61,006 nt of DNA from an uncultured Gammaproteobacteria bacterium (GTDB taxonomy: Bacteria > Pseudomonadota > Gammaproteobacteria > Arenicellales > JAANXG01), in the NCBI GenBank assembly GCA_947259175.1, contig CAMYKW010000014.1:1-61006 (forward strand). Direction: 5' to 3'. Position 1 is the stretch's first letter, and each line of letters begins with the position of its first letter. A program made the translations under genes and the position numbers. The notes beneath the pieces were generated by a model. It was not told where the DNA came from. It did no database searches and was given only the letters and a program-made list of their open reading frames with translations. Shown one piece after another: positions 1-61,006 of this stretch.

Positions 1-1
1 T

Positions 2-82
2 GCTGCTTTGCTGGAAGATGAGAAAAATTTCGTCGATCATTCAAAGTCTTCGGCGTTTATTGTTGAAGAACACGAATTCTAA
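2..82 (+). CDS. C-terminal end of an unidentified cassette protein (partial)
   Basis: An open frame enters from the left edge and ends at TAA 80-82, three bases before the first attC core at 85. The 26 visible residues are acidic and end in VEEHEF. The position, with the stop just before an attC, is what a cassette gene would show, so the frame is probably real. Too little remains to name a family. Confidence 0.45.
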   Translation, partial: AALLEDEKNFVDHSKSSAFIVEEHEF

Positions 83-84
83 GT

Positions 85-188
85 GGCTAACAAAGCGCTC
101 CAGTCGGAAAAAGTCGACCCATCATGCCTCTTGCTGTCGCAAAAGCCACGCCAGCTTGCCTTTGCCGCTGAGCTAGCACGTGTTATGT
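85..188 (+). other. attC recombination site 1
   Basis: The outer cores are GGCTAAC (85-91) and GTTATGT (182-188), about 104 bp apart. The left arm continues AAAGCGCTCCAGTCGG, a sequence typical of chromosomal-integron attC sites, and the right arm contains CCGCTGAGCTAGC, partly complementary to it. The stop codon of the reversed vapC (183-185 on the minus strand) lies inside the right core, so this site directly abuts the vapBC cassette. Confidence 0.75.
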
Positions 189-584
189 GCCAGGAAACGC
201 CTGTTTCAGCTCCAAGTGGCAAACGAAAGGCAGGAAGTCTTTATCGGTGAAAAGAAGCGGAAACTTTTGCTCGATACAAAATGTTGCAATTAATGTATCG
301 ACGGTCTTTCGAATGGTAAGGCCCTTGCTACGAAGGAAGCGATAATGCTCAGCGGCTTTTACCGCACGATTAGTGCCGATGATTTCAAATATGTGGAGCT
401 CCAGTAGAAGCGATTTAGCGGTTTTGAAATCCGCGTCGGATCTAAATCCCTGCAGGACCTCGGTAAGAATCAGATCTCCTATACCGACTGGTTCTACGCC
501 AAGGACCCCGTCGAGAAAATCGGTATGGGGATTGTTATTACCGCTGAAGTATTCAATCCATACGCTAGAATCGACCAGGATCAC
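183..584 (-). CDS. vapC: VapC-type PIN-domain ribonuclease toxin
   Basis: This 133-residue protein has the PIN-domain pattern of acidic residues: Asp5 in VDSSVW, Glu42 in LTEVLQG, Asp96 in TVDTLIA, and Asp114/Asp116 in LFTDKDF. Together these bind the metal used to cut RNA. It starts with GTG at 582-584, which shares one base with the TAG stop of the upstream antitoxin gene (TAGTG), so the two are translationally coupled. Length and motifs are complete, so the toxin is probably active. The pair runs opposite to the other cassettes and must use its own promoter. Its likely role is stabilising the array by addiction; which RNA it cleaves cannot be told from the sequence. Confidence 0.9.
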   Translation of the reverse strand: MILVDSSVWIEYFSGNNNPHTDFLDGVLGVEPVGIGDLILTEVLQGFRSDADFKTAKSLLLELHIFEIIGTNRAVKAAEHYRFLRSKGLTIRKTVDTLIATFCIEQKFPLLFTDKDFLPFVCHLELKQAFPGT

Positions 585-775
585 TAATCGGTTCTCATTT
601 CGTGCAGGTCACCCTGCCACCGCAGCTTCCCGCGGAACCCTCGAATTCGTTGTTGCTTTTTAAGCCGTATCAGGGTGCGGAGTCCCAGTTCCACGGCTTC
701 TCGCTTCGTTTTTGCGCCGGTCGCATTTATGGCGTCTCTCATGAGCTTGTCGTCAATTACGATGTTCGTTCTCAT
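584..775 (-). CDS. vapB: VapB-type antitoxin
   Basis: This is a 63-residue protein immediately upstream of vapC. The N-terminal half (MRTNIVIDDKLMRDAI and the following ALELGLR-like helix) fits a ribbon-helix-helix DNA-binding fold. The basic and aromatic C-terminal tail (RGFRGKLRWQGD) is the part that in this family wraps around the toxin. Size, order (antitoxin first) and the one-base overlap are those of type II vapBC operons. It should repress its own promoter through the palindrome at 787-816 and neutralise VapC. Confidence 0.85.
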   Translation of the reverse strand: MRTNIVIDDKLMRDAINATGAKTKREAVELGLRTLIRLKKQQRIRGFRGKLRWQGDLHEMRTD

Positions 776-786
776 TGCAATCGTCT

Positions 787-816
787 ATGTGTATAATATA
801 CTAACAGTATACACAT
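787..816 (-). promoter_or_regulatory. palindromic operator of vapBC
   Basis: Perfect 9-bp inverted arms ATGTGTATA (787-795) and TATACACAT (808-816) are separated by 12 bases. They sit 12 bp upstream of the vapB start, in AT-rich sequence that would also hold the promoter. This is the expected place and form for VapB/VapBC autoregulation. The binding protein is inferred. Confidence 0.65.
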
Positions 817-841
817 AATCTTACCCGGTACAAGTGGCACC

Positions 842-944
842 GTATAACAATGCGTTGCATGCGGACGCGCCTAACTGTCACTCGCCTTACTTGCGCAGCG
901 CTCTTGCCAGCTATACGGTGCGCCGGTGAACGCAGTCGTTAGGC
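842..944 (+). other. attC recombination site 2
   Basis: The site begins GTATAACAATGCGTTGCATG and ends AACGCAGTCGTTAGGC. TAACAATGCGTTGCA and GCGGACGC are typical attC left-arm sequences, and GTTAGGC (938-944) is a consensus right core. It separates the reversed vapBC cassette from the RelE/HigA cassette. The length is about 103 bp. Confidence 0.85.
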
Positions 945-962
945 GGAAGTGGAAGAACGTAA

Positions 963-1208
963 ATGCCAGAGATAAATCGGTTCTTAGGGATTGTAATTGC
1001 CATGTATTACAATGACCTCGTTCGGCTCTTTGGTCCCTTTGGGCTAAGACAGATCAAGGGATTTAACGACGAGGCGCTGCGGGGAGAGTGGCGAGGACAC
1101 TGCTTTTCAAGGCTCAGCCGCCAGTATCGAGTGATATATCGAATTGAGCGGGAACGAGTGCTTGTAGAGGTGGTAAGTGTGACAGCGCATGATTACCGTA
1201 CGAAGTGA
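963..1208 (+). CDS. RelE/HigB-type toxin with a DUF4160-like N-terminus
   Basis: The 81-residue product has two parts. The first 17-18 residues (MPEINRFLGIVIAMYYND) match the start of DUF4160 proteins. From about residue 20 it follows the RelE/StbE mRNA-interferase pattern: LRQIKGFND, ALRGEWRGH, RLSRQYRVIYR, then a beta strand and VTAHDYR at the end. The RelE part seems complete for a small ribosome-dependent RNase. The downstream HTH gene begins one base after the stop codon, which is the usual toxin-then-antitoxin arrangement of this subgroup. The chimeric start probably arose by recombination and supplies the start codon; it could alter toxin activity. Confidence 0.8.
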   Translation: MPEINRFLGIVIAMYYNDLVRLFGPFGLRQIKGFNDEALRGEWRGHCFSRLSRQYRVIYRIERERVLVEVVSVTAHDYRTK

Positions 1209-1209
1209 T

Positions 1210-1470
1210 ATGAGCGAATATCGAAAAGCTAGGAAAAGGGTGGAGGAATCGATTGGTGAATCGGTACGTATTCTCCGCGAGTTACAAGAACTTAACCAGA
1301 ATGAGCTGTCGGAGATGACCGGAATCCCGCAATCTACAATCTCGGCAATTGAACGGGATCGCATTCGATTGGGCCTAGAAAGGGCTAAGGTGCTTGCTCG
1401 CGCGCTGCGATGCTATCCGGCGGTTTTGGTATTTCCCGGCTGGGATGTGGAGCGTGAGTCGGCCGCCTGA
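1210..1470 (+). CDS. HigA-like XRE-family antitoxin
   Basis: The 86-residue protein carries a Cro/C1-type helix-turn-helix: ELNQNELSEMTGIPQSTISAIERDR-type helices at about residues 33-60. A conserved tail (AKVLARALRCYPAVLVFPGWD) follows. The ATG at 1210, one base after the toxin stop, is preferred over the in-frame ATG at 1189 inside the toxin gene because family members start MxEYRKAR. It should bind the RelE-type toxin and repress the operon. Its TGA stop lies inside the first core of the next attC. Confidence 0.85.
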   Translation: MSEYRKARKRVEESIGESVRILRELQELNQNELSEMTGIPQSTISAIERDRIRLGLERAKVLARALRCYPAVLVFPGWDVERESAA

Positions 1471-1530
1471 CAATCACTTGTAGACCAACGCCGCATTAGC
1501 GTGCGGCGCGGCTGAAGCGAGACGTTAGGC
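1465..1530 (+). other. attC recombination site 3
   Basis: This is a compact 66-bp site. Cores are GCCTGAC (1465-1471) and GTTAGGC (1524-1530), with CCGCATTAGCGTGCGG in the middle forming the hairpin tip (CCGCA/TGCGG). It overlaps the stop codon of the HTH antitoxin. Length and sequence resemble attC sites of mobile integrons. Confidence 0.9.
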
Positions 1531-1541
1531 CTGCTAAAATC

Positions 1542-1898
1542 ATGAGCGAATTCGTGGAATACCTCAACGAAGTGTTCGGGCGCTTTGGCCCAATCCATTC
1601 AAGGCGCATGTTTGGTGGCTATGGTGTGTATTACAATGATTTGATGTTTGCTCTCGTTGCCGACGATGTTCTTTATCTGAAAGCGGACTCGGAATCGTCG
1701 GAGTTGTTCGAAAAGCTCGGATTGAGCCCTTTCGAATACTTTAAAAACGGTAAGAAAATGAAAATGTCCTATTTCACTGCACCGGAGGAGATATTCGACG
1801 ATTTCGATGAAGCCAGAATTTGGGCGACTCGTGCGTATGAAGCGGCTTTGCGGTCGAAAAAACGCAAAAGAAGACTACATAGAGAAAATGACCCGAAG

Positions 1899-1904
<6 letters not shown>
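1542..1904 (+). CDS. TfoX N-terminal domain protein
   Basis: This is a 120-residue protein with the TfoX/Sxy N-terminal fold. The signature RRMFGGYGVYYNDLMFALVA lies at about residues 21-40, then DDVLYLKAD, FEYFKNGKKMKMSYFTAPEEIFDD and a long C-terminal helix rich in Lys/Arg. Stand-alone TfoX-N proteins are common integron cassettes. The domain is part of the competence regulator Sxy, but the function of the isolated domain is unknown. The gene begins 11 bases after one attC and ends inside the next, so it is a single-gene cassette. A second, different TfoX-N protein is at 4164-4493. Confidence 0.85.
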
Positions 1905-2512
<608 letters not shown>

Positions 2513-2545
2513 GGTTGTATAGCAAAACGCGATTCCTATTTCGAA

Positions 2546-2586
2546 AAGGTGAATTCGAATGTGGAATTATCATACTGATTCACCTT
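2546..2586 (+). promoter_or_regulatory. hairpin in the cold-shock gene leader
   Basis: A perfect 9-bp inverted repeat, AAGGTGAAT (2546-2554) and ATTCACCTT (2578-2586), is separated by 23 bases. It ends a few bases before the ribosome-binding site (GAGGAA, about 2593-2598) of the cold-shock gene. cspA-type mRNAs are known to be controlled by temperature-sensitive leader structure; that this hairpin does the same is inference. Confidence 0.45.
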
Positions 2587-2605
2587 CGAGATTGAGGAAT
2601 TGAAA

Positions 2606-2812
2606 ATGAGTAAAGGTACTGTTAAATGGTTCGATGCTGCTAAAGGTTATGGTTTCATCACACCCGACGACGGAGGAAAAGATCTCTTCGTTCATCATTC
2701 AGAAATTAAGAGCGGCGGCGATTACGCGACACTTAATGATGGTCAGAAAGTTGAATTTGAAGTCGGCCAAGGCCAGAAAGGCCCATGCGCAACTAACGTT
2801 GTGCCTGTTTAA
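2606..2812 (+). CDS. CspA-family cold-shock protein
   Basis: The 68-residue protein is a single cold-shock (S1-like OB-fold) domain. It has [20 protein letters not shown], with RNP1 as KGYGFIT at about residues 13-19, and DLFVHHS as RNP2 at about 27-33. It binds single-stranded RNA and DNA and acts as an RNA chaperone. ATG at 2606 is chosen because GAGGAA sits 8 bases upstream; an in-frame TTG at 2600 is less likely. It follows the last attC directly and may itself be a cassette that lost its own attC. Other homologues elsewhere in the genome are likely. Confidence 0.92.
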
Positions 2813-2840
2813 ATGCAGCGCAATTAATAGGAACATGCAG

Positions 2841-2866
2841 GCGGCGCGGCGTTACCGCCGCGCCGC
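2841..2866 (+). terminator. strong GC hairpin after the cold-shock gene
   Basis: A perfect 11-bp stem (2841-2851 with 2856-2866) closes a TTAC loop, 28 bases after the cold-shock stop. There is no T-tract, so it may be a weak or Rho-assisted terminator, an mRNA-stabilising structure, or the tip of a decayed attC. Confidence 0.4.
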
Positions 2867-2932
2867 TGATGCGGAGCGTTGTGCAGCCAACAAAGGATTG
2901 TTGCGTGAAGCGCAACGCGTAATATTTTGTGG

Positions 2933-3185
2933 ATGATCAAGTCGTTCAAGCACAAGGGATTTCGGCGATTTTGCGAGACAGAGAGCACGGCTGGTGTCCA
3001 ACCAGAGCATAGAAAACGGCTTCGACTACGGTTAGCTGCTTAGGATACCGCAGCATACATTGACGATCTGGAAGTCCTTGGATTTCGACTTAATCCGCTC
3101 AAAGGCGATCGCAAGGAGCTTTAGACTATTTCAGTGAGCGGTAGTTGGCGCATCATTTTTTGGATGCACGGTGGCCAATATGACC
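2933..3185 (+). pseudogene. higB-like toxin pseudogene (two in-frame stops)
   Basis: The frame from ATG 2933 reads as a HigB/plasmid-maintenance killer toxin: MIKSFKHKGFRRFCET, AGVQPEHRKRLRLRLAA, then DTAAYIDDLEVLGFRLNPLKG, DRKEL, TISVSGSWRIIF. It is broken by TAG at 3041-3043 (codon 37, usually Leu) and TAG at 3122-3124 (codon 64, where the family has Trp). After about codon 82 the similarity stops and no HigA-like antitoxin follows. It is therefore a dead toxin-antitoxin remnant, consistent with a decaying accessory region. Confidence 0.75.
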
Positions 3186-3315
3186 ACGGAGTTGCTGGCC
3201 ATCCTGTTGGCATGGAACGCGTCACCCGCCCAATTCTAATTCTGAACATCAGAACGTGAACTACAGATTCTCCGCATAAGGGTTAGTTCGGTTCTCAGTG
3301 CAACAAAGCGGCTAA

Positions 3316-3486
3316 TTGGATACCCTCACGAGCATGGTTTCGGCTCGGATGCTTTATCATCGTCTCGGTTTGGTAGAAATTGCGCCGCACAACGCGGCTC
3401 ACCTGCCGGGCACCCGTTTCTATGCACTCAAGCTGACCGCTTGTGAACACGGAACCAAGCCGGAGCCGTTTAGTGATTCGGTTTAG
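3316..3486 (+). pseudogene. GNAT acetyltransferase C-terminal remnant
   Basis: An open stretch begins right after a TAA (3313-3315) and reads LDTLTSMVSARMLYHRLG, then LVEIAPHNAAHLPGTRFYALKL. This is the last quarter of the GNAT N-acetyltransferase domain (LDT..SM..A..LY..LGF.EI motif, then the final beta strand). The N-terminal acetyl-CoA-binding part is missing upstream. A peptide from ATG 3334 could be made, but it would not be an enzyme. Confidence 0.65.
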
Positions 3487-3540
3487 CTTGGATAGTGTGC
3501 GCCAGTCAACTATTGATGAATTTCATATAGGATCCGAGCT

Positions 3541-4089
3541 ATGAAAGAAGCATTAGTAATTATTGATGTTCAAAATGACTACTTCGCGGGAGGTTCAATG
3601 GAGTTGGTCGGCATAGATGAAGCAGCATCGAATTGTGCAAAATTATTGGGTGATTTCCGATCCAGAGGTATTCCGCTTTTTCATATTCAACATGTTGCCG
3701 CCCGCGAAGGCGCGACGTTCTTTCTACCAGACACCGCGGGCTGTGAAATTCACGAAAGTGTGAAGCCGAAGATCGAAGAAACAGTTATGGTTAAACATTT
3801 CCCCAATGCCTTTCGTGCAACAGACTTGCAAGAGATGTTGAGTAAAGCAGGTGTTGAAGAAGTAGTCATCTGCGGAGCTATGACCCATATGTGAGTTGAT
3901 ACGACGGCTCGCGCCGCATTTGACTATGGATACACGTGTCGAGTCATTTCCGATGCATGCGCGACTAGAGACTTGGAATTTGACGGACAACTGGTGAAAG
4001 CACCGGAGGTCCAAGCCGCTTTTATGGCTGCGCTGAGCGCGCCGTTCGCGCAGATTTCGACAACAGACAAGTTTCTGCGACGTCCGTAG
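3541..4089 (+). pseudogene. isochorismatase-family cysteine hydrolase with TGA at the catalytic Cys codon
   Basis: Residues 1-117 are a normal isochorismatase-fold N-terminus: LVIIDVQNDYF with catalytic Asp9, Lys85 in VMVKHFPNAF, and CGAMTHM just before the stop. TGA at 3892-3894 (codon 118) stands exactly where the family has its nucleophilic Cys (GAMTHMC-V-D-T-T). The frame then stays open for 64 more codons to TAG 4087-4089 and still reads as family sequence (VDTTARAAFDYGY, VISDACATRDLEF, AFMAALSAPFAQI). The full length would be 182 residues, normal for the family. Either a single base change killed the enzyme (TGC/TGT to TGA), or UGA is read as selenocysteine. Nearby dead genes favour the first; the clean downstream frame keeps the second open. 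Confidence 0.8.
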
Positions 4090-4163
4090 GGGGGTCGCCA
4101 GAGGAATACGCGGACGAGCATATCCCTGAGCGATGGCTTGGACAGTTTTGAAAGGTAGTTACG

Positions 4164-4493
4164 ATGGGCTTTGATAGGAGTTTGGCGCAAAGGGTGCGCG
4201 AGGTGCTAGCGGAAGATAGCGTCGTCGACGAAAAGAAGATGTTTGGTGGTATCGCGTTTATGGTGTCGGGCAATATGTGTTGCGGTGTGATCGAAAACAA
4301 CCTGATGGGTCGTGTGGGGGCGGAGCAGTATGAGAACGCGTTGAAAGCGCCTCATACGCGAAAAATGGACTTTGCCGGCAAACCGTTGAGAGGTTTTATT
4401 TACGTCGGCGAGCGGGGTATTGCATCGGATGAAGAATTAAGAACCTGGATCAGTCGTTGCGAGAAATTCGTTAAAACGTTGCCTCCAAAGTGA
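4164..4493 (+). CDS. TfoX N-terminal domain protein
   Basis: The 109-residue protein begins with an amphipathic helix (RSLAQRVREVLAED), then KKMFGGIAFMVSGNMCCGVIENNLMGRVG, a RKMDFAGKPLRGFIYVG strand pair and a C-terminal helix. This is the TfoX_N pattern in the short form often annotated as a stand-alone TfoX/Sxy protein. The biochemical role is unknown; in Sxy the domain works with CRP at competence promoters. It is distinct from the cassette copy at 1542-1904, and no attC flanks it. AAAGG lies upstream of the ATG. Confidence 0.85.
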   Translation: MGFDRSLAQRVREVLAEDSVVDEKKMFGGIAFMVSGNMCCGVIENNLMGRVGAEQYENALKAPHTRKMDFAGKPLRGFIYVGERGIASDEELRTWISRCEKFVKTLPPK

Positions 4494-4781
4494 CAGACCG
4501 TTTAGCCGCACATCCCCGGACACGTGTGCCAATTGCAGTTACTCCCAGGTCCAATGCTGCCGCCTGCGCGCGCCCGTCCCGAATTCCGTGTGAATTTTCC
4601 ATGCTGCGTCGGTTAATAGCCTTTTCCCCGAGTGTTGGTTCCGAAGGAACCGGCTGTAATGATCAATTCACCCAAAGGGGTGAGGCAATTTGCTTTGTGA
4701 TGTGCTAATCATATGATGCGGCCGACACTGGGGCCGATGGAACTTGATGAGCGAGGGCGAGTCACACAAGGAGAAGATGGC

Positions 4782-5051
4782 ATGGAGAAAAGAAATGAGA
4801 TTGTTCGCGATGAATTGTCCATGGAAATTACAAGGCAAGGCCAAAAGTTGAGACTCATAGCGACACACACAGAGGATGATCAATGGCAGCTGTCGGTGGA
4901 GAACGAACGTGGCGTCAACACGACTTGGTTCGATTACTTTCTTACTCCCCAATCCGCGTTTGATGCCGGAATGAAAGCGATCGAGGAGGAGGGTGTAGCA
5001 GCGTTCACGGATGTAAAAGGTTTTGAGTACTTGCTTGAAGAGAATGGATAG
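4782..5051 (+). CDS. hypothetical protein
   Basis: The 89-residue soluble, acidic protein is not assigned to a family. ATG 4782 is chosen because AAGGAG (4769-4774) sits 7 bases upstream. Upstream in-frame codons lack such a site. The sequence alternates strands and helices (LSMEITRQGQKLRLIATHTED, QWQLSVENERGVNTTWFDYF, SAFDAGMKAIEEEGVAAF), suggesting a small alpha/beta fold. Neighbours are unrelated accessory genes. Confidence 0.6.
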   Translation: MEKRNEIVRDELSMEITRQGQKLRLIATHTEDDQWQLSVENERGVNTTWFDYFLTPQSAFDAGMKAIEEEGVAAFTDVKGFEYLLEENG

Positions 5052-5125
5052 CAGATCCTGCGTGGTCTATAGCGAGGCGTAGTGTGCTGATAAGCCTGTA
5101 GCGACGGGCTTTAGCGCGAAAAGCC

Positions 5126-5401
5126 ATGAACACCCATGTAAAGCAATATTTAGCGGCGCTCACCCCCCGAGCGCAGGATGCGTTTAATCACTCTCCATAC
5201 GTGATAGTGTCCTCCCATGGTTGGCCTGGGCGGTCCATGGTCGGTGACGAAGGCGCCGCCGCGGCGTGGTTGATTGCTCAACACGCGATTTGCACGCCCA
5301 ATCTTCGAAGAAGAATCCTGAAACATTTATCGAGCGCCGCCGATGTTGTGGATGTAGAAAGTTGCAGGTGTCTTGGTTTAGGTACGGAGGCGACGTCATG
5401 A
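5126..5401 (+). CDS. small protein resembling DUF6624
   Basis: The 91-residue product contains SSHGWPGRSMVGDEGAAAAW followed by LIAQHA at about residues 29-54. This resembles the GWPxxSLVGxxGAxAAWLIxQHA core of DUF6624 proteins, whose function is unknown. The sequence after about residue 68 does not look like the family, so the gene may be a truncated form. Its TGA overlaps the ATG of the next gene (ATGA, 5398-5401), suggesting translational coupling. The family call is moderate. Confidence 0.5.
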   Translation: MNTHVKQYLAALTPRAQDAFNHSPYVIVSSHGWPGRSMVGDEGAAAAWLIAQHAICTPNLRRRILKHLSSAADVVDVESCRCLGLGTEATS

Positions 5402-5769
5402 GACCTAGGTTTGAACCGGGACAGAACATTGCGATCAAGGTCCCCGCCCACGAATACGACAAAACTGTCTCATTTTATCAGGATATTTTAGGTTTGGAGC
5501 GCAAGTCCGACGACTCGGCCGATGAACGATACACGGTGGTATTTCGGTTCGGCGATAAAAATCTCTGGGTGGATCGACTATCATCGCTCAGCCAAGCGGA
5601 GATCTGGTTAGAAATCACAACGGACGATGCGGAAACAGCGGCATCATATCTGGACCAATGCGGCATTGCCCGGCGCGACGATATTGAGACGCTGCCCGAT
5701 GACTTCAGAGGTTTTTGGATATCGGGTCCCTCGAATATTATTCATCTGATGAGGGAAAAGGGTAAGTGA
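5398..5769 (+). CDS. VOC-family (glyoxalase-like) protein
   Basis: The 123-residue protein has a VOC fold with the N-terminal module IAIKVPAHEYDKTVSFYQDI-LGLE and the C-terminal module AEIWLEITTDDAETAASYLDQCGI, ending GFWISGPSNIIHLMREK. A His in VPAHEYD is present, but the usual C-terminal Glu is replaced (IIHLM), so metal binding may be altered. The ATG at 5398 overlaps the previous stop; an upstream extension of this frame lies inside that gene and is rejected. The substrate is unknown. It differs from the cassette VOC protein at 2012-2398. Confidence 0.8.
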   Translation: MRPRFEPGQNIAIKVPAHEYDKTVSFYQDILGLERKSDDSADERYTVVFRFGDKNLWVDRLSSLSQAEIWLEITTDDAETAASYLDQCGIARRDDIETLPDDFRGFWISGPSNIIHLMREKGK

Positions 5770-5859
5770 CACGCGAGCATCTATTTGCAATGGATGCAGT
5801 TCTGGTGGCCGCGTCGGGATCGGGGCACCACACGCCGACAATTGTAGGGGAGTCCGCCA

Positions 5860-6252
5860 ATGACGACCGAGTTTAATCGCCAACCTTCAAGCTGGAGGTT
5901 TAATCTCCACGATGATACCCAGGGTATCCATAGACAACTGGCGGAAGGTATCAATACCCGTATATTTGCGGGACAAAACGTCATGCTCTCGGTGGTCCGC
6001 ATAGCGCCCCACTCGAGCGGAACCGTACACAGCCATCCGGAAGAGCAATGGGGTGTGTTGCTCGAGGGAGAGTGTGTCCGCATACAGGGTGGCGAGGAGT
6101 TGGCGATGCGGCCCGGCGATTTCTGGTATACACCGGGTGGCGTGACGCATTCGGTAAGGACCGGGGAAGCGGGCGCCACGATCCTCGATATATTCAGTCC
6201 GCCGAGAAGTGAGTATCAAAGGCTGGGGCAGGGATTCGGCGCGAATACCTGA
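5860..6252 (+). CDS. cupin-domain protein
   Basis: The 130-residue single-domain cupin has motif 1 as SGTVHSHPEEQWGVLLEG (His, His, Glu metal ligands at about residues 52-57) and motif 2 as PGDFWYTPGGVTHSV (His at about residue 96). This is a metal-binding beta barrel. Such stand-alone cupins are dioxygenases, isomerases or sugar-binding sensors, and no substrate can be inferred. It lies 90 bp after the VOC gene on the same strand; a GGGGAG just before the start serves as ribosome-binding site. Confidence 0.85.
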   Translation: MTTEFNRQPSSWRFNLHDDTQGIHRQLAEGINTRIFAGQNVMLSVVRIAPHSSGTVHSHPEEQWGVLLEGECVRIQGGEELAMRPGDFWYTPGGVTHSVRTGEAGATILDIFSPPRSEYQRLGQGFGANT

Positions 6253-6369
6253 TCCTGGATACACTAACGTTCACTTGTTGCGCACGCAGTTGTACTAACA
6301 TTTCTGCGCAGCTTGGTTTACGTGGCGATAACAACGATTCAGACTATTTCAAAGGCAAGGAGAAAATAG

Positions 6370-6657
6370 ATGGCAAACGAAGGGTATCACGAACCCATCA
6401 GTGAACTTTCAGACGAAACCCGCGATATGCATCGCGCTATCGTTTCTCTCATGGAGGAGTTGGAGGCGGTTGATTGGTACAACCAAAGGGTTGATGCATG
6501 CAGCGACGAAGACCTCAAGGCAATTCTGGCCCATAACCGGGATGAAGAGAAGGAGCACGCCGCCATGGTTCTTGAGTGGATACGCCGCAGAGACCCCAGC
6601 TTCGATAAGGAGCTGAAAGATTACCTTTTCACAGATAAACCCATCGCTCATAAATAG
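6370..6657 (+). CDS. EncFtn-type encapsulated ferritin-like protein (no encapsulin nearby)
   Basis: The 95-residue protein matches the two-helix encapsulated ferritin family: YHEPISELSDETRDMHRAIV, SLMEELEAVDWYNQRVDAC, AILAHNRDEEKEHAAMVLEW, then YLFTDKPIAH. The likely ferroxidase ligands Glu30, Glu60 and His63 correspond to Glu32, Glu62 and His65 of the Rhodospirillum rubrum protein. The family forms ring-shaped decamers that oxidise Fe(II) inside encapsulin shells. Two things are odd. The protein ends at IAHK with no C-terminal encapsulin-targeting tail, and no encapsulin gene is in the window although it normally follows directly. It may act without a shell or use a distant one. Confidence 0.88.
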   Translation: MANEGYHEPISELSDETRDMHRAIVSLMEELEAVDWYNQRVDACSDEDLKAILAHNRDEEKEHAAMVLEWIRRRDPSFDKELKDYLFTDKPIAHK

Positions 6658-6919
6658 ACCGGCCAGGTACACCGTCTGCAGGTTGCTTTGAATTTGCGTG
6701 GATTAGCGGGGTTGTCGCGCCGCCGTCGTGCGATAACAGACATACGAAGCGGAGAGCGAACCACACCGATAATAGTAGAGGACTGAGCAATAATGAGGAA
6801 AAAGGGGACGTTTTTGACTATTATTGAGGTGTCTAATGGAATTACATTTACGGGCTCGTGCTCAGGGTGATTAGGTAGTACGTACGACATCGCGATACAG
6901 GCGACCCCGCGGCCGGCAT

Positions 6920-9358
6920 ATGAGCCCGGCTGAGATCGTGGATAGTCAAGACGAAAAAGGTCATCTCGATCTGGATCATGATCTGGAGGTGCGCCGGTCG
7001 ACCTATGAATGGTCGAAACGCGTATTCAGGGTCCTGCAAAAGATTCTGAAGGTTAACCTCAAGCTGCATCAAAGCGGAAACCAGATCCAACAAGGCGATA
7101 TATTCCTGTTTAATCACTTCGCCCGTTTTGAGACGTTCATACCGCAATATCTTATCTACGTAGAGACCGGCGCTACCTCTCGGTCGGTCGCCGCCAGTGA
7201 ATTCTTCGTAAAGGACGATCCGTTCTCGACTTACTTATTGAACGCCGGTGCGGTACCTCACCATATGCCGGACCTGCTGCCGTTCTTGGCGGCGGAAATC
7301 ATGCGCGGACAAAAAGTTATCGTGTTTCCGGAGGGAGGCATGGTAAAAGATCGCCGCGTATTGGATAGCCGCGGCAAATACAGCATCTACTCGCGTAGTT
7401 CCAAGGAGAGGCGAAAGCACCATACCGGACCCGCCGTGCTTGGTCTCGCCCTGGACATTTTTAAACGGAGGATATTGCAGGCTCATCAGCATCGTGATCT
7501 CGACAAACTGGAAGCGTGGACCGAGCAATTGCGTCTTGACGACGTGGATCAGTTGCTGGCGGCGGCCAATCGACCGACGGTTATCGTTCCTGCTAACATC
7601 ACGTTCTACCCAATTAGAGTCAGCGACAATATGCTGCGTAGGATTGCGGAGTTGTTAAACAAGGGAATGAGCCGGCGCTTGTCAGAAGAGTTATTAATCG
7701 AGGGAAACATACTGCTAAAGAACACCGACATGGACGTTCGCCTGGGGAACGGCATTCATCCCGCGGACTATTGGCGGTTCCTAGACAAAAGACTGCTGGC
7801 GAAAGTGTTACCGCGCATTAACAGGATGGAACAAGTATTTGATCTGAACTCGGCGCTTCCCACGTGGGACATACGGTTGCTGTCGCGCAACATGCAGCGG
7901 ACGGTAAATAAGCTGCGCAACGAATACATGCGACGCATGTATTCGAACGTTACCGTCAATCTCAGTCACTTGGCTTCTCATCTGGTGCTGGAGCTTGTGG
8001 ATCGAGGGCGCATAGAAATTGAGAAGGAGCTGTTCCATAAGATGTTGTATAAAGCGGTCAAACATGTGCAACATGCGACATCGGTTCACCTCCATAGAAG
8101 TCTTTTGAATCCGGACGCGTATGCCGGTTTGCTGCAGGGTGAATGCGATGGACTGTCACAATTTCTTAGAACCACGACTTCAATGGCGCTGCTGACAAGC
8201 ACCGACGGTATCTACAGTTTCCAACCGAAACTACGCGAGGAGCACGCGTTTGACGAAATACGGCTGGAAAACCTGATCGCGGTGTACGCAAACGAGGTGG
8301 CGCCTGTGTTTGAGGTGCATCGCGCGGTAAGCTTGGCCATCAAAAAGGCGGTGAAACTTAGCGGCCGGGAGCTGGCCATGTTGCGCTTCGACGATGAGTT
8401 GGTTGCGTTTGTCTGGGACAAGGCGCAGTACTCGAAACCGCGACATGCTTCGATCAACGAGGGTGAAACAGCCACTGCTGACGCGGCGCCATTCTTGTTG
8501 AAGCCCCGGCGCAGGGCGGACACAGGCGTTGTACTAGTGCACGGATTTCTCGCTTCCCCAGCGGAAGTCCGCGAGTTCGGCGAAAGGCTGGCGGAGCATG
8601 GTCATCCGGTACTTGGGGTCAGACTCAAAGGACATGGCACCTCACCCTGGGACTTGCGGGATCGCAGCTGGTCGGACTGGTTGGCCTCGGTAAGGCGCGG
8701 CTGCGAGATCATGGCGGGATTGAGCGAGCGGATCGTGCTGGTTGGTTTTTCCACCGGCGGTGCTTTATGTCTGCGCCTGGCTGCCGAGCAACCGGAACGC
8801 TTAGTCGGAGTAGCGGCGGTGGCGGTGCCGTTTAAATTTCGTAATAAAAACATGGTATTCGTTCCGCTGATGCACGGCGCGAATCGTTTGGTGCGGTGGG
8901 CGTCCTCGTATGAGGGCATCGTACCGTTTCGCAGCAATCACACGTCGGAGCAACCAGGCATCAACTACCGGCAGATGCCGATCCGCGGACTATACGAGCT
9001 GCGGCAAATGCTTAACGACATGGAGCGACATTTGGGAGATGTGGATTGTCCGGTTCTTTTGTTGCAGGGCAGCGATGATCCCATTGTTGTTCCAGACGGC
9101 GCGAAACAAATCTATGACCGGCTGACGCATCCCGACAAGACATTGAAAATGATCGCTTCCGAGCGTCATGGGATTTTGAAGGAAAACATCGGAGATACGC
9201 AGCAATCCATCATCGATTTTGTTGCGAAAACGTTGCATTATGAACGGCCGGCAGCGCACACACCGCCGCCCGCGAACGATACGCCGTCAGCCGCAGCAGA
9301 TGAGAAAGAACTGCAGGACGAATTCCCGTGCAAGAGTCTCGAGGCGGAGAAGGTCTAG
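6920..9358 (+). CDS. PlsC-like acyltransferase fused to an alpha/beta hydrolase
   Basis: This is an 812-residue fusion. The N-terminal half has an acyltransferase signature with NHFARFE (His66, Glu71 in place of the usual HX4D acid) and VIVFPEGG (about 134-140), so it should move acyl chains onto glycerol-phosphate-like acceptors. The part from about residue 534 is an alpha/beta hydrolase: LVHGFLASP, nucleophile in GFSTGG (about 608), acid in GSDDP (about 717) and His in SERHG (about 749), resembling monoacylglycerol lipases/carboxylesterases. No membrane segment is evident. Together they could remodel lipids by deacylation and reacylation. The last 60 residues are low complexity, and the stop codon lies in an inverted-repeat element. 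An acyl-CoA ligase follows. Confidence 0.85.
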   Translation: MSPAEIVDSQDEKGHLDLDHDLEVRRSTYEWSKRVFRVLQKILKVNLKLHQSGNQIQQGDIFLFNHFARFETFIPQYLIYVETGATSRSVAASEFFVKDDPFSTYLLNAGAVPHHMPDLLPFLAAEIMRGQKVIVFPEGGMVKDRRVLDSRGKYSIYSRSSKERRKHHTGPAVLGLALDIFKRRILQAHQHRDLDKLEAWTEQLRLDDVDQLLAAANRPTVIVPANITFYPIRVSDNMLRRIAELLNKGMSRRLSEELLIEGNILLKNTDMDVRLGNGIHPADYWRFLDKRLLAKVLPRINRMEQVFDLNSALPTWDIRLLSRNMQRTVNKLRNEYMRRMYSNVTVNLSHLASHLVLELVDRGRIEIEKELFHKMLYKAVKHVQHATSVHLHRSLLNPDAYAGLLQGECDGLSQFLRTTTSMALLTSTDGIYSFQPKLREEHAFDEIRLENLIAVYANEVAPVFEVHRAVSLAIKKAVKLSGRELAMLRFDDELVAFVWDKAQYSKPRHASINEGETATADAAPFLLKPRRRADTGVVLVHGFLASPAEVREFGERLAEHGHPVLGVRLKGHGTSPWDLRDRSWSDWLASVRRGCEIMAGLSERIVLVGFSTGGALCLRLAAEQPERLVGVAAVAVPFKFRNKNMVFVPLMHGANRLVRWASSYEGIVPFRSNHTSEQPGINYRQMPIRGLYELRQMLNDMERHLGDVDCPVLLLQGSDDPIVVPDGAKQIYDRLTHPDKTLKMIASERHGILKENIGDTQQSIIDFVAKTLHYERPAAHTPPPANDTPSAAADEKELQDEFPCKSLEAEKV

Positions 9359-9489
9359 CCCGCATTTCTCGCCAGGATCCCGGATGCTGGCGAAGAGACC
9401 GGGCGACTGGACGCCGCGCTGGAACGAAACCCATAGCCGTAGCTATGGGTTGAGTGAAGCGCAAGTGCAGGGTGAGAAATGCGGGCTAG
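9355..9489. repeat. MITE-like inverted-repeat element
   Basis: Perfect 16-bp terminal inverted repeats, CTAGCCCGCATTTCTC (9355-9370) and GAGAAATGCGGGCTAG (9474-9489), enclose about 103 bp with no ORF. Inside are a perfect 8-bp hairpin (9430-9437 with 9442-9449, loop CGTA) and a CGCCAG/CTGGCG pair (9370-9392). A TA dinucleotide at each end could be a target duplication. The element supplies the TAG stop of the preceding gene and could also act as a terminator. Confidence 0.7.
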
Positions 9490-9641
9490 TAGTCGCTGTA
9501 CGGGTACTTTCCGGGAATATAAGAATGATATAACTAGTTGTATTCTTTATACAATATCCTTCACACCACTGTGACAGCGCCGCCGCGGCGAGTTGTGAGC
9601 GACCGTAGATCAAGCGGGCGCCGGTACAGCGGAGACGAGCC

Positions 9642-11255
9642 ATGACACAACGTGAGGCAACACTTTATGATCCCGATCAATGGGTAGTCGACCGCGTCCT
9701 GCGCAGACAGTCGCGCACGCGCGGTGAGCAGACCTGTATTGTCACTACTGAAGGGGACAGTATGACTTTCTCGCAGGCGCATCTCACTGCGAACCAGGTC
9801 GCACGATTTTTGCAGGCATTGCATGTTTCCAAGGGCGATACCGTAGCTGTGTTGCTGCCAAATTGCATGGACCACTGCCGCGCATGGTTCGGCATCTCAC
9901 GTCTCGGCGCCATCCATGTAGCGATCAACATAGACTACAAGGGCTCATTTCTAAAACACGTACTCAACAATAGCGGCGCGCGCATCATCATCACCGCAGC
10001 GACCTTGTTCGACCGCATTGCCGGTATCGAGGATGAGTTGACCGATCTGGCCGAGGTGGTGACCATCGGCGAAGTGTCTTCCGCGAAATTTCGGCGGCTG
10101 CGAATCCACCATTTTAGCGACTATGAGAAATTCAATGGTGGCGAGCTGGACGTGCTTGTCACCTACCGTGACTTGGCGTGCATCATGTACACCTCGGGCA
10201 CCACGGGACCGGCCAAAGGCGTGTTGATGCCTCACGCTCACACATATCTTTTCGGTCTCGGAACGATTGACAACATGGGTCTGACGGAGAGCGACGCCTT
10301 CTATATCGTCTTGCCGCTGTTTCATGCAAACGCCTTGTTTATGCAACTGTACGCCAGCCTCATCATCGGGTGTAAGGCGGTAATTCGGAGCCGGTTCAGC
10401 GCAAGCGCATGGATCGGCGATATCGTTCAATATCAGGCCACCATTACCAACTCGCTGGGCGTCGTCAGCGCCTTCGTTCTCAATCAGCCACCGTCGGATT
10501 TGGACAAAAAGCATCGGCTGCATACCATTGGCGTTGCCCCCAATGTTCCCGAACTCGAGGATAAATTGCGGGAGCGCTTCGCAATCAAAAACGTCATCGG
10601 ATTGTACGGCATGACCGAAGTCAATATTCCACTTTACACGCAACCTGGTTTATCGCGACCGGGCAGCTGCGGCAGAGTGTGGGACAGATACTTCGAAGTC
10701 AAAATCGTCGATGCGGATAGCGACGATGAAATGCCGAGGCGGGAAGTGGGTGAAATTGTGGTGCGGCCCAAACAGCCTTTCGGATTCATGGCGGGATATA
10801 ACGCCTTGCCGGACAAGACCGTCGAGGCATGGCGTAATTTCTGGTTTCACACCGGCGACGCCGCATGGATGGATAACGAAGGCTATGTTTACTTCGTAGA
10901 CCGAATCAAAGACTGCATACGCCGGCGGGGAGAAAACATTTCATCTTTTGAAATTGAGGAGGTAATCGGCCAGCATCAAGCAGTTGCGGAAGTAGCCGCG
11001 GTGGCAGTTGAATCTCCGATCTCGGGAGGCGAGGACGAAGTGAAGGTTGTGGTGGTGCGGAAACCGGGTCAGTCGCTGGCACATGAAGAATTACTCAGTT
11101 ACTGCCAGCAACACATGCCGCGATTCGCAGTGCCCCGATTTATTGAGTTTGTCGCATCGCTTCCGAAAACGCCTACCAGTAAGGTACAGAAGAATTTGTT
11201 GCGTAAATCTGGTGTAACGCCGGCTACCTGGGACAGTGAGGCGAACAGACATTGA
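9642..11255 (+). CDS. ATP-dependent acyl-CoA ligase (AMP-binding)
   Basis: The 537-residue ANL-superfamily enzyme adenylates a carboxylic acid and transfers it to CoA. Visible motifs are the P-loop YTSGTTGPAKGV (about 182), the IGLYGMTE motif (about 322-329), the FWFHTGD motif (about 403), DRIKDCIRRRGENIS (hinge and CoA-binding region) and the catalytic lysine in PKTPTSKVQK near the C-terminus. Overall it resembles CaiC-type (carnitine/crotonobetaine) and medium-chain ligases, but the substrate cannot be fixed. It is followed without a gap by a small membrane protein and a MaoC-like hydratase, suggesting one acyl-CoA operon. Confidence 0.88.
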   Translation: MTQREATLYDPDQWVVDRVLRRQSRTRGEQTCIVTTEGDSMTFSQAHLTANQVARFLQALHVSKGDTVAVLLPNCMDHCRAWFGISRLGAIHVAINIDYKGSFLKHVLNNSGARIIITAATLFDRIAGIEDELTDLAEVVTIGEVSSAKFRRLRIHHFSDYEKFNGGELDVLVTYRDLACIMYTSGTTGPAKGVLMPHAHTYLFGLGTIDNMGLTESDAFYIVLPLFHANALFMQLYASLIIGCKAVIRSRFSASAWIGDIVQYQATITNSLGVVSAFVLNQPPSDLDKKHRLHTIGVAPNVPELEDKLRERFAIKNVIGLYGMTEVNIPLYTQPGLSRPGSCGRVWDRYFEVKIVDADSDDEMPRREVGEIVVRPKQPFGFMAGYNALPDKTVEAWRNFWFHTGDAAWMDNEGYVYFVDRIKDCIRRRGENISSFEIEEVIGQHQAVAEVAAVAVESPISGGEDEVKVVVVRKPGQSLAHEELLSYCQQHMPRFAVPRFIEFVASLPKTPTSKVQKNLLRKSGVTPATWDSEANRH

Positions 11256-11596
11256 TACAGCTCGAGCAAAAACAACAGGAATTTCTTGAAAAGCGCCGTA
11301 AGCTGGTGCGTACGTGGCCGACTATAGGATTTTTGTTGCTGATGGGCATTCTGGCGACATTGGTGTGGCTGTGGTTTCAACAACCGTTGTTGATCAATCC
11401 GTTGGAAGTCGTAAACCGCCTGGAGGCGGGCTCTATGCAGAACTCGACGCTGGTGATGATGGCGGTGATGTTGCCGCTGGTATTTTTGATTTGTTTCGTG
11501 CTGTTGGTGATCGTAGTATTGTTTGCTTATGTGACGTTTGCCAATGAAAAGAAGCACCTGACAATTATTGCTGTGCTGAGATCCCGGAAGGAATGA
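11252..11596 (+). CDS. small two-helix membrane protein
   Basis: The 114-residue protein starts at TTG 11252, overlapping the TGA of the acyl-CoA ligase (TTGA), so it is translationally coupled. A charged amphipathic N-terminus (LEQKQQEFLEKRRKLVRTW) precedes two hydrophobic segments at about residues 24-42 and 67-95. It ends in a short basic tail. No family is recognised. The position between an acyl-CoA ligase and a hydratase suggests it anchors or assists that pathway at the inner membrane, but this is inference. Confidence 0.65.
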   Translation: MIQLEQKQQEFLEKRRKLVRTWPTIGFLLLMGILATLVWLWFQQPLLINPLEVVNRLEAGSMQNSTLVMMAVMLPLVFLICFVLLVIVVLFAYVTFANEKKHLTIIAVLRSRKE

Positions 11597-11648
11597 TGTA
11601 CCGCCGCAAAAACGCGATTCGCAGCTTGCCGTTGAACATGGAGTGCCA

Positions 11649-12095
11649 ATGACGTCGTCGGCATACTTGGATGACTTTCGGACCGGCGACTGCTTTGTCA
11701 CCGACGGTATTACAGTGACCGAAAGCGACATCATCGACTTTGCGTTGAAGTACGATCCGCAGCCATTTCATCTGGATGTCAATGCGGCGGCGCAATCTCT
11801 CTATGGCGGTTTGATCGCCAGCGGGTTCCAAACCCTCGTGTTGTGTTTTCGATTGTTTATTCAGCGTGGTTTGCTCGGAGAATCGAGCATCGGGTCGCCG
11901 GGTTTGGACGAACTGCGCTGGCTGGCACCGGTGCGCCCGGGAGACACCTTGCGTACCGAGACCGAAGTGCTGGAGGTCAAACCCTCAAACAAGAAACCCG
12001 ATCGCGGCATCATGAAGATGCGCTACACCGCCTACAATCAACACGGCGACCGGGTGCTTTCCTTTATTGTCTTACATTTATTGAAGCGGCGGTGA
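11649..12095 (+). CDS. MaoC-like (R)-specific enoyl-CoA hydratase family protein
   Basis: This is a 148-residue hot-dog-fold protein of the MaoC/R-hydratase type. It has VTESDIIDFALKYDPQPFHL with the catalytic Asp and His (about residues 38-43), then AQSLYGGLIASGFQTL and the strand region ELRWLAPVRPGDTLRTETEV. Members hydrate trans-2-enoyl-CoA. ATG 11649 is preferred over GTG 11643. It is 52 bp after the membrane protein on the same strand, which fits an acyl-CoA operon with the ligase at 9642. The next gene is convergent. Confidence 0.85.
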   Translation: MTSSAYLDDFRTGDCFVTDGITVTESDIIDFALKYDPQPFHLDVNAAAQSLYGGLIASGFQTLVLCFRLFIQRGLLGESSIGSPGLDELRWLAPVRPGDTLRTETEVLEVKPSNKKPDRGIMKMRYTAYNQHGDRVLSFIVLHLLKRR

Positions 12096-12098
12096 AGT

Positions 12099-12626
12099 TT
12101 ACCAGCGGTACTTGTCCCAAAGGTGCGGATTCGCCCAGTTGCTGGGATTCAGCCATTCCGGCGTCTTCTTGTAGGTTGCGATGTCGTACTTGTACAGCTC
12201 GACGGTCTTGCCATCCTGCGAATAGCGGCTGACCCGGGACATACCGAACCCGAGCAAGTCATTGGGCTCCCAGGTGCTCCGTTGACCGGTCCAGCCGGTC
12301 CCGATAGGCACAATCAGACAAAACCGAGGTGTGTGCACATCGCGCAGCCTGGCGAGCAATTGTCCGGCCTTTTTTTTCTCCATGTGTTCAATGACGTTTA
12401 CGACCACCCCGGTATCGAACCGTCCGGTGTTCGTCAGTTGAGTCAGCAAGTCATTGTTTGCCAGCACCTCGACCCGGCACGACTGGTTCAGAAATTCCTT
12501 TTGTCGCACATACTCCGAAACCAGCGCTTCCCCATCCCGGCCGACCACTAGTATCGAGCCAGGTTGTGATGCGGTTAACAAGGTGTGGACATCAAAGCTA
12601 TAGTCTGGTGCCACTGTCATCGTCAT
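12099..12626 (-). CDS. methyltransferase-like protein (resembles DUF6231)
   Basis: The 175-residue protein has an early strand and turn SILVVGRDGE (about 23-33, like a Rossmann motif I) and FDTGVVVNVIEHMEKKKAGQL (about 70-90, like the D-x-V-x-x-x-x-V-IEH region of class I methyltransferases). The tail is tryptophan-rich (WLNPSNWANPHLWDKYRW). This looks like a small uncharacterised gammaproteobacterial family related to SAM-dependent methyltransferases. The glycine-rich loop is poor, so activity is doubtful. It is convergent with the MaoC gene, 3 bases away. Confidence 0.65.
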   Translation of the reverse strand: MTMTVAPDYSFDVHTLLTASQPGSILVVGRDGEALVSEYVRQKEFLNQSCRVEVLANNDLLTQLTNTGRFDTGVVVNVIEHMEKKKAGQLLARLRDVHTPRFCLIVPIGTGWTGQRSTWEPNDLLGFGMSRVSRYSQDGKTVELYKYDIATYKKTPEWLNPSNWANPHLWDKYRW

Positions 12627-12644
12627 GATCAGTTGAATTGATTG

Positions 12645-13523
12645 TCATTCCGCCGGCCACAATTGAGCGGCGCCGCGTACTCCGGAGCTGTCTCCATGCT
12701 GGTTCCGGAGGAACGTGGTGCGAAGTTCGTCATTGAATACGTGGCGCTGCACATGCTTCGCGCCGGTCGTGTAAAGGTGGTCGATGTTGGACAAACCCCC
12801 GCCGAGGACGACGGCATCCGGATCGAGAATATTGATCACCATCGCCAGCGCCTGGCCGAAATGCCGAAGAAACCCGTTTACCAGCTGTTGCGCTCGATGA
12901 TCGCCGGCGTCGGCCTTGGCGATCAGTTGCTGCGCGGTGATCGGTGAGTCGGCAGGCCAGTCGTGAACCAGGCCGGCCCCGGACAGATAGGTTTCCACGC
13001 AGCCTTGTTTTCCGCAGTAGCAGGAGCGCCCGTTCGGTATCAACACGTTATGGCCCCACTCCCCAGCGATATGCTGCGGGCCTGCATGGAGGGTCTTGTT
13101 GCACACGATACCGCCGCCGACGCCTGTGCCCATGATTGTTCCGAAAACAACAGCAAACCGGCGCGCCGCACCATCGATGGCTTCCGACAATGTAAAGCAG
13201 TTGGCATCGTTCTCGACGCGAATCTCTCGGCCTAAGCGACGCTCAAGATCTTGCTTGATCGGCTTGCCGTTCAAGCACACCGTGTTGGAATTCTTGAGCC
13301 CGCCGGTGCGTGCGGAGATCGCCCCCGGTGTGCCAATGCCGACGCGGCAACGCCGTCCCAGTTCCGACTCCAGGCCAAACACTATGTCCACGACTGAATC
13401 GACTATTGCGTCGTAACCGTCGCTAACCGGTGTCATCCGCCGACGCCGAAGAATCGTATCCCCGGAACCGTCTAACACGACGCCTTCCGTTTTTGTGCCC
13501 CCGAGATCAATGCCAATGCGCAT
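12645..13523 (-). CDS. mak: ROK-family sugar kinase, Mak (fructokinase)-like
   Basis: The 292-residue protein closely follows E. coli Mak. It starts MRIGIDLGGTKTEGVVLD (phosphate loop), has VGIGTPGAIS and VENDANCFTLSEA with the catalytic Asp, IMGTGVGGGIV, and the zinc motif GHN...CYCGKQGCVETY. The end is GDSSGVRGAAQLWP, as in Mak. It should phosphorylate a hexose such as fructose or mannose with ATP in the cytosol. Its start is 4 bp from the stop of the upstream glutamine amidotransferase, so the two are probably cotranscribed. Confidence 0.88.
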   Translation of the reverse strand: MRIGIDLGGTKTEGVVLDGSGDTILRRRRMTPVSDGYDAIVDSVVDIVFGLESELGRRCRVGIGTPGAISARTGGLKNSNTVCLNGKPIKQDLERRLGREIRVENDANCFTLSEAIDGAARRFAVVFGTIMGTGVGGGIVCNKTLHAGPQHIAGEWGHNVLIPNGRSCYCGKQGCVETYLSGAGLVHDWPADSPITAQQLIAKADAGDHRAQQLVNGFLRHFGQALAMVINILDPDAVVLGGGLSNIDHLYTTGAKHVQRHVFNDELRTTFLRNQHGDSSGVRGAAQLWPAE

Positions 13524-13526
13524 TAT

Positions 13527-14210
13527 TCAGCGGATAGATTCGCTCCAGACATCGTAGATTGCATCGGCGACAAGATGCAGCTTGGCGATGCGCTGGTCCA
13601 GATCCCGCGTCAATTGGCGGTACGAGTGAATGGTCGCACTCGGCCGGTCGATTTCCTGGGCATATTTCTCCGCCCACGCCGGAACCATGTCGGCGAGCAT
13701 TTCCACATGAAATTGCAGCGCCAGAGTATTCCCAATCCGGAAGCCCTGGTTGGGGCATACGGCGCTTTCGAACAGGTGTTGCGCGCCGGTCGGGAGGGCG
13801 AACGTCTCCCCGTGCCAATGAAACACCTCCACCTCCGGCTCGAGCCGTGGAAACGGCGTGCGGCAACGCACCGGGTGCCAGCCGATCTCTTTTTGCGGGC
13901 TGGCGTCCACTACCGCACCCAACGCCTTGGCGACGAGTTGACCGCCGAGACAATGTCCAAGGATCGGCACGGACCGTGCGTGGGCCGCTCGGATCAGCTC
14001 CAGGGTGGGCGTGATCCAGGGCAGGTCATCGTTGACGCTCATTGGACCACCCATGAATACAAGCCCGCTGACGCTGTCTATACTATTAGGGATTGAGGCG
14101 CCGCGGTCGATCTTTATAATCCGGTAAGAATGATCCCTTCGCTGCAGGTAGCGGGCGAGATAACCCGGTCCCTCGCAGGAAATGTATCTAAATATGAAAA
14201 TTTCAGACAC
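13527..14210 (-). CDS. class I glutamine amidotransferase-domain protein
   Basis: The stand-alone GATase1 protein has FRYISCEGPGYLARYL at the N-terminus, SGLVFMGGPMSV, nucleophile Cys in LGHCLGGQLVAKALG (about residue 88) and His/Glu in LALQFHVEM (about residues 168-170). It is about 227 residues when started at GTG 14210 (SEIFIFRYIS), which is preferred to TTG 14222. Such proteins release ammonia from glutamine or hydrolyse gamma-glutamyl compounds; the acceptor is unknown. The 5' end overlaps the divergent retropepsin gene by a few codons, so one of the starts may be off. Confidence 0.85.
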   Translation of the reverse strand: MSEIFIFRYISCEGPGYLARYLQRRDHSYRIIKIDRGASIPNSIDSVSGLVFMGGPMSVNDDLPWITPTLELIRAAHARSVPILGHCLGGQLVAKALGAVVDASPQKEIGWHPVRCRTPFPRLEPEVEVFHWHGETFALPTGAQHLFESAVCPNQGFRIGNTLALQFHVEMLADMVPAWAEKYAQEIDRPSATIHSYRQLTRDLDQRIAKLHLVADAIYDVWSESIR

Positions 14211-14901
14211 GTCGTCAACCAATCAATGCAAACCGGCGCGGCGAGGATTTTGGCGCCGGGTGTTGCTGATAGTGTGCATAGGCTTTGCTTCAGCATCCGC
14301 TCACGCAGACAGGCAAATCAATCTGCTTGCGCTGTTCAAAGACAAGGCCATTGTACACATTGACGGTAAGCGCCGTCTGCTTTCCGTCGGAGAAGCCAGC
14401 CCCGAGGGCGTCAGACTGATAGCGACGAATTCGGATCATGCGGTGGTCGATTACGAAGGACGCCGGGAAACCTTGAGATTGGGCATGGCTACCGTATTCC
14501 CGGGCACCACGAAAACAACGGTTGACGATGACGGTTCGGTCTCGCTGTGGGCCGATGCACGTGGTTTTTTCTTCGCCGACGGCACCATCAATGGTTATCC
14601 GGTTCGATTTCTGGTCGATACCGGAGCCACTACGGTGGCGATCAGCAGCGATCTGGCGCGTCGTATCGGCATCGAGCTCAAAGACGGGCAACCCTGGATC
14701 GCCAGCACCGCCGGGGGAATGGCGCGCATGGTGCGGATTAATCTGGATCGGGTCAGCGTAGGGGATATAGTGCTGCGCGACGTCGATGCCGGGGTAATCC
14801 TCGGCTCGCACCCGGTTACGCCGCTATTGGGGATGTCGTTCCTTGGAGAGGTGGATATGGTGCGCAGAGGGGATCAGATGCAACTCAAAAAGCGATACTA
14901 G
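14194..14901 (+). CDS. retropepsin-like aspartic protease, secreted
   Basis: The product of about 235 residues has a signal peptide (RRGFWRRVLLIVCIGFASASAHA) and a middle region with strand repeats. The retroviral-type aspartic protease domain carries the active-site triad in VRFLVDTGATTVAIS (about residue 141) and an ILGSHPVTPLLGMSFL closing segment. This is the bacterial clan AA (TIGR02281-type) family, which would act as a periplasmic homodimer. ATG 14194 is preferred over 14182 because AGGAA is better spaced, but the start is uncertain and overlaps the divergent amidotransferase gene. Confidence 0.82.
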   Translation: MKISDTSSTNQCKPARRGFWRRVLLIVCIGFASASAHADRQINLLALFKDKAIVHIDGKRRLLSVGEASPEGVRLIATNSDHAVVDYEGRRETLRLGMATVFPGTTKTTVDDDGSVSLWADARGFFFADGTINGYPVRFLVDTGATTVAISSDLARRIGIELKDGQPWIASTAGGMARMVRINLDRVSVGDIVLRDVDAGVILGSHPVTPLLGMSFLGEVDMVRRGDQMQLKKRY

Positions 14902-14953
14902 TTCATCGCGCCGCCAACCCGTAACCCAGCGGCGCTGAAATTACGATATATCG

Positions 14954-15775
14954 TCAGCTTTCACTTCGTTTGTCGCGGGTGATTAAGGCGTAAGCGGAGT
15001 GATTGTGGATGGACTCAAAGTTTTCCGACTCCACGGAATAAGCGTCGATCCGGTCGTCTCCATTAAAGCGACCGGCCACATCTCGCACCATGTCCTCGAC
15101 AAACTTTGGATTATCGTATGCGCGCTCGGTTACGTATTTCTCGTCCGGGCGCTTGAGCAACCCGTACAGTTCACAACTGGCCTCTTGTTCGACTATATCG
15201 ATCAGTTCCTCGATCCATACGAATGAATTAGTGAGTACGCGCACCGTCACATGCGACCTTTGATTGTGCGCCCCGTACGCGGAGATTTTTTTCGAGCACG
15301 GGCACAGGCTGGTGACGGGAACGACGACCTTTATTTCAGTTTGTGTCTGGCCTTTGTGGACTTCCCCGACAAGGGTGACTTGATAGTCGATCATGCTTTC
15401 TACACGAGTAACCGGCGCCTTCTTGGTGACGAAATAAGGGAAAGCCATTTCGATATGTCCCTTATCCGCCTCCAAAAGCTCAGTCACCTCCTTGAGCATG
15501 GACTTGAACGAACGAACCGAGATTTCTTTTTCGTGTTGATTAAGGATCTCGACGAATCTTGACATGTGGGTGCCTTTGAAATTATGCGGCAGTTCCACAT
15601 ACATGTTGAAGCTGGCTACCGTGTGTTGCTCCCCACCACTACGATCCCGCACGCGAACGGGATGACGGATGTCCTTCACGCCCACCTTGTCGATGGCCAG
15701 TTTGCGGCTGTCCGGACTACCCTGGACGTCGTCGATGGGCAATGTTTCTACGTTGACTCGGGTCGGTGAGGTCAT
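14954..15775 (-). CDS. folE2: GTP cyclohydrolase FolE2 (GCYH-IB)
   Basis: The protein of about 273 residues makes 7,8-dihydroneopterin triphosphate from GTP, the first step of folate (and queuosine) synthesis. Type IB features are [34 protein letters not shown], and the active-site Cys in [23 protein letters not shown]. It ends [16 protein letters not shown]. This type works with metals other than zinc, unlike FolE. ATG 15775 ([10 protein letters not shown]) is preferred over TTG 15787. It lies downstream of dxs on the same strand with a 61-bp gap. Confidence 0.93.
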
Positions 15776-15836
15776 GAGTTTGATCAAAAGCTTGTCGCGG
15801 CATTGTCCGTGCGTTCATCGCCGGCAAACACCAAGT

Positions 15837-17720
15837 TTAAGCAGATTCTAATATTCCGGCAAGCGGTAGCGGCGCCGCCGCGACTATGGATTTCTTGATT
15901 CCCGCGGCGTCCAGGCCAAATTCCGCCAGTATTTCCGAGGGCTTACCGTGTTCCAGGTGGCGATCGGGGAGTCCCAGATTGATGATACGTACGTAGATGC
16001 CCCGGGCAATCAGGCACTCGTTCACCGCCGATCCGGCGCCGCCCAGGGTCGTGTTCTCCTCCACGGTCACCAATAACTCATGCTCGGCGCCCAGTTGCTC
16101 GAGCAGATCTTCATCCAACGGTTTGACGAAGCGCATGTTGACGACGGTGGCGTCAAGTTCCTCTCCCGCCTCAAGACTCGGGGTAAGCATGCTTCCGAAC
16201 GCCAGGATCGCAACTCGGCGCCCGGAGCGCCGGACCTCACCGGTCCCGACGGGAATCGCACGCATCGTCTCGCGCTCCACCGCTCCGGGACCGGAACCGC
16301 GCGGATAACGAACCGCGCAGGTCCCGGCATGCTGATATGCGGTATACAGCATATCGCGGCATTCGCCTTCGTCCGCGGGCGCCATGACCACGATGTTGGG
16401 CAGGCAACGCAGGTAGCTCAAGTCGAACGCACCGGCGTGAGTGGCGCCGTCGGCGCCGACAAATCCCGCTCGGTCGATTGCCAGCGTGACGTCCAGGTTC
16501 TGGATGCTGATATCGTGAATCAGTTGGTCATAGGCCCGTTGCAGAAAGGTCGAGTAGATTGCGACTACCGGTTTCAATCCCTCGCAAGCAAGTCCAGCGG
16601 CGAATGTCAGTGCATGCTGCTCGGCTATTCCGACATCGAAGTAGCGTTCGGCATACTGCTGCGAGAACTTCACCATTCCCGAACCCTCGCGCATCGCCGG
16701 GGTGACGCCAACCAGCTTTTCGTCCATCGCCGCCATGTCGCACAGCCAGTCGCCGAACACCTGGGTGTAGGTTCGGCCGCTGGGCTTGGCTTCCATCTTG
16801 CCGGTATTAGGATCAAACGGAGTGACGCCATGATAAGTAACCGGCGCACCTTCGGCTGGTTTGAAACCCTTTCCTTTTTGCGTCACCACGTGCAGGAACC
16901 GGGGGCCCTGCAACGCCCGCATATTGCGCAGTGTCTTGATCAGGGTCTTGATGTCGTGGCCATCGATAGGCCCGATATAATAGAAGCCCAGTTCCTCAAA
17001 GAAAGTTCCAGGCATGACCATGCCCTTGGTGTGTTCCTCCCAGCGCTTGGCGAGACTTTTCACCTGGGGCAGAGTGCTCAGTACTACCTTGCTTCCCTCG
17101 CGGACGCTGGTATATGCCTTGCCCGATAAGATGCGCGCAAGGTAATTGGAAATCGCGCCGACATTGGGAGAAATGGACATGTCGTTGTCGTTGAGGATGA
17201 CCAGCAAATCGGCGTCCATGGCGCCGGCATTGTTGAGTGCCTCGAACGCCATGCCCGCGGTGAGCGCGCCGTCCCCGATGACCGCGACCACCTGCCGGTC
17301 GTGTTGCTGCTGGGCGGCGGCTACCGCCATGCCGAGCGCCGCGCTGATTGACGTGCTCGAATGGCCGGCGCCGAACGTATCGTAGTCACTTTCCTGACGT
17401 TTGAGAAAGCCGGATATCCCGCCCGGTTGCCGTATGGTGTGCAGCCGGTCGCGCCGACCGGTGAGAATCTTGTGCGGGTAGGCTTGGTGCCCGATGTCCC
17501 AAACCAAGCGGTCGTCCGGGGTGTTGAACACATAGTGCAAAGCCGTCGCGAGTTCGACGGTGCCCAGTCCCGCAGCCAGGTGACCGCCGGTCCTGGAGAT
17601 GGTGTCGATGAGAAATTGCCGCAAATCGTCGCACAACTGCGGCAGTTGATGGATGGGCAGCTTGCGCAGGTCGGCAGGAAAATCTACCTTGTTGAGCAAG
17701 TGATAAGGGGACTCAGTCAT
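15837..17720 (-). CDS. dxs: 1-deoxy-D-xylulose-5-phosphate synthase
   Basis: The 627-residue enzyme is full length. It condenses pyruvate and glyceraldehyde 3-phosphate to DXP, the entry to the MEP isoprenoid pathway. Thiamine-diphosphate features are visible: [34 protein letters not shown] at the N-terminus, the [18 protein letters not shown] magnesium/TPP motif, [13 protein letters not shown], and in the second domain [17 protein letters not shown] with catalytic Glu, then [22 protein letters not shown]. The C-terminus is transketolase-like. The gene starts 4 bp after ispA, as is usual in Gammaproteobacteria. Confidence 0.97.
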
Positions 17721-17724
17721 CTGT

Positions 17725-18621
17725 TCAGTAAGTCCGGTGTACTACCATTTCCGCCAATTGCCGTAATGTATACGCATTTTTCGCCAGCGTGTCGAGGCAA
17801 ACGATGGCCTGCCGGTAGAGTTCTTCCGCCAGCCGTCTGGAGGCCTCCAGGCCGATCACCGACGGATAGGTGGGTTTGTTACGCGCGCGATCCGCGCCGG
17901 AGGTTTTTCCCATAGTCGCCGTGTCGGACACTTCATCCAGTATATCGTCCACGACTTGAAACGCGACGCCCACGTGCTGGGCATATCGGTCCAAGGTCTC
18001 AAGTTCTTCCACGCTCGCATCTCCGGACAGCGCACCCATCTGCACGCAAGCTTGAATCAGAGCACCGGTTTTTCGCTGATGAATGGTGGCCAACTGCTCT
18101 CGCGACAACTGTTGGCCCACGGACTCGAGGTCCAGCGACTGACCGCCGGTCATACCCGCGGTTCCCGCAGCGCGGGCAAGGCAGTGAATCATTTTCAAAC
18201 GCCGCGGAACGTCGGCTGGGTGCGTCGAATCCGCCGCGAGGATCTCAAACGCGAAGGTTAGCAGCGCGTCACCGGCCAAAATAGCGGTCGCTTCGTCGAA
18301 GGCGATGTGACAGGCGGGTTTACCGCGTCGCAGGTCGTCATCGTCCATCGCCGGCAGATCATCGTGTACCAGCGAATACGCGTGTATCATTTCCACCGCG
18401 CATGCCGCCGTATCCAACAATTCCGAATTGCCGTTTACCGCCTCGCCGCTGGCATATACCAGCATTGCCCGCACTCGTTTCCCGCCGTTAAGGCACGCGT
18501 AACGCATCGCCTGCAGTAAACGCGCAGGGGTGGCATCAGTTGCCGAAAGAAAGCGGTCCAAACGGGCTTCAACGCGGTGCCGATACTCGCGTTGTTTGGT
18601 GTCAAAAGTCGGGGTGCTCAC
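17725..18621 (-). CDS. ispA: farnesyl diphosphate (geranyltranstransferase) synthase
   Basis: The 298-residue prenyl chain-elongation enzyme makes geranyl and farnesyl diphosphate from DMAPP and IPP. The first aspartate-rich motif is [19 protein letters not shown] and the second is [12 protein letters not shown] 18621 is the start because it overlaps the xseB stop (GTGA); a longer frame to 18714 runs inside xseB and is rejected. Gene order xseB-ispA-dxs is standard in Gammaproteobacteria. Confidence 0.95.
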
Positions 18622-18875
18622 TCGTCTGGCGAGAATATGTCTACGGCAAAATCGCCATCTTTCTTGACCAGCGTCTCCACGCGCTGTTCGGCCTTTTTCA
18701 GGGTAGTCTGACAAGACTTTGCGAGTGCAACGCCGCGTTCAAAGTCTTTGAGTGATTCCTCGAGCGTTTGGTCGCCGCGTTCCAGACGCTCGACCAGCTT
18801 TTCGAGTTCCGCAAGGGAGGACTCGAAGTCGGTGAAATCAGATTCGGAAACGGCTTTTTTGGGACTTTTGGGCAC
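18618..18875 (-). CDS. xseB: exodeoxyribonuclease VII small subunit
   Basis: The 85-residue helical protein has the XseB core FESSLAELEKLVERLERGDQ, then LEESLKDFERGVALAKSCQ. It assembles several copies onto XseA to form exonuclease VII, which degrades single-stranded DNA. XseA is not in the window. The stop overlaps the ispA start. The first 15 residues are charged and variable. Confidence 0.93.
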   Translation of the reverse strand: MPKSPKKAVSESDFTDFESSLAELEKLVERLERGDQTLEESLKDFERGVALAKSCQTTLKKAEQRVETLVKKDGDFAVDIFSPDE

Positions 18876-19047
18876 GGTGTTTGGATGGCCTGATTGACCT
18901 GCGTCAAACGCATTTTAACCCGAATGTGCGAGACTGGCGCGCCCTTTTAGCGGCCCCAGGGCGCAACGCGTCCTTGGGGGGTTTGTGGTCGGCCGGATGC
19001 CATGGTCCGCGCGGTGACCCCGGTGGGTGAAAACCGTGCAACACGAG

Positions 19048-19086
19048 TTGACACGGAAACGAAGTGAATTTAGACTGATTCTAAAT
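19048..19086 (+). promoter_or_regulatory. promoter with overlapping palindromic operator (rubrerythrin operon)
   Basis: TTGACA (19048-19053) is a perfect -35 box. 17 bp downstream is TAGACT (19071-19076), matching the -10 consensus at four of six bases. A perfect palindrome, ATTTAGA-CTGAT-TCTAAAT (19068-19086, 19 bp), covers the -10 box about 60 bp before the start codon. The 19-bp 7-5-7 form resembles Fur/PerR-family boxes. A peroxide- or iron-sensing repressor is therefore likely; which one is unknown. Confidence 0.7.
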
Positions 19087-19144
19087 CTGGAGACGTACGG
19101 TTTTCCAGATCCCTTGTACCTGACAACACGACATTTGGAGAGCA

Positions 19145-19564
19145 ATGATGGAGTTAAAAGGCAGTAAGACCGAACAAAACCTGAAAGACGCATTTGCCGG
19201 CGAGTCACAGGCGAATCGTCGCTATCTGTACTTTGCGGCCAAGGCCGACGTCGAAGGCTACAACGACGTATCCACGGTTTTCCGCTCGACGGCGGAAGGC
19301 GAGACCGGCCATGCCCACGGTCATCTCGAGTATCTCGAGCAGGTCGGCGACCCGGCCACCGGTTTGCCCATCGGTGCGACTTCTGACAATTTGAAAGCAG
19401 CGATTGCCGGCGAGACCCACGAGTATACCGATATGTATCCTGGGATGGCGTCGGCCGCCCGCGACGAGGGCTTCGACGAGATCGCCGACTGGTTCGAAAC
19501 CCTGGCAAAGGCGGAGCGTTCCCACGCCAACAGGTTCCAGAAGGCATTGGACAATCTGGACTAA
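19145..19564 (+). CDS. rubrerythrin (di-iron domain only)
   Basis: The 139-residue ferritin-like peroxidase has [20 protein letters not shown] with a ligand Glu, [16 protein letters not shown] with the ExxH pair, and the second half [11 protein letters not shown] and [12 protein letters not shown]. The four-helix di-iron site is complete. The C-terminal rubredoxin domain of classical rubrerythrin is missing, so electrons must come from another protein. The Fe-S reductase and DUF3501 genes that follow are the usual partners of this short form. Transcription is probably controlled by the palindrome at 19068-19086. A second ATG lies at 19148; GGAG precedes both. A terminator follows, so some transcripts will stop here. 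Confidence 0.92.
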
Positions 19565-19598
19565 GCGCTAGAAACCTTCCAAGCGCATAGAGTCGGAT

Positions 19599-19625
19599 AA
19601 AGGGCCGGATGCTCCGGCCCTTTAC
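19599..19625 (+). terminator. rho-independent terminator after rubrerythrin
   Basis: A perfect 10-bp stem, AAAGGGCCGG (19599-19608) with CCGGCCCTTT (19614-19623), closes a five-base loop and ends in Ts. It lies 35 bp after the rubrerythrin stop and 30 bp before the next gene, so it should limit downstream expression relative to rubrerythrin. Confidence 0.8.
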
Positions 19626-19653
19626 TGCATACTATTTTGGTAGAAGCTTGATC

Positions 19654-20985
19654 ATGAATGAATCGCCTCGCGAAGGAAGTCTCGAAGCGCCCGAACGGCA
19701 TCCCCTGGACCTGAAGGATCCGGTGTTCTTTGATGAACCCGCGCTGTTCAAGGAGTTGGAGCGTGTCTTCGACATCTGCCATGGGTGCCGGCGTTGTTTC
19801 AATCTGTGCAATGCCTTTCCGACTTTGTTCGATGCTGTTGACGAGTCGGAAACCATGGAAGTCGACGGTGTTGCCAAGGAAGTCTACTGGGACGTTGTCG
19901 ATCACTGTTATCTATGCGACATGTGTTTCATGACCAAATGTCCCTACGTGCCTCCCCATGAGTGGAATGTGGATTTTCCCCATCTCATGCTGCGCGCGAA
20001 GGCGGTTAAACATAAGAAGGGAAGGTCGAAGGCACGGGACAAGTTGTTGACCAGCACGGATACCGTGGGAAAGCTGGCGGGAATTCCCGTGGTCGTCAAC
20101 ATGGTCAATGCCGCCAATGGCAGCGCCGTTGGACGTAAACTACTTCAAAAAACGCTGGGGGTTCACCCGGCGGCTAAACTGCCCCGATACCACCGCGATA
20201 CCTTCCGCAAGCAGCATCGCAGCAACGAAGCGTTGCCGTTGAGTCCCACCGACGCCACTAACGGAAAAGTGGTTTTGTTTTCCACTTGCTTCGGCCGCTA
20301 TAACGAGCCTTCACTGAGTAAAGATCTGGTCGCGGTATTCGAACACAATGGTATCCCAGTGATGCTTGCCGACAAGGAACGGTGTTGCGGTATGCCGAAG
20401 CTGGAGTTGGGTGATTTCGATGCGGTGACCAAAGCCAAGGACGCGAATATACCGATGCTCTTGGCATTGGTTGATGCGGGATGGGACATCGTCGCGCCGG
20501 TACCGTCCTGCGTTCTGATGTTCAAGCAGGAACTGCCCCTCATTTTTCCCGATGACGCGGCGGTGAAAAAGGTGCAGCAGGCGATTTTCGACCCATTCGA
20601 GTATTTGGCGCTGCGGCATAAGTCCGACGAGCTGAATATCGATTTTAAGAACTCCTTGGGTAAGATTGCCTATCATGTGCCGTGTCATTTGCGAGTACAG
20701 AATATAGGTTTGAAAACGCGGGACGTCCTGGCGCTGGTTCCTGACACCACCTTCGAAGTGATCGAAAGATGTTCGGGGCACGACGGCACCTACGCGGTTA
20801 AACAGGAATTTCATGAAACCTCGATGAAAATCTGCCGCCCCATCGTCAACCGAGTGCGGAAGGCAGAGGTGGACCACTATATGAGTGATTGCCCAATGGC
20901 GGGTGATCAGATCGCCAATGGTCTGCAGGACGGCAGTCAGGCCAAACATCCGATGGCGCTGCTGCGTCATGCTTACGGCATCTAA
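19654..20985 (+). CDS. GlpC-like Fe-S oxidoreductase with CCG domains
   Basis: The 443-residue protein begins with two ferredoxin-type cysteine sets, CHGCRRCFNLCNAFP and CYLCDMCFMTKCPYVPP (about residues 42-105), which would bind two 4Fe-4S clusters. Two CCG-type domains follow (DKERCCGMPKLE at about 240; VPCHLRVQNIG and ERCSGHDG later). It resembles GlpC/heterodisulfide-reductase-like subunits and is regularly found beside rubrerythrin and DUF3501. It may pass electrons to the rubrerythrin di-iron site. The start at 19654 (MNESPREG) is chosen over 19609, which lies in the terminator stem. No membrane segment is seen. Confidence 0.88.
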   Translation: MNESPREGSLEAPERHPLDLKDPVFFDEPALFKELERVFDICHGCRRCFNLCNAFPTLFDAVDESETMEVDGVAKEVYWDVVDHCYLCDMCFMTKCPYVPPHEWNVDFPHLMLRAKAVKHKKGRSKARDKLLTSTDTVGKLAGIPVVVNMVNAANGSAVGRKLLQKTLGVHPAAKLPRYHRDTFRKQHRSNEALPLSPTDATNGKVVLFSTCFGRYNEPSLSKDLVAVFEHNGIPVMLADKERCCGMPKLELGDFDAVTKAKDANIPMLLALVDAGWDIVAPVPSCVLMFKQELPLIFPDDAAVKKVQQAIFDPFEYLALRHKSDELNIDFKNSLGKIAYHVPCHLRVQNIGLKTRDVLALVPDTTFEVIERCSGHDGTYAVKQEFHETSMKICRPIVNRVRKAEVDHYMSDCPMAGDQIANGLQDGSQAKHPMALLRHAYGI

Positions 20986-21001
20986 CCTGCTATTTATTGC
21001 A

Positions 21002-21586
21002 ATGAACAAACTCACTCACGACGATTTGTACTCCCTGGAAAAATACGCTCAGTTACGTCTGGAATTCCGCGCCCGTGTGATGGCGCACAAGAAGAACCGA
21101 GCCGTGCGCATCGGTGATCACGCCACTTTGTATTTCGAGGACCGTTTGACCATGCAGTATCAAATCCAGGAGATGCTGCGTATCGAACGCATATTCGAGG
21201 CCGATGGCATCGATGAAGAGCTCAGTGCGTACAATCCACTGATTCCAGATGGGCGGAACTTGAAGGCGACATTCATGATCGAGTATCAGGATGTGGAGGA
21301 GCGAAAGCGCGCCCTTGCGCAGCTTGTAGATATTGAGGACCGCGTTTGGATGAAGGTGAACGGCTATGAGCCCGCATGGGCGATCGCCGACGAAGACCTG
21401 GACCGCGACACCGAAGAAAAGACGTCGTCGGTCCATTTTCTGCGTTTCGAGTTCTCCCCCGACGCGATTCAGGCTGCCAAACAAGGTGCGTCACTCAGCG
21501 TGGGTATCGATCACGACAACTATCGATTGGCTATCGATTCGCTGCCCCAGCCGACACGTCAGAGTCTGGTGGACGATTTCGATTGA
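21002..21586 (+). CDS. DUF3501 family protein
   Basis: The 194-residue protein is typical of DUF3501: MNKLTHDDLYSLEKYAQLR, RVMAHKKNRAVRIGDHATLYFEDRLTMQYQ-QEMLRIERI, then DGRNLKATFMIEYQD and an acidic C-terminus. Function is unknown, but the family almost always follows a rubrerythrin and a GlpC-like Fe-S protein, as here (17 bp after the Fe-S gene). A role in peroxide detoxification or in assembling that system is inferred from this context. Confidence 0.88.
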   Translation: MNKLTHDDLYSLEKYAQLRLEFRARVMAHKKNRAVRIGDHATLYFEDRLTMQYQIQEMLRIERIFEADGIDEELSAYNPLIPDGRNLKATFMIEYQDVEERKRALAQLVDIEDRVWMKVNGYEPAWAIADEDLDRDTEEKTSSVHFLRFEFSPDAIQAAKQGASLSVGIDHDNYRLAIDSLPQPTRQSLVDDFD

Positions 21587-21800
21587 GTGTCCGCCGCCGG
21601 GTCCCGGCAACGGCCGCGTCGATGCAGATTTCTCCGGACGGCGGCTACGTCCCTCTCTCCACGCGTCTATGCGTTCCCCGGCGTTATATTTTGCGATTGC
21701 CGACTGTGTGATGCTCCAAGAACGGCGATAATCGTGTATGATTACGGGCCAATGGAATGTGCAACATAACAACGCGTGACTAACCCTCGTTAGCGAGTAC

Positions 21801-23693
21801 ATGAGTGCGGTTTACGACTCGTCTGCGATAGAAGTCCTCACCGGTCTGGAACCGGTCCGTAAACGGCCTGGGATGTATACCCAGACCGAACGCCCCAATC
21901 ACCTCGTCCACGAAGTTGTCGATAACAGCGTGGATGAAGCCATCGCCGGTTTCGCCGATACCGTTCAAGTCGTGTTACACGACGACGACTCCATGACGGT
22001 CGCCGACAATGGCCGGGGCATGCCGGTCGACAAACACAGGGAGGAAGGTGTTTCCGGGGTGGAGGTTATCCTCACGCGTCTGCACGCCGGCGGCAAATTT
22101 TCAAACAAGACCTACCGCTTTTCCGGCGGCTTGCACGGTGTCGGTGTCTCGGTGGTCAACGCCTTGTCGAAACGCCTGGAAGTGTGGGTTCGCCGCCAGG
22201 GGAAGGAATACCACATGCGCTTTACCAACGGTCACAAACGGACTGAATTAAAGGCGGTGGGTAGTGTCGGTAAGCGCATGACCGGCACCGTAGTGCGGTT
22301 TTGGCCGGATCCTGGTTTTTTTGACACCGTTAAGATTCACGTACCCCGGCTGAAGCGGGTGTTGCGGGCCAAGGCAGTCTTGTGTCCCGGCCTGACCATC
22401 AGTTTGCACGATGAAAACAATCCGGACAACGATGAGGAGTGGTGCTTTGAGGACGGTCTTCGAGATTACTTAACCAACGAACTGGACGGCTACGAGATGA
22501 TTCCGGAGTCATCTTTTCTCGGCCATTTCCAAGGCAATGATGAAGAGGCCGACTGGGCGGTCTTGTGGTCGCCGGATGCCGATGAGCAGGTTACGGAAAG
22601 TTACGTGAATCTGATCCCTACCCCGCAGGGGGGTACGCACGTCAACGGTTTACGTACCGGCCTGACGGACGCGATGCGGGAATTTTGCGAGTTTCGCGAT
22701 ATGTTGCCCCGTGGCGTGCGGCTTACCCCGGACGACATCTGGAGTCAATGCAACTACGTACTTTCGCTGCGCCTGAAGGATCCGCAATTCACCGGCCAAA
22801 CCAAGGATCGACTATCTTCCCGCGATGCGTCTGTTTTTATGGCCGGAGTGGCCAAGGATGCATTCAGCCTGTGGCTCAACCAACACATTGAAGACGCAGA
22901 GCGCATCGCACAGTTAGCCATCGATCATGCTCAGGCGCGGTTACGCGCGGGAAAACGTGTTGAGCGCAAAAAGATCAGCAGTGGGCCGGCGCTGCCAGGG
23001 AAACTGGCCGACTGCAGCAGCGAGGATCTGGACGCCACGGAACTGTTCCTGGTCGAGGGAGACTCCGCCGGAGGGTCCGCGAAACAGGCACGCAACCGGG
23101 AGTATCAGGCCATACTCCCGCTGCGCGGAAAAATACTCAACACCTGGGAAGTCGATTCAGCGGAGGTGCTTGCTTCCCAGGAAGTACACCATATCGCCGT
23201 CGCTTTAGGCGTGGATCCGGGGTCGGGTAATCTATCCGGCCTGCGTTACGGCAAGGTGTGTATTCTTGCCGACGCCGATTCCGACGGGGCACACATAGCG
23301 ACATTGTTATGCGCTCTGTTCGTTCGCCATTTCAAGTCCCTGGTGGAGGTGGACAGGGTTTATGTAGCGATGCCGCCTCTTTATCGCATCGATGTGGGTA
23401 AGGAGGTGTTCTACGCCCTGGACGACGAAGAGAAAAAGGGAGTCTTGGATCGTATTGAAGCGGAAAAACTACGCGGTAAGGTGAATATACAGCGGTTCAA
23501 AGGGCTCGGTGAGATGAATCCGATGCAGCTACGCGAGACCGTGATGGACCCGCATACCCGGCGCCTCGTGCAACTTCAGATCCGAACCGGGGATGACACC
23601 AACAAGATCCTGGATATGCTGCTGGCAAAGAAGCGGGTCGCCGACCGCAAGAGTTGGTTGGGAAAGAAGGGAGATCAAGTCGATGTCACTTAG
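21801..23693 (+). CDS. parE: DNA topoisomerase IV subunit B
   Basis: The 630-residue ATPase subunit has the GHKL fold with VHEVVDNSVDEAIAGF (catalytic Glu), DNGRGMPVDKH, and GGLHGVGVSVVNALS. The transducer domain and the TOPRIM domain follow, the latter with LVEGDSAGGSAKQARNR, LRGKILNTWEV and ILADADSDGAH, and then the C-terminal QRFKGLGEMNP. With ParC it decatenates daughter chromosomes. It matches E. coli ParE in length rather than GyrB. parC follows 118 bp downstream. Confidence 0.97.
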   Translation: MSAVYDSSAIEVLTGLEPVRKRPGMYTQTERPNHLVHEVVDNSVDEAIAGFADTVQVVLHDDDSMTVADNGRGMPVDKHREEGVSGVEVILTRLHAGGKFSNKTYRFSGGLHGVGVSVVNALSKRLEVWVRRQGKEYHMRFTNGHKRTELKAVGSVGKRMTGTVVRFWPDPGFFDTVKIHVPRLKRVLRAKAVLCPGLTISLHDENNPDNDEEWCFEDGLRDYLTNELDGYEMIPESSFLGHFQGNDEEADWAVLWSPDADEQVTESYVNLIPTPQGGTHVNGLRTGLTDAMREFCEFRDMLPRGVRLTPDDIWSQCNYVLSLRLKDPQFTGQTKDRLSSRDASVFMAGVAKDAFSLWLNQHIEDAERIAQLAIDHAQARLRAGKRVERKKISSGPALPGKLADCSSEDLDATELFLVEGDSAGGSAKQARNREYQAILPLRGKILNTWEVDSAEVLASQEVHHIAVALGVDPGSGNLSGLRYGKVCILADADSDGAHIATLLCALFVRHFKSLVEVDRVYVAMPPLYRIDVGKEVFYALDDEEKKGVLDRIEAEKLRGKVNIQRFKGLGEMNPMQLRETVMDPHTRRLVQLQIRTGDDTNKILDMLLAKKRVADRKSWLGKKGDQVDVT

Positions 23694-23811
23694 TGACTGA
23701 TGCGTTGGCTCGTAAGTAAATGCGGGACATAAGGTCGCATCCAAAAATCGAGGCCTGCTAAACATAATTTCTTTGAGCCCTTCATATTAAAGCCATATTT
23801 GTATTTCTGTC

Positions 23812-26103
23812 ATGCCAAGAAAACGCACTCGTTCTTCCGCCGGCCGCCAACGCTCGTTGTTGGATCCGATGAATCCCGCCATCGAGGTCGAGCGCCTCCC
23901 GCTGGCGACATTTACCGAACGTGCTTACCTGTACTACTCAATGTACGTGATTTTGGACCGAGCGCTGCCGTTTATCGGCGACGGTCTCAAACCGGTACAA
24001 CGGCGCATTGTTTACGCTATGTCCGAGCTTGGTCTGCATGCAGCCTCGAAACACAAGAAATCCGCGCGGACGGTAGGCGACGTGATAGGAAAGTTTCATC
24101 CGCATGGCGACGCCGCGTGTTACGAAGCGATGGTGCTGATGTCGCAACCGTTCAGCTACCGCTATCCATTAGTCGATGGCCAGGGAAACTGGGGTTCGCC
24201 GGACGATCCGAAGTCGTTCGCCGCCATGCGTTATACCGAGGCCCGCTTGACCCATTACGCGCAGACCTTATTGTCGGAATTAGGTCAGGGTACAGTGGAG
24301 TGGGTGCCCAACTTCGACGGCACTCTGGAGGAACCGCGGGTTTTGCCGGCGCGCTTGCCCAATGTGTTGCTAAACGGCGCTTCGGGCATCGCGGTAGGTA
24401 TGGCGACGGATATACCGCCGCATAACCTGCGTGAAGTGGCGTCGGCGTGTGTGCGTTTGCTGGAATCTCCGCGAACATCGGTGCGGGAGTTGTGCGAGCA
24501 TATAAAAGGACCGGATTTTCCGACCGAGGGCGAGATCATCACGCCGGCGGAGGAGATCCGGGAAATCTATTCCACCGGAACCGGTTCGGTCAGGCAACGC
24601 GCCACCTGGGAACGGGAGAACGGCAATATCGTCATCACCGCGTTGCCTTACCAGGTGTCCGGCGCCAAGATATTAGAGCAACTTGCGGCACAGATGCAGG
24701 CCAAGAAATTACCGATGGTGGTGGACCTGCGGGACGAATCTGATCATGAGAATCCAACGCGCCTGGTAATAGAGCCGCGTTCCAATCGAATCGATTTTGA
24801 CGCGCTGATGAATCACCTGTTCGCCACCAGCGATTTGGAACGCAGCTATCGCATCAATCTCAACATGATAGGCCTCAATGGACGTCCCGAGGTGTTCAAT
24901 CTCCGGGACCTTCTTGGCGAGTGGCTCAAATTTCGCACTGAGACAGTACGTCGGCGGTTGCAATTTCGACTCGAGCGAGTCAATCGACGGCTGCATATCC
25001 TTGACGGACAGCTGATAGCGTTTTTGAACATCGATGAGGTGATTCACATCATACGCACGCATGACGATCCCAAGCCGGTGTTGATGAAGCAATTCAAACT
25101 CAGCGACCTGCAGGCTGAGGCCATTTTGGAGATAAGACTCCGTCAATTGGCAAAGCTCGAGGAAATCAAGATCAAGGCTGAGCAGAAGGAGTTGACGGCG
25201 GAGCGCGACATACTCAATGCGACCTTGAGATCCAACGTGCGGCTGAAACGCCTGGTGCGTGACGAGCTGTTGGCGGATGCCGAAGAATACGGTGATCCCC
25301 GCCGTTCACCGATTAAACCGGGTGCCGCGGCGAAAGCAATGGCCGCCACCGAACTGATTCCAATCGAGCCGGTCACCGTGGTGTTGTCCAGGAAGGGCTG
25401 GGTGCGGGCGGCCAAGGGACACGATGTGGATCCCGCCACCCTCAGCTACAAGTCCGGTGACGGTTACCTGCATGCCGCCAGAGGCAAGTCCAACCAACTG
25501 CTGGTTGCGCTGGATTCGACGGGCCGCACTTACGCGATGCCGGCGCACAACTTACCGTCGGCGCGCAGCCAGGGGGAACCGTTGAGTAGTCAGTTGAACC
25601 CACCGGCGGGTGCGGATTTTGCCGGTGTGATGCTGGGCGGTGAGGACGCGCTATGGGTGTTGGGAACGGATTTCGGATATGCGTTTATCGCCAGGTTGGG
25701 TGATTTGTATACAAAAAACAAAAAAGGGAAGGCCACGCTCCGCGTACCGCCCGGCGGCCGGGTGTTGAAGCCGCAACCGGTGCTCGACATCGAGACCGGG
25801 CGTATCGCTATTGCCACTACGGGCGGCTATCTGCTGAGTTACCCGGTCTCCCAGTTACCCAGACTGGTGAAAGGAAAAGGAGTGAAAATGATCAATATTC
25901 CGGGCAAAAGACTCAAGGCCGGAGAGGAGCGGGCGTTTGCGTATGCAACCTTTGCTCCTGGGCAACATCTATTGATCCACGCGGGCAAGCGGTTCTTGCG
26001 TTTAAAACCGGCGGATATCGAGCACTACATCAACGACCGCGGTCTGCGTGGCCGAAAACTACCGCGTGGATTCCAACAGGTGCGAGAACTGGAAGTGGCG
26101 TGA
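23812..26103 (+). CDS. parC: DNA topoisomerase IV subunit A
   Basis: The 763-residue DNA-cutting subunit of topoisomerase IV has the winged-helix domain with the catalytic Tyr in [10 protein letters not shown] (about residue 142). The preceding helix is [20 protein letters not shown] and continues ACYEAM. A coiled-coil tower (residues about 380-500) and a C-terminal beta-propeller follow. In the quinolone-resistance region, position 101 (E. coli Ser80) is Ala while Glu105 (E. coli Glu84) is kept. Length and the lack of a long GyrA-box tail separate it from GyrA. The gene is convergent with the fimV-like gene. Confidence 0.96.
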
Positions 26104-26121
26104 TCCGCGCTACGTTACCGA

Positions 26122-28140
26122 CTAGCTCTTGAATTCCACCAGGTGGTCGTCGTCTTTGCCGTCCTCGTCCTCCTGGGTCGTCTGTTCCGGCTCTTCAGCG
26201 ATTACGAAGTAATCGTCGGCGAACAGGGGCTCGCTAGGCCGTATTTCGACCCCCATGCGGCGGATGTCCTCCCAAATGGTTCCATCCGGATCGTCCAGTG
26301 CGGCGCGGGTCAATTTTGCCTGCCGAATGAATTCGTCGCCTTCGCCCAGGATGCGCAGTACGCGAAGCAGTTGCAGTCGATAGTCGGTATTGCCGGGCTC
26401 TTTGTCCACGAGACGGATCAAGAGATTCTTGGCGTCATTGTAATAACCGCCGTTGATGTACAGTTCCAATTCGTCCAATACATCCGTCTCGCTGACTTTC
26501 ATTGCCATCTCTGAATCCCGTAACTCGCCGGTCAGGAACTCTGTTCCAATTCCCAGTGCCTCCTTGATCTCCTCGGTTTCGTCAACGTCACTGGACAGGG
26601 ACGTAAATAACGGTGAGGATGGCTTGGTTTCTTCAGGCGCCACGAATTGCGGTTCGGATTCTTTTTCTTCCGGCCGCGTTGTGGCGCGCTCGTACAAAAC
26701 GTTGGTTTCGCCGTAGTCGCGAACCCCGCCTTGTTTACGGCGACCGGCGATAAGCCATCCCAACAGCGCTCCTACCGCCAACACCAATAGCCCCAGTACG
26801 ATATTGATAGGCGTCCACAAATTGACGGGGGAACGCGATGACTCGAGCGTGCGGCTAATCGTTGCGTTCATGTCTTCCAGTCTCTGCTCCAGGCCCGAGA
26901 TCTGTTGTTCGCGGCTGGTGATCTGAGTCTGCAGCGAGTTCACGAGTTGCTCCAGCCGATCGACATCCGTCGCCAGCGGCTGTTGCATAGCGGGCGTGGC
27001 CGCCGCAACGGAATCGGGTTGTTGCGCCGGGTCGGTGGATGTCTCCACAGCAGGCGCCTCGGGCTGACTGGTGCTGCCCTGGTCCTGACCGCTAGTCCCG
27101 GTAGCCAGGGCCTCTTTCGCCGTTGGATCCAACAGCTGGCCCAATCGGGTATCGGCGGGTAACGCCGGAGGAGGCGCTGGGGGCGTTACGGATTTAATCG
27201 GTTCGAACGCAAACCGGGAGACAAGGTCGAACCCGATCTCCGTGGGGCTTGGCTGCTCGGCGCGATCACGGTCTTCCTCCGGCGCCGCCGCCATTTCCGC
27301 CTCGATCAACGACGCTGTGTCACTCGGCGGCGCGACGCGTTTTCGCCATTCGTTCGCCTGTATCGCCAGTGCTTGAACCGCCTCGCTCGGCTGGGTTAGG
27401 GTCAATGCTTCCACCGACGGTATATTCAGGTAGACGCCGGTCTTGAGCGCATTGGCGTTGTTTTCGATAAAGGCGCCCGGATTGGCCTGAAACAGCCCCC
27501 AGGTCATTTGCGAATGGGTGACGCCGTATCCGCCCCGCAGTTCCACAGCGATCTGTGACAGTGTTTGTCCGGATCGCACCGGGCCGTATCGATCTCCCGG
27601 TCCGGTCACCGCCGCCCGTGCAGGGGCTGCGGCAGCCGCGGGCGGCGCCGCGGGGACTGGCCGCGGGGCCTGCTGCGCAAGCGGCACCGGGCGTGTGCGT
27701 GCCACGGGGGCGGGATATTCGGTGGGATCGAGTAACACCGTGTATCCGCGCACGAACGCGGTGCGTTTTGATTTGATGCTCAACATGAACGCCAGGAACG
27801 GCTCGCTCACCGGTTCCAAGGTGGTGATGCGGAGAATACCGGTCGATCCTGGCCCGGGGACAATCTCAAACCGGAACTCGGTCAGCACCGGCGAAACTTC
27901 ATATCCGAAGTCGCGAAAAGCGGCCTTGGGGGCGAGCCCGATGTCCAGTGAATTGAGTTCTCCCGGCTGTGCGTTGGCGATGGGAATTTCAATCTCGAGT
28001 GGTTGATCCAGAAAGGACTGAACAACAGCATCGCCGACCGATACCGCGTGGCTCACGCCCGGTATGCCGACCGTTAGGCAAAACACAAACCAAATACATG
28101 AACGCGGCTGAAGCAATATCTTATAGTTCCTTGTCATCAC
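26122..28140 (-). CDS. fimV: FimV-like peptidoglycan-binding inner-membrane protein
   Basis: The 672-residue protein has a signal peptide (about 1-32) and an N-terminal FimV/TspA domain (VSVGDAVVQSFLDQPLEIEI). A Pro/Ala-rich linker leads to a LysM-like region (GPVRSGQTLSQIAVELR, TWGLFQANPGAFI), followed by a coiled coil (DVDRLEQLVNSLQTQIT and on). A membrane segment (NIVLGLLVLAVGALLGWLIAG, about residues 450-470) and a cytoplasmic FimV C-terminal domain (LELYINGGYYNDAKNLLIRL) complete it. FimV supports type IV pili and polar localisation. It is shorter than the Pseudomonas protein, which has more than 900 residues. No pilus genes are nearby. Confidence 0.88.
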   Translation of the reverse strand: MMTRNYKILLQPRSCIWFVFCLTVGIPGVSHAVSVGDAVVQSFLDQPLEIEIPIANAQPGELNSLDIGLAPKAAFRDFGYEVSPVLTEFRFEIVPGPGSTGILRITTLEPVSEPFLAFMLSIKSKRTAFVRGYTVLLDPTEYPAPVARTRPVPLAQQAPRPVPAAPPAAAAAPARAAVTGPGDRYGPVRSGQTLSQIAVELRGGYGVTHSQMTWGLFQANPGAFIENNANALKTGVYLNIPSVEALTLTQPSEAVQALAIQANEWRKRVAPPSDTASLIEAEMAAAPEEDRDRAEQPSPTEIGFDLVSRFAFEPIKSVTPPAPPPALPADTRLGQLLDPTAKEALATGTSGQDQGSTSQPEAPAVETSTDPAQQPDSVAAATPAMQQPLATDVDRLEQLVNSLQTQITSREQQISGLEQRLEDMNATISRTLESSRSPVNLWTPINIVLGLLVLAVGALLGWLIAGRRKQGGVRDYGETNVLYERATTRPEEKESEPQFVAPEETKPSSPLFTSLSSDVDETEEIKEALGIGTEFLTGELRDSEMAMKVSETDVLDELELYINGGYYNDAKNLLIRLVDKEPGNTDYRLQLLRVLRILGEGDEFIRQAKLTRAALDDPDGTIWEDIRRMGVEIRPSEPLFADDYFVIAEEPEQTTQEDEDGKDDDHLVEFKS

Positions 28141-28231
28141 CCATAGGTCACGTGCCCCCCACGGTACCTCTTTGTAATATAGCCTAGAAAATTCAGATAG
28201 ATCAATGAATTGGTAATTAATTTTGAGAACA

Positions 28232-28786
28232 TTACTGATTTGTTTGGCGTTCCTGCCCCGGAGTATTTGGCCCCGTCATGCGCGTGATTTTGATTAATGT
28301 GCCCGATTCGCCGATCGCGGGCTGAAGCATGACATTGATAGCCCCGCCCACATGGTTTTCAACGGTGATGCTGATCTTGGGGCCGTTCGGCGTCGGTAAC
28401 CGAAGCACTTGAGCCGCCGTGGCGCCGATAGCCCGGGTGTAGAAGTCGGCCACCGTGTCGAGTTCGTCCTCGCTGTGCAGGGTCGCCATGGTCAGGGACT
28501 GCGCTCCTTCGTCCAGCTTGTCCGTCATTTGCCAACTGCCCCCGTGCCGGGGTTGGGCTCCGGGGTACACGCGAACACCGAGCCGCTGCTCGGAAATGGT
28601 CGTGAATGCGGTATACGTGGCGCTGCCGGGCAACTGCGCGGATGGTTTATCGGGGGTGCCGGATGTATGGGGCACGGCTCCATCACGATGTTCGGGTTTG
28701 GAGCCCTCACAGGCAGTCAGTAGCGTCGACGTCAGCAGCAGTGCCGACAGCGACATACCCAGGCTTGGCCGGAGATGAAAAAACAT
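28232..28786 (-). CDS. hypothetical lipoprotein
   Basis: From ATG 28786 the product of about 184 residues has a signal peptide ending in a lipobox, LLTAC, with Cys26 as the acylation site. The mature part has a low-complexity start and then a compact domain (LGVRVYPGAQPRHGGSWQM, VADFYTRAIGATAAQVL, ISITVENHVGGAINVML). No family is recognised with certainty, though the core resembles small uncharacterised envelope proteins. An upstream extension to 28879 would run into the thioredoxin-like gene and is rejected. Confidence 0.6.
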   Translation of the reverse strand: MFFHLRPSLGMSLSALLLTSTLLTACEGSKPEHRDGAVPHTSGTPDKPSAQLPGSATYTAFTTISEQRLGVRVYPGAQPRHGGSWQMTDKLDEGAQSLTMATLHSEDELDTVADFYTRAIGATAAQVLRLPTPNGPKISITVENHVGGAINVMLQPAIGESGTLIKITRMTGPNTPGQERQTNQ

Positions 28787-28808
28787 ATAGTTCTTGATGA
28801 CGCGGAGT

Positions 28809-29642
28809 CTATGCCCTCGCAAAACGTTTACATAGCTCGTGATCGGGACCAAGTAGGGCAAATATGGCCAGCATGCCACGGCGTGCCTGTTCCTTGAGCG
28901 GCGACTCCTTTTGCGCGATCTCAGAGAGTTGTTCCAGAGCTCCGGAGTAGTCGTCCTGCATCAGCAGGCAGGCGCTCAATTGGTAACGCGAATGGGCGTC
29001 GTGCGAATTTTTCGCCACCGCTTGCTTAAGGGCGTCGATTGGAGGCGCCTGCTGAGCGGTATCAATAAATCGCAAATGCATAGCCAAAAGATCGATCTCG
29101 GGATCATCGAATGCTTCCTCCGGCATTCCCTCGAGCACCTCCAACGCCTGTGTATGCCGCCCCTGCTGGACCAAGATCTTGGCCTGATCAAGGCGGATGC
29201 GATGTTTCTGCGGTGCGGTTCTGGCCGCCCGTTCCATAAGCGATGCCGATCGGTCCAAGGCGCCTTGCCGATACGCGTTTGCTGCCCGGATTTGTTCTTG
29301 AACCGCCACGGGCAGATACTTGTTAATTGTGCTGGCGAACAACTGTTCCGAGTACGCACCGTGCACGGTCTCCGCGAGTTTTTCGAGATGGTAGATGCGC
29401 ACCGTCGGTATGCTGATGACGCCTTGCCGCTTCGCGAACTCTCGATAGTCGTCGGTGTTGAGTAAGGTGAGCAGGAAGCGCCCGCCGAAGTCGTCGCAAA
29501 GTTTTACCAATGTAGGTAGCAAGCGCATGCAGGGACCGGCATTAGGCGACCAGTAACACACCATGACCGGTCCGCGCCGGGAATTTTCCAGCACCATCGC
29601 AGCAAAATCTTCGGGCTTGATGTCGTGAATGTATTGCGGCAT
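28809..29642 (-). CDS. thioredoxin-like chaperedoxin (CnoX/YbbN-like)
   Basis: The 277-residue protein has an N-terminal thioredoxin fold (about 1-110) and a C-terminal TPR-like helical region (about 110-277, with repeats around AQILVQQGRHTQALEVLEGM and QLSACLLMQDDYSGALEQLS). The active-site loop reads YWSPNAGPC, so only the second Cys (Cys38) of the usual WCGPC is kept, as in CnoX proteins that lack reductase activity. CnoX binds unfolded or oxidised proteins and hands them to GroEL. The start MPQYIHDIKPED at 29642 is chosen; the longer frame to 29840 runs into the next gene. No close neighbour shares the function. Confidence 0.82.
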   Translation of the reverse strand: MPQYIHDIKPEDFAAMVLENSRRGPVMVCYWSPNAGPCMRLLPTLVKLCDDFGGRFLLTLLNTDDYREFAKRQGVISIPTVRIYHLEKLAETVHGAYSEQLFASTINKYLPVAVQEQIRAANAYRQGALDRSASLMERAARTAPQKHRIRLDQAKILVQQGRHTQALEVLEGMPEEAFDDPEIDLLAMHLRFIDTAQQAPPIDALKQAVAKNSHDAHSRYQLSACLLMQDDYSGALEQLSEIAQKESPLKEQARRGMLAIFALLGPDHELCKRFARA

Positions 29643-29727
29643 TTTCAGGCGCGTGGCAACTGTTGAGCTGCAGATTTTGTCATTGATTGGTGCAATCACA
29701 TAACCCGCAATAACGGGTGTGCCGCAA

Positions 29728-30282
29728 TCAGCGGTGGCGGTGCGTATGGGGGTGACGGGGGAAGTAATAATACGGTCGGTATGGCCACCATGGATCGTAG
29801 AACGGATCCCAGAAATAGGGCCAATGAAGCTGGGGGTCATACTCCGGGATCGGTTCCCACAGATAATGCTCGTCGGCCCGGACCACGGGAAACTGGTAAG
29901 GATATGTGCCGATATTGCGGGTAGTGCTTTGGATCAAAGTGCCGACCACGGTAATTTCGCGTCCACGCCGATACTCCTCAGGTTCCAGGAAACCGGGTAC
30001 ATTTGCCAGGAACCGCCCGGTAGTGGCGGTGGTGTCGACGGGGCGGCCGCTCCGGGTCAGACGCCTGGCGACGACCTGGATCCAGGTTTCGGTTCGCCGG
30101 TTCTCGACCTCGACGATCGTACCCCCCCAACGTACCTGCTCACCGATATATTGATCGGCGTTTTGTACCGCGGCCGGTACCGAGGGTCCGGCCACCGGGG
30201 TGCGAATCGCCTTCGGCGCCGTGGTGCACGCCGCCAATCCTGCGGCTACTATCACCCACAAACATAGGTTTCGACAACGCAT
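29728..30282 (-). CDS. Slp-family outer-membrane lipoprotein
   Basis: The 184-residue lipoprotein has lipobox LAAC with Cys19. The body fits Slp: QNADQYIGEQVRWGGTIVEVENR, TETWIQVVARRLTRSGRP, TGRFLANVPGFLEPEEY and GREITVVGTL. The C-terminus is rich in Tyr, Trp, Pro and His (YPYQFPVVRADEHYLWEP, then WDPFYDPWWPYRPYYYF). Slp proteins are induced in stationary phase or starvation in enterobacteria; their exact job is unknown. It is transcribed away from 30428. Confidence 0.85.
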   Translation of the reverse strand: MRCRNLCLWVIVAAGLAACTTAPKAIRTPVAGPSVPAAVQNADQYIGEQVRWGGTIVEVENRRTETWIQVVARRLTRSGRPVDTTATTGRFLANVPGFLEPEEYRRGREITVVGTLIQSTTRNIGTYPYQFPVVRADEHYLWEPIPEYDPQLHWPYFWDPFYDPWWPYRPYYYFPRHPHTHRHR

Positions 30283-30427
30283 CGCACAGCCACTTTAGCT
30301 ACGTTTCGCTGTTTAGTAAATCACTGTGAGCGCTGATTTACGGTCTATTTCCCGGCTAACGATCTATAACTATAATAAGGCGAGTGGTGGTTGCAGGTTG
30401 CCGTTTAATCGATAAGAGAAAAAGCTG

Positions 30428-30766
30428 ATGTCCCAGCTCAAGCCTACCAGCACACAGACAGTATCGATTACGGCCAACGAGCCGTTGCATGAACGCGTTC
30501 CGACTCGCGACGAAGAAGGACGACTGCTCAGCGACTTTATGATGTTGATTCCGGGGTTACGTGAATGGCCGAAGGGGCGATTCAACGACCGCGTAGCGGG
30601 CATCCAGGCGGTGTTGGGTGGCTTCAGCGAGGTCGTATTCGCGGACCTCAATGTACCATTGAATCTACTGTGGGTATCCGTGAAAGCGAAGCCGGGGATC
30701 ATCTCTGCGGTTGCCGCGTCGATCCAACATCGGGTTCCCGAGGCGCGGGTAATCAGCTCCCGTTAA
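30428..30766 (+). CDS. conserved small hypothetical protein
   Basis: The 112-residue soluble protein is not assigned to a family. The centre has DFMMLIPGLREWPKGRFNDR, VAGIQAVLGGFSEVVFADLN and VPLNLLWVSVKAKPG. The C-terminal half alternates strand and helix (VVFADLN, LLWVSVKA, IISAVAASIQHRVP), a possible small alpha/beta sandwich. ATG 30428 follows AAGAGAAAAAGCTG. It lies between a divergent slp gene and a convergent ClC gene; no functional hint. Confidence 0.6.
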   Translation: MSQLKPTSTQTVSITANEPLHERVPTRDEEGRLLSDFMMLIPGLREWPKGRFNDRVAGIQAVLGGFSEVVFADLNVPLNLLWVSVKAKPGIISAVAASIQHRVPEARVISSR

Positions 30767-30787
30767 TCGGCAGGCTCACATGGTGGT

Positions 30788-32524
30788 TTACGCGCGATAG
30801 GCTTTCTCTATTTCGGATCTGGTCAATACACCATAAATTTTCTTCTTACCGAACCCGCGGGCTCCGGTAACATACAGGGCTTCGGTCCCCGTCTTCTGCA
30901 GAATATCCAGCGCTTCCTGAAGCGTCGCCAGGACATCGGTCCTGGACAGATCCTTTCGTAGCGCCGGGATTTCCAGCAAATCAATGGTATCGTCATCGTT
31001 GTCTTTGAGGTGGCGCGCGAGGTCGGCCGCGGGCAGTAATGCCATGGCTTCATCCTGCTGACGAATTACGATCCAGTTTGGTTCCTTTTTCAGCATCGTT
31101 TCCGCGGTAGTGCGTCTAATTCGGCGGGGTTCGCGTATGATATTGCGGTCCATGACGCTGGCGACACCGACGCGCCGCAGCGCTTGAGCTATGGGGTCAT
31201 TGCGATAATCCAAACCCCGCGCCTGCATCAACATTTGGTACACGGACGTCTTTCCGAACGCCACGCGGGTTGTCAACGCGGCGGAAACCACCACGAACAT
31301 TCCCGGTAAGATAATATTGGGATTGGCGGTGAGCTCCAGCATCGCGATCAGCGCCGCCAACGGTGCTTGCAAGGTGGCGCCCATCATCGCCCCCATCCCG
31401 AGCATGGCGTACAGGCCCGGTGTGCTGACAATGCCGATCCAGATCAGCGCCAGCAAGCCCATGGCCCCACCGGCGGTGGCGCCAATCACCAGGGTGGGGG
31501 CAATCAGGCCGCCTGGTAATCCCAGACCCAGTCCCGCCGTGGTCGCCAGCAGCTTGGCGCCGACAATGAGAACCAGCGCGGCCAATCCGATTTCTCCCAG
31601 CAATGCGTCATTGACGGTGTCGTATCCGATTCCCATGATCTCCGGGGCGGGTACCGCGAGCAGGCCGATTAGCACTCCCGCGAGGCCGCCGCGAACCCAT
31701 ACGGGGTACGGCGAGGAGACCCGTATGGTCCACAGCAGCAATTGAATAAACAGCGCTGCCAGGCCTCCGATGATGATCCCCATCATCAACAGGTAGGGGA
31801 GTTCGGCCATGGTGGTCCACTCCAGCGGTGGCACCAGGAATGCAGGTTCATCGCCGAAAACCGCGCGCGTCAGAGTGGTGGCGCTGACCGCGGCCAGTAT
31901 CACCGGAGTGAATCCGAGGATGGTGTATTCCATCAACACCACCTCCATCGCAAAAATCACTCCAGCCAATGGTGTATTGAATCCGGCGGCGATCGCGGCC
32001 GCCACGCCACAACCCACCAGGATGCGCACGCTGTTGTTCGGCAATTCCAGGCGCCGACCCAGGACGCTACCGGCCCATGCGCCCAGGTGGATACTGGGTC
32101 CCTCCCTGCCCACCGAGTGACCGCTGACGATGCTCAGCGCCGCACCTAAAAACTGCATCATTGCATTGCGCAGTGGTAGATGACCCTGATAGTAGGACAA
32201 CCGCTCAATGACATGTACGACGCCCACGTGACGGGCCGTAGCGTTCGTAAATTGAAAGATGACGCCAATGATCAAGCCGCCGCCTACCGGAAGCAGGAAG
32301 CGATACAAAGTAGAAAGGCTTTCGTAGGCGTCCGCGGTGCCCGCCGGCAGTATCCTGCCTTGAGCACCCTCCACGACAATGCGAAAAGCGATGATGACCG
32401 ACCCGGACAAGAGACCGCACAGAATACCGACCATAGACAATTGCGGCAGCGCCTCGATATAGGCCATGCGCAGACGCTGGCGTTCCAGAAAACGAGCAGC
32501 CCCGGCCAACCAACTACGCCGCAT
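30788..32524 (-). CDS. ClC-family chloride channel/transporter with CBS domain
   Basis: The 578-residue membrane protein has the ClC hallmarks: GHSVGREGPSIHLG with the gating Glu (about residue 145), FNTPLAGVIFAMEV (about 180), and GLGLGLPGGLIAPTLV (about 335). About ten membrane helices are visible up to residue 430. The last 130 residues form a CBS-type regulatory region (SVMDRNIIRE, DLSRTDVLATLQEALDILQ, KIYGVLTRSEIEKAY). Whether it is a channel or a proton antiporter cannot be told for certain. It is a single gene between unrelated neighbours. Confidence 0.9.
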   Translation of the reverse strand: MRRSWLAGAARFLERQRLRMAYIEALPQLSMVGILCGLLSGSVIIAFRIVVEGAQGRILPAGTADAYESLSTLYRFLLPVGGGLIIGVIFQFTNATARHVGVVHVIERLSYYQGHLPLRNAMMQFLGAALSIVSGHSVGREGPSIHLGAWAGSVLGRRLELPNNSVRILVGCGVAAAIAAGFNTPLAGVIFAMEVVLMEYTILGFTPVILAAVSATTLTRAVFGDEPAFLVPPLEWTTMAELPYLLMMGIIIGGLAALFIQLLLWTIRVSSPYPVWVRGGLAGVLIGLLAVPAPEIMGIGYDTVNDALLGEIGLAALVLIVGAKLLATTAGLGLGLPGGLIAPTLVIGATAGGAMGLLALIWIGIVSTPGLYAMLGMGAMMGATLQAPLAALIAMLELTANPNIILPGMFVVVSAALTTRVAFGKTSVYQMLMQARGLDYRNDPIAQALRRVGVASVMDRNIIREPRRIRRTTAETMLKKEPNWIVIRQQDEAMALLPAADLARHLKDNDDDTIDLLEIPALRKDLSRTDVLATLQEALDILQKTGTEALYVTGARGFGKKKIYGVLTRSEIEKAYRA

Positions 32525-32649
32525 ATCAGCCCTTCGGCCTTAGCGACCGAATCCTTCCCCGCATACTGCACTGGTGTCCTGGGCGCCGACGCGGAATCGG
32601 GGCGACTGGTTCAACAATCGGGCTAGGGAATCTTGGGTACACGTAGGTA

Positions 32650-34038
32650 TCAAAAGGGGATGGTTATATCCGGCCGGGTTTCTCGTATGAGCGAACGAAA
32701 CTGATCCTGAATTCTCTCCAGGGCCTGCTGGTCGTCACCTTCGAAGCGTAACACCAGTATCGGCGTCGTGTTCGAGGCCCGCACCAATCCGAAACCGTCG
32801 TCAAAGTCGACCCTCAATCCATCGATTGTGCTGACCTGCCCGTTGGTGAAATCGGCGTTATCGGCCAGTTCCTTCATGGCGACGAAGTGTTCCCCCTCCG
32901 GGAAATCGATGCGTAATTCGGGTGTGTTTACGCTGTCTGGCAACTCAGCGAAGACTTGCGCGGGCGGGCGATCATCCTTGGATAGTAATTCAATGAGGCG
33001 GGCGCCGGCATACAGGCCGTCGTCGAATCCGTACCATCGTTCCTTGAAGAAGAAATGACCGCTCATTTCACCAGCCAGAGCGGAGTTGTCGCTCTGCTTG
33101 AGCTTCGCCTTGATGAACGAATGACCCGTGCGCCACATTAATGGCACACCGCCTGCAGCTTCGATTGCCCTGGGAAGGGTGCGCGAACACTTTACGTCAT
33201 AGATAATCTCGGCCCCCGGTTGCCGGCTAAGTACATCACGTGCATATAAGATCATCTGCCGGTCCGGCCACACAATTGAACCATCCGGCGAAACCACGCC
33301 CAGGCGGTCGCCGTCGCCGTCGAACGCCAGGCCCAAATCGGCCTTGGTGTCCGCTACCGCGTGTTTCAAGTCCTGCAAATTTTCAGGTTGACTGGGGTCG
33401 GGATGGTGATTGGGAAACTCGCCGTTCACGTCGCAAAAAAGTTCTTTTGTCTCACAACCCAAGCGACGGAACAGTTTGGGGGCGACGGCGCCGGCGATGC
33501 CGTTTCCGCAGTCGATCGCGATCTTCAGCTGTCTGCGAATATCCGTGTCGCCGACGATGCGCTCGATATAGGCGTCGATCACCTCCTTTCGAGTGAGTCG
33601 CCCGTCACCGGACATCAGGTCGCGGTTCAAGATTCTTTTCTTCAGGCCCTGGATGCGCTCGCCGGATAGGGTCTCACCGGCGATGATTATCTTGAAACCA
33701 TTGTAATTAGGCGGGTTGTGACTGCCGGTTACCGCCACCGCCGACCCGATCTTTAAATATTGACTGGCGAAATACACCACCGGCGTCGGCGCCGGACCGA
33801 GGTCGATAACATTGCATCCGGTTGCCATGATCCCCCCGGACAAAGCGTCGCACAGCATCGGGCCGGACAAGCGGCCGTCGCGGCCAATTATCACTGTATT
33901 GTCGCCGTGCGCCCGGGCTTCGGTACCGATAGCCTGACCGATGCTGTGCGCATTTTCCGCGGTCAGGGTCTCATCGACCACCCCGCGAATATCGTAGGCT
34001 TTAAATATCTCATTGGGCAGGGATTGTTGATTGTTCAT
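32650..34038 (-). CDS. algC: phosphomannomutase/phosphoglucomutase
   Basis: The 462-residue alpha-D-phosphohexomutase has catalytic Ser in TGSHNPPNYNGFKI (about residue 104), FKAYDIRGVVDE at the N-terminus, the metal loop DGDGDRLGVV (about 238-247) and the sugar-binding GEMSGHFFFKERWYGFDDG. The C-terminal phosphate loop is RASNTTPILVLRFE. It interconverts 6-phospho and 1-phospho forms of glucose and mannose for surface polysaccharides. Length and motifs match Pseudomonas AlgC. It lies 140 bp downstream of lpd on the same strand; coupling to lpd is uncertain. Confidence 0.94.
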   Translation of the reverse strand: MNNQQSLPNEIFKAYDIRGVVDETLTAENAHSIGQAIGTEARAHGDNTVIIGRDGRLSGPMLCDALSGGIMATGCNVIDLGPAPTPVVYFASQYLKIGSAVAVTGSHNPPNYNGFKIIIAGETLSGERIQGLKKRILNRDLMSGDGRLTRKEVIDAYIERIVGDTDIRRQLKIAIDCGNGIAGAVAPKLFRRLGCETKELFCDVNGEFPNHHPDPSQPENLQDLKHAVADTKADLGLAFDGDGDRLGVVSPDGSIVWPDRQMILYARDVLSRQPGAEIIYDVKCSRTLPRAIEAAGGVPLMWRTGHSFIKAKLKQSDNSALAGEMSGHFFFKERWYGFDDGLYAGARLIELLSKDDRPPAQVFAELPDSVNTPELRIDFPEGEHFVAMKELADNADFTNGQVSTIDGLRVDFDDGFGLVRASNTTPILVLRFEGDDQQALERIQDQFRSLIRETRPDITIPF

Positions 34039-34177
34039 TGTTGATCTACCGCTCGAAGTTCAAATCCAGTCGTTAAGATGCCCCTGTCGGCTTAAGGTAT
34101 TGTGTCCGATTGGGCGACCGGCCGCGGCAACAACGCCGGCGCCGGAGACCCGGCTGCCAATACCATGCCGCTTGGCC

Positions 34178-35599
34178 TCAATTTGCACGATGAATCGCGC
34201 GTTTGTGCACCGCCAGCGCGGCTTCGTGTACCGCTTCGGATAATGTGGGATGGGCATGCACCGTCCGGGCGATGTCCTCAGCGCTTGCGGAAAACTCCAT
34301 GGCAACGACTACTTCGGCGACCAGTTCCGACGCTTGTGGCCCGATGATGTGCACGCCCAGGATCTCATCGGTGTGCTGATGCGCGAGGATTTTTACGCGT
34401 CCGGCGGTGTCGTCGGCAGCCAGGGCCCGGCCGGTGGCGGCAAACGGAAACGTACCGGCGTTGTACGGAATCCCCTCGTTTTGCAGGTCTTGCTCGGCGC
34501 GGCCAACCCAGGCGATCTCCGGATGGGTATAAATCACCCAAGGGATTACATCATAATTGACATGCGCCGATTGGCCGGCGACGAGTTCAGCAACAGCGTT
34601 GCCTTCCTCGGAGCCTTTGTGCGCGAGCATCGGCCCCCGCACGACATCTCCTACCGCGTATACATCCGGTACGCCGGTTTGGCAACGGTCATCCACTTGT
34701 ATATATCCGCGGTCGTCGAGATCGACTCCAATCCCGGGCGCAAATAAATCTTCCGTATAGGGACGGCGGCCGACGGCGACTACCAGACGATCAACCTTAA
34801 GCTGATGATCACCTTCGCCATCCGTGTACGATACGGTGACCGCGTCGGCGGTTGATTTCGCGCCCTTGACAGTGGTTCCGAGTCTGATGTCGAGTCCCTG
34901 TTGTTTGAATTGCCGCTCGGCGTCTTTGGCGATTTGTTGGTCAACCGCGGGCAGCAAACTGGGTAGTGCCTCCAGGATAATGACCTTCGAACCCAGACGG
35001 CTCCATACGCTGCCCAGTTCGAGGCCGATCACGCCGGCCCCGACAATACCCAGGCGTTTCGGGACTTGCTCGAAATTCAAGGCGCCGGTGGAGTCGACGA
35101 TGCGTTCTCCATCGAAGGGCGCTACCGGGAGTTCTATCGGGATCGAACCGGTTGCAACAATCACGTGAGAGGCGTTCACGGTTTCTTCGCCTTCCCGGTG
35201 TGTAATCCTGATCTTATCCTTGGTCATCAATCGCCCATGGCCATGGATGAACGTGACCTTGTTGTGTTTGAAAAGACCGTCGATGCCCCGTGTCAGCGTG
35301 GAAACGATTTTATCTTTGCGGGCCAGCATGGTTTTGACGTCGATGGCGGCACCGTCGATTGTTATTCCGTGAGCTTTCAGCTGGTGCTGTACGCGATGAT
35401 ATTGATGTGAGGAGTCCAGTAAAGCCTTGGACGGGATGCAGCCGACATTCAAACACGTGCCTCCCAGGGAGGGCTTACCATCGTGGTCCGTCCATTGGTC
35501 CACACAGGCGGTGGTCAGTCCCAGTTGGGCGCAACGAATCGCCGCGACATAACCGGCCGGCCCGGCGCCGATCACCACTACATCAAATTGCTGTGACAT
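34178..35599 (-). CDS. lpd: dihydrolipoyl dehydrogenase
   Basis: The 473-residue flavoprotein has FAD-binding VVIGAGPAGYVAAIRCAQLG, redox-active disulfide in GGTCLNVGCIPSKALL (about residues 48-60), NAD-binding GIVGAGVIGLELGSVWSRLG, and the C-terminal HAHPTLSEAVHEA (catalytic His-Glu of the dimer partner). It re-oxidises lipoamide in 2-oxo acid dehydrogenase complexes. The position directly after sucA-sucB makes it the E3 of 2-oxoglutarate dehydrogenase. All genes face the same way. Confidence 0.96.
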   Translation of the reverse strand: MSQQFDVVVIGAGPAGYVAAIRCAQLGLTTACVDQWTDHDGKPSLGGTCLNVGCIPSKALLDSSHQYHRVQHQLKAHGITIDGAAIDVKTMLARKDKIVSTLTRGIDGLFKHNKVTFIHGHGRLMTKDKIRITHREGEETVNASHVIVATGSIPIELPVAPFDGERIVDSTGALNFEQVPKRLGIVGAGVIGLELGSVWSRLGSKVIILEALPSLLPAVDQQIAKDAERQFKQQGLDIRLGTTVKGAKSTADAVTVSYTDGEGDHQLKVDRLVVAVGRRPYTEDLFAPGIGVDLDDRGYIQVDDRCQTGVPDVYAVGDVVRGPMLAHKGSEEGNAVAELVAGQSAHVNYDVIPWVIYTHPEIAWVGRAEQDLQNEGIPYNAGTFPFAATGRALAADDTAGRVKILAHQHTDEILGVHIIGPQASELVAEVVVAMEFSASAEDIARTVHAHPTLSEAVHEAALAVHKRAIHRAN

Positions 35600-35728
35600 T
35601 GTAACGAGTCCCGTAACAAGAAGATTTAAAACAAATCACGATCTGCGCCGCGACAAAGAGTCATTTTCCCGCCGCATCTGTTCCGGCGATATACGGGTCA
35701 AACCGCGGGTTGCGCATAACCCGGTTGG

Positions 35729-36949
35729 TCAGATCTCCAATAATAGACGCGCCGGATCTTCGAGAGAGTCTTTAATTGTGACCAGGAATCGGACCGCCTC
35801 GGCGCCGTCGATAATGCGATGATCGTAAGTCAGTGCCAGATACATCATTGGCCGAATAACGACCTCGCCGCTCTCCGCCACCGGCCGCTGCTCGATGCGA
35901 TGCATTCCCAGGATCGCGCTTTGCGGTGGGTTAAGAATCGGCGTTGACAGCATCGAGCCGAACACTCCGCCATTGGTGATGGTAAACGTCCCGCCGGATA
36001 ACTCCTCCATGGCCAGCGTTCCGGCACGGGCCTTGTCGGCCAGTGCTGCAATTTCCATCTCCAACTCGGCGAAACTTTTCTTGTCGGCGTCGCGAACGAT
36101 CGGCACCACCAATCCCCGCGGCGAGGCCGCTGCGATACCAATATCGTAATATTGATGAAAGACCATGTCGTTGCCGTCAATGGATCCATTTACCGCCGGA
36201 TATCTTTTTAGCGCCTCTATGCTGGCTTTAATGAAAAACGACATGAATCCCAGACGCGTGCCGTGTTTCTTTTCAAACACCTCCTTGTATCTTTTTCTGA
36301 GATCGAGCACGGACTGCAAGTTAACGTCGTTGAACGTGGTCAACATCGCCGCGGTATGTTGAGCCTGTACCAGTCTCTGGGCGATAGTTGCACGGAGTCG
36401 AGACATCGGCTCGCGACGTTCGGATCTATCGCCCTTGGTTGCCGTGGAAACTACGGTTGAAACGGCAGCGGCCGGTTGCGGGGCAGGCGCGCTCTGCTTA
36501 CGGCGGTCGAGAAACTCGACGACGTCCGCCTTGGTTACCCGCCCATCCTTGCCGGTGCCCGTTATGTCCGCGATATCCAACTTGTTTTCCGTGACCAGCT
36601 TGCGCACCGCTGGGCCCATCGGTGACTCGGTTCGCGGAGGTTTCGCTTCCTCTTCCGGCTGGTGCTTCGTTTCCGATGGAATCGCGGCTTCCGCAGGAGC
36701 CTGTTCGAGCTTCGAGGGCTCGATGACGGCGAGCAACTCGTCGCTGGTTACGACATCACCGCTGTTGCGCGTCAATTCCTTGATAACGCCATCCTGCGGT
36801 GCGGGTACTTCAAGCACCACCTTTTCGGTCTCGATATCGACCAGAGTTTCATCCCGGCGAACGATATCGCCAACCTGCTTGTGCCATGTCAGCAGAGTCG
36901 CTTCGGTGACGGACTCGGGCAACATGGGGACTTTTACGTCAACTGACAT
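35729..36949 (-). CDS. sucB: 2-oxoglutarate dehydrogenase E2 (dihydrolipoyl succinyltransferase)
   Basis: The 406-residue protein has an N-terminal lipoyl domain with the modified Lys in [18 protein letters not shown] (about residue 43). The peripheral subunit-binding domain is [20 protein letters not shown], followed by a flexible Pro/Ala linker. The catalytic domain ends with [20 protein letters not shown], holding the catalytic His and Asp. It moves succinyl groups to CoA. Its start overlaps the sucA end by 11 bp, so translation is coupled. Confidence 0.96.
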
Positions 36950-39758
36950 GACGACGCTCGCTCACTGTTTCTTTACCATTAAAAAAGGGGGATAACGCAT
37001 CATCAACCAGTTGTCTCTGACACTCGAGATGAATCGCGTAATAACCGGCGGCTGGAGCCGGTGATGGGTCACGACCGGCATAGACAAGACCTTGATCCTG
37101 CCGGATTGAAGCCCGCAAGTGATGTTGAATTTGATACCAGGGCCCCTGATTTCTCGGCTCTTCCTGACACCAGATCACTTCGTGTGCGTTTTCATAACGG
37201 TTCAGCAAGGCGTTGATCTGGTCGCGCGGAAATGGATACAACTGCTCGACGCGGATAATGGCGACGTTGTTGAGCTCTCGTTTACGGCGCTCTTCCAGTA
37301 AATCGAAGTAAACCTTCCCGCTGCACAATACGATGCGATCGATTGCTTCGTCATTATGCGCATCGATTTCACCGATTGTGACTTGAAACGAGCCATTTTC
37401 CAATTCCCCAAGCGCCGAGGTCGATAACTTGTGGCGCAGCAGACTCTTTGGGGTCATCACTATGAGCGGGCGGCGATAAGGCCGGATAGCCTGGCGCCGC
37501 AACAAATGAAACATCTGCGAAGGTGTGGTCGGCGCGCATACCTGCATATTGGCTTGGGCACACAACTGCAGGTATCGCTCGAGGCGCGCGGACGAATGCT
37601 CCGGTCCCTGACCTTCGTAACCATGGGGTAGCAGCATGACCAGACCACACATACGATTCCATTTGGCTTCTCCGCTGCTGATGAATTGATCGATTACAAC
37701 TTGCGCTCCGTTGGCGAAATCCCCGAATTGGGCCTCCCAGATCACCAACGTCTGAGGCTCCGCCGTCGCATAGCCGTATTCGAACGCCAATACCGCCTCT
37801 TCGGAGAGCAATGAATTGATAGCGAGAAATCGTGGTTGCCCATCCAACAGATTGCGCAGCGGAACGTACACTTCGTTACTGTTCTGATCGTGCAAAGCGG
37901 CGTGCCGGTGAAAAAAAGTTCCGCGGGCGGCATCCTGGCCGGACAGTCGCACTGAATGACCGTCTTTCAACAGTGAGGCATAAGCCAACGTCTCCGCCAT
38001 TCCCCAGTCCAGCGGCAATTCGCCGTCCATCATCTTGCGCCTGTCCGCCATGATCTTCGTGATCCTTGGATGCAACATGAATCCCTCGGGCAGTTCCTGC
38101 AATCTCGCCGCCAACTCTTTGAGTTGTCTGCCTGCCACGCTGGTAATGACGTCCGCATCCCAGCTTGTGTTCAGGTATGGCATCCAGTCCACGGCAAACT
38201 CGTTCTTGACGTCGGACAGGAAGTCTTCGACCACGATATTTCCTTCGTCCAGAGACGCACGGTATTCGTCGATTATGCGGTCGGCGTTGGGTTCGCTGAG
38301 AACACCTGCCGCAACCAATTTAGCTGAGTACAATTTGCGAGTCGTCGCCATCGACTTGATCTTCTTATACATCATCGGTTGCGTCACCGTGGGCTCGTCG
38401 GCTTCGTTATGCCCGTGTCTTCGGTAGCAGACCAGGTCGATAACCACGTCTTTATTGAACTGCATCCGGTAGTCGAGGGCGATTTGGGTGATAAATACCA
38501 CCGCCTCAGGGTCATCTCCGTTAACATGAAATATTGGCGCTTGCACCATCTTGGCGACCTCGGTGCAATACAGCGTTGAGCGCGCATCCAATGGATTGCT
38601 GGTGGTGAAACCGATCTGATTGTTAACGATAATGTGAATCGTCCCACCGGTGCGGTATCCGCGGGTCTTGGACATGTTGAAAGTCTCCATGACCACGCCC
38701 TGACCGGCAAACGCGGCGTCGCCATGTACGATTACCGGCAGTACCATATTTCCGTCCTGGTCCTCGCGACGCAACTGCCGCGCCTTTACCGAACCCTCCA
38801 CGACCGGGTTGACGATTTCCAGGTGGGATGGATTGAATGCCAGCGCGAGATGTACGGGGCCGCCGGGAGTTTGAATGTCTGAGGAAAAACCCTGATGGTA
38901 TTTGACGTCGCCGGAGCCGGTGAGCTTGTCTCGATCCACTTTGCCCTCAAACTCCAGGAACAATTGCTGCGGGCTTTTCCCCAAGATATTCACCAGCACA
39001 TTGAGCCGACCGCGGTGCGCCATACCGATAACGATTTCCTTGATCCCGTTACTCCCGCTGTGTTGGATCAACTCGTCAAGGGATGGGATCAGCGCCTCGC
39101 TGCCTTCAAGGGAGAAACGCTTTTGCCCCACATACTTCGTGTGCAGATACTTCTCGATACCTTCTGCTGCGGTGAGGCGTTTGAGAATCTCCAGTTGCTG
39201 TTCGGTTGTGAATAGTGGGCGGGCTTGTACCGTTTCCAGACGGTCCTGGATCCACCGTTTTTCCACGGTATCGGTGATATGCATGTACTCCGAGCCTATG
39301 CTGTCGCAGTAGGTTCGGCGCAACAGATCAAGTATGTCCCTTAACTTCATGTTGTCCGGCGCCGCTAGAGATCCGGTATTGAATGTCTTGTCCATATCGG
39401 CCGCCGACAAGTTATGAAATTCGGGGTCGAGATCCTCGACGGTTTCGGGTTCCACGAGACCCAAGGGATCGAGCTGCGCCTGTTGATGTCCCCGTACCCG
39501 ATGGGCATTGATTATGCGAAGCACGGACCCTTGTTTCTCCGCGTCGTCGTAAGTCAACGTGGTTGACGGGACGCTCAACTCGGCGCCGGCTGCAAGGCGG
39601 CCCTGTTGCAGACCGGAAAAAAAACTGCGCCACTGCTCATCGACCGATTGTGGGTCGTCGATGAAACGCGCGTAGAGCTCCTCCAGATATTGGACGTTTC
39701 CGCCGGAAAGAAGCGTGTCCGGCGAGCGTTCGAGAAATGATTTGACTGGCCCAATCAT
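36939..39758 (-). CDS. sucA: 2-oxoglutarate dehydrogenase E1
   Basis: The 939-residue thiamine-diphosphate enzyme decarboxylates 2-oxoglutarate in the TCA cycle. Features include [21 protein letters not shown] at the N-terminus, [18 protein letters not shown] (about residue 252), [20 protein letters not shown], and the C-terminal [27 protein letters not shown]. Size is right for the family. The sequence order gltA-sucA-sucB-lpd is a TCA cluster. The gap of 141 bp to gltA suggests its own promoter. Confidence 0.97.
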
Positions 39759-39899
39759 TGGTTACCGCAGCTCTCGGATGAATTGTTCGACTACGACAAC
39801 GAGGTCATAGTGCAGAGAAATTACTATGGTTCAGCGAACGGAAATTATAAAACAATAAACCTTGTAGGGTTAAGCCGATTCTTCAGTTTCCCCGAATTA

Positions 39900-41183
39900 T
39901 CAGCGGTCCTCCAGAGGCACGAAGTCGCGTTCGTCTGCGCCGGTGTAAATCTGGCGCGGCCGGGCAATACGGGTTTCTTCGTCGGCGATCATTTCCATCC
40001 ACTGGGCGACCCACCCAGCGGTCCGCGGAATTGCGAACAACACCGTGAAGATTTGCGTGGGAAACTCCAGGGCTTCGTATATTATGCCGGAGTAAAAATC
40101 GACATTGGGGTATAACTTACGCCCGACGAAATATTCGTCCTCCAAAGCGATTCGCTCCAATTCCAGGGCAATGTCGATTAACGGATTTTTGCCTGTGACT
40201 TCAAATACCTGGTAGGCGGTATTCTTTATGATCGTGGCCCGCGGATCGTAATTTTTGTATACACGATGACCAAAACCCATGAGGCGCATCTCACCGGCTT
40301 TTACCCGCTCGATGTACTTTGGGACATTTTGCACCGAACCGATTTCATTGAGCATACGCAACACCGCCTCATTGGCCCCCCCGTGTAACGGGCCATACAA
40401 GGCCGCTGCGGCACCGGCGCAAGAGACGTAAGGATCCGCCCGCGAACTTCCGACGCTGCGCATCGCGTTAGTGCTGCAGTTTTGCTCATGATCGGCGTGC
40501 AGAATAAACAGCACGTCCAACGCTCGTTCCAAGGTTGGGTCCGGTTCGTACCGTGGTTCCGCCATACGGTACATCATATTGAGGAAGTTTCCGGGATAAC
40601 TCAGCGAATTGTCGGGATATACATAGGGCAGTCCTAAGCTGTTGCGGTACGCATAGGACGCTATCGTGGGCACTTTGGCTATCAGCCGATACACCTGCAA
40701 CATACGGGTGTCAAAATCGTCGATGCTCTTGGCGTCTGAGTAGAACGTCGACAATGCGCCGATGCTGCTCACCAACATGCCCATAGGATGGGCGTTATGG
40801 TGAAATCCTTCCATGAGTTTCTTTCCTTTCTCGTGGAGCATCGTGTGGTGAGTAATATTATTTATCCACGAGGTCAGTTCCACTTTGTTCGGCAGTTCCC
40901 CATGTACGAGTAGATAAGCCACCTCGAGGAATGTACTGCGTTCGGCTAATTGTTCAATCGGGTAGCCGCGGTAGCGAAGAATGCCCCGGTCGCCATCCAG
41001 ATAGGTCACGGCGCTTTCGCACGAAGCGGTGTTCGAGAACGCCGGATCATGGCTCAACAGCCCGAAATCATCGTCGGATACCTTGATTTGCCTTAGATCG
41101 CTGGCGCTGATTGTGCCGCGGTCGATCGGAAGTTCGTATTGTTTACCGGTACGATTATCAGTAACCGTTAATGTATCGGGCAT
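39900..41183 (-). CDS. gltA: citrate synthase (type II)
   Basis: The 427-residue hexameric-type citrate synthase has catalytic His in HADHEQNCSTNAMR and in GPLHGGANEAVLRM, FGHRVYKNYDPRA, and Asp in LYPNVDFYSGI. N-terminal TVTDNRTGKQYELPIDRG matches the E. coli-type enzyme. It condenses acetyl-CoA and oxaloacetate. It is first in the minus-strand TCA set with sucA, sucB and lpd. The start MPDTLTVTDN follows a spaced AAAGGG. Confidence 0.97.
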   Translation of the reverse strand: MPDTLTVTDNRTGKQYELPIDRGTISASDLRQIKVSDDDFGLLSHDPAFSNTASCESAVTYLDGDRGILRYRGYPIEQLAERSTFLEVAYLLVHGELPNKVELTSWINNITHHTMLHEKGKKLMEGFHHNAHPMGMLVSSIGALSTFYSDAKSIDDFDTRMLQVYRLIAKVPTIASYAYRNSLGLPYVYPDNSLSYPGNFLNMMYRMAEPRYEPDPTLERALDVLFILHADHEQNCSTNAMRSVGSSRADPYVSCAGAAAALYGPLHGGANEAVLRMLNEIGSVQNVPKYIERVKAGEMRLMGFGHRVYKNYDPRATIIKNTAYQVFEVTGKNPLIDIALELERIALEDEYFVGRKLYPNVDFYSGIIYEALEFPTQIFTVLFAIPRTAGWVAQWMEMIADEETRIARPRQIYTGADERDFVPLEDR

Positions 41184-41283
41184 TGGAAACCCCTTTGTCT
41201 AGCCTGGTATGGATATGGAAAAAATCGCGTGTACAATTGCAAGCCGGTGTATGGTTGCACGATTAAAGACCTGCACCGCACAT

Positions 41284-42165
41284 TCAATGCAGGACCGATT
41301 CATGGGCGGTATTCTCGGTGGCGACCGGGGTCAACTCATAAATCTTGGTGAGATTTCGGCCTTGATGTTTGGCATTGAGGAGAGCACGGTCGGCGCGTTG
41401 TATTACTTGTTTGTAGTTTAAATCCAAGGGATCGGTGACGCTCAAACCACCAGTCCAGCCCAGCGTGTGAAAAACGTCTTTGGTGACTTGCATGGTAACG
41501 GGCAGTTGTGCTCTCAACCGACTGACCAAAGACATCGCCACCGGCAGGCGTGTCTGAGGAAAAACAACGCAGAATTCATCCCCCCCCATGCGTGCGATTA
41601 AATCCCTTTCGCGCACTCTTTCCTTTAGTTCCACAGCAAAATTCTTTATGACCTCGTCGCCGATATCGTGCCCATACTGGTCATTAATATCTTTGAAGTA
41701 ATCCAGGTCGATCAAAAGGATTGACACCGGCGCCTTGGTCTCGGGTCGTTCGAACAGGCGGCGCAGCCATTGTTCCAGGGCGCGGCGGTTTCCGACGTCG
41801 CATAGCGGATCCGTGAGGCCAAGTATGATCAGTTTTCGCCGTTCCTCTTGCACCAGTTTTGAAAGTGGTTTGAGTTCGTCGGTATAGAGTTCGGTTCTTA
41901 GATGCAGTCCGGAGCGTCGGCCCGCCAATTGCGCTAACAGTTTGGCGTCATGGCTGAGTGCCCGCAGCCACTGGCTGCGGGCGCGCAGATTGAGCCACAG
42001 CACCAGCGTCAATACAACAATGGCTGCGACGATCGGCGCGATCAAGTCCTGCAAGGGTACTCCCGAAAACCACAATGACGCGAAGCATACCGCCATCAAC
42101 GCCGCAACCAGCGCCAGGGTCAACACCAGGGTCGCGAGTGAAGATTTTCTCAGATTGTTGCTCAA
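41284..42165 (-). CDS. membrane-anchored diguanylate cyclase
   Basis: The 293-residue protein has two N-terminal membrane helices (about 12-31 and 35-55), a helical linker, and a GGDEF domain. The active site is intact (ARMGGDEFCVVFP), and five residues earlier sits RERD, an RxxD inhibitory I-site. It should make cyclic di-GMP and be limited by product feedback. The periplasmic loop between the helices is very short, so the signal is likely membrane-internal or cytosolic. Confidence 0.9.
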   Translation of the reverse strand: MSNNLRKSSLATLVLTLALVAALMAVCFASLWFSGVPLQDLIAPIVAAIVVLTLVLWLNLRARSQWLRALSHDAKLLAQLAGRRSGLHLRTELYTDELKPLSKLVQEERRKLIILGLTDPLCDVGNRRALEQWLRRLFERPETKAPVSILLIDLDYFKDINDQYGHDIGDEVIKNFAVELKERVRERDLIARMGGDEFCVVFPQTRLPVAMSLVSRLRAQLPVTMQVTKDVFHTLGWTGGLSVTDPLDLNYKQVIQRADRALLNAKHQGRNLTKIYELTPVATENTAHESVLH

Positions 42166-42210
42166 GGGGATGCCGGGATTTTTCTTGTTATCAGGGATGT
42201 TTCGGTAATT

Positions 42211-42666
42211 TCAATCGTGGCCAGTATGTCCAAACCCTCCATCGGCCCGCGTCGTGGACTCGAAATTCTTGACGGTTTCGAATTGCACGCGTTTGACGGG
42301 CACGAATACCATCTGCGCAATGCGGTCCCCGGGCTCGATGATGACATTATGCTTGCCGCGGTTCCAGGCCGATATCAATACCTGGCCTTGGTAATCGGAG
42401 TCGATGAGGCCCACCAGGTTCCCCAGCACCAGACCCTTCTTGTGTCCCAGGCCCGACCGCGGCAGGATCACCGCGGCCAGGCTCGAATCGGCGATGTGGA
42501 TGGCGATGCCTGTTGGGATGAGATGGGTCTCTCCCGGTTCGATACGCAGATGTTCGTCTACGCAGGCCCGCAAATCGAGGCCGGCGGACCCGTCGGTAGC
42601 GTAATCCGGCAAAGGAAAGTCTTTACCGATGCGCTCGTCTAATATTCTTACTTGTACTTTTTGCAC
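42211..42666 (-). CDS. dut: deoxyuridine 5'-triphosphate nucleotidohydrolase
   Basis: The 151-residue trimeric dUTPase has the family motifs in order: [51 protein letters not shown] and the C-terminal glycine-rich arm [10 protein letters not shown]. It hydrolyses dUTP to dUMP, preventing uracil in DNA and feeding thyA. The start overlaps the coaBC end by 44 bp. coaBC-dut is a frequent gammaproteobacterial pair. Confidence 0.96.
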
Positions 42667-43858
42667 AGTAGCGAGTCGCGATTTCTTCGATCAGGTTACG
42701 CGCCAGCTGCCGTTTAGAAGAGCGCGGCAGGCGCTTGGTGTCCATCCGATCCAGGATTAGTAACTCGTTTTCGTCGCTTTCCAGGCCGACATCGGCGTCA
42801 CCCACCCGGTTGGCGGCGATCATGTCGATGCCTTTGCGCATCAATTTTTCGCGTGCGTGTGCCTCGAGATTTTCGGTCTCCGCGGCGAATCCAACCGTGA
42901 ACGGCGGCTTTACCGATTTCGCCACCGCGGTCAGAATGTCTGGATTCTTTACCAGCTTGATGGTCAACTGGTCGTTTGTTTTCTTGATCTTTTGCTGGTG
43001 AAATTCAGCCGGCCGGTAATCGGCCACGGCCGCCACGCCGATAAAAATATCGGTGTTCGCGACCTCGGTCATCACCGCTTGATGCATGTGTAAGGCCGAG
43101 ATTACGGGAATCACGCGCACTTTCTCGGGGTAGGGGACATGAGTCGGGCCGGATACCAATACCACGTCGGCCCCCGCTTCCGCGGCGGCCCGGGCCACCG
43201 CATAGCCCATTTTGCCTGAACTGCGGTTGGTAATATTGCGTACCGGATCGATCGCCTCCTGGGTGGGTCCGGCGGTGACCAACACCTTGACGCCCCCGAG
43301 GGCTTGGCTGCCGAACAGGGCAGACAGGCTTTCCACCAGTTCAGTGGGTTCCGGCATGCGGCCGGGCCCGGTTTCGCCGCAGGCCTGGCTGCCTGATGCG
43401 GGACCGAACACCGACACGCCGCGTTTTGCCAATACGGCCACGTTCTCCCGGGTCGCGGCATGCTGCCACATGCGTTGGTTCATGGAGGGCGCGACCGCGA
43501 CCCTGGCCTCGGTCGCCAGACACAGGGTGCTGAGCAAATCGTCAGCCAGCCCGTGCGCCATGCGCGCGATGAAATCGGCCGTGGCCGGGGCGATCAATAC
43601 CGCGTCGGCCCAGCGCGCCAGTTGGATGTGGCTCATTGCGGATTCGGCGTCCGCATCCAGTAGATTGCTGCGATGTACGGAGTGGTCACTCACCGCTTGC
43701 AGGGTGAGAGGGGTGATGAATTGTTCGGCATTCGCGGTCATCACCACGCGCACGGTTGCGCCGGCGTCGCGCAGCCGGCGAACCAGATCAGGACTCTTGT
43801 AGGCGGCGATGCCCCCAGTGACGCCCACTATGATCCGTTTTTGACTTAGACTCGACAT
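42623..43858 (-). CDS. coaBC: bifunctional phosphopantothenoylcysteine decarboxylase / phosphopantothenate-cysteine ligase
   Basis: The enzyme of about 411 residues makes 4'-phosphopantetheine for CoA. The CoaC half (1-190) has [23 protein letters not shown], catalytic His in [16 protein letters not shown], and the substrate-recognition cysteine in [14 protein letters not shown]. The CoaB half has [25 protein letters not shown] (nucleotide loop) and KIKKTND. Start [12 protein letters not shown] at 43858 is preferred to 43909. The last 14 residues extend into dut. Divergent from radC. Confidence 0.95.
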
Positions 43859-43950
43859 TGCTGGGGTGGAAGTGTACTGTGGGGGCAGTGGGTTTGGAAC
43901 CTCAGACAACGGAATTTTTTACAGTTCAGTAACGACTAAGGAGAGTCGTC

Positions 43951-44625
43951 ATGTCCATTGTTCGCTGGCCAGTGAACGAGCGTCCGCGTGAAAAATTGTT
44001 GGCTCGAGGCGCCCAATCTTTATCCGATGCCGAACTGATTGCAGTCTTTCTGCGCACCGGGTTCAGCGGAAATTCCGCGCTGGATCTGGCGCAGCGTTTG
44101 CTGCGGCGCTTTGGCGGTTTGCGTCAGCTGGCTAATGCCGACCGCGCCGCTGTTTGCGGCGAACCCGGGATCGGGGTCGTGAAGTACGTCCAGCTCCAAG
44201 CGGCTATGGAATTCAGCCGTAGATATTTCACCGCGGAACTGCCCCGTGGCGCCGGATTGACGTCGCCGGGCCAAGCCCGCACGTTCCTTCGTGCTCAGTT
44301 ACGGGATCGGCCTTACGAAGTCTTCTGTTGCCTGTACCTGGACACTCGGCACCGGGTGCTGGAGTTCGAGGAACTGTTTCGCGGCACCATAGACGGTGCA
44401 TCGGTACATCCCCGGGAAGTGGTCAAGGCGGCGTTGGCGCGTAATGCCGCCGCGCTGATCATCGCGCACAATCACCCTTCCGGGGTGGCCGAGCCGAGCG
44501 CCGCCGATGAGGCGCTTACCCAACGGCTCAAACAGGCGCTAGCCCTGGTGGAGATCCGCCTGTTGGACCACTTTGTGGTCGGCGAGAACGAGGTCGTGTC
44601 CTTGAGCGAACGGGGGCTGATGTAG
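43951..44625 (+). CDS. radC: RadC (JAB1/MPN-domain) protein
   Basis: The 224-residue protein has an N-terminal helix-hairpin-helix part ([36 protein letters not shown]) and a JAB metalloprotease-like domain. Its zinc motif is [15 protein letters not shown] with His, His and Asp ligands, plus a Glu in [17 protein letters not shown]. The function of RadC is unknown despite its name. Between coaBC and rpmB is its usual place. Confidence 0.95.
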
Positions 44626-44729
44626 GGAATTTAGCGTAAAATCAAGCCCTGCTGGCCGGCGCTCTGGCCCCGGGCGGCCATTTTTGGTATAAAACGGCCC
44701 CCACGACGTTGAGTATCAGGAAATCGGAC

Positions 44730-44966
44730 ATGCCACGAGTCTGCCAAGTGACCGGCAAGCGGACAATCCGGGGAAACAACGTTTCCCACGCCAACAACAA
44801 GACCCGCCGCAGTTTTCTGCCCAATCTCCATTACCGGCGATTCTGGGTCGAGAGCGAAAACCGGTGGGTGCGCTTGCGCGTATCGAGAAAAGGTTTACGC
44901 ATCATCGACAAGAAAGGTATAGACGCCGTGCTGAAAGACTTGCGATCGCAAGGCGTCAAGTTATGA
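44730..44966 (+). CDS. rpmB: 50S ribosomal protein bL28
   Basis: The 78-residue L28 has [29 protein letters not shown] and [18 protein letters not shown]. It has only one Cys, so it is the zinc-free form. An upstream in-frame start at 44709 adds seven residues and is rejected because family members begin M-S/P-R-V-C. It is in an operon with rpmG, 10 bp later. Confidence 0.97.
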
Positions 44967-44976
44967 GGAGAACGAC

Positions 44977-45132
44977 ATGCGGGACAAGATAAAACTGGTT
45001 TCTTCAGCAGGTACTGGTCATTTTTACACTACGACCAAGAACAAGCGCACCATGACCGGAAAATTGGAACTCAAAAAATATGATCCGGTGGTACGCAAGC
45101 ACGTGATTTATAAAGAGTCCAAGATCAAATAA
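44977..45132 (+). CDS. rpmG: 50S ribosomal protein bL33
   Basis: The 51-residue L33 reads [47 protein letters not shown] and ends SKIK. No Cys is present, so it is the zinc-independent form. GAGGAG lies before the ATG. It follows rpmB closely and is followed by a strong terminator at 45156-45184. Confidence 0.97.
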
Positions 45133-45155
45133 CCAGACAGGACAATCTTATGTTC

Positions 45156-45184
45156 AAAGCCCGGCAGCACGCCGGGCTTTTTTT
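45156..45184 (+). terminator. rho-independent terminator of rpmB-rpmG
   Basis: A perfect 10-bp stem, AAAGCCCGGC (45156-45165) and GCCGGGCTTT (45171-45180), with loop AGCAC, is followed by a run of Ts (7 in all). It lies 23 bp after the rpmG stop. Confidence 0.92.
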
Positions 45185-45270
45185 GATTAAATTTACACCA
45201 AGGGTCCCGCAAGCGCGCGAAGAGAATTGGCCTGAGCGTAGTCGCTTGGCGCCTTCGTCCAATATTCGGG

Positions 45271-46143
45271 TTAGGCGTGTTTGCGCTTGTTTTCAATCAA
45301 CTCATGAATCCTGGAAGTGAGCACCAGCTCCATCGCCAATCCCATCTTGCCGCCTGGAACGACAATGGTGTTGGGCCGGGACATGTAAGAATCATGGAGC
45401 ATTTGCAGCAGATAAGGAAAGTTCTGGCTGCCGTGCTCACGGAATCGAATCACCACCGCGCTCTCGTCTGCGGTCGGTATGTCCCTGGCGATAAACGGGT
45501 TCGACGTGTCAACCAATGGCACGCGTTGGAAATTAATGTCGGTGCGGGAGAACTGAGGAGTGACGAAGTGCACATAATCGTACATGCGTCTTAGTATTGT
45601 ATCGGTGACTACATCTGCGGCGTAACCCCGTTCCGCCGTATCGCGATGGATCTTTTGTATCCACTCCAGATTCACCACCGGAACCACGCCGATCAATAAA
45701 TCCACGTGTTTGGCGACATCCACATCGCCGTCGACGACACCGCCGTGCAGGCCCTCGTAGAATAACAAATCGGTCCCCTCGGGAATCGGCACCCAATCGG
45801 TAAACGTGCCGGGTTCCTGCTTATATGGCGCGGCTTCTTCCTCATTGTGCAAATAGCGTCGCGTCTCACCGCCGCCGGATTCGCTGTAGTTGCGGAACAG
45901 CTCCTCCAATTTGTCGAACAGATTCGCGTCTGCGCCGAAATGACTGAGATAGCGGCCCTGCTCTTCGGATTTTTTAATGGCCTCTTTCATGTCTACACGG
46001 TTGTAGCGATGAAAGCTGTCACCCTCGACGATCACGGGATTGATCTGCTCGCGCCGGAAAATATGCTCCATCGCGGTTTTCACTGTGGACGTACCTGCTC
46101 CGGAGGAGCCGGTAACGGCGATAATCGGATATTTTTCTGACAT
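45271..46143 (-). CDS. prkB: phosphoribulokinase (class I, PrkB-like)
   Basis: The 290-residue P-loop kinase has VTGSSGAGTSTVKTAM (Walker A), EGDSFHRYNRVDMKEA, SGGGETRRYLHNEEEA, the FYEGLHGGVV motif, and TPQFSRTDINFQRVPLVDTSNPF. Class I (proteobacterial) PRK makes ribulose 1,5-bisphosphate from ribulose 5-phosphate in the Calvin cycle. Close relatives also occur in non-autotrophs such as E. coli, and no RuBisCO or other cbb gene is in the window, so autotrophy is not proven. It is monocistronic with no clear partner. Confidence 0.9.
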   Translation of the reverse strand: MSEKYPIIAVTGSSGAGTSTVKTAMEHIFRREQINPVIVEGDSFHRYNRVDMKEAIKKSEEQGRYLSHFGADANLFDKLEELFRNYSESGGGETRRYLHNEEEAAPYKQEPGTFTDWVPIPEGTDLLFYEGLHGGVVDGDVDVAKHVDLLIGVVPVVNLEWIQKIHRDTAERGYAADVVTDTILRRMYDYVHFVTPQFSRTDINFQRVPLVDTSNPFIARDIPTADESAVVIRFREHGSQNFPYLLQMLHDSYMSRPNTIVVPGGKMGLAMELVLTSRIHELIENKRKHA

Positions 46144-46417
46144 GCCTTACCTCTTTATTAATAGTGTTGCGTGCACAACCGCGTTGGCAGTTCGCGAAGG
46201 GTATCTTAGGCTCAACTTCAATGCCAAGCGGTGGAGTCAAAAAAACGTGGTTTTTGGTAATTATCTTTGGTTTAATTTGACCGAGTCGTTTCATGTCTTT
46301 AGGAACCTCTGGTTGTCAGAGTTTCCGCCGGTACATGGACGTACCGATAATTGCCAAGGCCTTTTTGACACGTCGTTGATCCGGCGGTAGATATCGGTTG
46401 ATAAGCGTATAAACAAT

Positions 46418-47035
46418 ATGAGCGATACGATGTTGACTCTCGACCACCAAGTATTGCGCACCGACGTTACCGGTATGCCCTTGGATTGGATCGACTACCG
46501 TGAGGCGGTACGTCTGTATCATCTGGGGCACGTTCAGTACTCGCTGGGTAGAATAATGTATCGAATCCACGGTGGATACAACGCTAAAACCGGTCTGCGC
46601 AGCATGATCGAGGTGAATTCGATCGTTGCGACGAACAGCGACAACCATGCATTCAGGAAGGCCGGTAAGCAATACATTCCGCCGTTGAACAACACCACGT
46701 TGTTTGCGCGTGACGCGTATATGTGTATGTACTGCGGCGGCCGGTTCGTGGCGCATCTATTGTCTCGCGATCACGTAACGCCGCTGAGCATTGGTGGTAG
46801 TGATGAGTGGAATAACGTAGTGGCCGCGTGCAAGCGCTGTAACAATCACAAGGCCGGACGCACGCCGGAGCGGGCCGGATTGGCACTGCTGGCGGTGCCG
46901 TTTACGCCCAATCATGCGGAGTACGTCTATCTGCGCGGGCGCCGGGTTCTGGCTGATCAAATGGAGTTTCTGCTGGCGCACTTCCCGCGTACAAGCCCGT
47001 TGCATGACCGAATCGCCAAGAACCTGACGAATTGA
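46418..47035 (+). CDS. HNH endonuclease family protein
   Basis: The 205-residue protein has an unrecognised N-terminal part (1-90) and an HNH nuclease domain. Two zinc-type pairs, CMYCGG (about 108-113) and CKRCNN (about 139-144), flank the core SRDHVTPLSIGGSDEWNN-V; NNHKAGRTPE carries the final Asn/His. Such HNH proteins nick or cut DNA, and many are stand-alone conserved chromosomal proteins of unknown role. It has its own upstream region of 274 bp and no phage or restriction genes beside it. Confidence 0.85.
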   Translation: MSDTMLTLDHQVLRTDVTGMPLDWIDYREAVRLYHLGHVQYSLGRIMYRIHGGYNAKTGLRSMIEVNSIVATNSDNHAFRKAGKQYIPPLNNTTLFARDAYMCMYCGGRFVAHLLSRDHVTPLSIGGSDEWNNVVAACKRCNNHKAGRTPERAGLALLAVPFTPNHAEYVYLRGRRVLADQMEFLLAHFPRTSPLHDRIAKNLTN

Positions 47036-47083
47036 AGCGTCGCCGGCGCAGGCCTCCAGTTTCCGCAGTCTGCGCAGGCGGGT

Positions 47084-48265
47084 TCAGGCCGACGCGAGTT
47101 CGTACCGCCGCAGCCGGCGGGAGAATTCCCGCAACGCTTCGATACCCGAGGACTCCGCAGTCCGGCACCATTCTTCCAGAGCATTCAACAGGTTGTCTTG
47201 GGTCACCGAGGATTTGCTCCAGATTTCCTGTAAACGCTGCTTCATCGCGTAGACCTGGTTCAGATTGGCGTTAATCTCCAGCGCTCGTTGCAGTTGTATG
47301 CGGCCCCTGTCGGTCAACAGGCTGGATTCCCGGGACATCAAGCGGCGCGCCCGCTTTATGAGCGAGTATTCCTGGCTTTTCCGTCCAAGCTTGTGAAGTT
47401 CCTGGGTACAAACGTCATTGAGCACTTCCTTGATGAAGTTCGCCATGACCCCGAAGCGGTTGTTGATTACCGCCTTGACGGTTTCCAGGTCAAACACGGA
47501 TTTTTCTTTCTTAACCACGATCTTCGGCGCTGTTTTTCGGACTTTCGCCAGCGCCAGGCTGCGCAGCAAGCAGATGTACCCCCAGCCAAGGTCAAACTCC
47601 CACGGTTTGCTGGAAAATTTTGCGGACGACGCGTAGGCATGATGATTGTTGTGCAATTCCTCTCCGCCGATGACCACGCCCCAGGGCACTATGTTCTTGC
47701 TTGCGTCGGGGACTTCGTAATTGCGATAGCCCCAGTGGTGTCCAATACCGTTTATGACGCCCGCGGCCCAGAACGGTATCCACAACATCTGCGTCAGCCA
47801 GATCCATAGTCCGGGCAACCCGAATACGATGAGATTGATGACTAGCATAATCAGCACGCCGAGATAGGAATGGCGCGCGTACAGGTTTCGTTCGATCCAG
47901 TCATTCGGGGATCCGTGCCCGAACTTGTCTAATGTCTCGCGGTTGGCTGCCTCTTTGTGATACAACCAGGCGCCTAAAAACAGCACCTTCTTGATACCCT
48001 GAACCCGGGGGCTGTGTGGATCCTCCGCGGTTTCCACGCGTGCATGGTGTTTCCGGTGCACCGCCACCCATTCCTTGGTGACAATCCCTGTGGTGAGCCA
48101 CAGCCAGAACCTGAAAAAATGTGCCGCGACCGGGTGGAGATCCAGGGCGAAGTGCGCCTGGGTGCGATGTAGATACAACGTGACGCTGACGATGGTGAGA
48201 TGCGTCAGACCGAGAGCGACCAGGACATATCCCCACCAGGGCAGATCAATTAATACATCAAGCAT
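47084..48265 (-). CDS. delta-9 acyl-lipid desaturase (DesA-like)
   Basis: The 393-residue membrane di-iron desaturase has its three His boxes: HRTQAH (about 33), HRKHH (about 70) and HNNHH (about 206). Several hydrophobic segments lie between them. The C-terminal 100 or so residues (QLQRALEINANLNQVYAMKQRLQEIW, ...CRTAESSGIEALREFSRRLRRY) are soluble and resemble the extra domain seen in Pseudomonas DesA, which looks transposase-like. It should introduce double bonds into membrane acyl chains, using an unknown electron donor. It is divergent from dapA. Confidence 0.88.
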   Translation of the reverse strand: MLDVLIDLPWWGYVLVALGLTHLTIVSVTLYLHRTQAHFALDLHPVAAHFFRFWLWLTTGIVTKEWVAVHRKHHARVETAEDPHSPRVQGIKKVLFLGAWLYHKEAANRETLDKFGHGSPNDWIERNLYARHSYLGVLIMLVINLIVFGLPGLWIWLTQMLWIPFWAAGVINGIGHHWGYRNYEVPDASKNIVPWGVVIGGEELHNNHHAYASSAKFSSKPWEFDLGWGYICLLRSLALAKVRKTAPKIVVKKEKSVFDLETVKAVINNRFGVMANFIKEVLNDVCTQELHKLGRKSQEYSLIKRARRLMSRESSLLTDRGRIQLQRALEINANLNQVYAMKQRLQEIWSKSSVTQDNLLNALEEWCRTAESSGIEALREFSRRLRRYELASA

Positions 48266-48369
48266 GCGCTGCTATTTCGTAAAATCGGGATCAAAACGTT
48301 CAAATAATGGTGGTTTTCCGATCGTAACAACAGTACTTATCACACTATAGGTGGACGGCTTTTTCTATT

Positions 48370-48678
48370 ATGAAGACGATGTTTTTCACTGAAATCCGTC
48401 GGCGCCGTGCCCGTGTTCCAGACGGCATCGATGATAGTGTCCTTCCCATAGTATCGACAGCGGTTTCACCATTGCAACCCCAGCAGCGTGTTGGGTTGTG
48501 GCGCCAAGGGCATTTCACCGCTCGCCGTGGCCGGTTGCATCACGCCGCGAATCGAGGCGGCCGCCAACCCTGGTGGGGCGAATATCCAGTGTGGGCAAGG
48601 ACGGCGATGCGTTGCTTGATCCGCGGAGCATCGCGCCAGTACTATGCGAATGTGCAACAACCTTGGGTCTCGGGCTAA
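48370..48678 (+). CDS. possible small basic protein upstream of dapA
   Basis: A 102-residue frame rich in Arg, Gln and Trp fills the 412-bp gap between desaturase and dapA. Its TAA overlaps the ATG of dapA (TAATG), an arrangement often used for coupling. No family, signal peptide or good ribosome-binding site is seen, and the composition is unusual for a folded protein. It may be a chance ORF. The rest of this gap shows no RNA gene or clear promoter. Confidence 0.3.
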   Translation: MKTMFFTEIRRRRARVPDGIDDSVLPIVSTAVSPLQPQQRVGLWRQGHFTARRGRLHHAANRGGRQPWWGEYPVWARTAMRCLIRGASRQYYANVQQPWVSG

Positions 48679-49553
48679 TGTATCAAGGCAGTATGGTGGC
48701 GCTGGTAACACCGATGCTAGACGACGGGGTGGTGGACTACGCCGCCCTGGAACGATTGATTGATTTCCATGTGGACAATGGCACCCAGGCGATCATCTCG
48801 GTGGGGACCACCGGTGAGTCGGCGACTCTGGATTTCGAAGAGCACGCACAGGTCATTGAAAAAACGGTAAATTATGCGAACGGACGGATCCCGGTGATCG
48901 CCGGCACCGGCGCCAATTCGACCCGTGAAGCGATTGAATTGACCCAGCTGGCGGCGCAGCTGAACGCCGACGCCTGCCTGCTGGTCACGCCTTACTACAA
49001 CAAACCCACCCAAGAAGGACTTTACCGTCATTTTCGGGCGATCGCGGAGGCGTCGCCGATCGCCCAGATCCTTTACAATGTTCCCGGACGGACCGCGTGC
49101 GATATGCTCACCGAGACCGTGGACCGCCTGGCGGATATCGATAACATCGTGGGCATCAAAGACGCCACCGGGGACCTGGATCGGGCGCGGGAACTGGTAC
49201 GTGCCTGCGGAGACCGGATGGCGGTTTATTCCGGGGACGATGCCACCGCCCTGGAGCACATGCTCGTGGGGGGGAAGGGAGATATCTCGGTCACCGCCAA
49301 CGTAGCGCCGGCGGCGATGAGCGAGATGTGCGCCGCGGCGCTGGCGGGCGACGAGGCGCGGGCCCGCGAGATCAACGAACGCCTCAACGGCCTGCATAAG
49401 AATTTGTTCATAGAATCCAATCCGATACCGGTCAAATGGGCGGTTCATCAGCTCGGCCTGATCGGGCCGGCAATTCGTCTGCCCCTCACCCCGCTGTCCG
49501 AGCGATTTCACGATGCGGTGCGTACCGCGATGCGCGAAGCAGGTATAATTTGA
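48678..49553 (+). CDS. dapA: 4-hydroxy-tetrahydrodipicolinate synthase
   Basis: The 291-residue class I aldolase of lysine/diaminopimelate synthesis has VGTTGESATL, LLVTPYYNKPTQEGLYRHF, YNVPGRTACDM (proton-shuttling Tyr) and GIKDATGDLDR with the Schiff-base Lys at about 161. It condenses pyruvate and aspartate semialdehyde. It is followed by bamC and purC, the gammaproteobacterial order. Confidence 0.96.
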   Translation: MYQGSMVALVTPMLDDGVVDYAALERLIDFHVDNGTQAIISVGTTGESATLDFEEHAQVIEKTVNYANGRIPVIAGTGANSTREAIELTQLAAQLNADACLLVTPYYNKPTQEGLYRHFRAIAEASPIAQILYNVPGRTACDMLTETVDRLADIDNIVGIKDATGDLDRARELVRACGDRMAVYSGDDATALEHMLVGGKGDISVTANVAPAAMSEMCAAALAGDEARAREINERLNGLHKNLFIESNPIPVKWAVHQLGLIGPAIRLPLTPLSERFHDAVRTAMREAGII

Positions 49554-49610
49554 GGGATCGAGCCACGGACGAGGCGGGGAGTTTTTGTCGTTATCAACGG
49601 GTGTTCTCGA

Positions 49611-50210
49611 GTGCGATATCGTAACTTTTGTCGAACCATAATCATTGCCGGATGCGTATGGGCGTTGGCTGCATGTGGCGGCACCGGACAGAGGCAGCGC
49701 GATTTCGAGACCGCGAAGACCCTGCCGCCTTTGGTAGTGCCGGCGGATCTGGTGGCGGCCGAGGGAAGCGGCAATATGAACGTTCCGGAACCCCCAGAGA
49801 CCGCCCCGGAACAAACGCCGGCCCCCGTCACACCCACGGTCGCAGCTGATGTCAAATCGATTACGACTCTGAGTAAGACCGGAGAGGGTGTGCCGACGCT
49901 CACGGTGGCGCAGCCGATCGACAAGGTATGGCCGCAGATTGGCGAGTCGTTGACGCAGCTTGGCGTGGAAATCGAGAACCAGGATCTGCAGGCGGGTGTG
50001 TACTACATTCGCTATCTGGATCCGCAGGCGAAAGATGAATCCGGAATTTTCAAACGCTTGTTCAAGAGAAATAAAAGCCGGCGGTATCAACTCAAGCTGG
50101 AAGCCGAAGGAGGCAATTCGGTGGCGACGATCTATGACCGGCGCGGTCGACCGGACAAATCGGAGACCAGCCAAAGATTGCTCGCGATGTTGGGTGAGCA
50201 GCTTAAGTAA
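49611..50210 (+). CDS. bamC: outer-membrane assembly lipoprotein BamC-like
   Basis: The 199-residue lipoprotein starts at GTG 49611 and has the lipobox LAAC with Cys22. A disordered Pro-rich stretch (NVPEPPETAPEQTPAPVTPT) follows, then a helix-grip domain (PTLTVAQPIDKVWPQIGESLTQLGVEIENQ, VYYIRYLDP). BamC is a non-essential member of the BAM complex that inserts outer-membrane proteins. It has only one of the two helix-grip domains of the E. coli protein, which has about 344 residues. Its place between dapA and purC is standard and supports the name. Confidence 0.85.
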   Translation: MRYRNFCRTIIIAGCVWALAACGGTGQRQRDFETAKTLPPLVVPADLVAAEGSGNMNVPEPPETAPEQTPAPVTPTVAADVKSITTLSKTGEGVPTLTVAQPIDKVWPQIGESLTQLGVEIENQDLQAGVYYIRYLDPQAKDESGIFKRLFKRNKSRRYQLKLEAEGGNSVATIYDRRGRPDKSETSQRLLAMLGEQLK

Positions 50211-50288
50211 GGCGCACACTGATGCGGTTATATCGGACGCGGCGTTTGTCCAGCGAGCGCATTCTATATTCTGATGGGACTTGTAAAC

Positions 50289-51002
50289 ATGCAACGTGGT
50301 GAACAACTTTACTCGGGAAAAGCGAAAACTGTGTATCTGACCGAAGATGCGGATAAATTAATCTTGCATTTTCGCAACGACACATCGGCGTTTGATGGCG
50401 AGAAAGTCGCGCAGTTGGATCGTAAGGGCATGGTGAACAACAAATTCAACGCCTTCATCATGCAAGCATTGGAGCGGGCCGGCATCAAGACGCATTTTGA
50501 ATCATTACTTTCGGAAAGCGAGTCGCTGGTAAAGCGCTTGGAGATGTTGCCTATCGAATGTGTGGTTCGCAACATCGCCGCCGGATCGATTTGTAAACGC
50601 TACGGCGTCGAAGAGGGGATTGATCTCAATCCGCCAACCTTTGAATTTTTTCTCAAGGACGACGCCCGTCATGATCCGATGATCAACGATTATCATATTC
50701 GCGCCTTTGGTTGGGCTGAGGAAGCCGAGATCGCGGTGATGAAGGAGATCACTTTTCGTGTCAACGAAGTGTTGACTGAATTGTTTGCCGGGGGCGGCAT
50801 GTTGTTGGTCGATTTCAAGCTCGAGTATGGGCGGTACCGGGATGAATTGCTGTTAGGCGATGAATTCACGCCCGATGGATGCCGGGTTTGGGATGAAAAA
50901 ACCCGCGAGAAACTCGACAAGGATCGCTTCCGACGCGACATGGGCGGGGTTGTGGAAGCTTACGAGCAAGTGGCTGCGCGGTTGGGGGTGCCGTTAGATT
51001 GA
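50289..51002 (+). CDS. purC: phosphoribosylaminoimidazole-succinocarboxamide synthase
   Basis: The 237-residue SAICAR synthetase of purine synthesis has [62 protein letters not shown] and [15 protein letters not shown]. Start at ATG 50289 ([13 protein letters not shown]) is preferred to 50274. It is 10 bp before purL, so the two purine genes are cotranscribed. Confidence 0.96.
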
Positions 51003-51012
51003 GTTCGGGGTT

Positions 51013-54000
51013 GTGAACGAACGACCCGGTCAACAGGCGTCACCGGTTTACTCGAATCAGGGTGTGCTCCGTTTTCAAGGCGCGCGCGCAATTTCCCAAT
51101 TTCGCCGCGAGAAGCTGATCACCGAGCTTCGCCAAGACGTGGAAACGGTGGTGTCCGTCGATGCGCAGTATTGGCACTTCGTCAGCACTACCGCGGAGCT
51201 GGCGCCGTCGCAAACGGATGTTTTGACCAGCCTCCTCACCTATGGCCCACGCCGGCAGTGGGTACCGCCGGAGGGTATGCTGGTGCTTGTCGTGCCGCGT
51301 ATCGGCACCATCTCGCCGTGGTCGACCAAGGCCACCGACATCGCGCATCTTTGCGGCCTCGATGCCGTCACTCGTATCGAGCGCGGCGTTGCCTGGTATG
51401 TAGCGTTGAGCGGCGGAGACGGCGACGCGGATGGGCTGTGGCGCCGGCTGGCGGCGCGTCTTCACGACCCGATGACTGAATCCGTGCTGGCGGATTTCGA
51501 CCGCAGCGACGAGCTGTTCGCGGGCTCGCAGCCACCGCGGCTGTCGACTGTCGACGTGCTGTCGGACGGCGCGGTGGGTTTGGCGAACGCTAATACCAAG
51601 CTCGGGCTGGCCTTGTCGGAAGATGAGATTGCGTACCTCAGCAATGAGTTTGCCCAACTCGGTCGCAATCCGACGGATGTCGAGCTGATGATGTTTGCGC
51701 AAGTCAACTCCGAGCACTGCCGGCACAAGATATTCAATGCCGATTGGATTATTGATGGCGATCGTCAGCCACGTTCATTGTTTGGCATGATCCGGGAAAC
51801 CCATCGCACAAGTCACCAAGGCACTTTGATCGCCTACGCCGACAACGCCGCGGTGCTCGAAGGATCAAAAGTGTCGCGCTTTTTCGCGCACCCCGATTCC
51901 CGCGAGTACGAATTTGTCGAGGAGCCGGCGCACCTTGTTTGTAAGGTGGAGACTCACAACCACCCCACCGCCATATCACCGTTTCCCGGCGCCGCCACCG
52001 GGTCCGGCGGCGAGATCCGCGACGAAGGCGCAACCGGACGGGGCGCTAAACCCAAGGCGGGTATCACCGGATTCTCCGTGTCTCATCTGCGTTTGCCCGC
52101 TGCGCGGCGGCCGTGGGAAGACGACGAATACGCCCCAAGTCGTATCGCATCACCGTTACAGATCATGATCGAGGGGCCGGTCGGCGGCGCTTCATTCAAC
52201 AATGAGTTCGGCCGTCCCAATATCAGCGGCTATTTTCGCACCTTTGAGCAATGGGTGCCGATCACGGACGGACGTGAAAGACGGGGTTACCACAAGCCGA
52301 TCATGCTGGCCGGGGGGTTGGGCAACATTCGTCCGCTACACGTGCACAAACAGGATATTCCCGAAGCTTCGCGGGTCATCGTTCTGGGAGGTCCGGCGAT
52401 GTTGATTGGCCTCGGCGGCGGCGCCGCGTCCAGTGTCGCCACCGGAACCAGCAGCGAGCAACTGGATTTTGCCTCGGTGCAGCGGGGCAACGCCGAGATG
52501 CAACGCCGGTGTCAGGAAGTGATCGACCACTGCTGGTCAATGGGGGAGAATAATCCGATTCTCTCCATTCATGATATCGGCGCCGGCGGGTTGTCGAACG
52601 CGGTGCCGGAGTTGGTGCACGCGTCCGGCCGCGGCGGACATTTTCAACTGCGCGATGTATTGAACGATGATCCCGGGATGACACCGATGCAGATTTGGTG
52701 CAATGAGGCCCAGGAACGTTACGTAATCGCGGTGGCGGCGGACAGTTTGGCCAAATTTGAATCGATCTGCCAACGCGAGAGGTGTTTATATTGCGTAATC
52801 GGGCACGCCACCGGTGAGCAACGGCTGGTACTGGAGGACCGGCATTTCGCAACCGACGGCGCCCGGTTTGCGACCCCCATCGATATGGACATGCGGCTGC
52901 TGTTTGCGAAACCGCCGAGGATGCTGCGCGAGGCGTCACGCGTAGAAAGAAACTTGCCGCTGTTCGATACGCGCGGCGTGGCGCTGGAAGAAGCGGTCGA
53001 TCGGGTGCTGCGTTTTCCCACGGTCGCGGATAAGACGTTTCTGATCACCATCGGCGATCGCAGCGTAACCGGTCTGGTGTGCCGCGACCAGATGGTCGGG
53101 CCATGGCAGGCGCCGGTGGCCGATGTCGCGGTTACCGCCGCCGGTTATACCACCGTAGCCGGCGAAGCGATGGCGGTTGGCGAACGCACGCCGCTCGCTA
53201 TCATCGATCCCGCAGCCAGCGGCCGCATGGCCATCGCTGAGGCGTTAACCAACCTCGCGGCGGCGCGCGTGCGCAGTCTCAAAGAAGTCAAGCTGTCGGC
53301 GAACTGGATGGCGGCCGCGGGCCATCCCGGTGACGACGCCGCGCTGTTCGACGCCGTGCATGCGGTGGCCATGGAGTTGTGTCAGATCTTGGGTGTCGCT
53401 ATCCCGGTGGGCAAGGATTCGATGTCGATGAAAACCGTGTGGTCGGATGCCGATGGTGCGCGCAACGAAGTGACAGCGCCGGTATCCCTGATAGTCAGCG
53501 CCTTCGCGCCGGTTTCCGATGTCCGCGCGACACTGACGCCGGTCCTGACCCAGGGGGATGAGCCAACGGAACTTTTACTGATCGACCTTGGCCGTGGCAA
53601 GAACCGCATGGGTGGTTCCATCCTGGCGCAGGCCTATGCCGAACTGGGCAACGAGTGTCCGGATGTCGACGATGGCGATGAATTGCGCCGGCTGTTATTG
53701 GCGATTCAGGCGCTCAATGCGGCGGGATTATTGCTCGCTTATCACGATCGCTCGGACGGCGGGCTGTGGGCGACCTTGTGTGAAATGGCGTTTGCCGGAC
53801 GCGTCGGCCTGCATATCCAGCTCGATGCCCTGGCCGGTGATCCGGTAGCGATCTTGTTCAACGAGGAACTGGGTGCAGTGTTGCAGATCCGTAACAACGA
53901 TCGGACCCGGGTGCGCGAGGTTCTGGCCGGATTCGACGTGGGTGAATTGTGCCACCACATCGGAGGGCCGCTGACGGAGCCCGTCATCCGCATCGATCGT

Positions 54001-54984
54001 GACGGCACGACGTTGTTCCAGGACTCGCGGGTGAATTTGCACCGCGCATGGTCGGAGACGACCTGGCGGATGCAGACCATGCGCGACAATCCGGTCTGCG
54101 CGCAACAGGAATATGACCGAATCAAGGACACTGCGGATCCGGGGTTGCATGCGGATTTGACGTTCGATGCCGATGAGGACGTATGCCGGCGTTTTGGCCG
54201 GGTGGCCGCACGCCCACGTGTGGCGATATTGAGGGAGCAGGGCATCAACGGACATGTGGAGATGGCGGCGGCGTTTCACGGCGCGGCTTTCACCGCGGTG
54301 GATGTCACCATGAGCGAGTTGGTCGCCGGCGAGGTATCGCTGGGGGGGTTCCAGGGCCTCGTTGCCTGCGGCGGATTTTCGTTCGGTGATGTGCTCGGGG
54401 CGGGGGAAGGCTGGGCAAAATCCATACTCTTCAACCCGGCGTTACGCGATCGCTTCCAGGAGTTCTTTCATCGCAACGACACTTTCACCCTGGGGGTATG
54501 TAATGGTTGTCAGATGTTATCGAATCTGCATGAATTGATACCGGGGGCGGACCACTGGCCCCGTTTCGTGCGTAACCAGTCGGAGCAATTCGAGGCCCGT
54601 TGGGTAATGGTCGAGGTGACGGAAAGTCCGTCGATATTCACGACGCAAATGGCAGGATCGCACATTCCCGTAGTGGTTGCCCACGGCGAAGGCCGCGCGG
54701 AATTTTCCGACGCCGGCGAGCAGGCGCGAGCAACGGATAACGGTCTGGTGGCGTTACGTTTCGTCGATAACCGCGGGGAAGTCACCGAGATCTATCCCGG
54801 TAATCCCAACGGTTCGCCCCACGGCATCACCGGACTGACCTCGAGCGACGGGCGGGTCACCATCATGATGCCACACCCGGAACGGGTTTTTCGTTCTATC
54901 GGCAACACCTGGTCGCACCCGGCGAACGGCGAATACGGCCCATGGATGCGTATGTTTCGCAACGCGAGGGTCTGGGTGGGTTAG
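51013..54984 (+). CDS. purL: phosphoribosylformylglycinamidine synthase
   Basis: The 1323-residue single-chain PurL starts at GTG 51013. It has an N-terminal PurS-like domain, the FGAM synthetase core ([62 protein letters not shown]), and a C-terminal glutaminase with nucleophile Cys in [13 protein letters not shown] and His/Glu in [11 protein letters not shown]. It converts FGAR, glutamine and ATP to FGAM. The full gammaproteobacterial length is kept. The long antisense frames inside it are shadows. Confidence 0.97.
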
Positions 54985-55001
54985 CACGGGGCAATTAGCG
55001 G

Positions 55002-55439
55002 ATGCGGGGCATGGCGGTGCACAAATTCGGTTGGGGGAACTACCTGCTGCGGCTGATCGGCGCGGTGATGCTGGTATTTCTGACTTACAATCCGGAGCAG
55101 ATATCGTTCTACCACTGGGTGCGGCCGGCGATCGCGGATTTCGACCGTTTTCAGGCATTGATGGCATTGGCCGGCGTGGTATTGCTGATCGGTTGGGCGG
55201 TCTACCTGCGCGCCACAATGCATTCGTTGGGCGCCTTCGGAACGTTGCTCGCGGTGGCGTTTTTTTCCACCTTGATCTGGGTGTTGATCTCCTACACTCC
55301 GATTCCCAAAGACAATTTGAAGGTGGTGGTGTATCTGGTCCTGATCGGGGCGGCGGGTGTACTCTCGGTGGGTATTTCCTGGTCCCATGTGCGCCGCCGG
55401 TTGACCGGGCAAATGGATGTTGATGAGACCGATGCTTGA
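55002..55439 (+). CDS. four-helix inner-membrane protein (DUF6524-like)
   Basis: The 145-residue hydrophobic protein has four predicted membrane segments (about 14-31, 48-68, 77-96, 104-124), with the conserved-looking KFGWGNYLLRLIGAVMLVFLTYNP at the start and FYHWVRP after helix one. The family is probably DUF6524; its function is unknown. An alternative start is ATG 55011. It lies 17 bp after purL and upstream of thyA on the same strand. Confidence 0.72.
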   Translation: MRGMAVHKFGWGNYLLRLIGAVMLVFLTYNPEQISFYHWVRPAIADFDRFQALMALAGVVLLIGWAVYLRATMHSLGAFGTLLAVAFFSTLIWVLISYTPIPKDNLKVVVYLVLIGAAGVLSVGISWSHVRRRLTGQMDVDETDA

Positions 55440-55554
55440 ATCTCGCAGCACGCCTCGTTCCGCCGCCACGGGATTCGATGATGCAGGCTAGCGATACGCC
55501 GGATCGCCCGCCGCAGACAGACGCGGGGTTGTCGATGCGAAAGAGGACAATTGC

Positions 55555-56349
55555 ATGAAACAGTATCTCGATCTGATGAGTCATGTACGCGATCACGGGA
55601 TCCGCAAGGAAGATCGTACCGGTACCGGAACGCTGAGTGTGTTCGGTTATCAGATGCGCTTCGATCTCGCCGCGGGATTTCCGGTGGTAACGACCAAGAA
55701 ACTGCATCTGCGTTCGATCATCCATGAACTGTTGTGGTTTTTGAGGGGCGACACCAACGTTAAATATCTGCACGACAACGGGGTGACGATCTGGGACGAA
55801 TGGGCGGACGCCGAAGGTGAACTCGGCCCCATATACGGCTTCCAATGGCGTTCGTGGCCGACGCCCGATGGCGGTCACGTCGATCAGATCAGTCAGGCCG
55901 TGGAGCAGGTCAAGACCGCGCCGGATTCCCGCCGCATTATTGTCAGTGCGTGGAACGTAGGTGAGATCGAGCGCATGGCGCTGCCGCCGTGCCATGCCTT
56001 TTTTCAGTTCTACGTCGCGAACGGACGCTTGTCCTGCCAGCTTTATCAGCGCAGTGCGGACATCTTTTTGGGGGTCCCGTTCAATATCGCCTCCTACGCG
56101 TTGCTGACAATAATGATTGCCCGGGTAAGCGGCTTGCAAGCGGGTGAGTTCGTCCATACCTTCGGCGACGCCCACCTGTATCTCAATCATCTGGAGCAGG
56201 CCGAGTTACAGCTGACGCGGGAGCCCTATCCGCTGCCGCGGATGCTGCTGAATCCGAAGGTGACGAATATTTTTGATTTTAACTACCAGGATTTCGAGCT
56301 CCAGGATTATCAATGCCATCCGCACATCAGGGCGCCGATAGCGGTGTGA
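55555..56349 (+). CDS. thyA: thymidylate synthase
   Basis: The 264-residue enzyme methylates dUMP to dTMP using methylene-tetrahydrofolate. Motifs include [46 protein letters not shown], catalytic Cys in [12 protein letters not shown] (about residue 146), and [20 protein letters not shown]. Length equals E. coli ThyA. folA follows 22 bp downstream, so the folate-recycling pair is together. Confidence 0.97.
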
Positions 56350-56371
56350 CGGCGAGTCGCCGCTCCCGCAG

Positions 56372-56887
56372 ATGACCCCGCCGCTGTCGATCATCGTCGC
56401 GACGGACCGGAACCGGCTCATCGGACGGGATAACCGGCTTCCTTGGCATCTGTCGGCCGATCTCAAGCATTTCAAGCAGCTCACGATGGGTAAACCGGTG
56501 GTCATGGGACGCAACACCCACGCATCCATCGGCAAGCCGCTCCCAGGCCGGACCAACATCGTCGTAACCGGAAATCCCGATTATCCGGCGCCGGGCTGCA
56601 TCGTGGTACCGTCGTTATCGGCGGCAATCGATGCCGCGCGGGATGCAGACGAGATCATGATCATCGGCGGGGCGCAGCTTTATGAGCAGGCGCTCGCGCA
56701 GGCAAGTCGCATCTACCTTACGGAGGTGCATGGTGAATTCACGGGGGACACGTGGTTTCCGGCCATCGATGGGAGTGAGTGGGAGGAACGCGAGCGCGAA
56801 TCGCATCAAGCCGACGAAAAAAATCCCTACGCCTATGCGTTCGTACTTTTGGAGAGGCGCAGTATGACCCGTAGAGAGCGACAATGA
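56372..56887 (+). CDS. folA: dihydrofolate reductase
   Basis: The 171-residue DHFR has IIVATDRNRLIGRDNRLPWHLSADLKHFKQLTMGKPVVMGRNTHASIGKPLPGR at the N-terminus with the catalytic Asp in SADL, then IMIIGGAQLYEQAL and the C-terminal strands. It regenerates tetrahydrofolate after thyA. Its TGA overlaps the next ATG (ATGA, 56884-56887), coupling it to the enolase-family gene. Confidence 0.95.
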   Translation: MTPPLSIIVATDRNRLIGRDNRLPWHLSADLKHFKQLTMGKPVVMGRNTHASIGKPLPGRTNIVVTGNPDYPAPGCIVVPSLSAAIDAARDADEIMIIGGAQLYEQALAQASRIYLTEVHGEFTGDTWFPAIDGSEWEERERESHQADEKNPYAYAFVLLERRSMTRRERQ

Positions 56888-57975
56888 CAGACGAGACAAC
56901 TTTGACTATTCGCAGTATCGGTGCGCGCGCGGTGAACGTGCCGTTACCCAAGCCATTGCCGACCAGCAGCGGTGCGATTACCACCGTGCCGTTGGTGCTG
57001 GTGGATTTGATGAGCGAGGAGGGCGTCAATGGGTGCGCCTATTTATTTTGTTATACCTCGGCCGCCTTGCAGCCCGTCGCCAGCCTGGTACGCAGCCTGG
57101 GGGAAATGCTTCACGGTGATGTGGTGGCGCCGGCGGCCATCGAGCACAAGCTGCAACGAGCATTCAGATTGCTGGGGCCCCAAGGGCTCACCGGCATGGC
57201 GATGGCGGGTGTGGACATGGCGGCCTGGGACGCGCTGGCGAGAGCCGCGGGTATGTCGCTGGCGCGTTTGTTGGGCGGCGAGCCCCGACCGATCCCGGCT
57301 TACGCCAGTTACTTCATGAACGGTATCGCGGGGGCGGAAAAGGACGCCGAGGAGGCCTTGGCGGCCGGGTTCAAGGCGATCAAGATCAAGATCGGTTATC
57401 CACACCTGGATACCGATATCCAGGCGATACGCGAAGTGCGCCGGGTAAGCGGCGATGAGATCGTGATCATGGTCGACTACAACCAATGCCTCAGCGTACC
57501 CCAGGCGGTGCACCGGGCCCGGGCGCTCGACGACGAGGGAGTGTATTGGCTTGAGGAGCCGACCGTGGCTGACGATTTTGCCGGTCACGCGAAGATCGCG
57601 CGGGCGGCAAGAACACCGATTCAGCTCGGTGAAAATTGGTGGGGATGCCACGACATGGCGAAGAGCATCGCCGCTGGCGCTTCGGACCTGGCGATGCCCG
57701 ACGTGATGAAGATCGGCGGGGTGACCGGTTGGATGCGCGCCGCGTCACTGGCCGAAGCCTCGGGAATGCCGGTGTCGAGTCATATATTCCAGGAGATCAG
57801 CGCGCAGTTGCTCGCTGTTACGCCGACCTGTGATTGGCTGGAATACATCGATCTGGCGAACCCGATTCTACAACAGCCGCTGACCGTGCAGGACGGATGT
57901 GCGGTCGCCGGCGACGGGCCCGGTACCGGCCTGAGCTGGGATGAGGACGCAGTCAAAAAGTATCTCGCCGATTGA
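56884..57975 (+). CDS. mandelate racemase/muconate lactonizing (enolase superfamily) enzyme
   Basis: The 363-residue TIM-barrel enzyme has the mandelate-racemase layout. The capping domain (1-130) is followed by catalytic Lys in FKAIKIKIGYP (about residue 164-167), metal ligands Asp in VDYNQ (about 198), Glu in LEEPT (about 224) and Glu in LGENWWG (about 250), and a general-base His in SSHIFQEIS (about 300). The KxK plus His pattern supports racemase or dehydratase chemistry on an alpha-hydroxy acid; the substrate is unknown. Coupling to folA is by overlap only and is not known to have metabolic meaning. Confidence 0.88.
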   Translation: MTDETTLTIRSIGARAVNVPLPKPLPTSSGAITTVPLVLVDLMSEEGVNGCAYLFCYTSAALQPVASLVRSLGEMLHGDVVAPAAIEHKLQRAFRLLGPQGLTGMAMAGVDMAAWDALARAAGMSLARLLGGEPRPIPAYASYFMNGIAGAEKDAEEALAAGFKAIKIKIGYPHLDTDIQAIREVRRVSGDEIVIMVDYNQCLSVPQAVHRARALDDEGVYWLEEPTVADDFAGHAKIARAARTPIQLGENWWGCHDMAKSIAAGASDLAMPDVMKIGGVTGWMRAASLAEASGMPVSSHIFQEISAQLLAVTPTCDWLEYIDLANPILQQPLTVQDGCAVAGDGPGTGLSWDEDAVKKYLAD

Positions 57976-57984
57976 ACTATGGAA

Positions 57985-58012
57985 AAAAACGAAAATTGCA
58001 CTTTTCGTTTTT
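57985..58012 (+). terminator. AT-rich terminator hairpin
   Basis: A perfect 11-bp stem, AAAAACGAAAA (57985-57995) with TTTTCGTTTTT (58002-58012), closes loop TTGCAC 10 bp after the enolase-family stop. The A-run and T-run make it usable in both directions. Confidence 0.7.
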
Positions 58013-58018
58013 CGATCT

Positions 58019-58030
58019 CTGAATATTCAG
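58019..58030. promoter_or_regulatory. 12-bp palindrome of unknown role
   Basis: CTGAATATTCAG is a perfect palindrome directly after the terminator hairpin. It could be a small operator or an extension of the terminator structure; no promoter could be fixed nearby. Confidence 0.25.
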
Positions 58031-58568
58031 GGATGAATTGTATAAATTGCGACTCTAGCTTACACAGAAGAATTTTAGGTTTGACTTAAGCTTGCGATTC
58101 CCCCGAATGTCCCAGGCGCCAAACCGGACGTTCGACAGAGCCAATTGATCTTCGGTTCAATACTCAACCCGAACATTTCACCATAGACGCGCTATCACCA
58201 TAAGACCGTAAACACTTGACGAAGGTGTAGGGACGAGACTCCTGAGCCAAATGAATACGGGCTATTTTGTCCAATATTTTAGATCGTACTTGGGCTCTCC
58301 ATCTTTCGAACAACATTGCAACGTGGACGCAACCAGACCGCCCGGGTCCGATCCGTGTAACGGTAGCTACATGGCTTATAGATATACGTGGTTGGTGCCC
58401 TAAGCGACATCGGTATTACCGGCTAGACATTTCCTAAAATAGGCGTCTTACTCAAGTTCTACACCTAGGAACCGATAATGGGGTAAAGGCAGCCACCTCG
58501 GCGATCGGCCGGCCTGCCTTCGTCGACATCATCAGCACATCCCGAACGGGTGATAGGAGAAAACCAAC

Positions 58569-59321
58569 ATGTTACGTAAACACCACCTTTTTCTGGCATC
58601 ATGTCTTGGATTACTGCCGTCCCTGGCCTTTGCCACGACCTTGACCATTCCGGGTTCCACTACGGTGCAGAAACGCATCCTCGAGCCCGCTAAGACATCC
58701 ATCGAGGCTCAAACCGGCATTACTGTCAACGTGCTGGGTGTTGGATCCGGCAAGGGTTTCAAAGAGTTGATGGAAGGCAAGGTACCGGTATCCATTGCCT
58801 CCAGCCCCTTGAGTGCGCTACTCAAAAAGTTCAAACTGCCCGACGACGGCACCTTCATAGAGCACGTCATCATCCAGGACGAGATTGTGCCCATTGTCCA
58901 TCCCGCCAATCCCGTCGAGAGCCTTACGCACCAGCAATTGTCCGATCTCAATACGGGTAAAATCCGTAACTGGAAAGAGGTAGGCGGCGAGGATCGACCC
59001 GTGGTGGTGATCACATCGCACGCAGGTTCGGCCACGCGCGCGATGTTTCAGAAAGCGGTGATGCACAAAACACCCTATGCTGAAAAGGCGCGCACCGTCC
59101 GCTCCACCCGCCAGGAGGTGGACTTGGTGGCCAAGTTCAAAGGCGGTATCGGCGCGGTCTCCAAAAGCTTCGCCGAAATGAAAAAGGGTAAGGTGAAAGT
59201 GGTCGAGACCGACGCGATCACGCGACCGCTGTGTTTCATTACCAAAGGCGAGCCAACCGCAGACGTCGCGAAGCTCGTCACTTTTCTGCAGACGCCCGAA
59301 GCACAACAGCATTTTAAATAA
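58569..59321 (+). CDS. PstS-like periplasmic substrate-binding protein
   Basis: The 250-residue secreted protein has signal peptide MLRKHHLFLASCLGLLPSLA-FA, then the PBP-like domain: LTIPGSTTVQKRILEPAKTS, GVGSGKGFKELMEGKVPVSI-ASSPLSAL, the DEIVPIVHPANPVESLTHQQL stretch, RNWKEVGGEDRPVVVITSHA-GSATRAMF, and a C-terminal FITKGEPTADVAKLVTFLQTPEA. These features are shared by phosphate-binding proteins of the PstS type, but the protein is shorter and no pst transport genes follow. Instead a chemoreceptor gene starts 3 bp later, so it may be a sensory rather than transport subunit. Confidence 0.85.
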   Translation: MLRKHHLFLASCLGLLPSLAFATTLTIPGSTTVQKRILEPAKTSIEAQTGITVNVLGVGSGKGFKELMEGKVPVSIASSPLSALLKKFKLPDDGTFIEHVIIQDEIVPIVHPANPVESLTHQQLSDLNTGKIRNWKEVGGEDRPVVVITSHAGSATRAMFQKAVMHKTPYAEKARTVRSTRQEVDLVAKFKGGIGAVSKSFAEMKKGKVKVVETDAITRPLCFITKGEPTADVAKLVTFLQTPEAQQHFK

Positions 59322-59324
59322 CCC

Positions 59325-61006
59325 ATGAACCCATTCTTCAGCCGTTATCTGTCGTGGCTGAGGTCCGTCGCCCGAGCCACGAGCGGGATGTTTCGAATGC
59401 GAAACTCCGGTCAGGTGAGACTGCAGACCCGGACGCTCACCGTGCCGCTGAGTATCGCGTTAGTCGTGTTTCTGGTCATGGGTCTCGTGCTCACGCAGCT
59501 GTTCCGCGGCAATTTTGAGGCCGTGCAGAATCGTGAGCTGACCAAGCTGATTCAAAGTGAGAGCAGTAAAATGGTCAACGGATTGACCATTCTCACATCC
59601 ACGCAAACACCGGCGGACGCCTATCTGGGGCTGGAGTCGGACGATCTGGGGATGGCCGAGGACCTGCTCAATAAGGTCGCCGGCATGGGTCTGAGTGACG
59701 TAATCATCACATCGCCGCAAGGTGAGGTGCTGTATCCGGTGGAGGGGAAGCTGCCCGAGGATTTACCAGAACAACTAAACAATGCGTCACGGGACCCGGG
59801 AACGGTTCGAGTGTTGAGCACAAAAGACCAAATCGCCGCGTTCGCACCGATCCTGGACGTCGACGATGCGGTGGGCTTTCTGGTGTTCATCGTGTCGCTG
59901 CCATCGGAACTTACAACGATCTCGGAGCACGTCCTGAATGACGAGATAGGTGCTGTGCACAGTGCTTCCGTGACGCAGTTCTTAGCCTCGGCGCACCAGG
60001 AATCGTCGGAGGCCAACCATAGCTTCCTGAAGCGCATGTTGATGACCGCCGGCGGCATTCTTGTGGTTGGCCTCGCACTGATTGCGGTCACTCTGAATAC
60101 GATCTCCCGTAGTATCACGAATCCGGTGAGCAAAGTCGTGCAGATGGTCGACACCATGGCCAAAGGGGATCTAACCGGGCGCATAGATCTCCCTGAGCGA
60201 CGGGACGAACTCCGGCATATGGCCGCTCGGGTGAATCACATGGCCGATCAATTGAGCGACACTGTGCGTACAGTGGACCTGCAGTCGGAGTCTCTCTCGG
60301 CGCTCGCCACCGGGTTCGTCCGCTCCCGTGAGACGCTCGAAGAGTTCTCGGGCGAGGTGCACTCGATGGTGAATCATGTCGTGGACGACAATCGCCAAAT
60401 TGACCAGGAGACCCAATCGCTGCAAGAAAGGATGCGTGCCGCCCGGGAGAGTGTCAGTGCCCTCCACACCGGCATCGACGGTTTCGTTAACAACATCAAG
60501 GACATGGCAAACGAAGCCGCCAAAACGAGCGACAACACGAATACGGTAGCCGCGGCCACTAAACAAATGGGGCACAATTTAGAACGCGTCAACCAAAGCT
60601 TGGCGGAAGTCCGCGGATCGGTGGAAACCGTCACCGGTGCCATTGACGCGTTGAACTCCTCCATTGCGGGTGTGAATAGACGGTCCCAGGATACCAATTC
60701 CCTATGTCAAGACGCCGAGCAACACGTCGAGCGAACGCGAAAAAACACGAGTCGGCTCAGCGCATCGGTCGGTGAGATCGCTGACTTGCTCAAGATGATT
60801 GATACGATTGCCGAGCAGACCAACATGCTGGCTCTGAATGCCACGATTGAGGCGGCAAGGGCGGGTGAATCCGGTAAAGGCTTTGCCGTGGTCGCCAACG
60901 AAGTCAAGGCGTTGGCGCATAAGACGGGTGAGGCGACCAAGATGATCGCCGAGATGATCCAAAAGATAGACACAAGAAGCCAGGAGACCACGCAGACCGT
61001 TCAAGA
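59325..61006 (+). CDS. methyl-accepting chemotaxis protein (3' end beyond window)
   Basis: The open frame from ATG 59325 continues to the right edge (560 codons visible). It has an N-terminal membrane helix ([20 protein letters not shown]), a periplasmic domain of about 170 residues, a second helix ([20 protein letters not shown]), a HAMP domain ([20 protein letters not shown]) and a cytoplasmic signalling domain. The near-invariant hairpin tip [20 protein letters not shown] and [16 protein letters not shown] are present. It should signal to CheA/CheW. It is coupled to the upstream PstS-like binding protein by a 3-bp gap, which suggests that the ligand-loaded binding protein is the stimulus. 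The C-terminus is cut by the window edge. Confidence 0.93.

What the first reader, a model, noticed from the sequence alone, without database searches (positions are those of the whole stretch)
3541..4089. TGA exactly at the catalytic Cys codon of an isochorismatase-family hydrolase
The gene is otherwise intact: catalytic Asp9 and Lys85 are present, and the frame reads on for 64 family-like codons after the TGA at 3892-3894 to a normal-length C-terminus. The only change is at the nucleophile position, where the family has Cys. This is the UGA/Cys-pair signature used to detect selenoproteins. A simple nonsense mutation is the more ordinary explanation, because dead genes lie just upstream. Two short hairpins follow the TGA (3905-3916 and 3921-3946), but neither clearly fits the usual bacterial SECIS form.
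Basis: partly seen in the sequence, partly recalled or inferred. Interest (0 to 1): 0.62.

Follow-up and report, generated by a model that had tools for sequence, protein, structure and literature searches.

The report
Nonsense-mutated hydrolase beside an integron array
A stop codon sits where this enzyme gene should encode its catalytic cysteine, but none of the genes needed to read it as selenocysteine was found in the genome, so it is most likely an ordinary, recently broken gene of a kind carried by integrons.

Summary
Window 3541-4089 is an isochorismatase-family (PF00857) cysteine-hydrolase frame with one TGA, at the catalytic Cys codon 118. In the 104 other loci whose alignment reached that codon, the residue is Cys.

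The selenoprotein reading fails. In this draft genome (97.7% complete) selA gave no hit. selB and selD gave only hits far below cut-off; the best look like IF-2 and ThiL. All 14 tRNA-Sec-model hits coincide with ordinary tRNA genes, and none of the 37 tRNA genes found has a UCA anticodon. No Rfam family matches around the codon.

The surroundings explain it better. The contig starts with attC-type sites and cassette-like genes; the genome holds an uninterrupted integron integrase next to the same attC type. Intact homologues in a same-genus relative, Aliivibrio and Vibrio sit at attC sites. A HigB-like gene just upstream has two in-frame stops. Residues after the TGA remain conserved, so the stop is recent, or a sequence error.

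Verdict: ordinary nonsense lesion or sequence error, not a selenoprotein.

The parts
3541..4089 (+). isochorismatase-family cysteine hydrolase frame, interrupted
   Evidence: PF00857, E 1.1e-41 read through
3892..3894 (+). in-frame TGA at the catalytic Cys codon 118
2933..3211 (+). HigB-like gene with in-frame TAG at 3041-3043 and 3122-3124 (pseudogene)
   Evidence: PF05015, E 5.8e-13 with X at the stops; stops counted; the end coordinate is that of the stretch checked
83..192 (+). attC-type site, same type as 11 other places in the genome
869..944 (+). attC-like inverted repeat
   Evidence: scan
1465..1530 (+). attC-like inverted repeat
   Evidence: scan
1899..1993 (+). attC-like inverted repeat
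   Evidence: scan

Best explanation
A cysteine hydrolase gene of a type carried as an integron cassette, lying just beyond an attC-bearing stretch at the end of a contig, has recently taken one nonsense substitution that happens to fall on its catalytic Cys codon. Shown: the TGA, no detected Sec system, the integron context, and conserved sequence after the TGA. Inferred: ribosomes stop after codon 117 and make a fragment without the nucleophile and without the last 64 residues, which should be inactive; the lesion persists because the gene is dispensable; and this copy itself arrived as a cassette.
For: No selA; selB and selD hits below cut-off and of other families; tRNA-Sec-model hits are ordinary tRNAs; no UCA anticodon among 37 tRNA genes; RF2 present; selA in 0 of 6 genomes of the genus, own included; no Rfam match. 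Integron: own intI (480.6 bits, over cut-off) with the same attC type on its contig, attC-type sites in the window, homologues at attC sites. Decay next door: HigB-like gene with two TAG.
Against: No attC was recognised directly beside this copy, so its cassette status is inferred from relatives. Apart from the TGA the frame shows no decay, and its 3' part is as similar to homologues as intact copies are to each other, which fits a sequence error equally well. The genome is a draft in 121 contigs, so absence of genes is not proof.
Confidence: 0.75

Rival explanations
1. The TGA is a consensus or base-calling error, or a minority-strain base, in a fragmented draft assembly; the real gene is intact.
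For: Single interruption, otherwise conserved frame; draft of 121 contigs.
Against: Nothing direct: reads were not available. The HigB-like gene nearby shows that real-looking lesions occur in this stretch.
Confidence: 0.18
2. A shortened 117-residue protein is made and kept by selection for another role.
For: Start and open frame up to codon 117.
Against: It lacks the nucleophile and the C-terminal part of the domain; conservation continues after the stop, which a selected truncation would not explain.
Confidence: 0.04
3. The UGA is decoded (as selenocysteine, cysteine or another residue), giving a full-length enzyme.
For: Exact position at the nucleophile, conserved downstream frame.
Against: No selA, selB, selC or selD detected; no UCA anticodon among 37 tRNA genes; 17 of 35 long non-overlapping frames in the window end in TGA and RF2 is present; no SECIS-type match; none of 104 homologue rows has a stop at the codon.
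Confidence: 0.02

Closest known systems
Isochorismatase-family cysteine hydrolases (PF00857) carried as integron cassettes (Aliivibrio sifiae L016, Vibrio sp. 99-70-13A1 L017, genus relative L097)
   Same: About 70-72% protein identity over residues 1-179, same Asp-Lys-Cys frame apart from codon 118; the homologues sit at attC sites. Isochorismatase is listed for 22 cassettes in the ACID database (PMC2674596, one passage read).
   Different: The window copy has TGA at the Cys codon and no recognised attC directly beside it.
Bacterial selenoproteins (UGA/Cys pairs)
   Same: In-frame TGA aligned with Cys in homologues.
   Different: No Sec machinery detected, no SECIS-type match, no second TGA-bearing homologue among those read. 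A published link of isochorismatase-like genes to selenium is only genomic neighbourhood to orphan selD (PMC5029168 and PMC9312934, passages read), and no selD was found here.

Membership tests
Bacterial selenoprotein | In-frame UGA aligned with Cys in homologues | tested here: met
   TGA here, Cys in 104 of 104 other aligned loci
Bacterial selenoprotein | selA, selB, selC and selD in the genome | tested here: not met
   selA 0 hits; selB best 92.9 of 242 bits needed, an IF-2-like frame; selD best 72.1 of 125, a ThiL-like frame; 14 tRNA-Sec-model hits all at ordinary tRNAs. In one search, 150 of 676 candidates were scored. Draft, 97.7% complete
Bacterial selenoprotein | SECIS hairpin directly after the UGA | tested here: inconclusive
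   No Rfam match; fold z -1.67, 12 of 200 shuffles as good. I compared it with the bacterial SECIS form from memory; no SECIS-specific model was run
Bacterial selenoprotein | UGA conserved in other species | tested here: not met
   0 of 104 aligned loci
UGA-reassigned or suppressor-tRNA decoding | tRNA with UCA anticodon | tested here: not met
   None among 37 tRNA genes found; the set lacks some isotypes, so it is incomplete
PF00857 cysteine hydrolase | Domain match with Asp, Lys, Cys catalytic residues | tested here: not met
   Domain matched and Asp9, Lys85 present, but the Cys codon is TGA; a member by descent, not as a working enzyme. The triad itself is recalled knowledge
Integron gene cassette | Gene bounded by attC, in a genome with intI | tested here: inconclusive
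   intI and attC type present, homologues at attC; no attC recognised directly beside this copy

The most novel reading that the evidence does not exclude
The UGA is decoded as a catalytically competent residue by a tRNA or factor lying in the unassembled part of this genome, making this a recoded cysteine hydrolase of integron-cassette type.
Probability: 0.02. Interest if true: 0.75.

Novelty: new member of a known kind. Interest (0 to 1): 0.1.

Why it matters
Mainly as a caution: a UGA/Cys pair in a single genome, even at a nucleophile codon with a conserved downstream frame, is no evidence for selenocysteine until the decoding genes are checked. It also adds one example of gene decay beside a chromosomal integron array.

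Tried and rejected
Selenocysteine decoding: rejected because selA, selB, selC and selD were not found. UGA-decoding tRNA: none among the 37 tRNA genes found. Old pseudogene: not supported, the part after the TGA is still conserved. A second intact copy in the genome: none found. A GNAT acetyltransferase remnant at 3334-3486 was suspected from memory; neither Pfam nor tblastn against plasmids supports it, so it is not claimed. An attC-like stretch at about 2395-2512, seen by eye, was not returned by the scans and is not claimed. dN/dS: for the 11 pairs with this gene dS was undefined or above 1.9, so only identity and dN were used. Ordinary stops in rows L069 and L082 lie at the normal C-terminus.

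Literature: 'selenoprotein' + 'isochorismatase' + 'UGA' gave 2 papers; passages were read in both, and none shown describes a Sec-containing isochorismatase. 'isochorismatase' + 'integron' + 'gene cassette' gave 3 papers; one passage of PMC2674596 was read. Searches were seen as listings only.

Full report
Observation. The frame 3541-4089 exists as described: 182 codons with one in-frame TGA at codon 118. Pfam places it in PF00857, and the pieces before and after the TGA match separately. Asp9, Lys85 and codon 118 fall at the stated positions. Of 110 related loci, 105 aligned and covered the codon and five did not align. One of the 105 is this gene; the other 104 have Cys. At least four of those are one contig fetched twice. 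These are not all known relatives: one search kept the best 80 of 427, and of the 863 plasmid records only one was read at this codon (L156, Cys). The query carried Cys at the position, and one of the six search patterns included it. The nearest same-genus homologue, L097, is intact and 70% identical. No second copy was found in the genome.

Selenocysteine test. The draft genome has 4.18 Mb in 121 contigs and is 97.7% complete. selA: no match. selB: the best of 7 hits scores 92.9 bits against a cut-off of 242.25; the frame under it reads as IF-2. selD: the best of 3 hits scores 72.1 against 125; the frame reads as ThiL. The names IF-2 and ThiL are my reading of the sequences, not a search result. 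tRNA-Sec: two hits passed the cut-off, and ARAGORN calls them tRNA-Ser(CGA) and tRNA-Leu(TAA); the other 12 of the 14 hits also coincide with ordinary tRNA genes. In one search, 150 of 676 candidates were scored. All 37 tRNA genes found were read; none has a UCA anticodon, but the set lacks some isotypes, so it is incomplete. RF2 is present, and 17 of 35 long non-overlapping frames in the window end in TGA. selA was absent from 6 of 6 genomes of the genus, own included, with completeness from 74% up. Rfam gave nothing in the whole window at gathering thresholds and nothing in 3800-4150 up to E 10. The stretch after the TGA folds at -18 kcal/mol, with 12 of 200 shuffles as good.

Context. The window is contig C14 from its first base. 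Its attC-type site at 83-192 is one of 12 matches in the genome. Another, at C30:69438-69532, lies beside an uninterrupted integron integrase at C30:68062-69003 (480.6 bits). Attc-like inverted repeats lie at 869-944, 1465-1530 and 1899-1993. The same criteria gave 5 hits on each strand in the remaining 54.5 kb, about 0.6 per strand per 6.5 kb, and two of the three sites also score on the minus strand because they are palindromic. A related, looser scan of 1-8000 found two of these sites, and five shuffles gave 3, 0, 0, 0 and 1 hits, so single sites are weak evidence and the 83-192 site is the strongest. Domains among these sites are HTH_3, TfoX_N and Glyoxalase and a cold-shock domain. In the genus relative the intact gene starts 35 bases after an 85% identical copy of the 83-192 site and lies near a truncated integron integrase. 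In Aliivibrio sifiae (L016) attC repeats lie on both sides of the homologue; in Vibrio sp. 99-70-13A1 (L017) too, though the downstream one is matched over 42 bases only. Isochorismatase is a listed cassette annotation (PMC2674596, one passage read). No attC was recognised directly beside the window copy, so calling this copy a cassette is inference.

Decay. Just upstream, a HigB-like gene carries two in-frame TAG codons. The hydrolase shows only the TGA. Against its 11 compared homologues (10 distinct) protein identity is 0.60-0.68 before and 0.69-0.80 after the TGA. Among four intact copies (six pairs) it is 0.64-0.95 before and 0.70-0.98 after, with the later part higher in 4 of 6 pairs. 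So there is no sign of relaxed constraint after the TGA. That means the stop is recent or is an error in the consensus; nothing here separates the two.

Conclusion. A recent nonsense mutation, or a sequence error, in a hydrolase gene of integron-cassette type accounts for what was seen. The coincidence with the catalytic codon is roughly 1 in 55 for a random stop and 1 in 18 given TGA (from, assuming equal rates and a Cys codon before), and such cases are expected when many genes are scanned. The finding is ordinary.

Noticed in passing
window 83-192; G000:C30:68062-69532; G000:C8:84385-86280; G000:C17:46809-47945: A chromosomal integron: an uninterrupted integrase on C30 and 12 copies of one attC type on eight contigs, five of them within 2 kb on C8.
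   Followed up: partly
L097 242-889 (minus strand): In the same-genus relative the integron integrase near the intact hydrolase is cut short: it matches positions 1-170 of 315 of TIGR02249.
   Followed up: partly
window 2933-3211: HigB-like toxin-antitoxin gene with two in-frame TAG codons.
   Followed up: yes
window 6370-6654: EncFtn-like (encapsulated ferritin-like) protein, PF22277 E 1.1e-45, in the genes beyond the array.
   Followed up: no
L156 4001-4885 (NZ_CP101696.1, Photobacterium toruni plasmid): The homologue's start leader is the same as in the Vibrio and Aliivibrio loci, and an annotated integrase fragment overlaps its end on the other strand.
   Followed up: no
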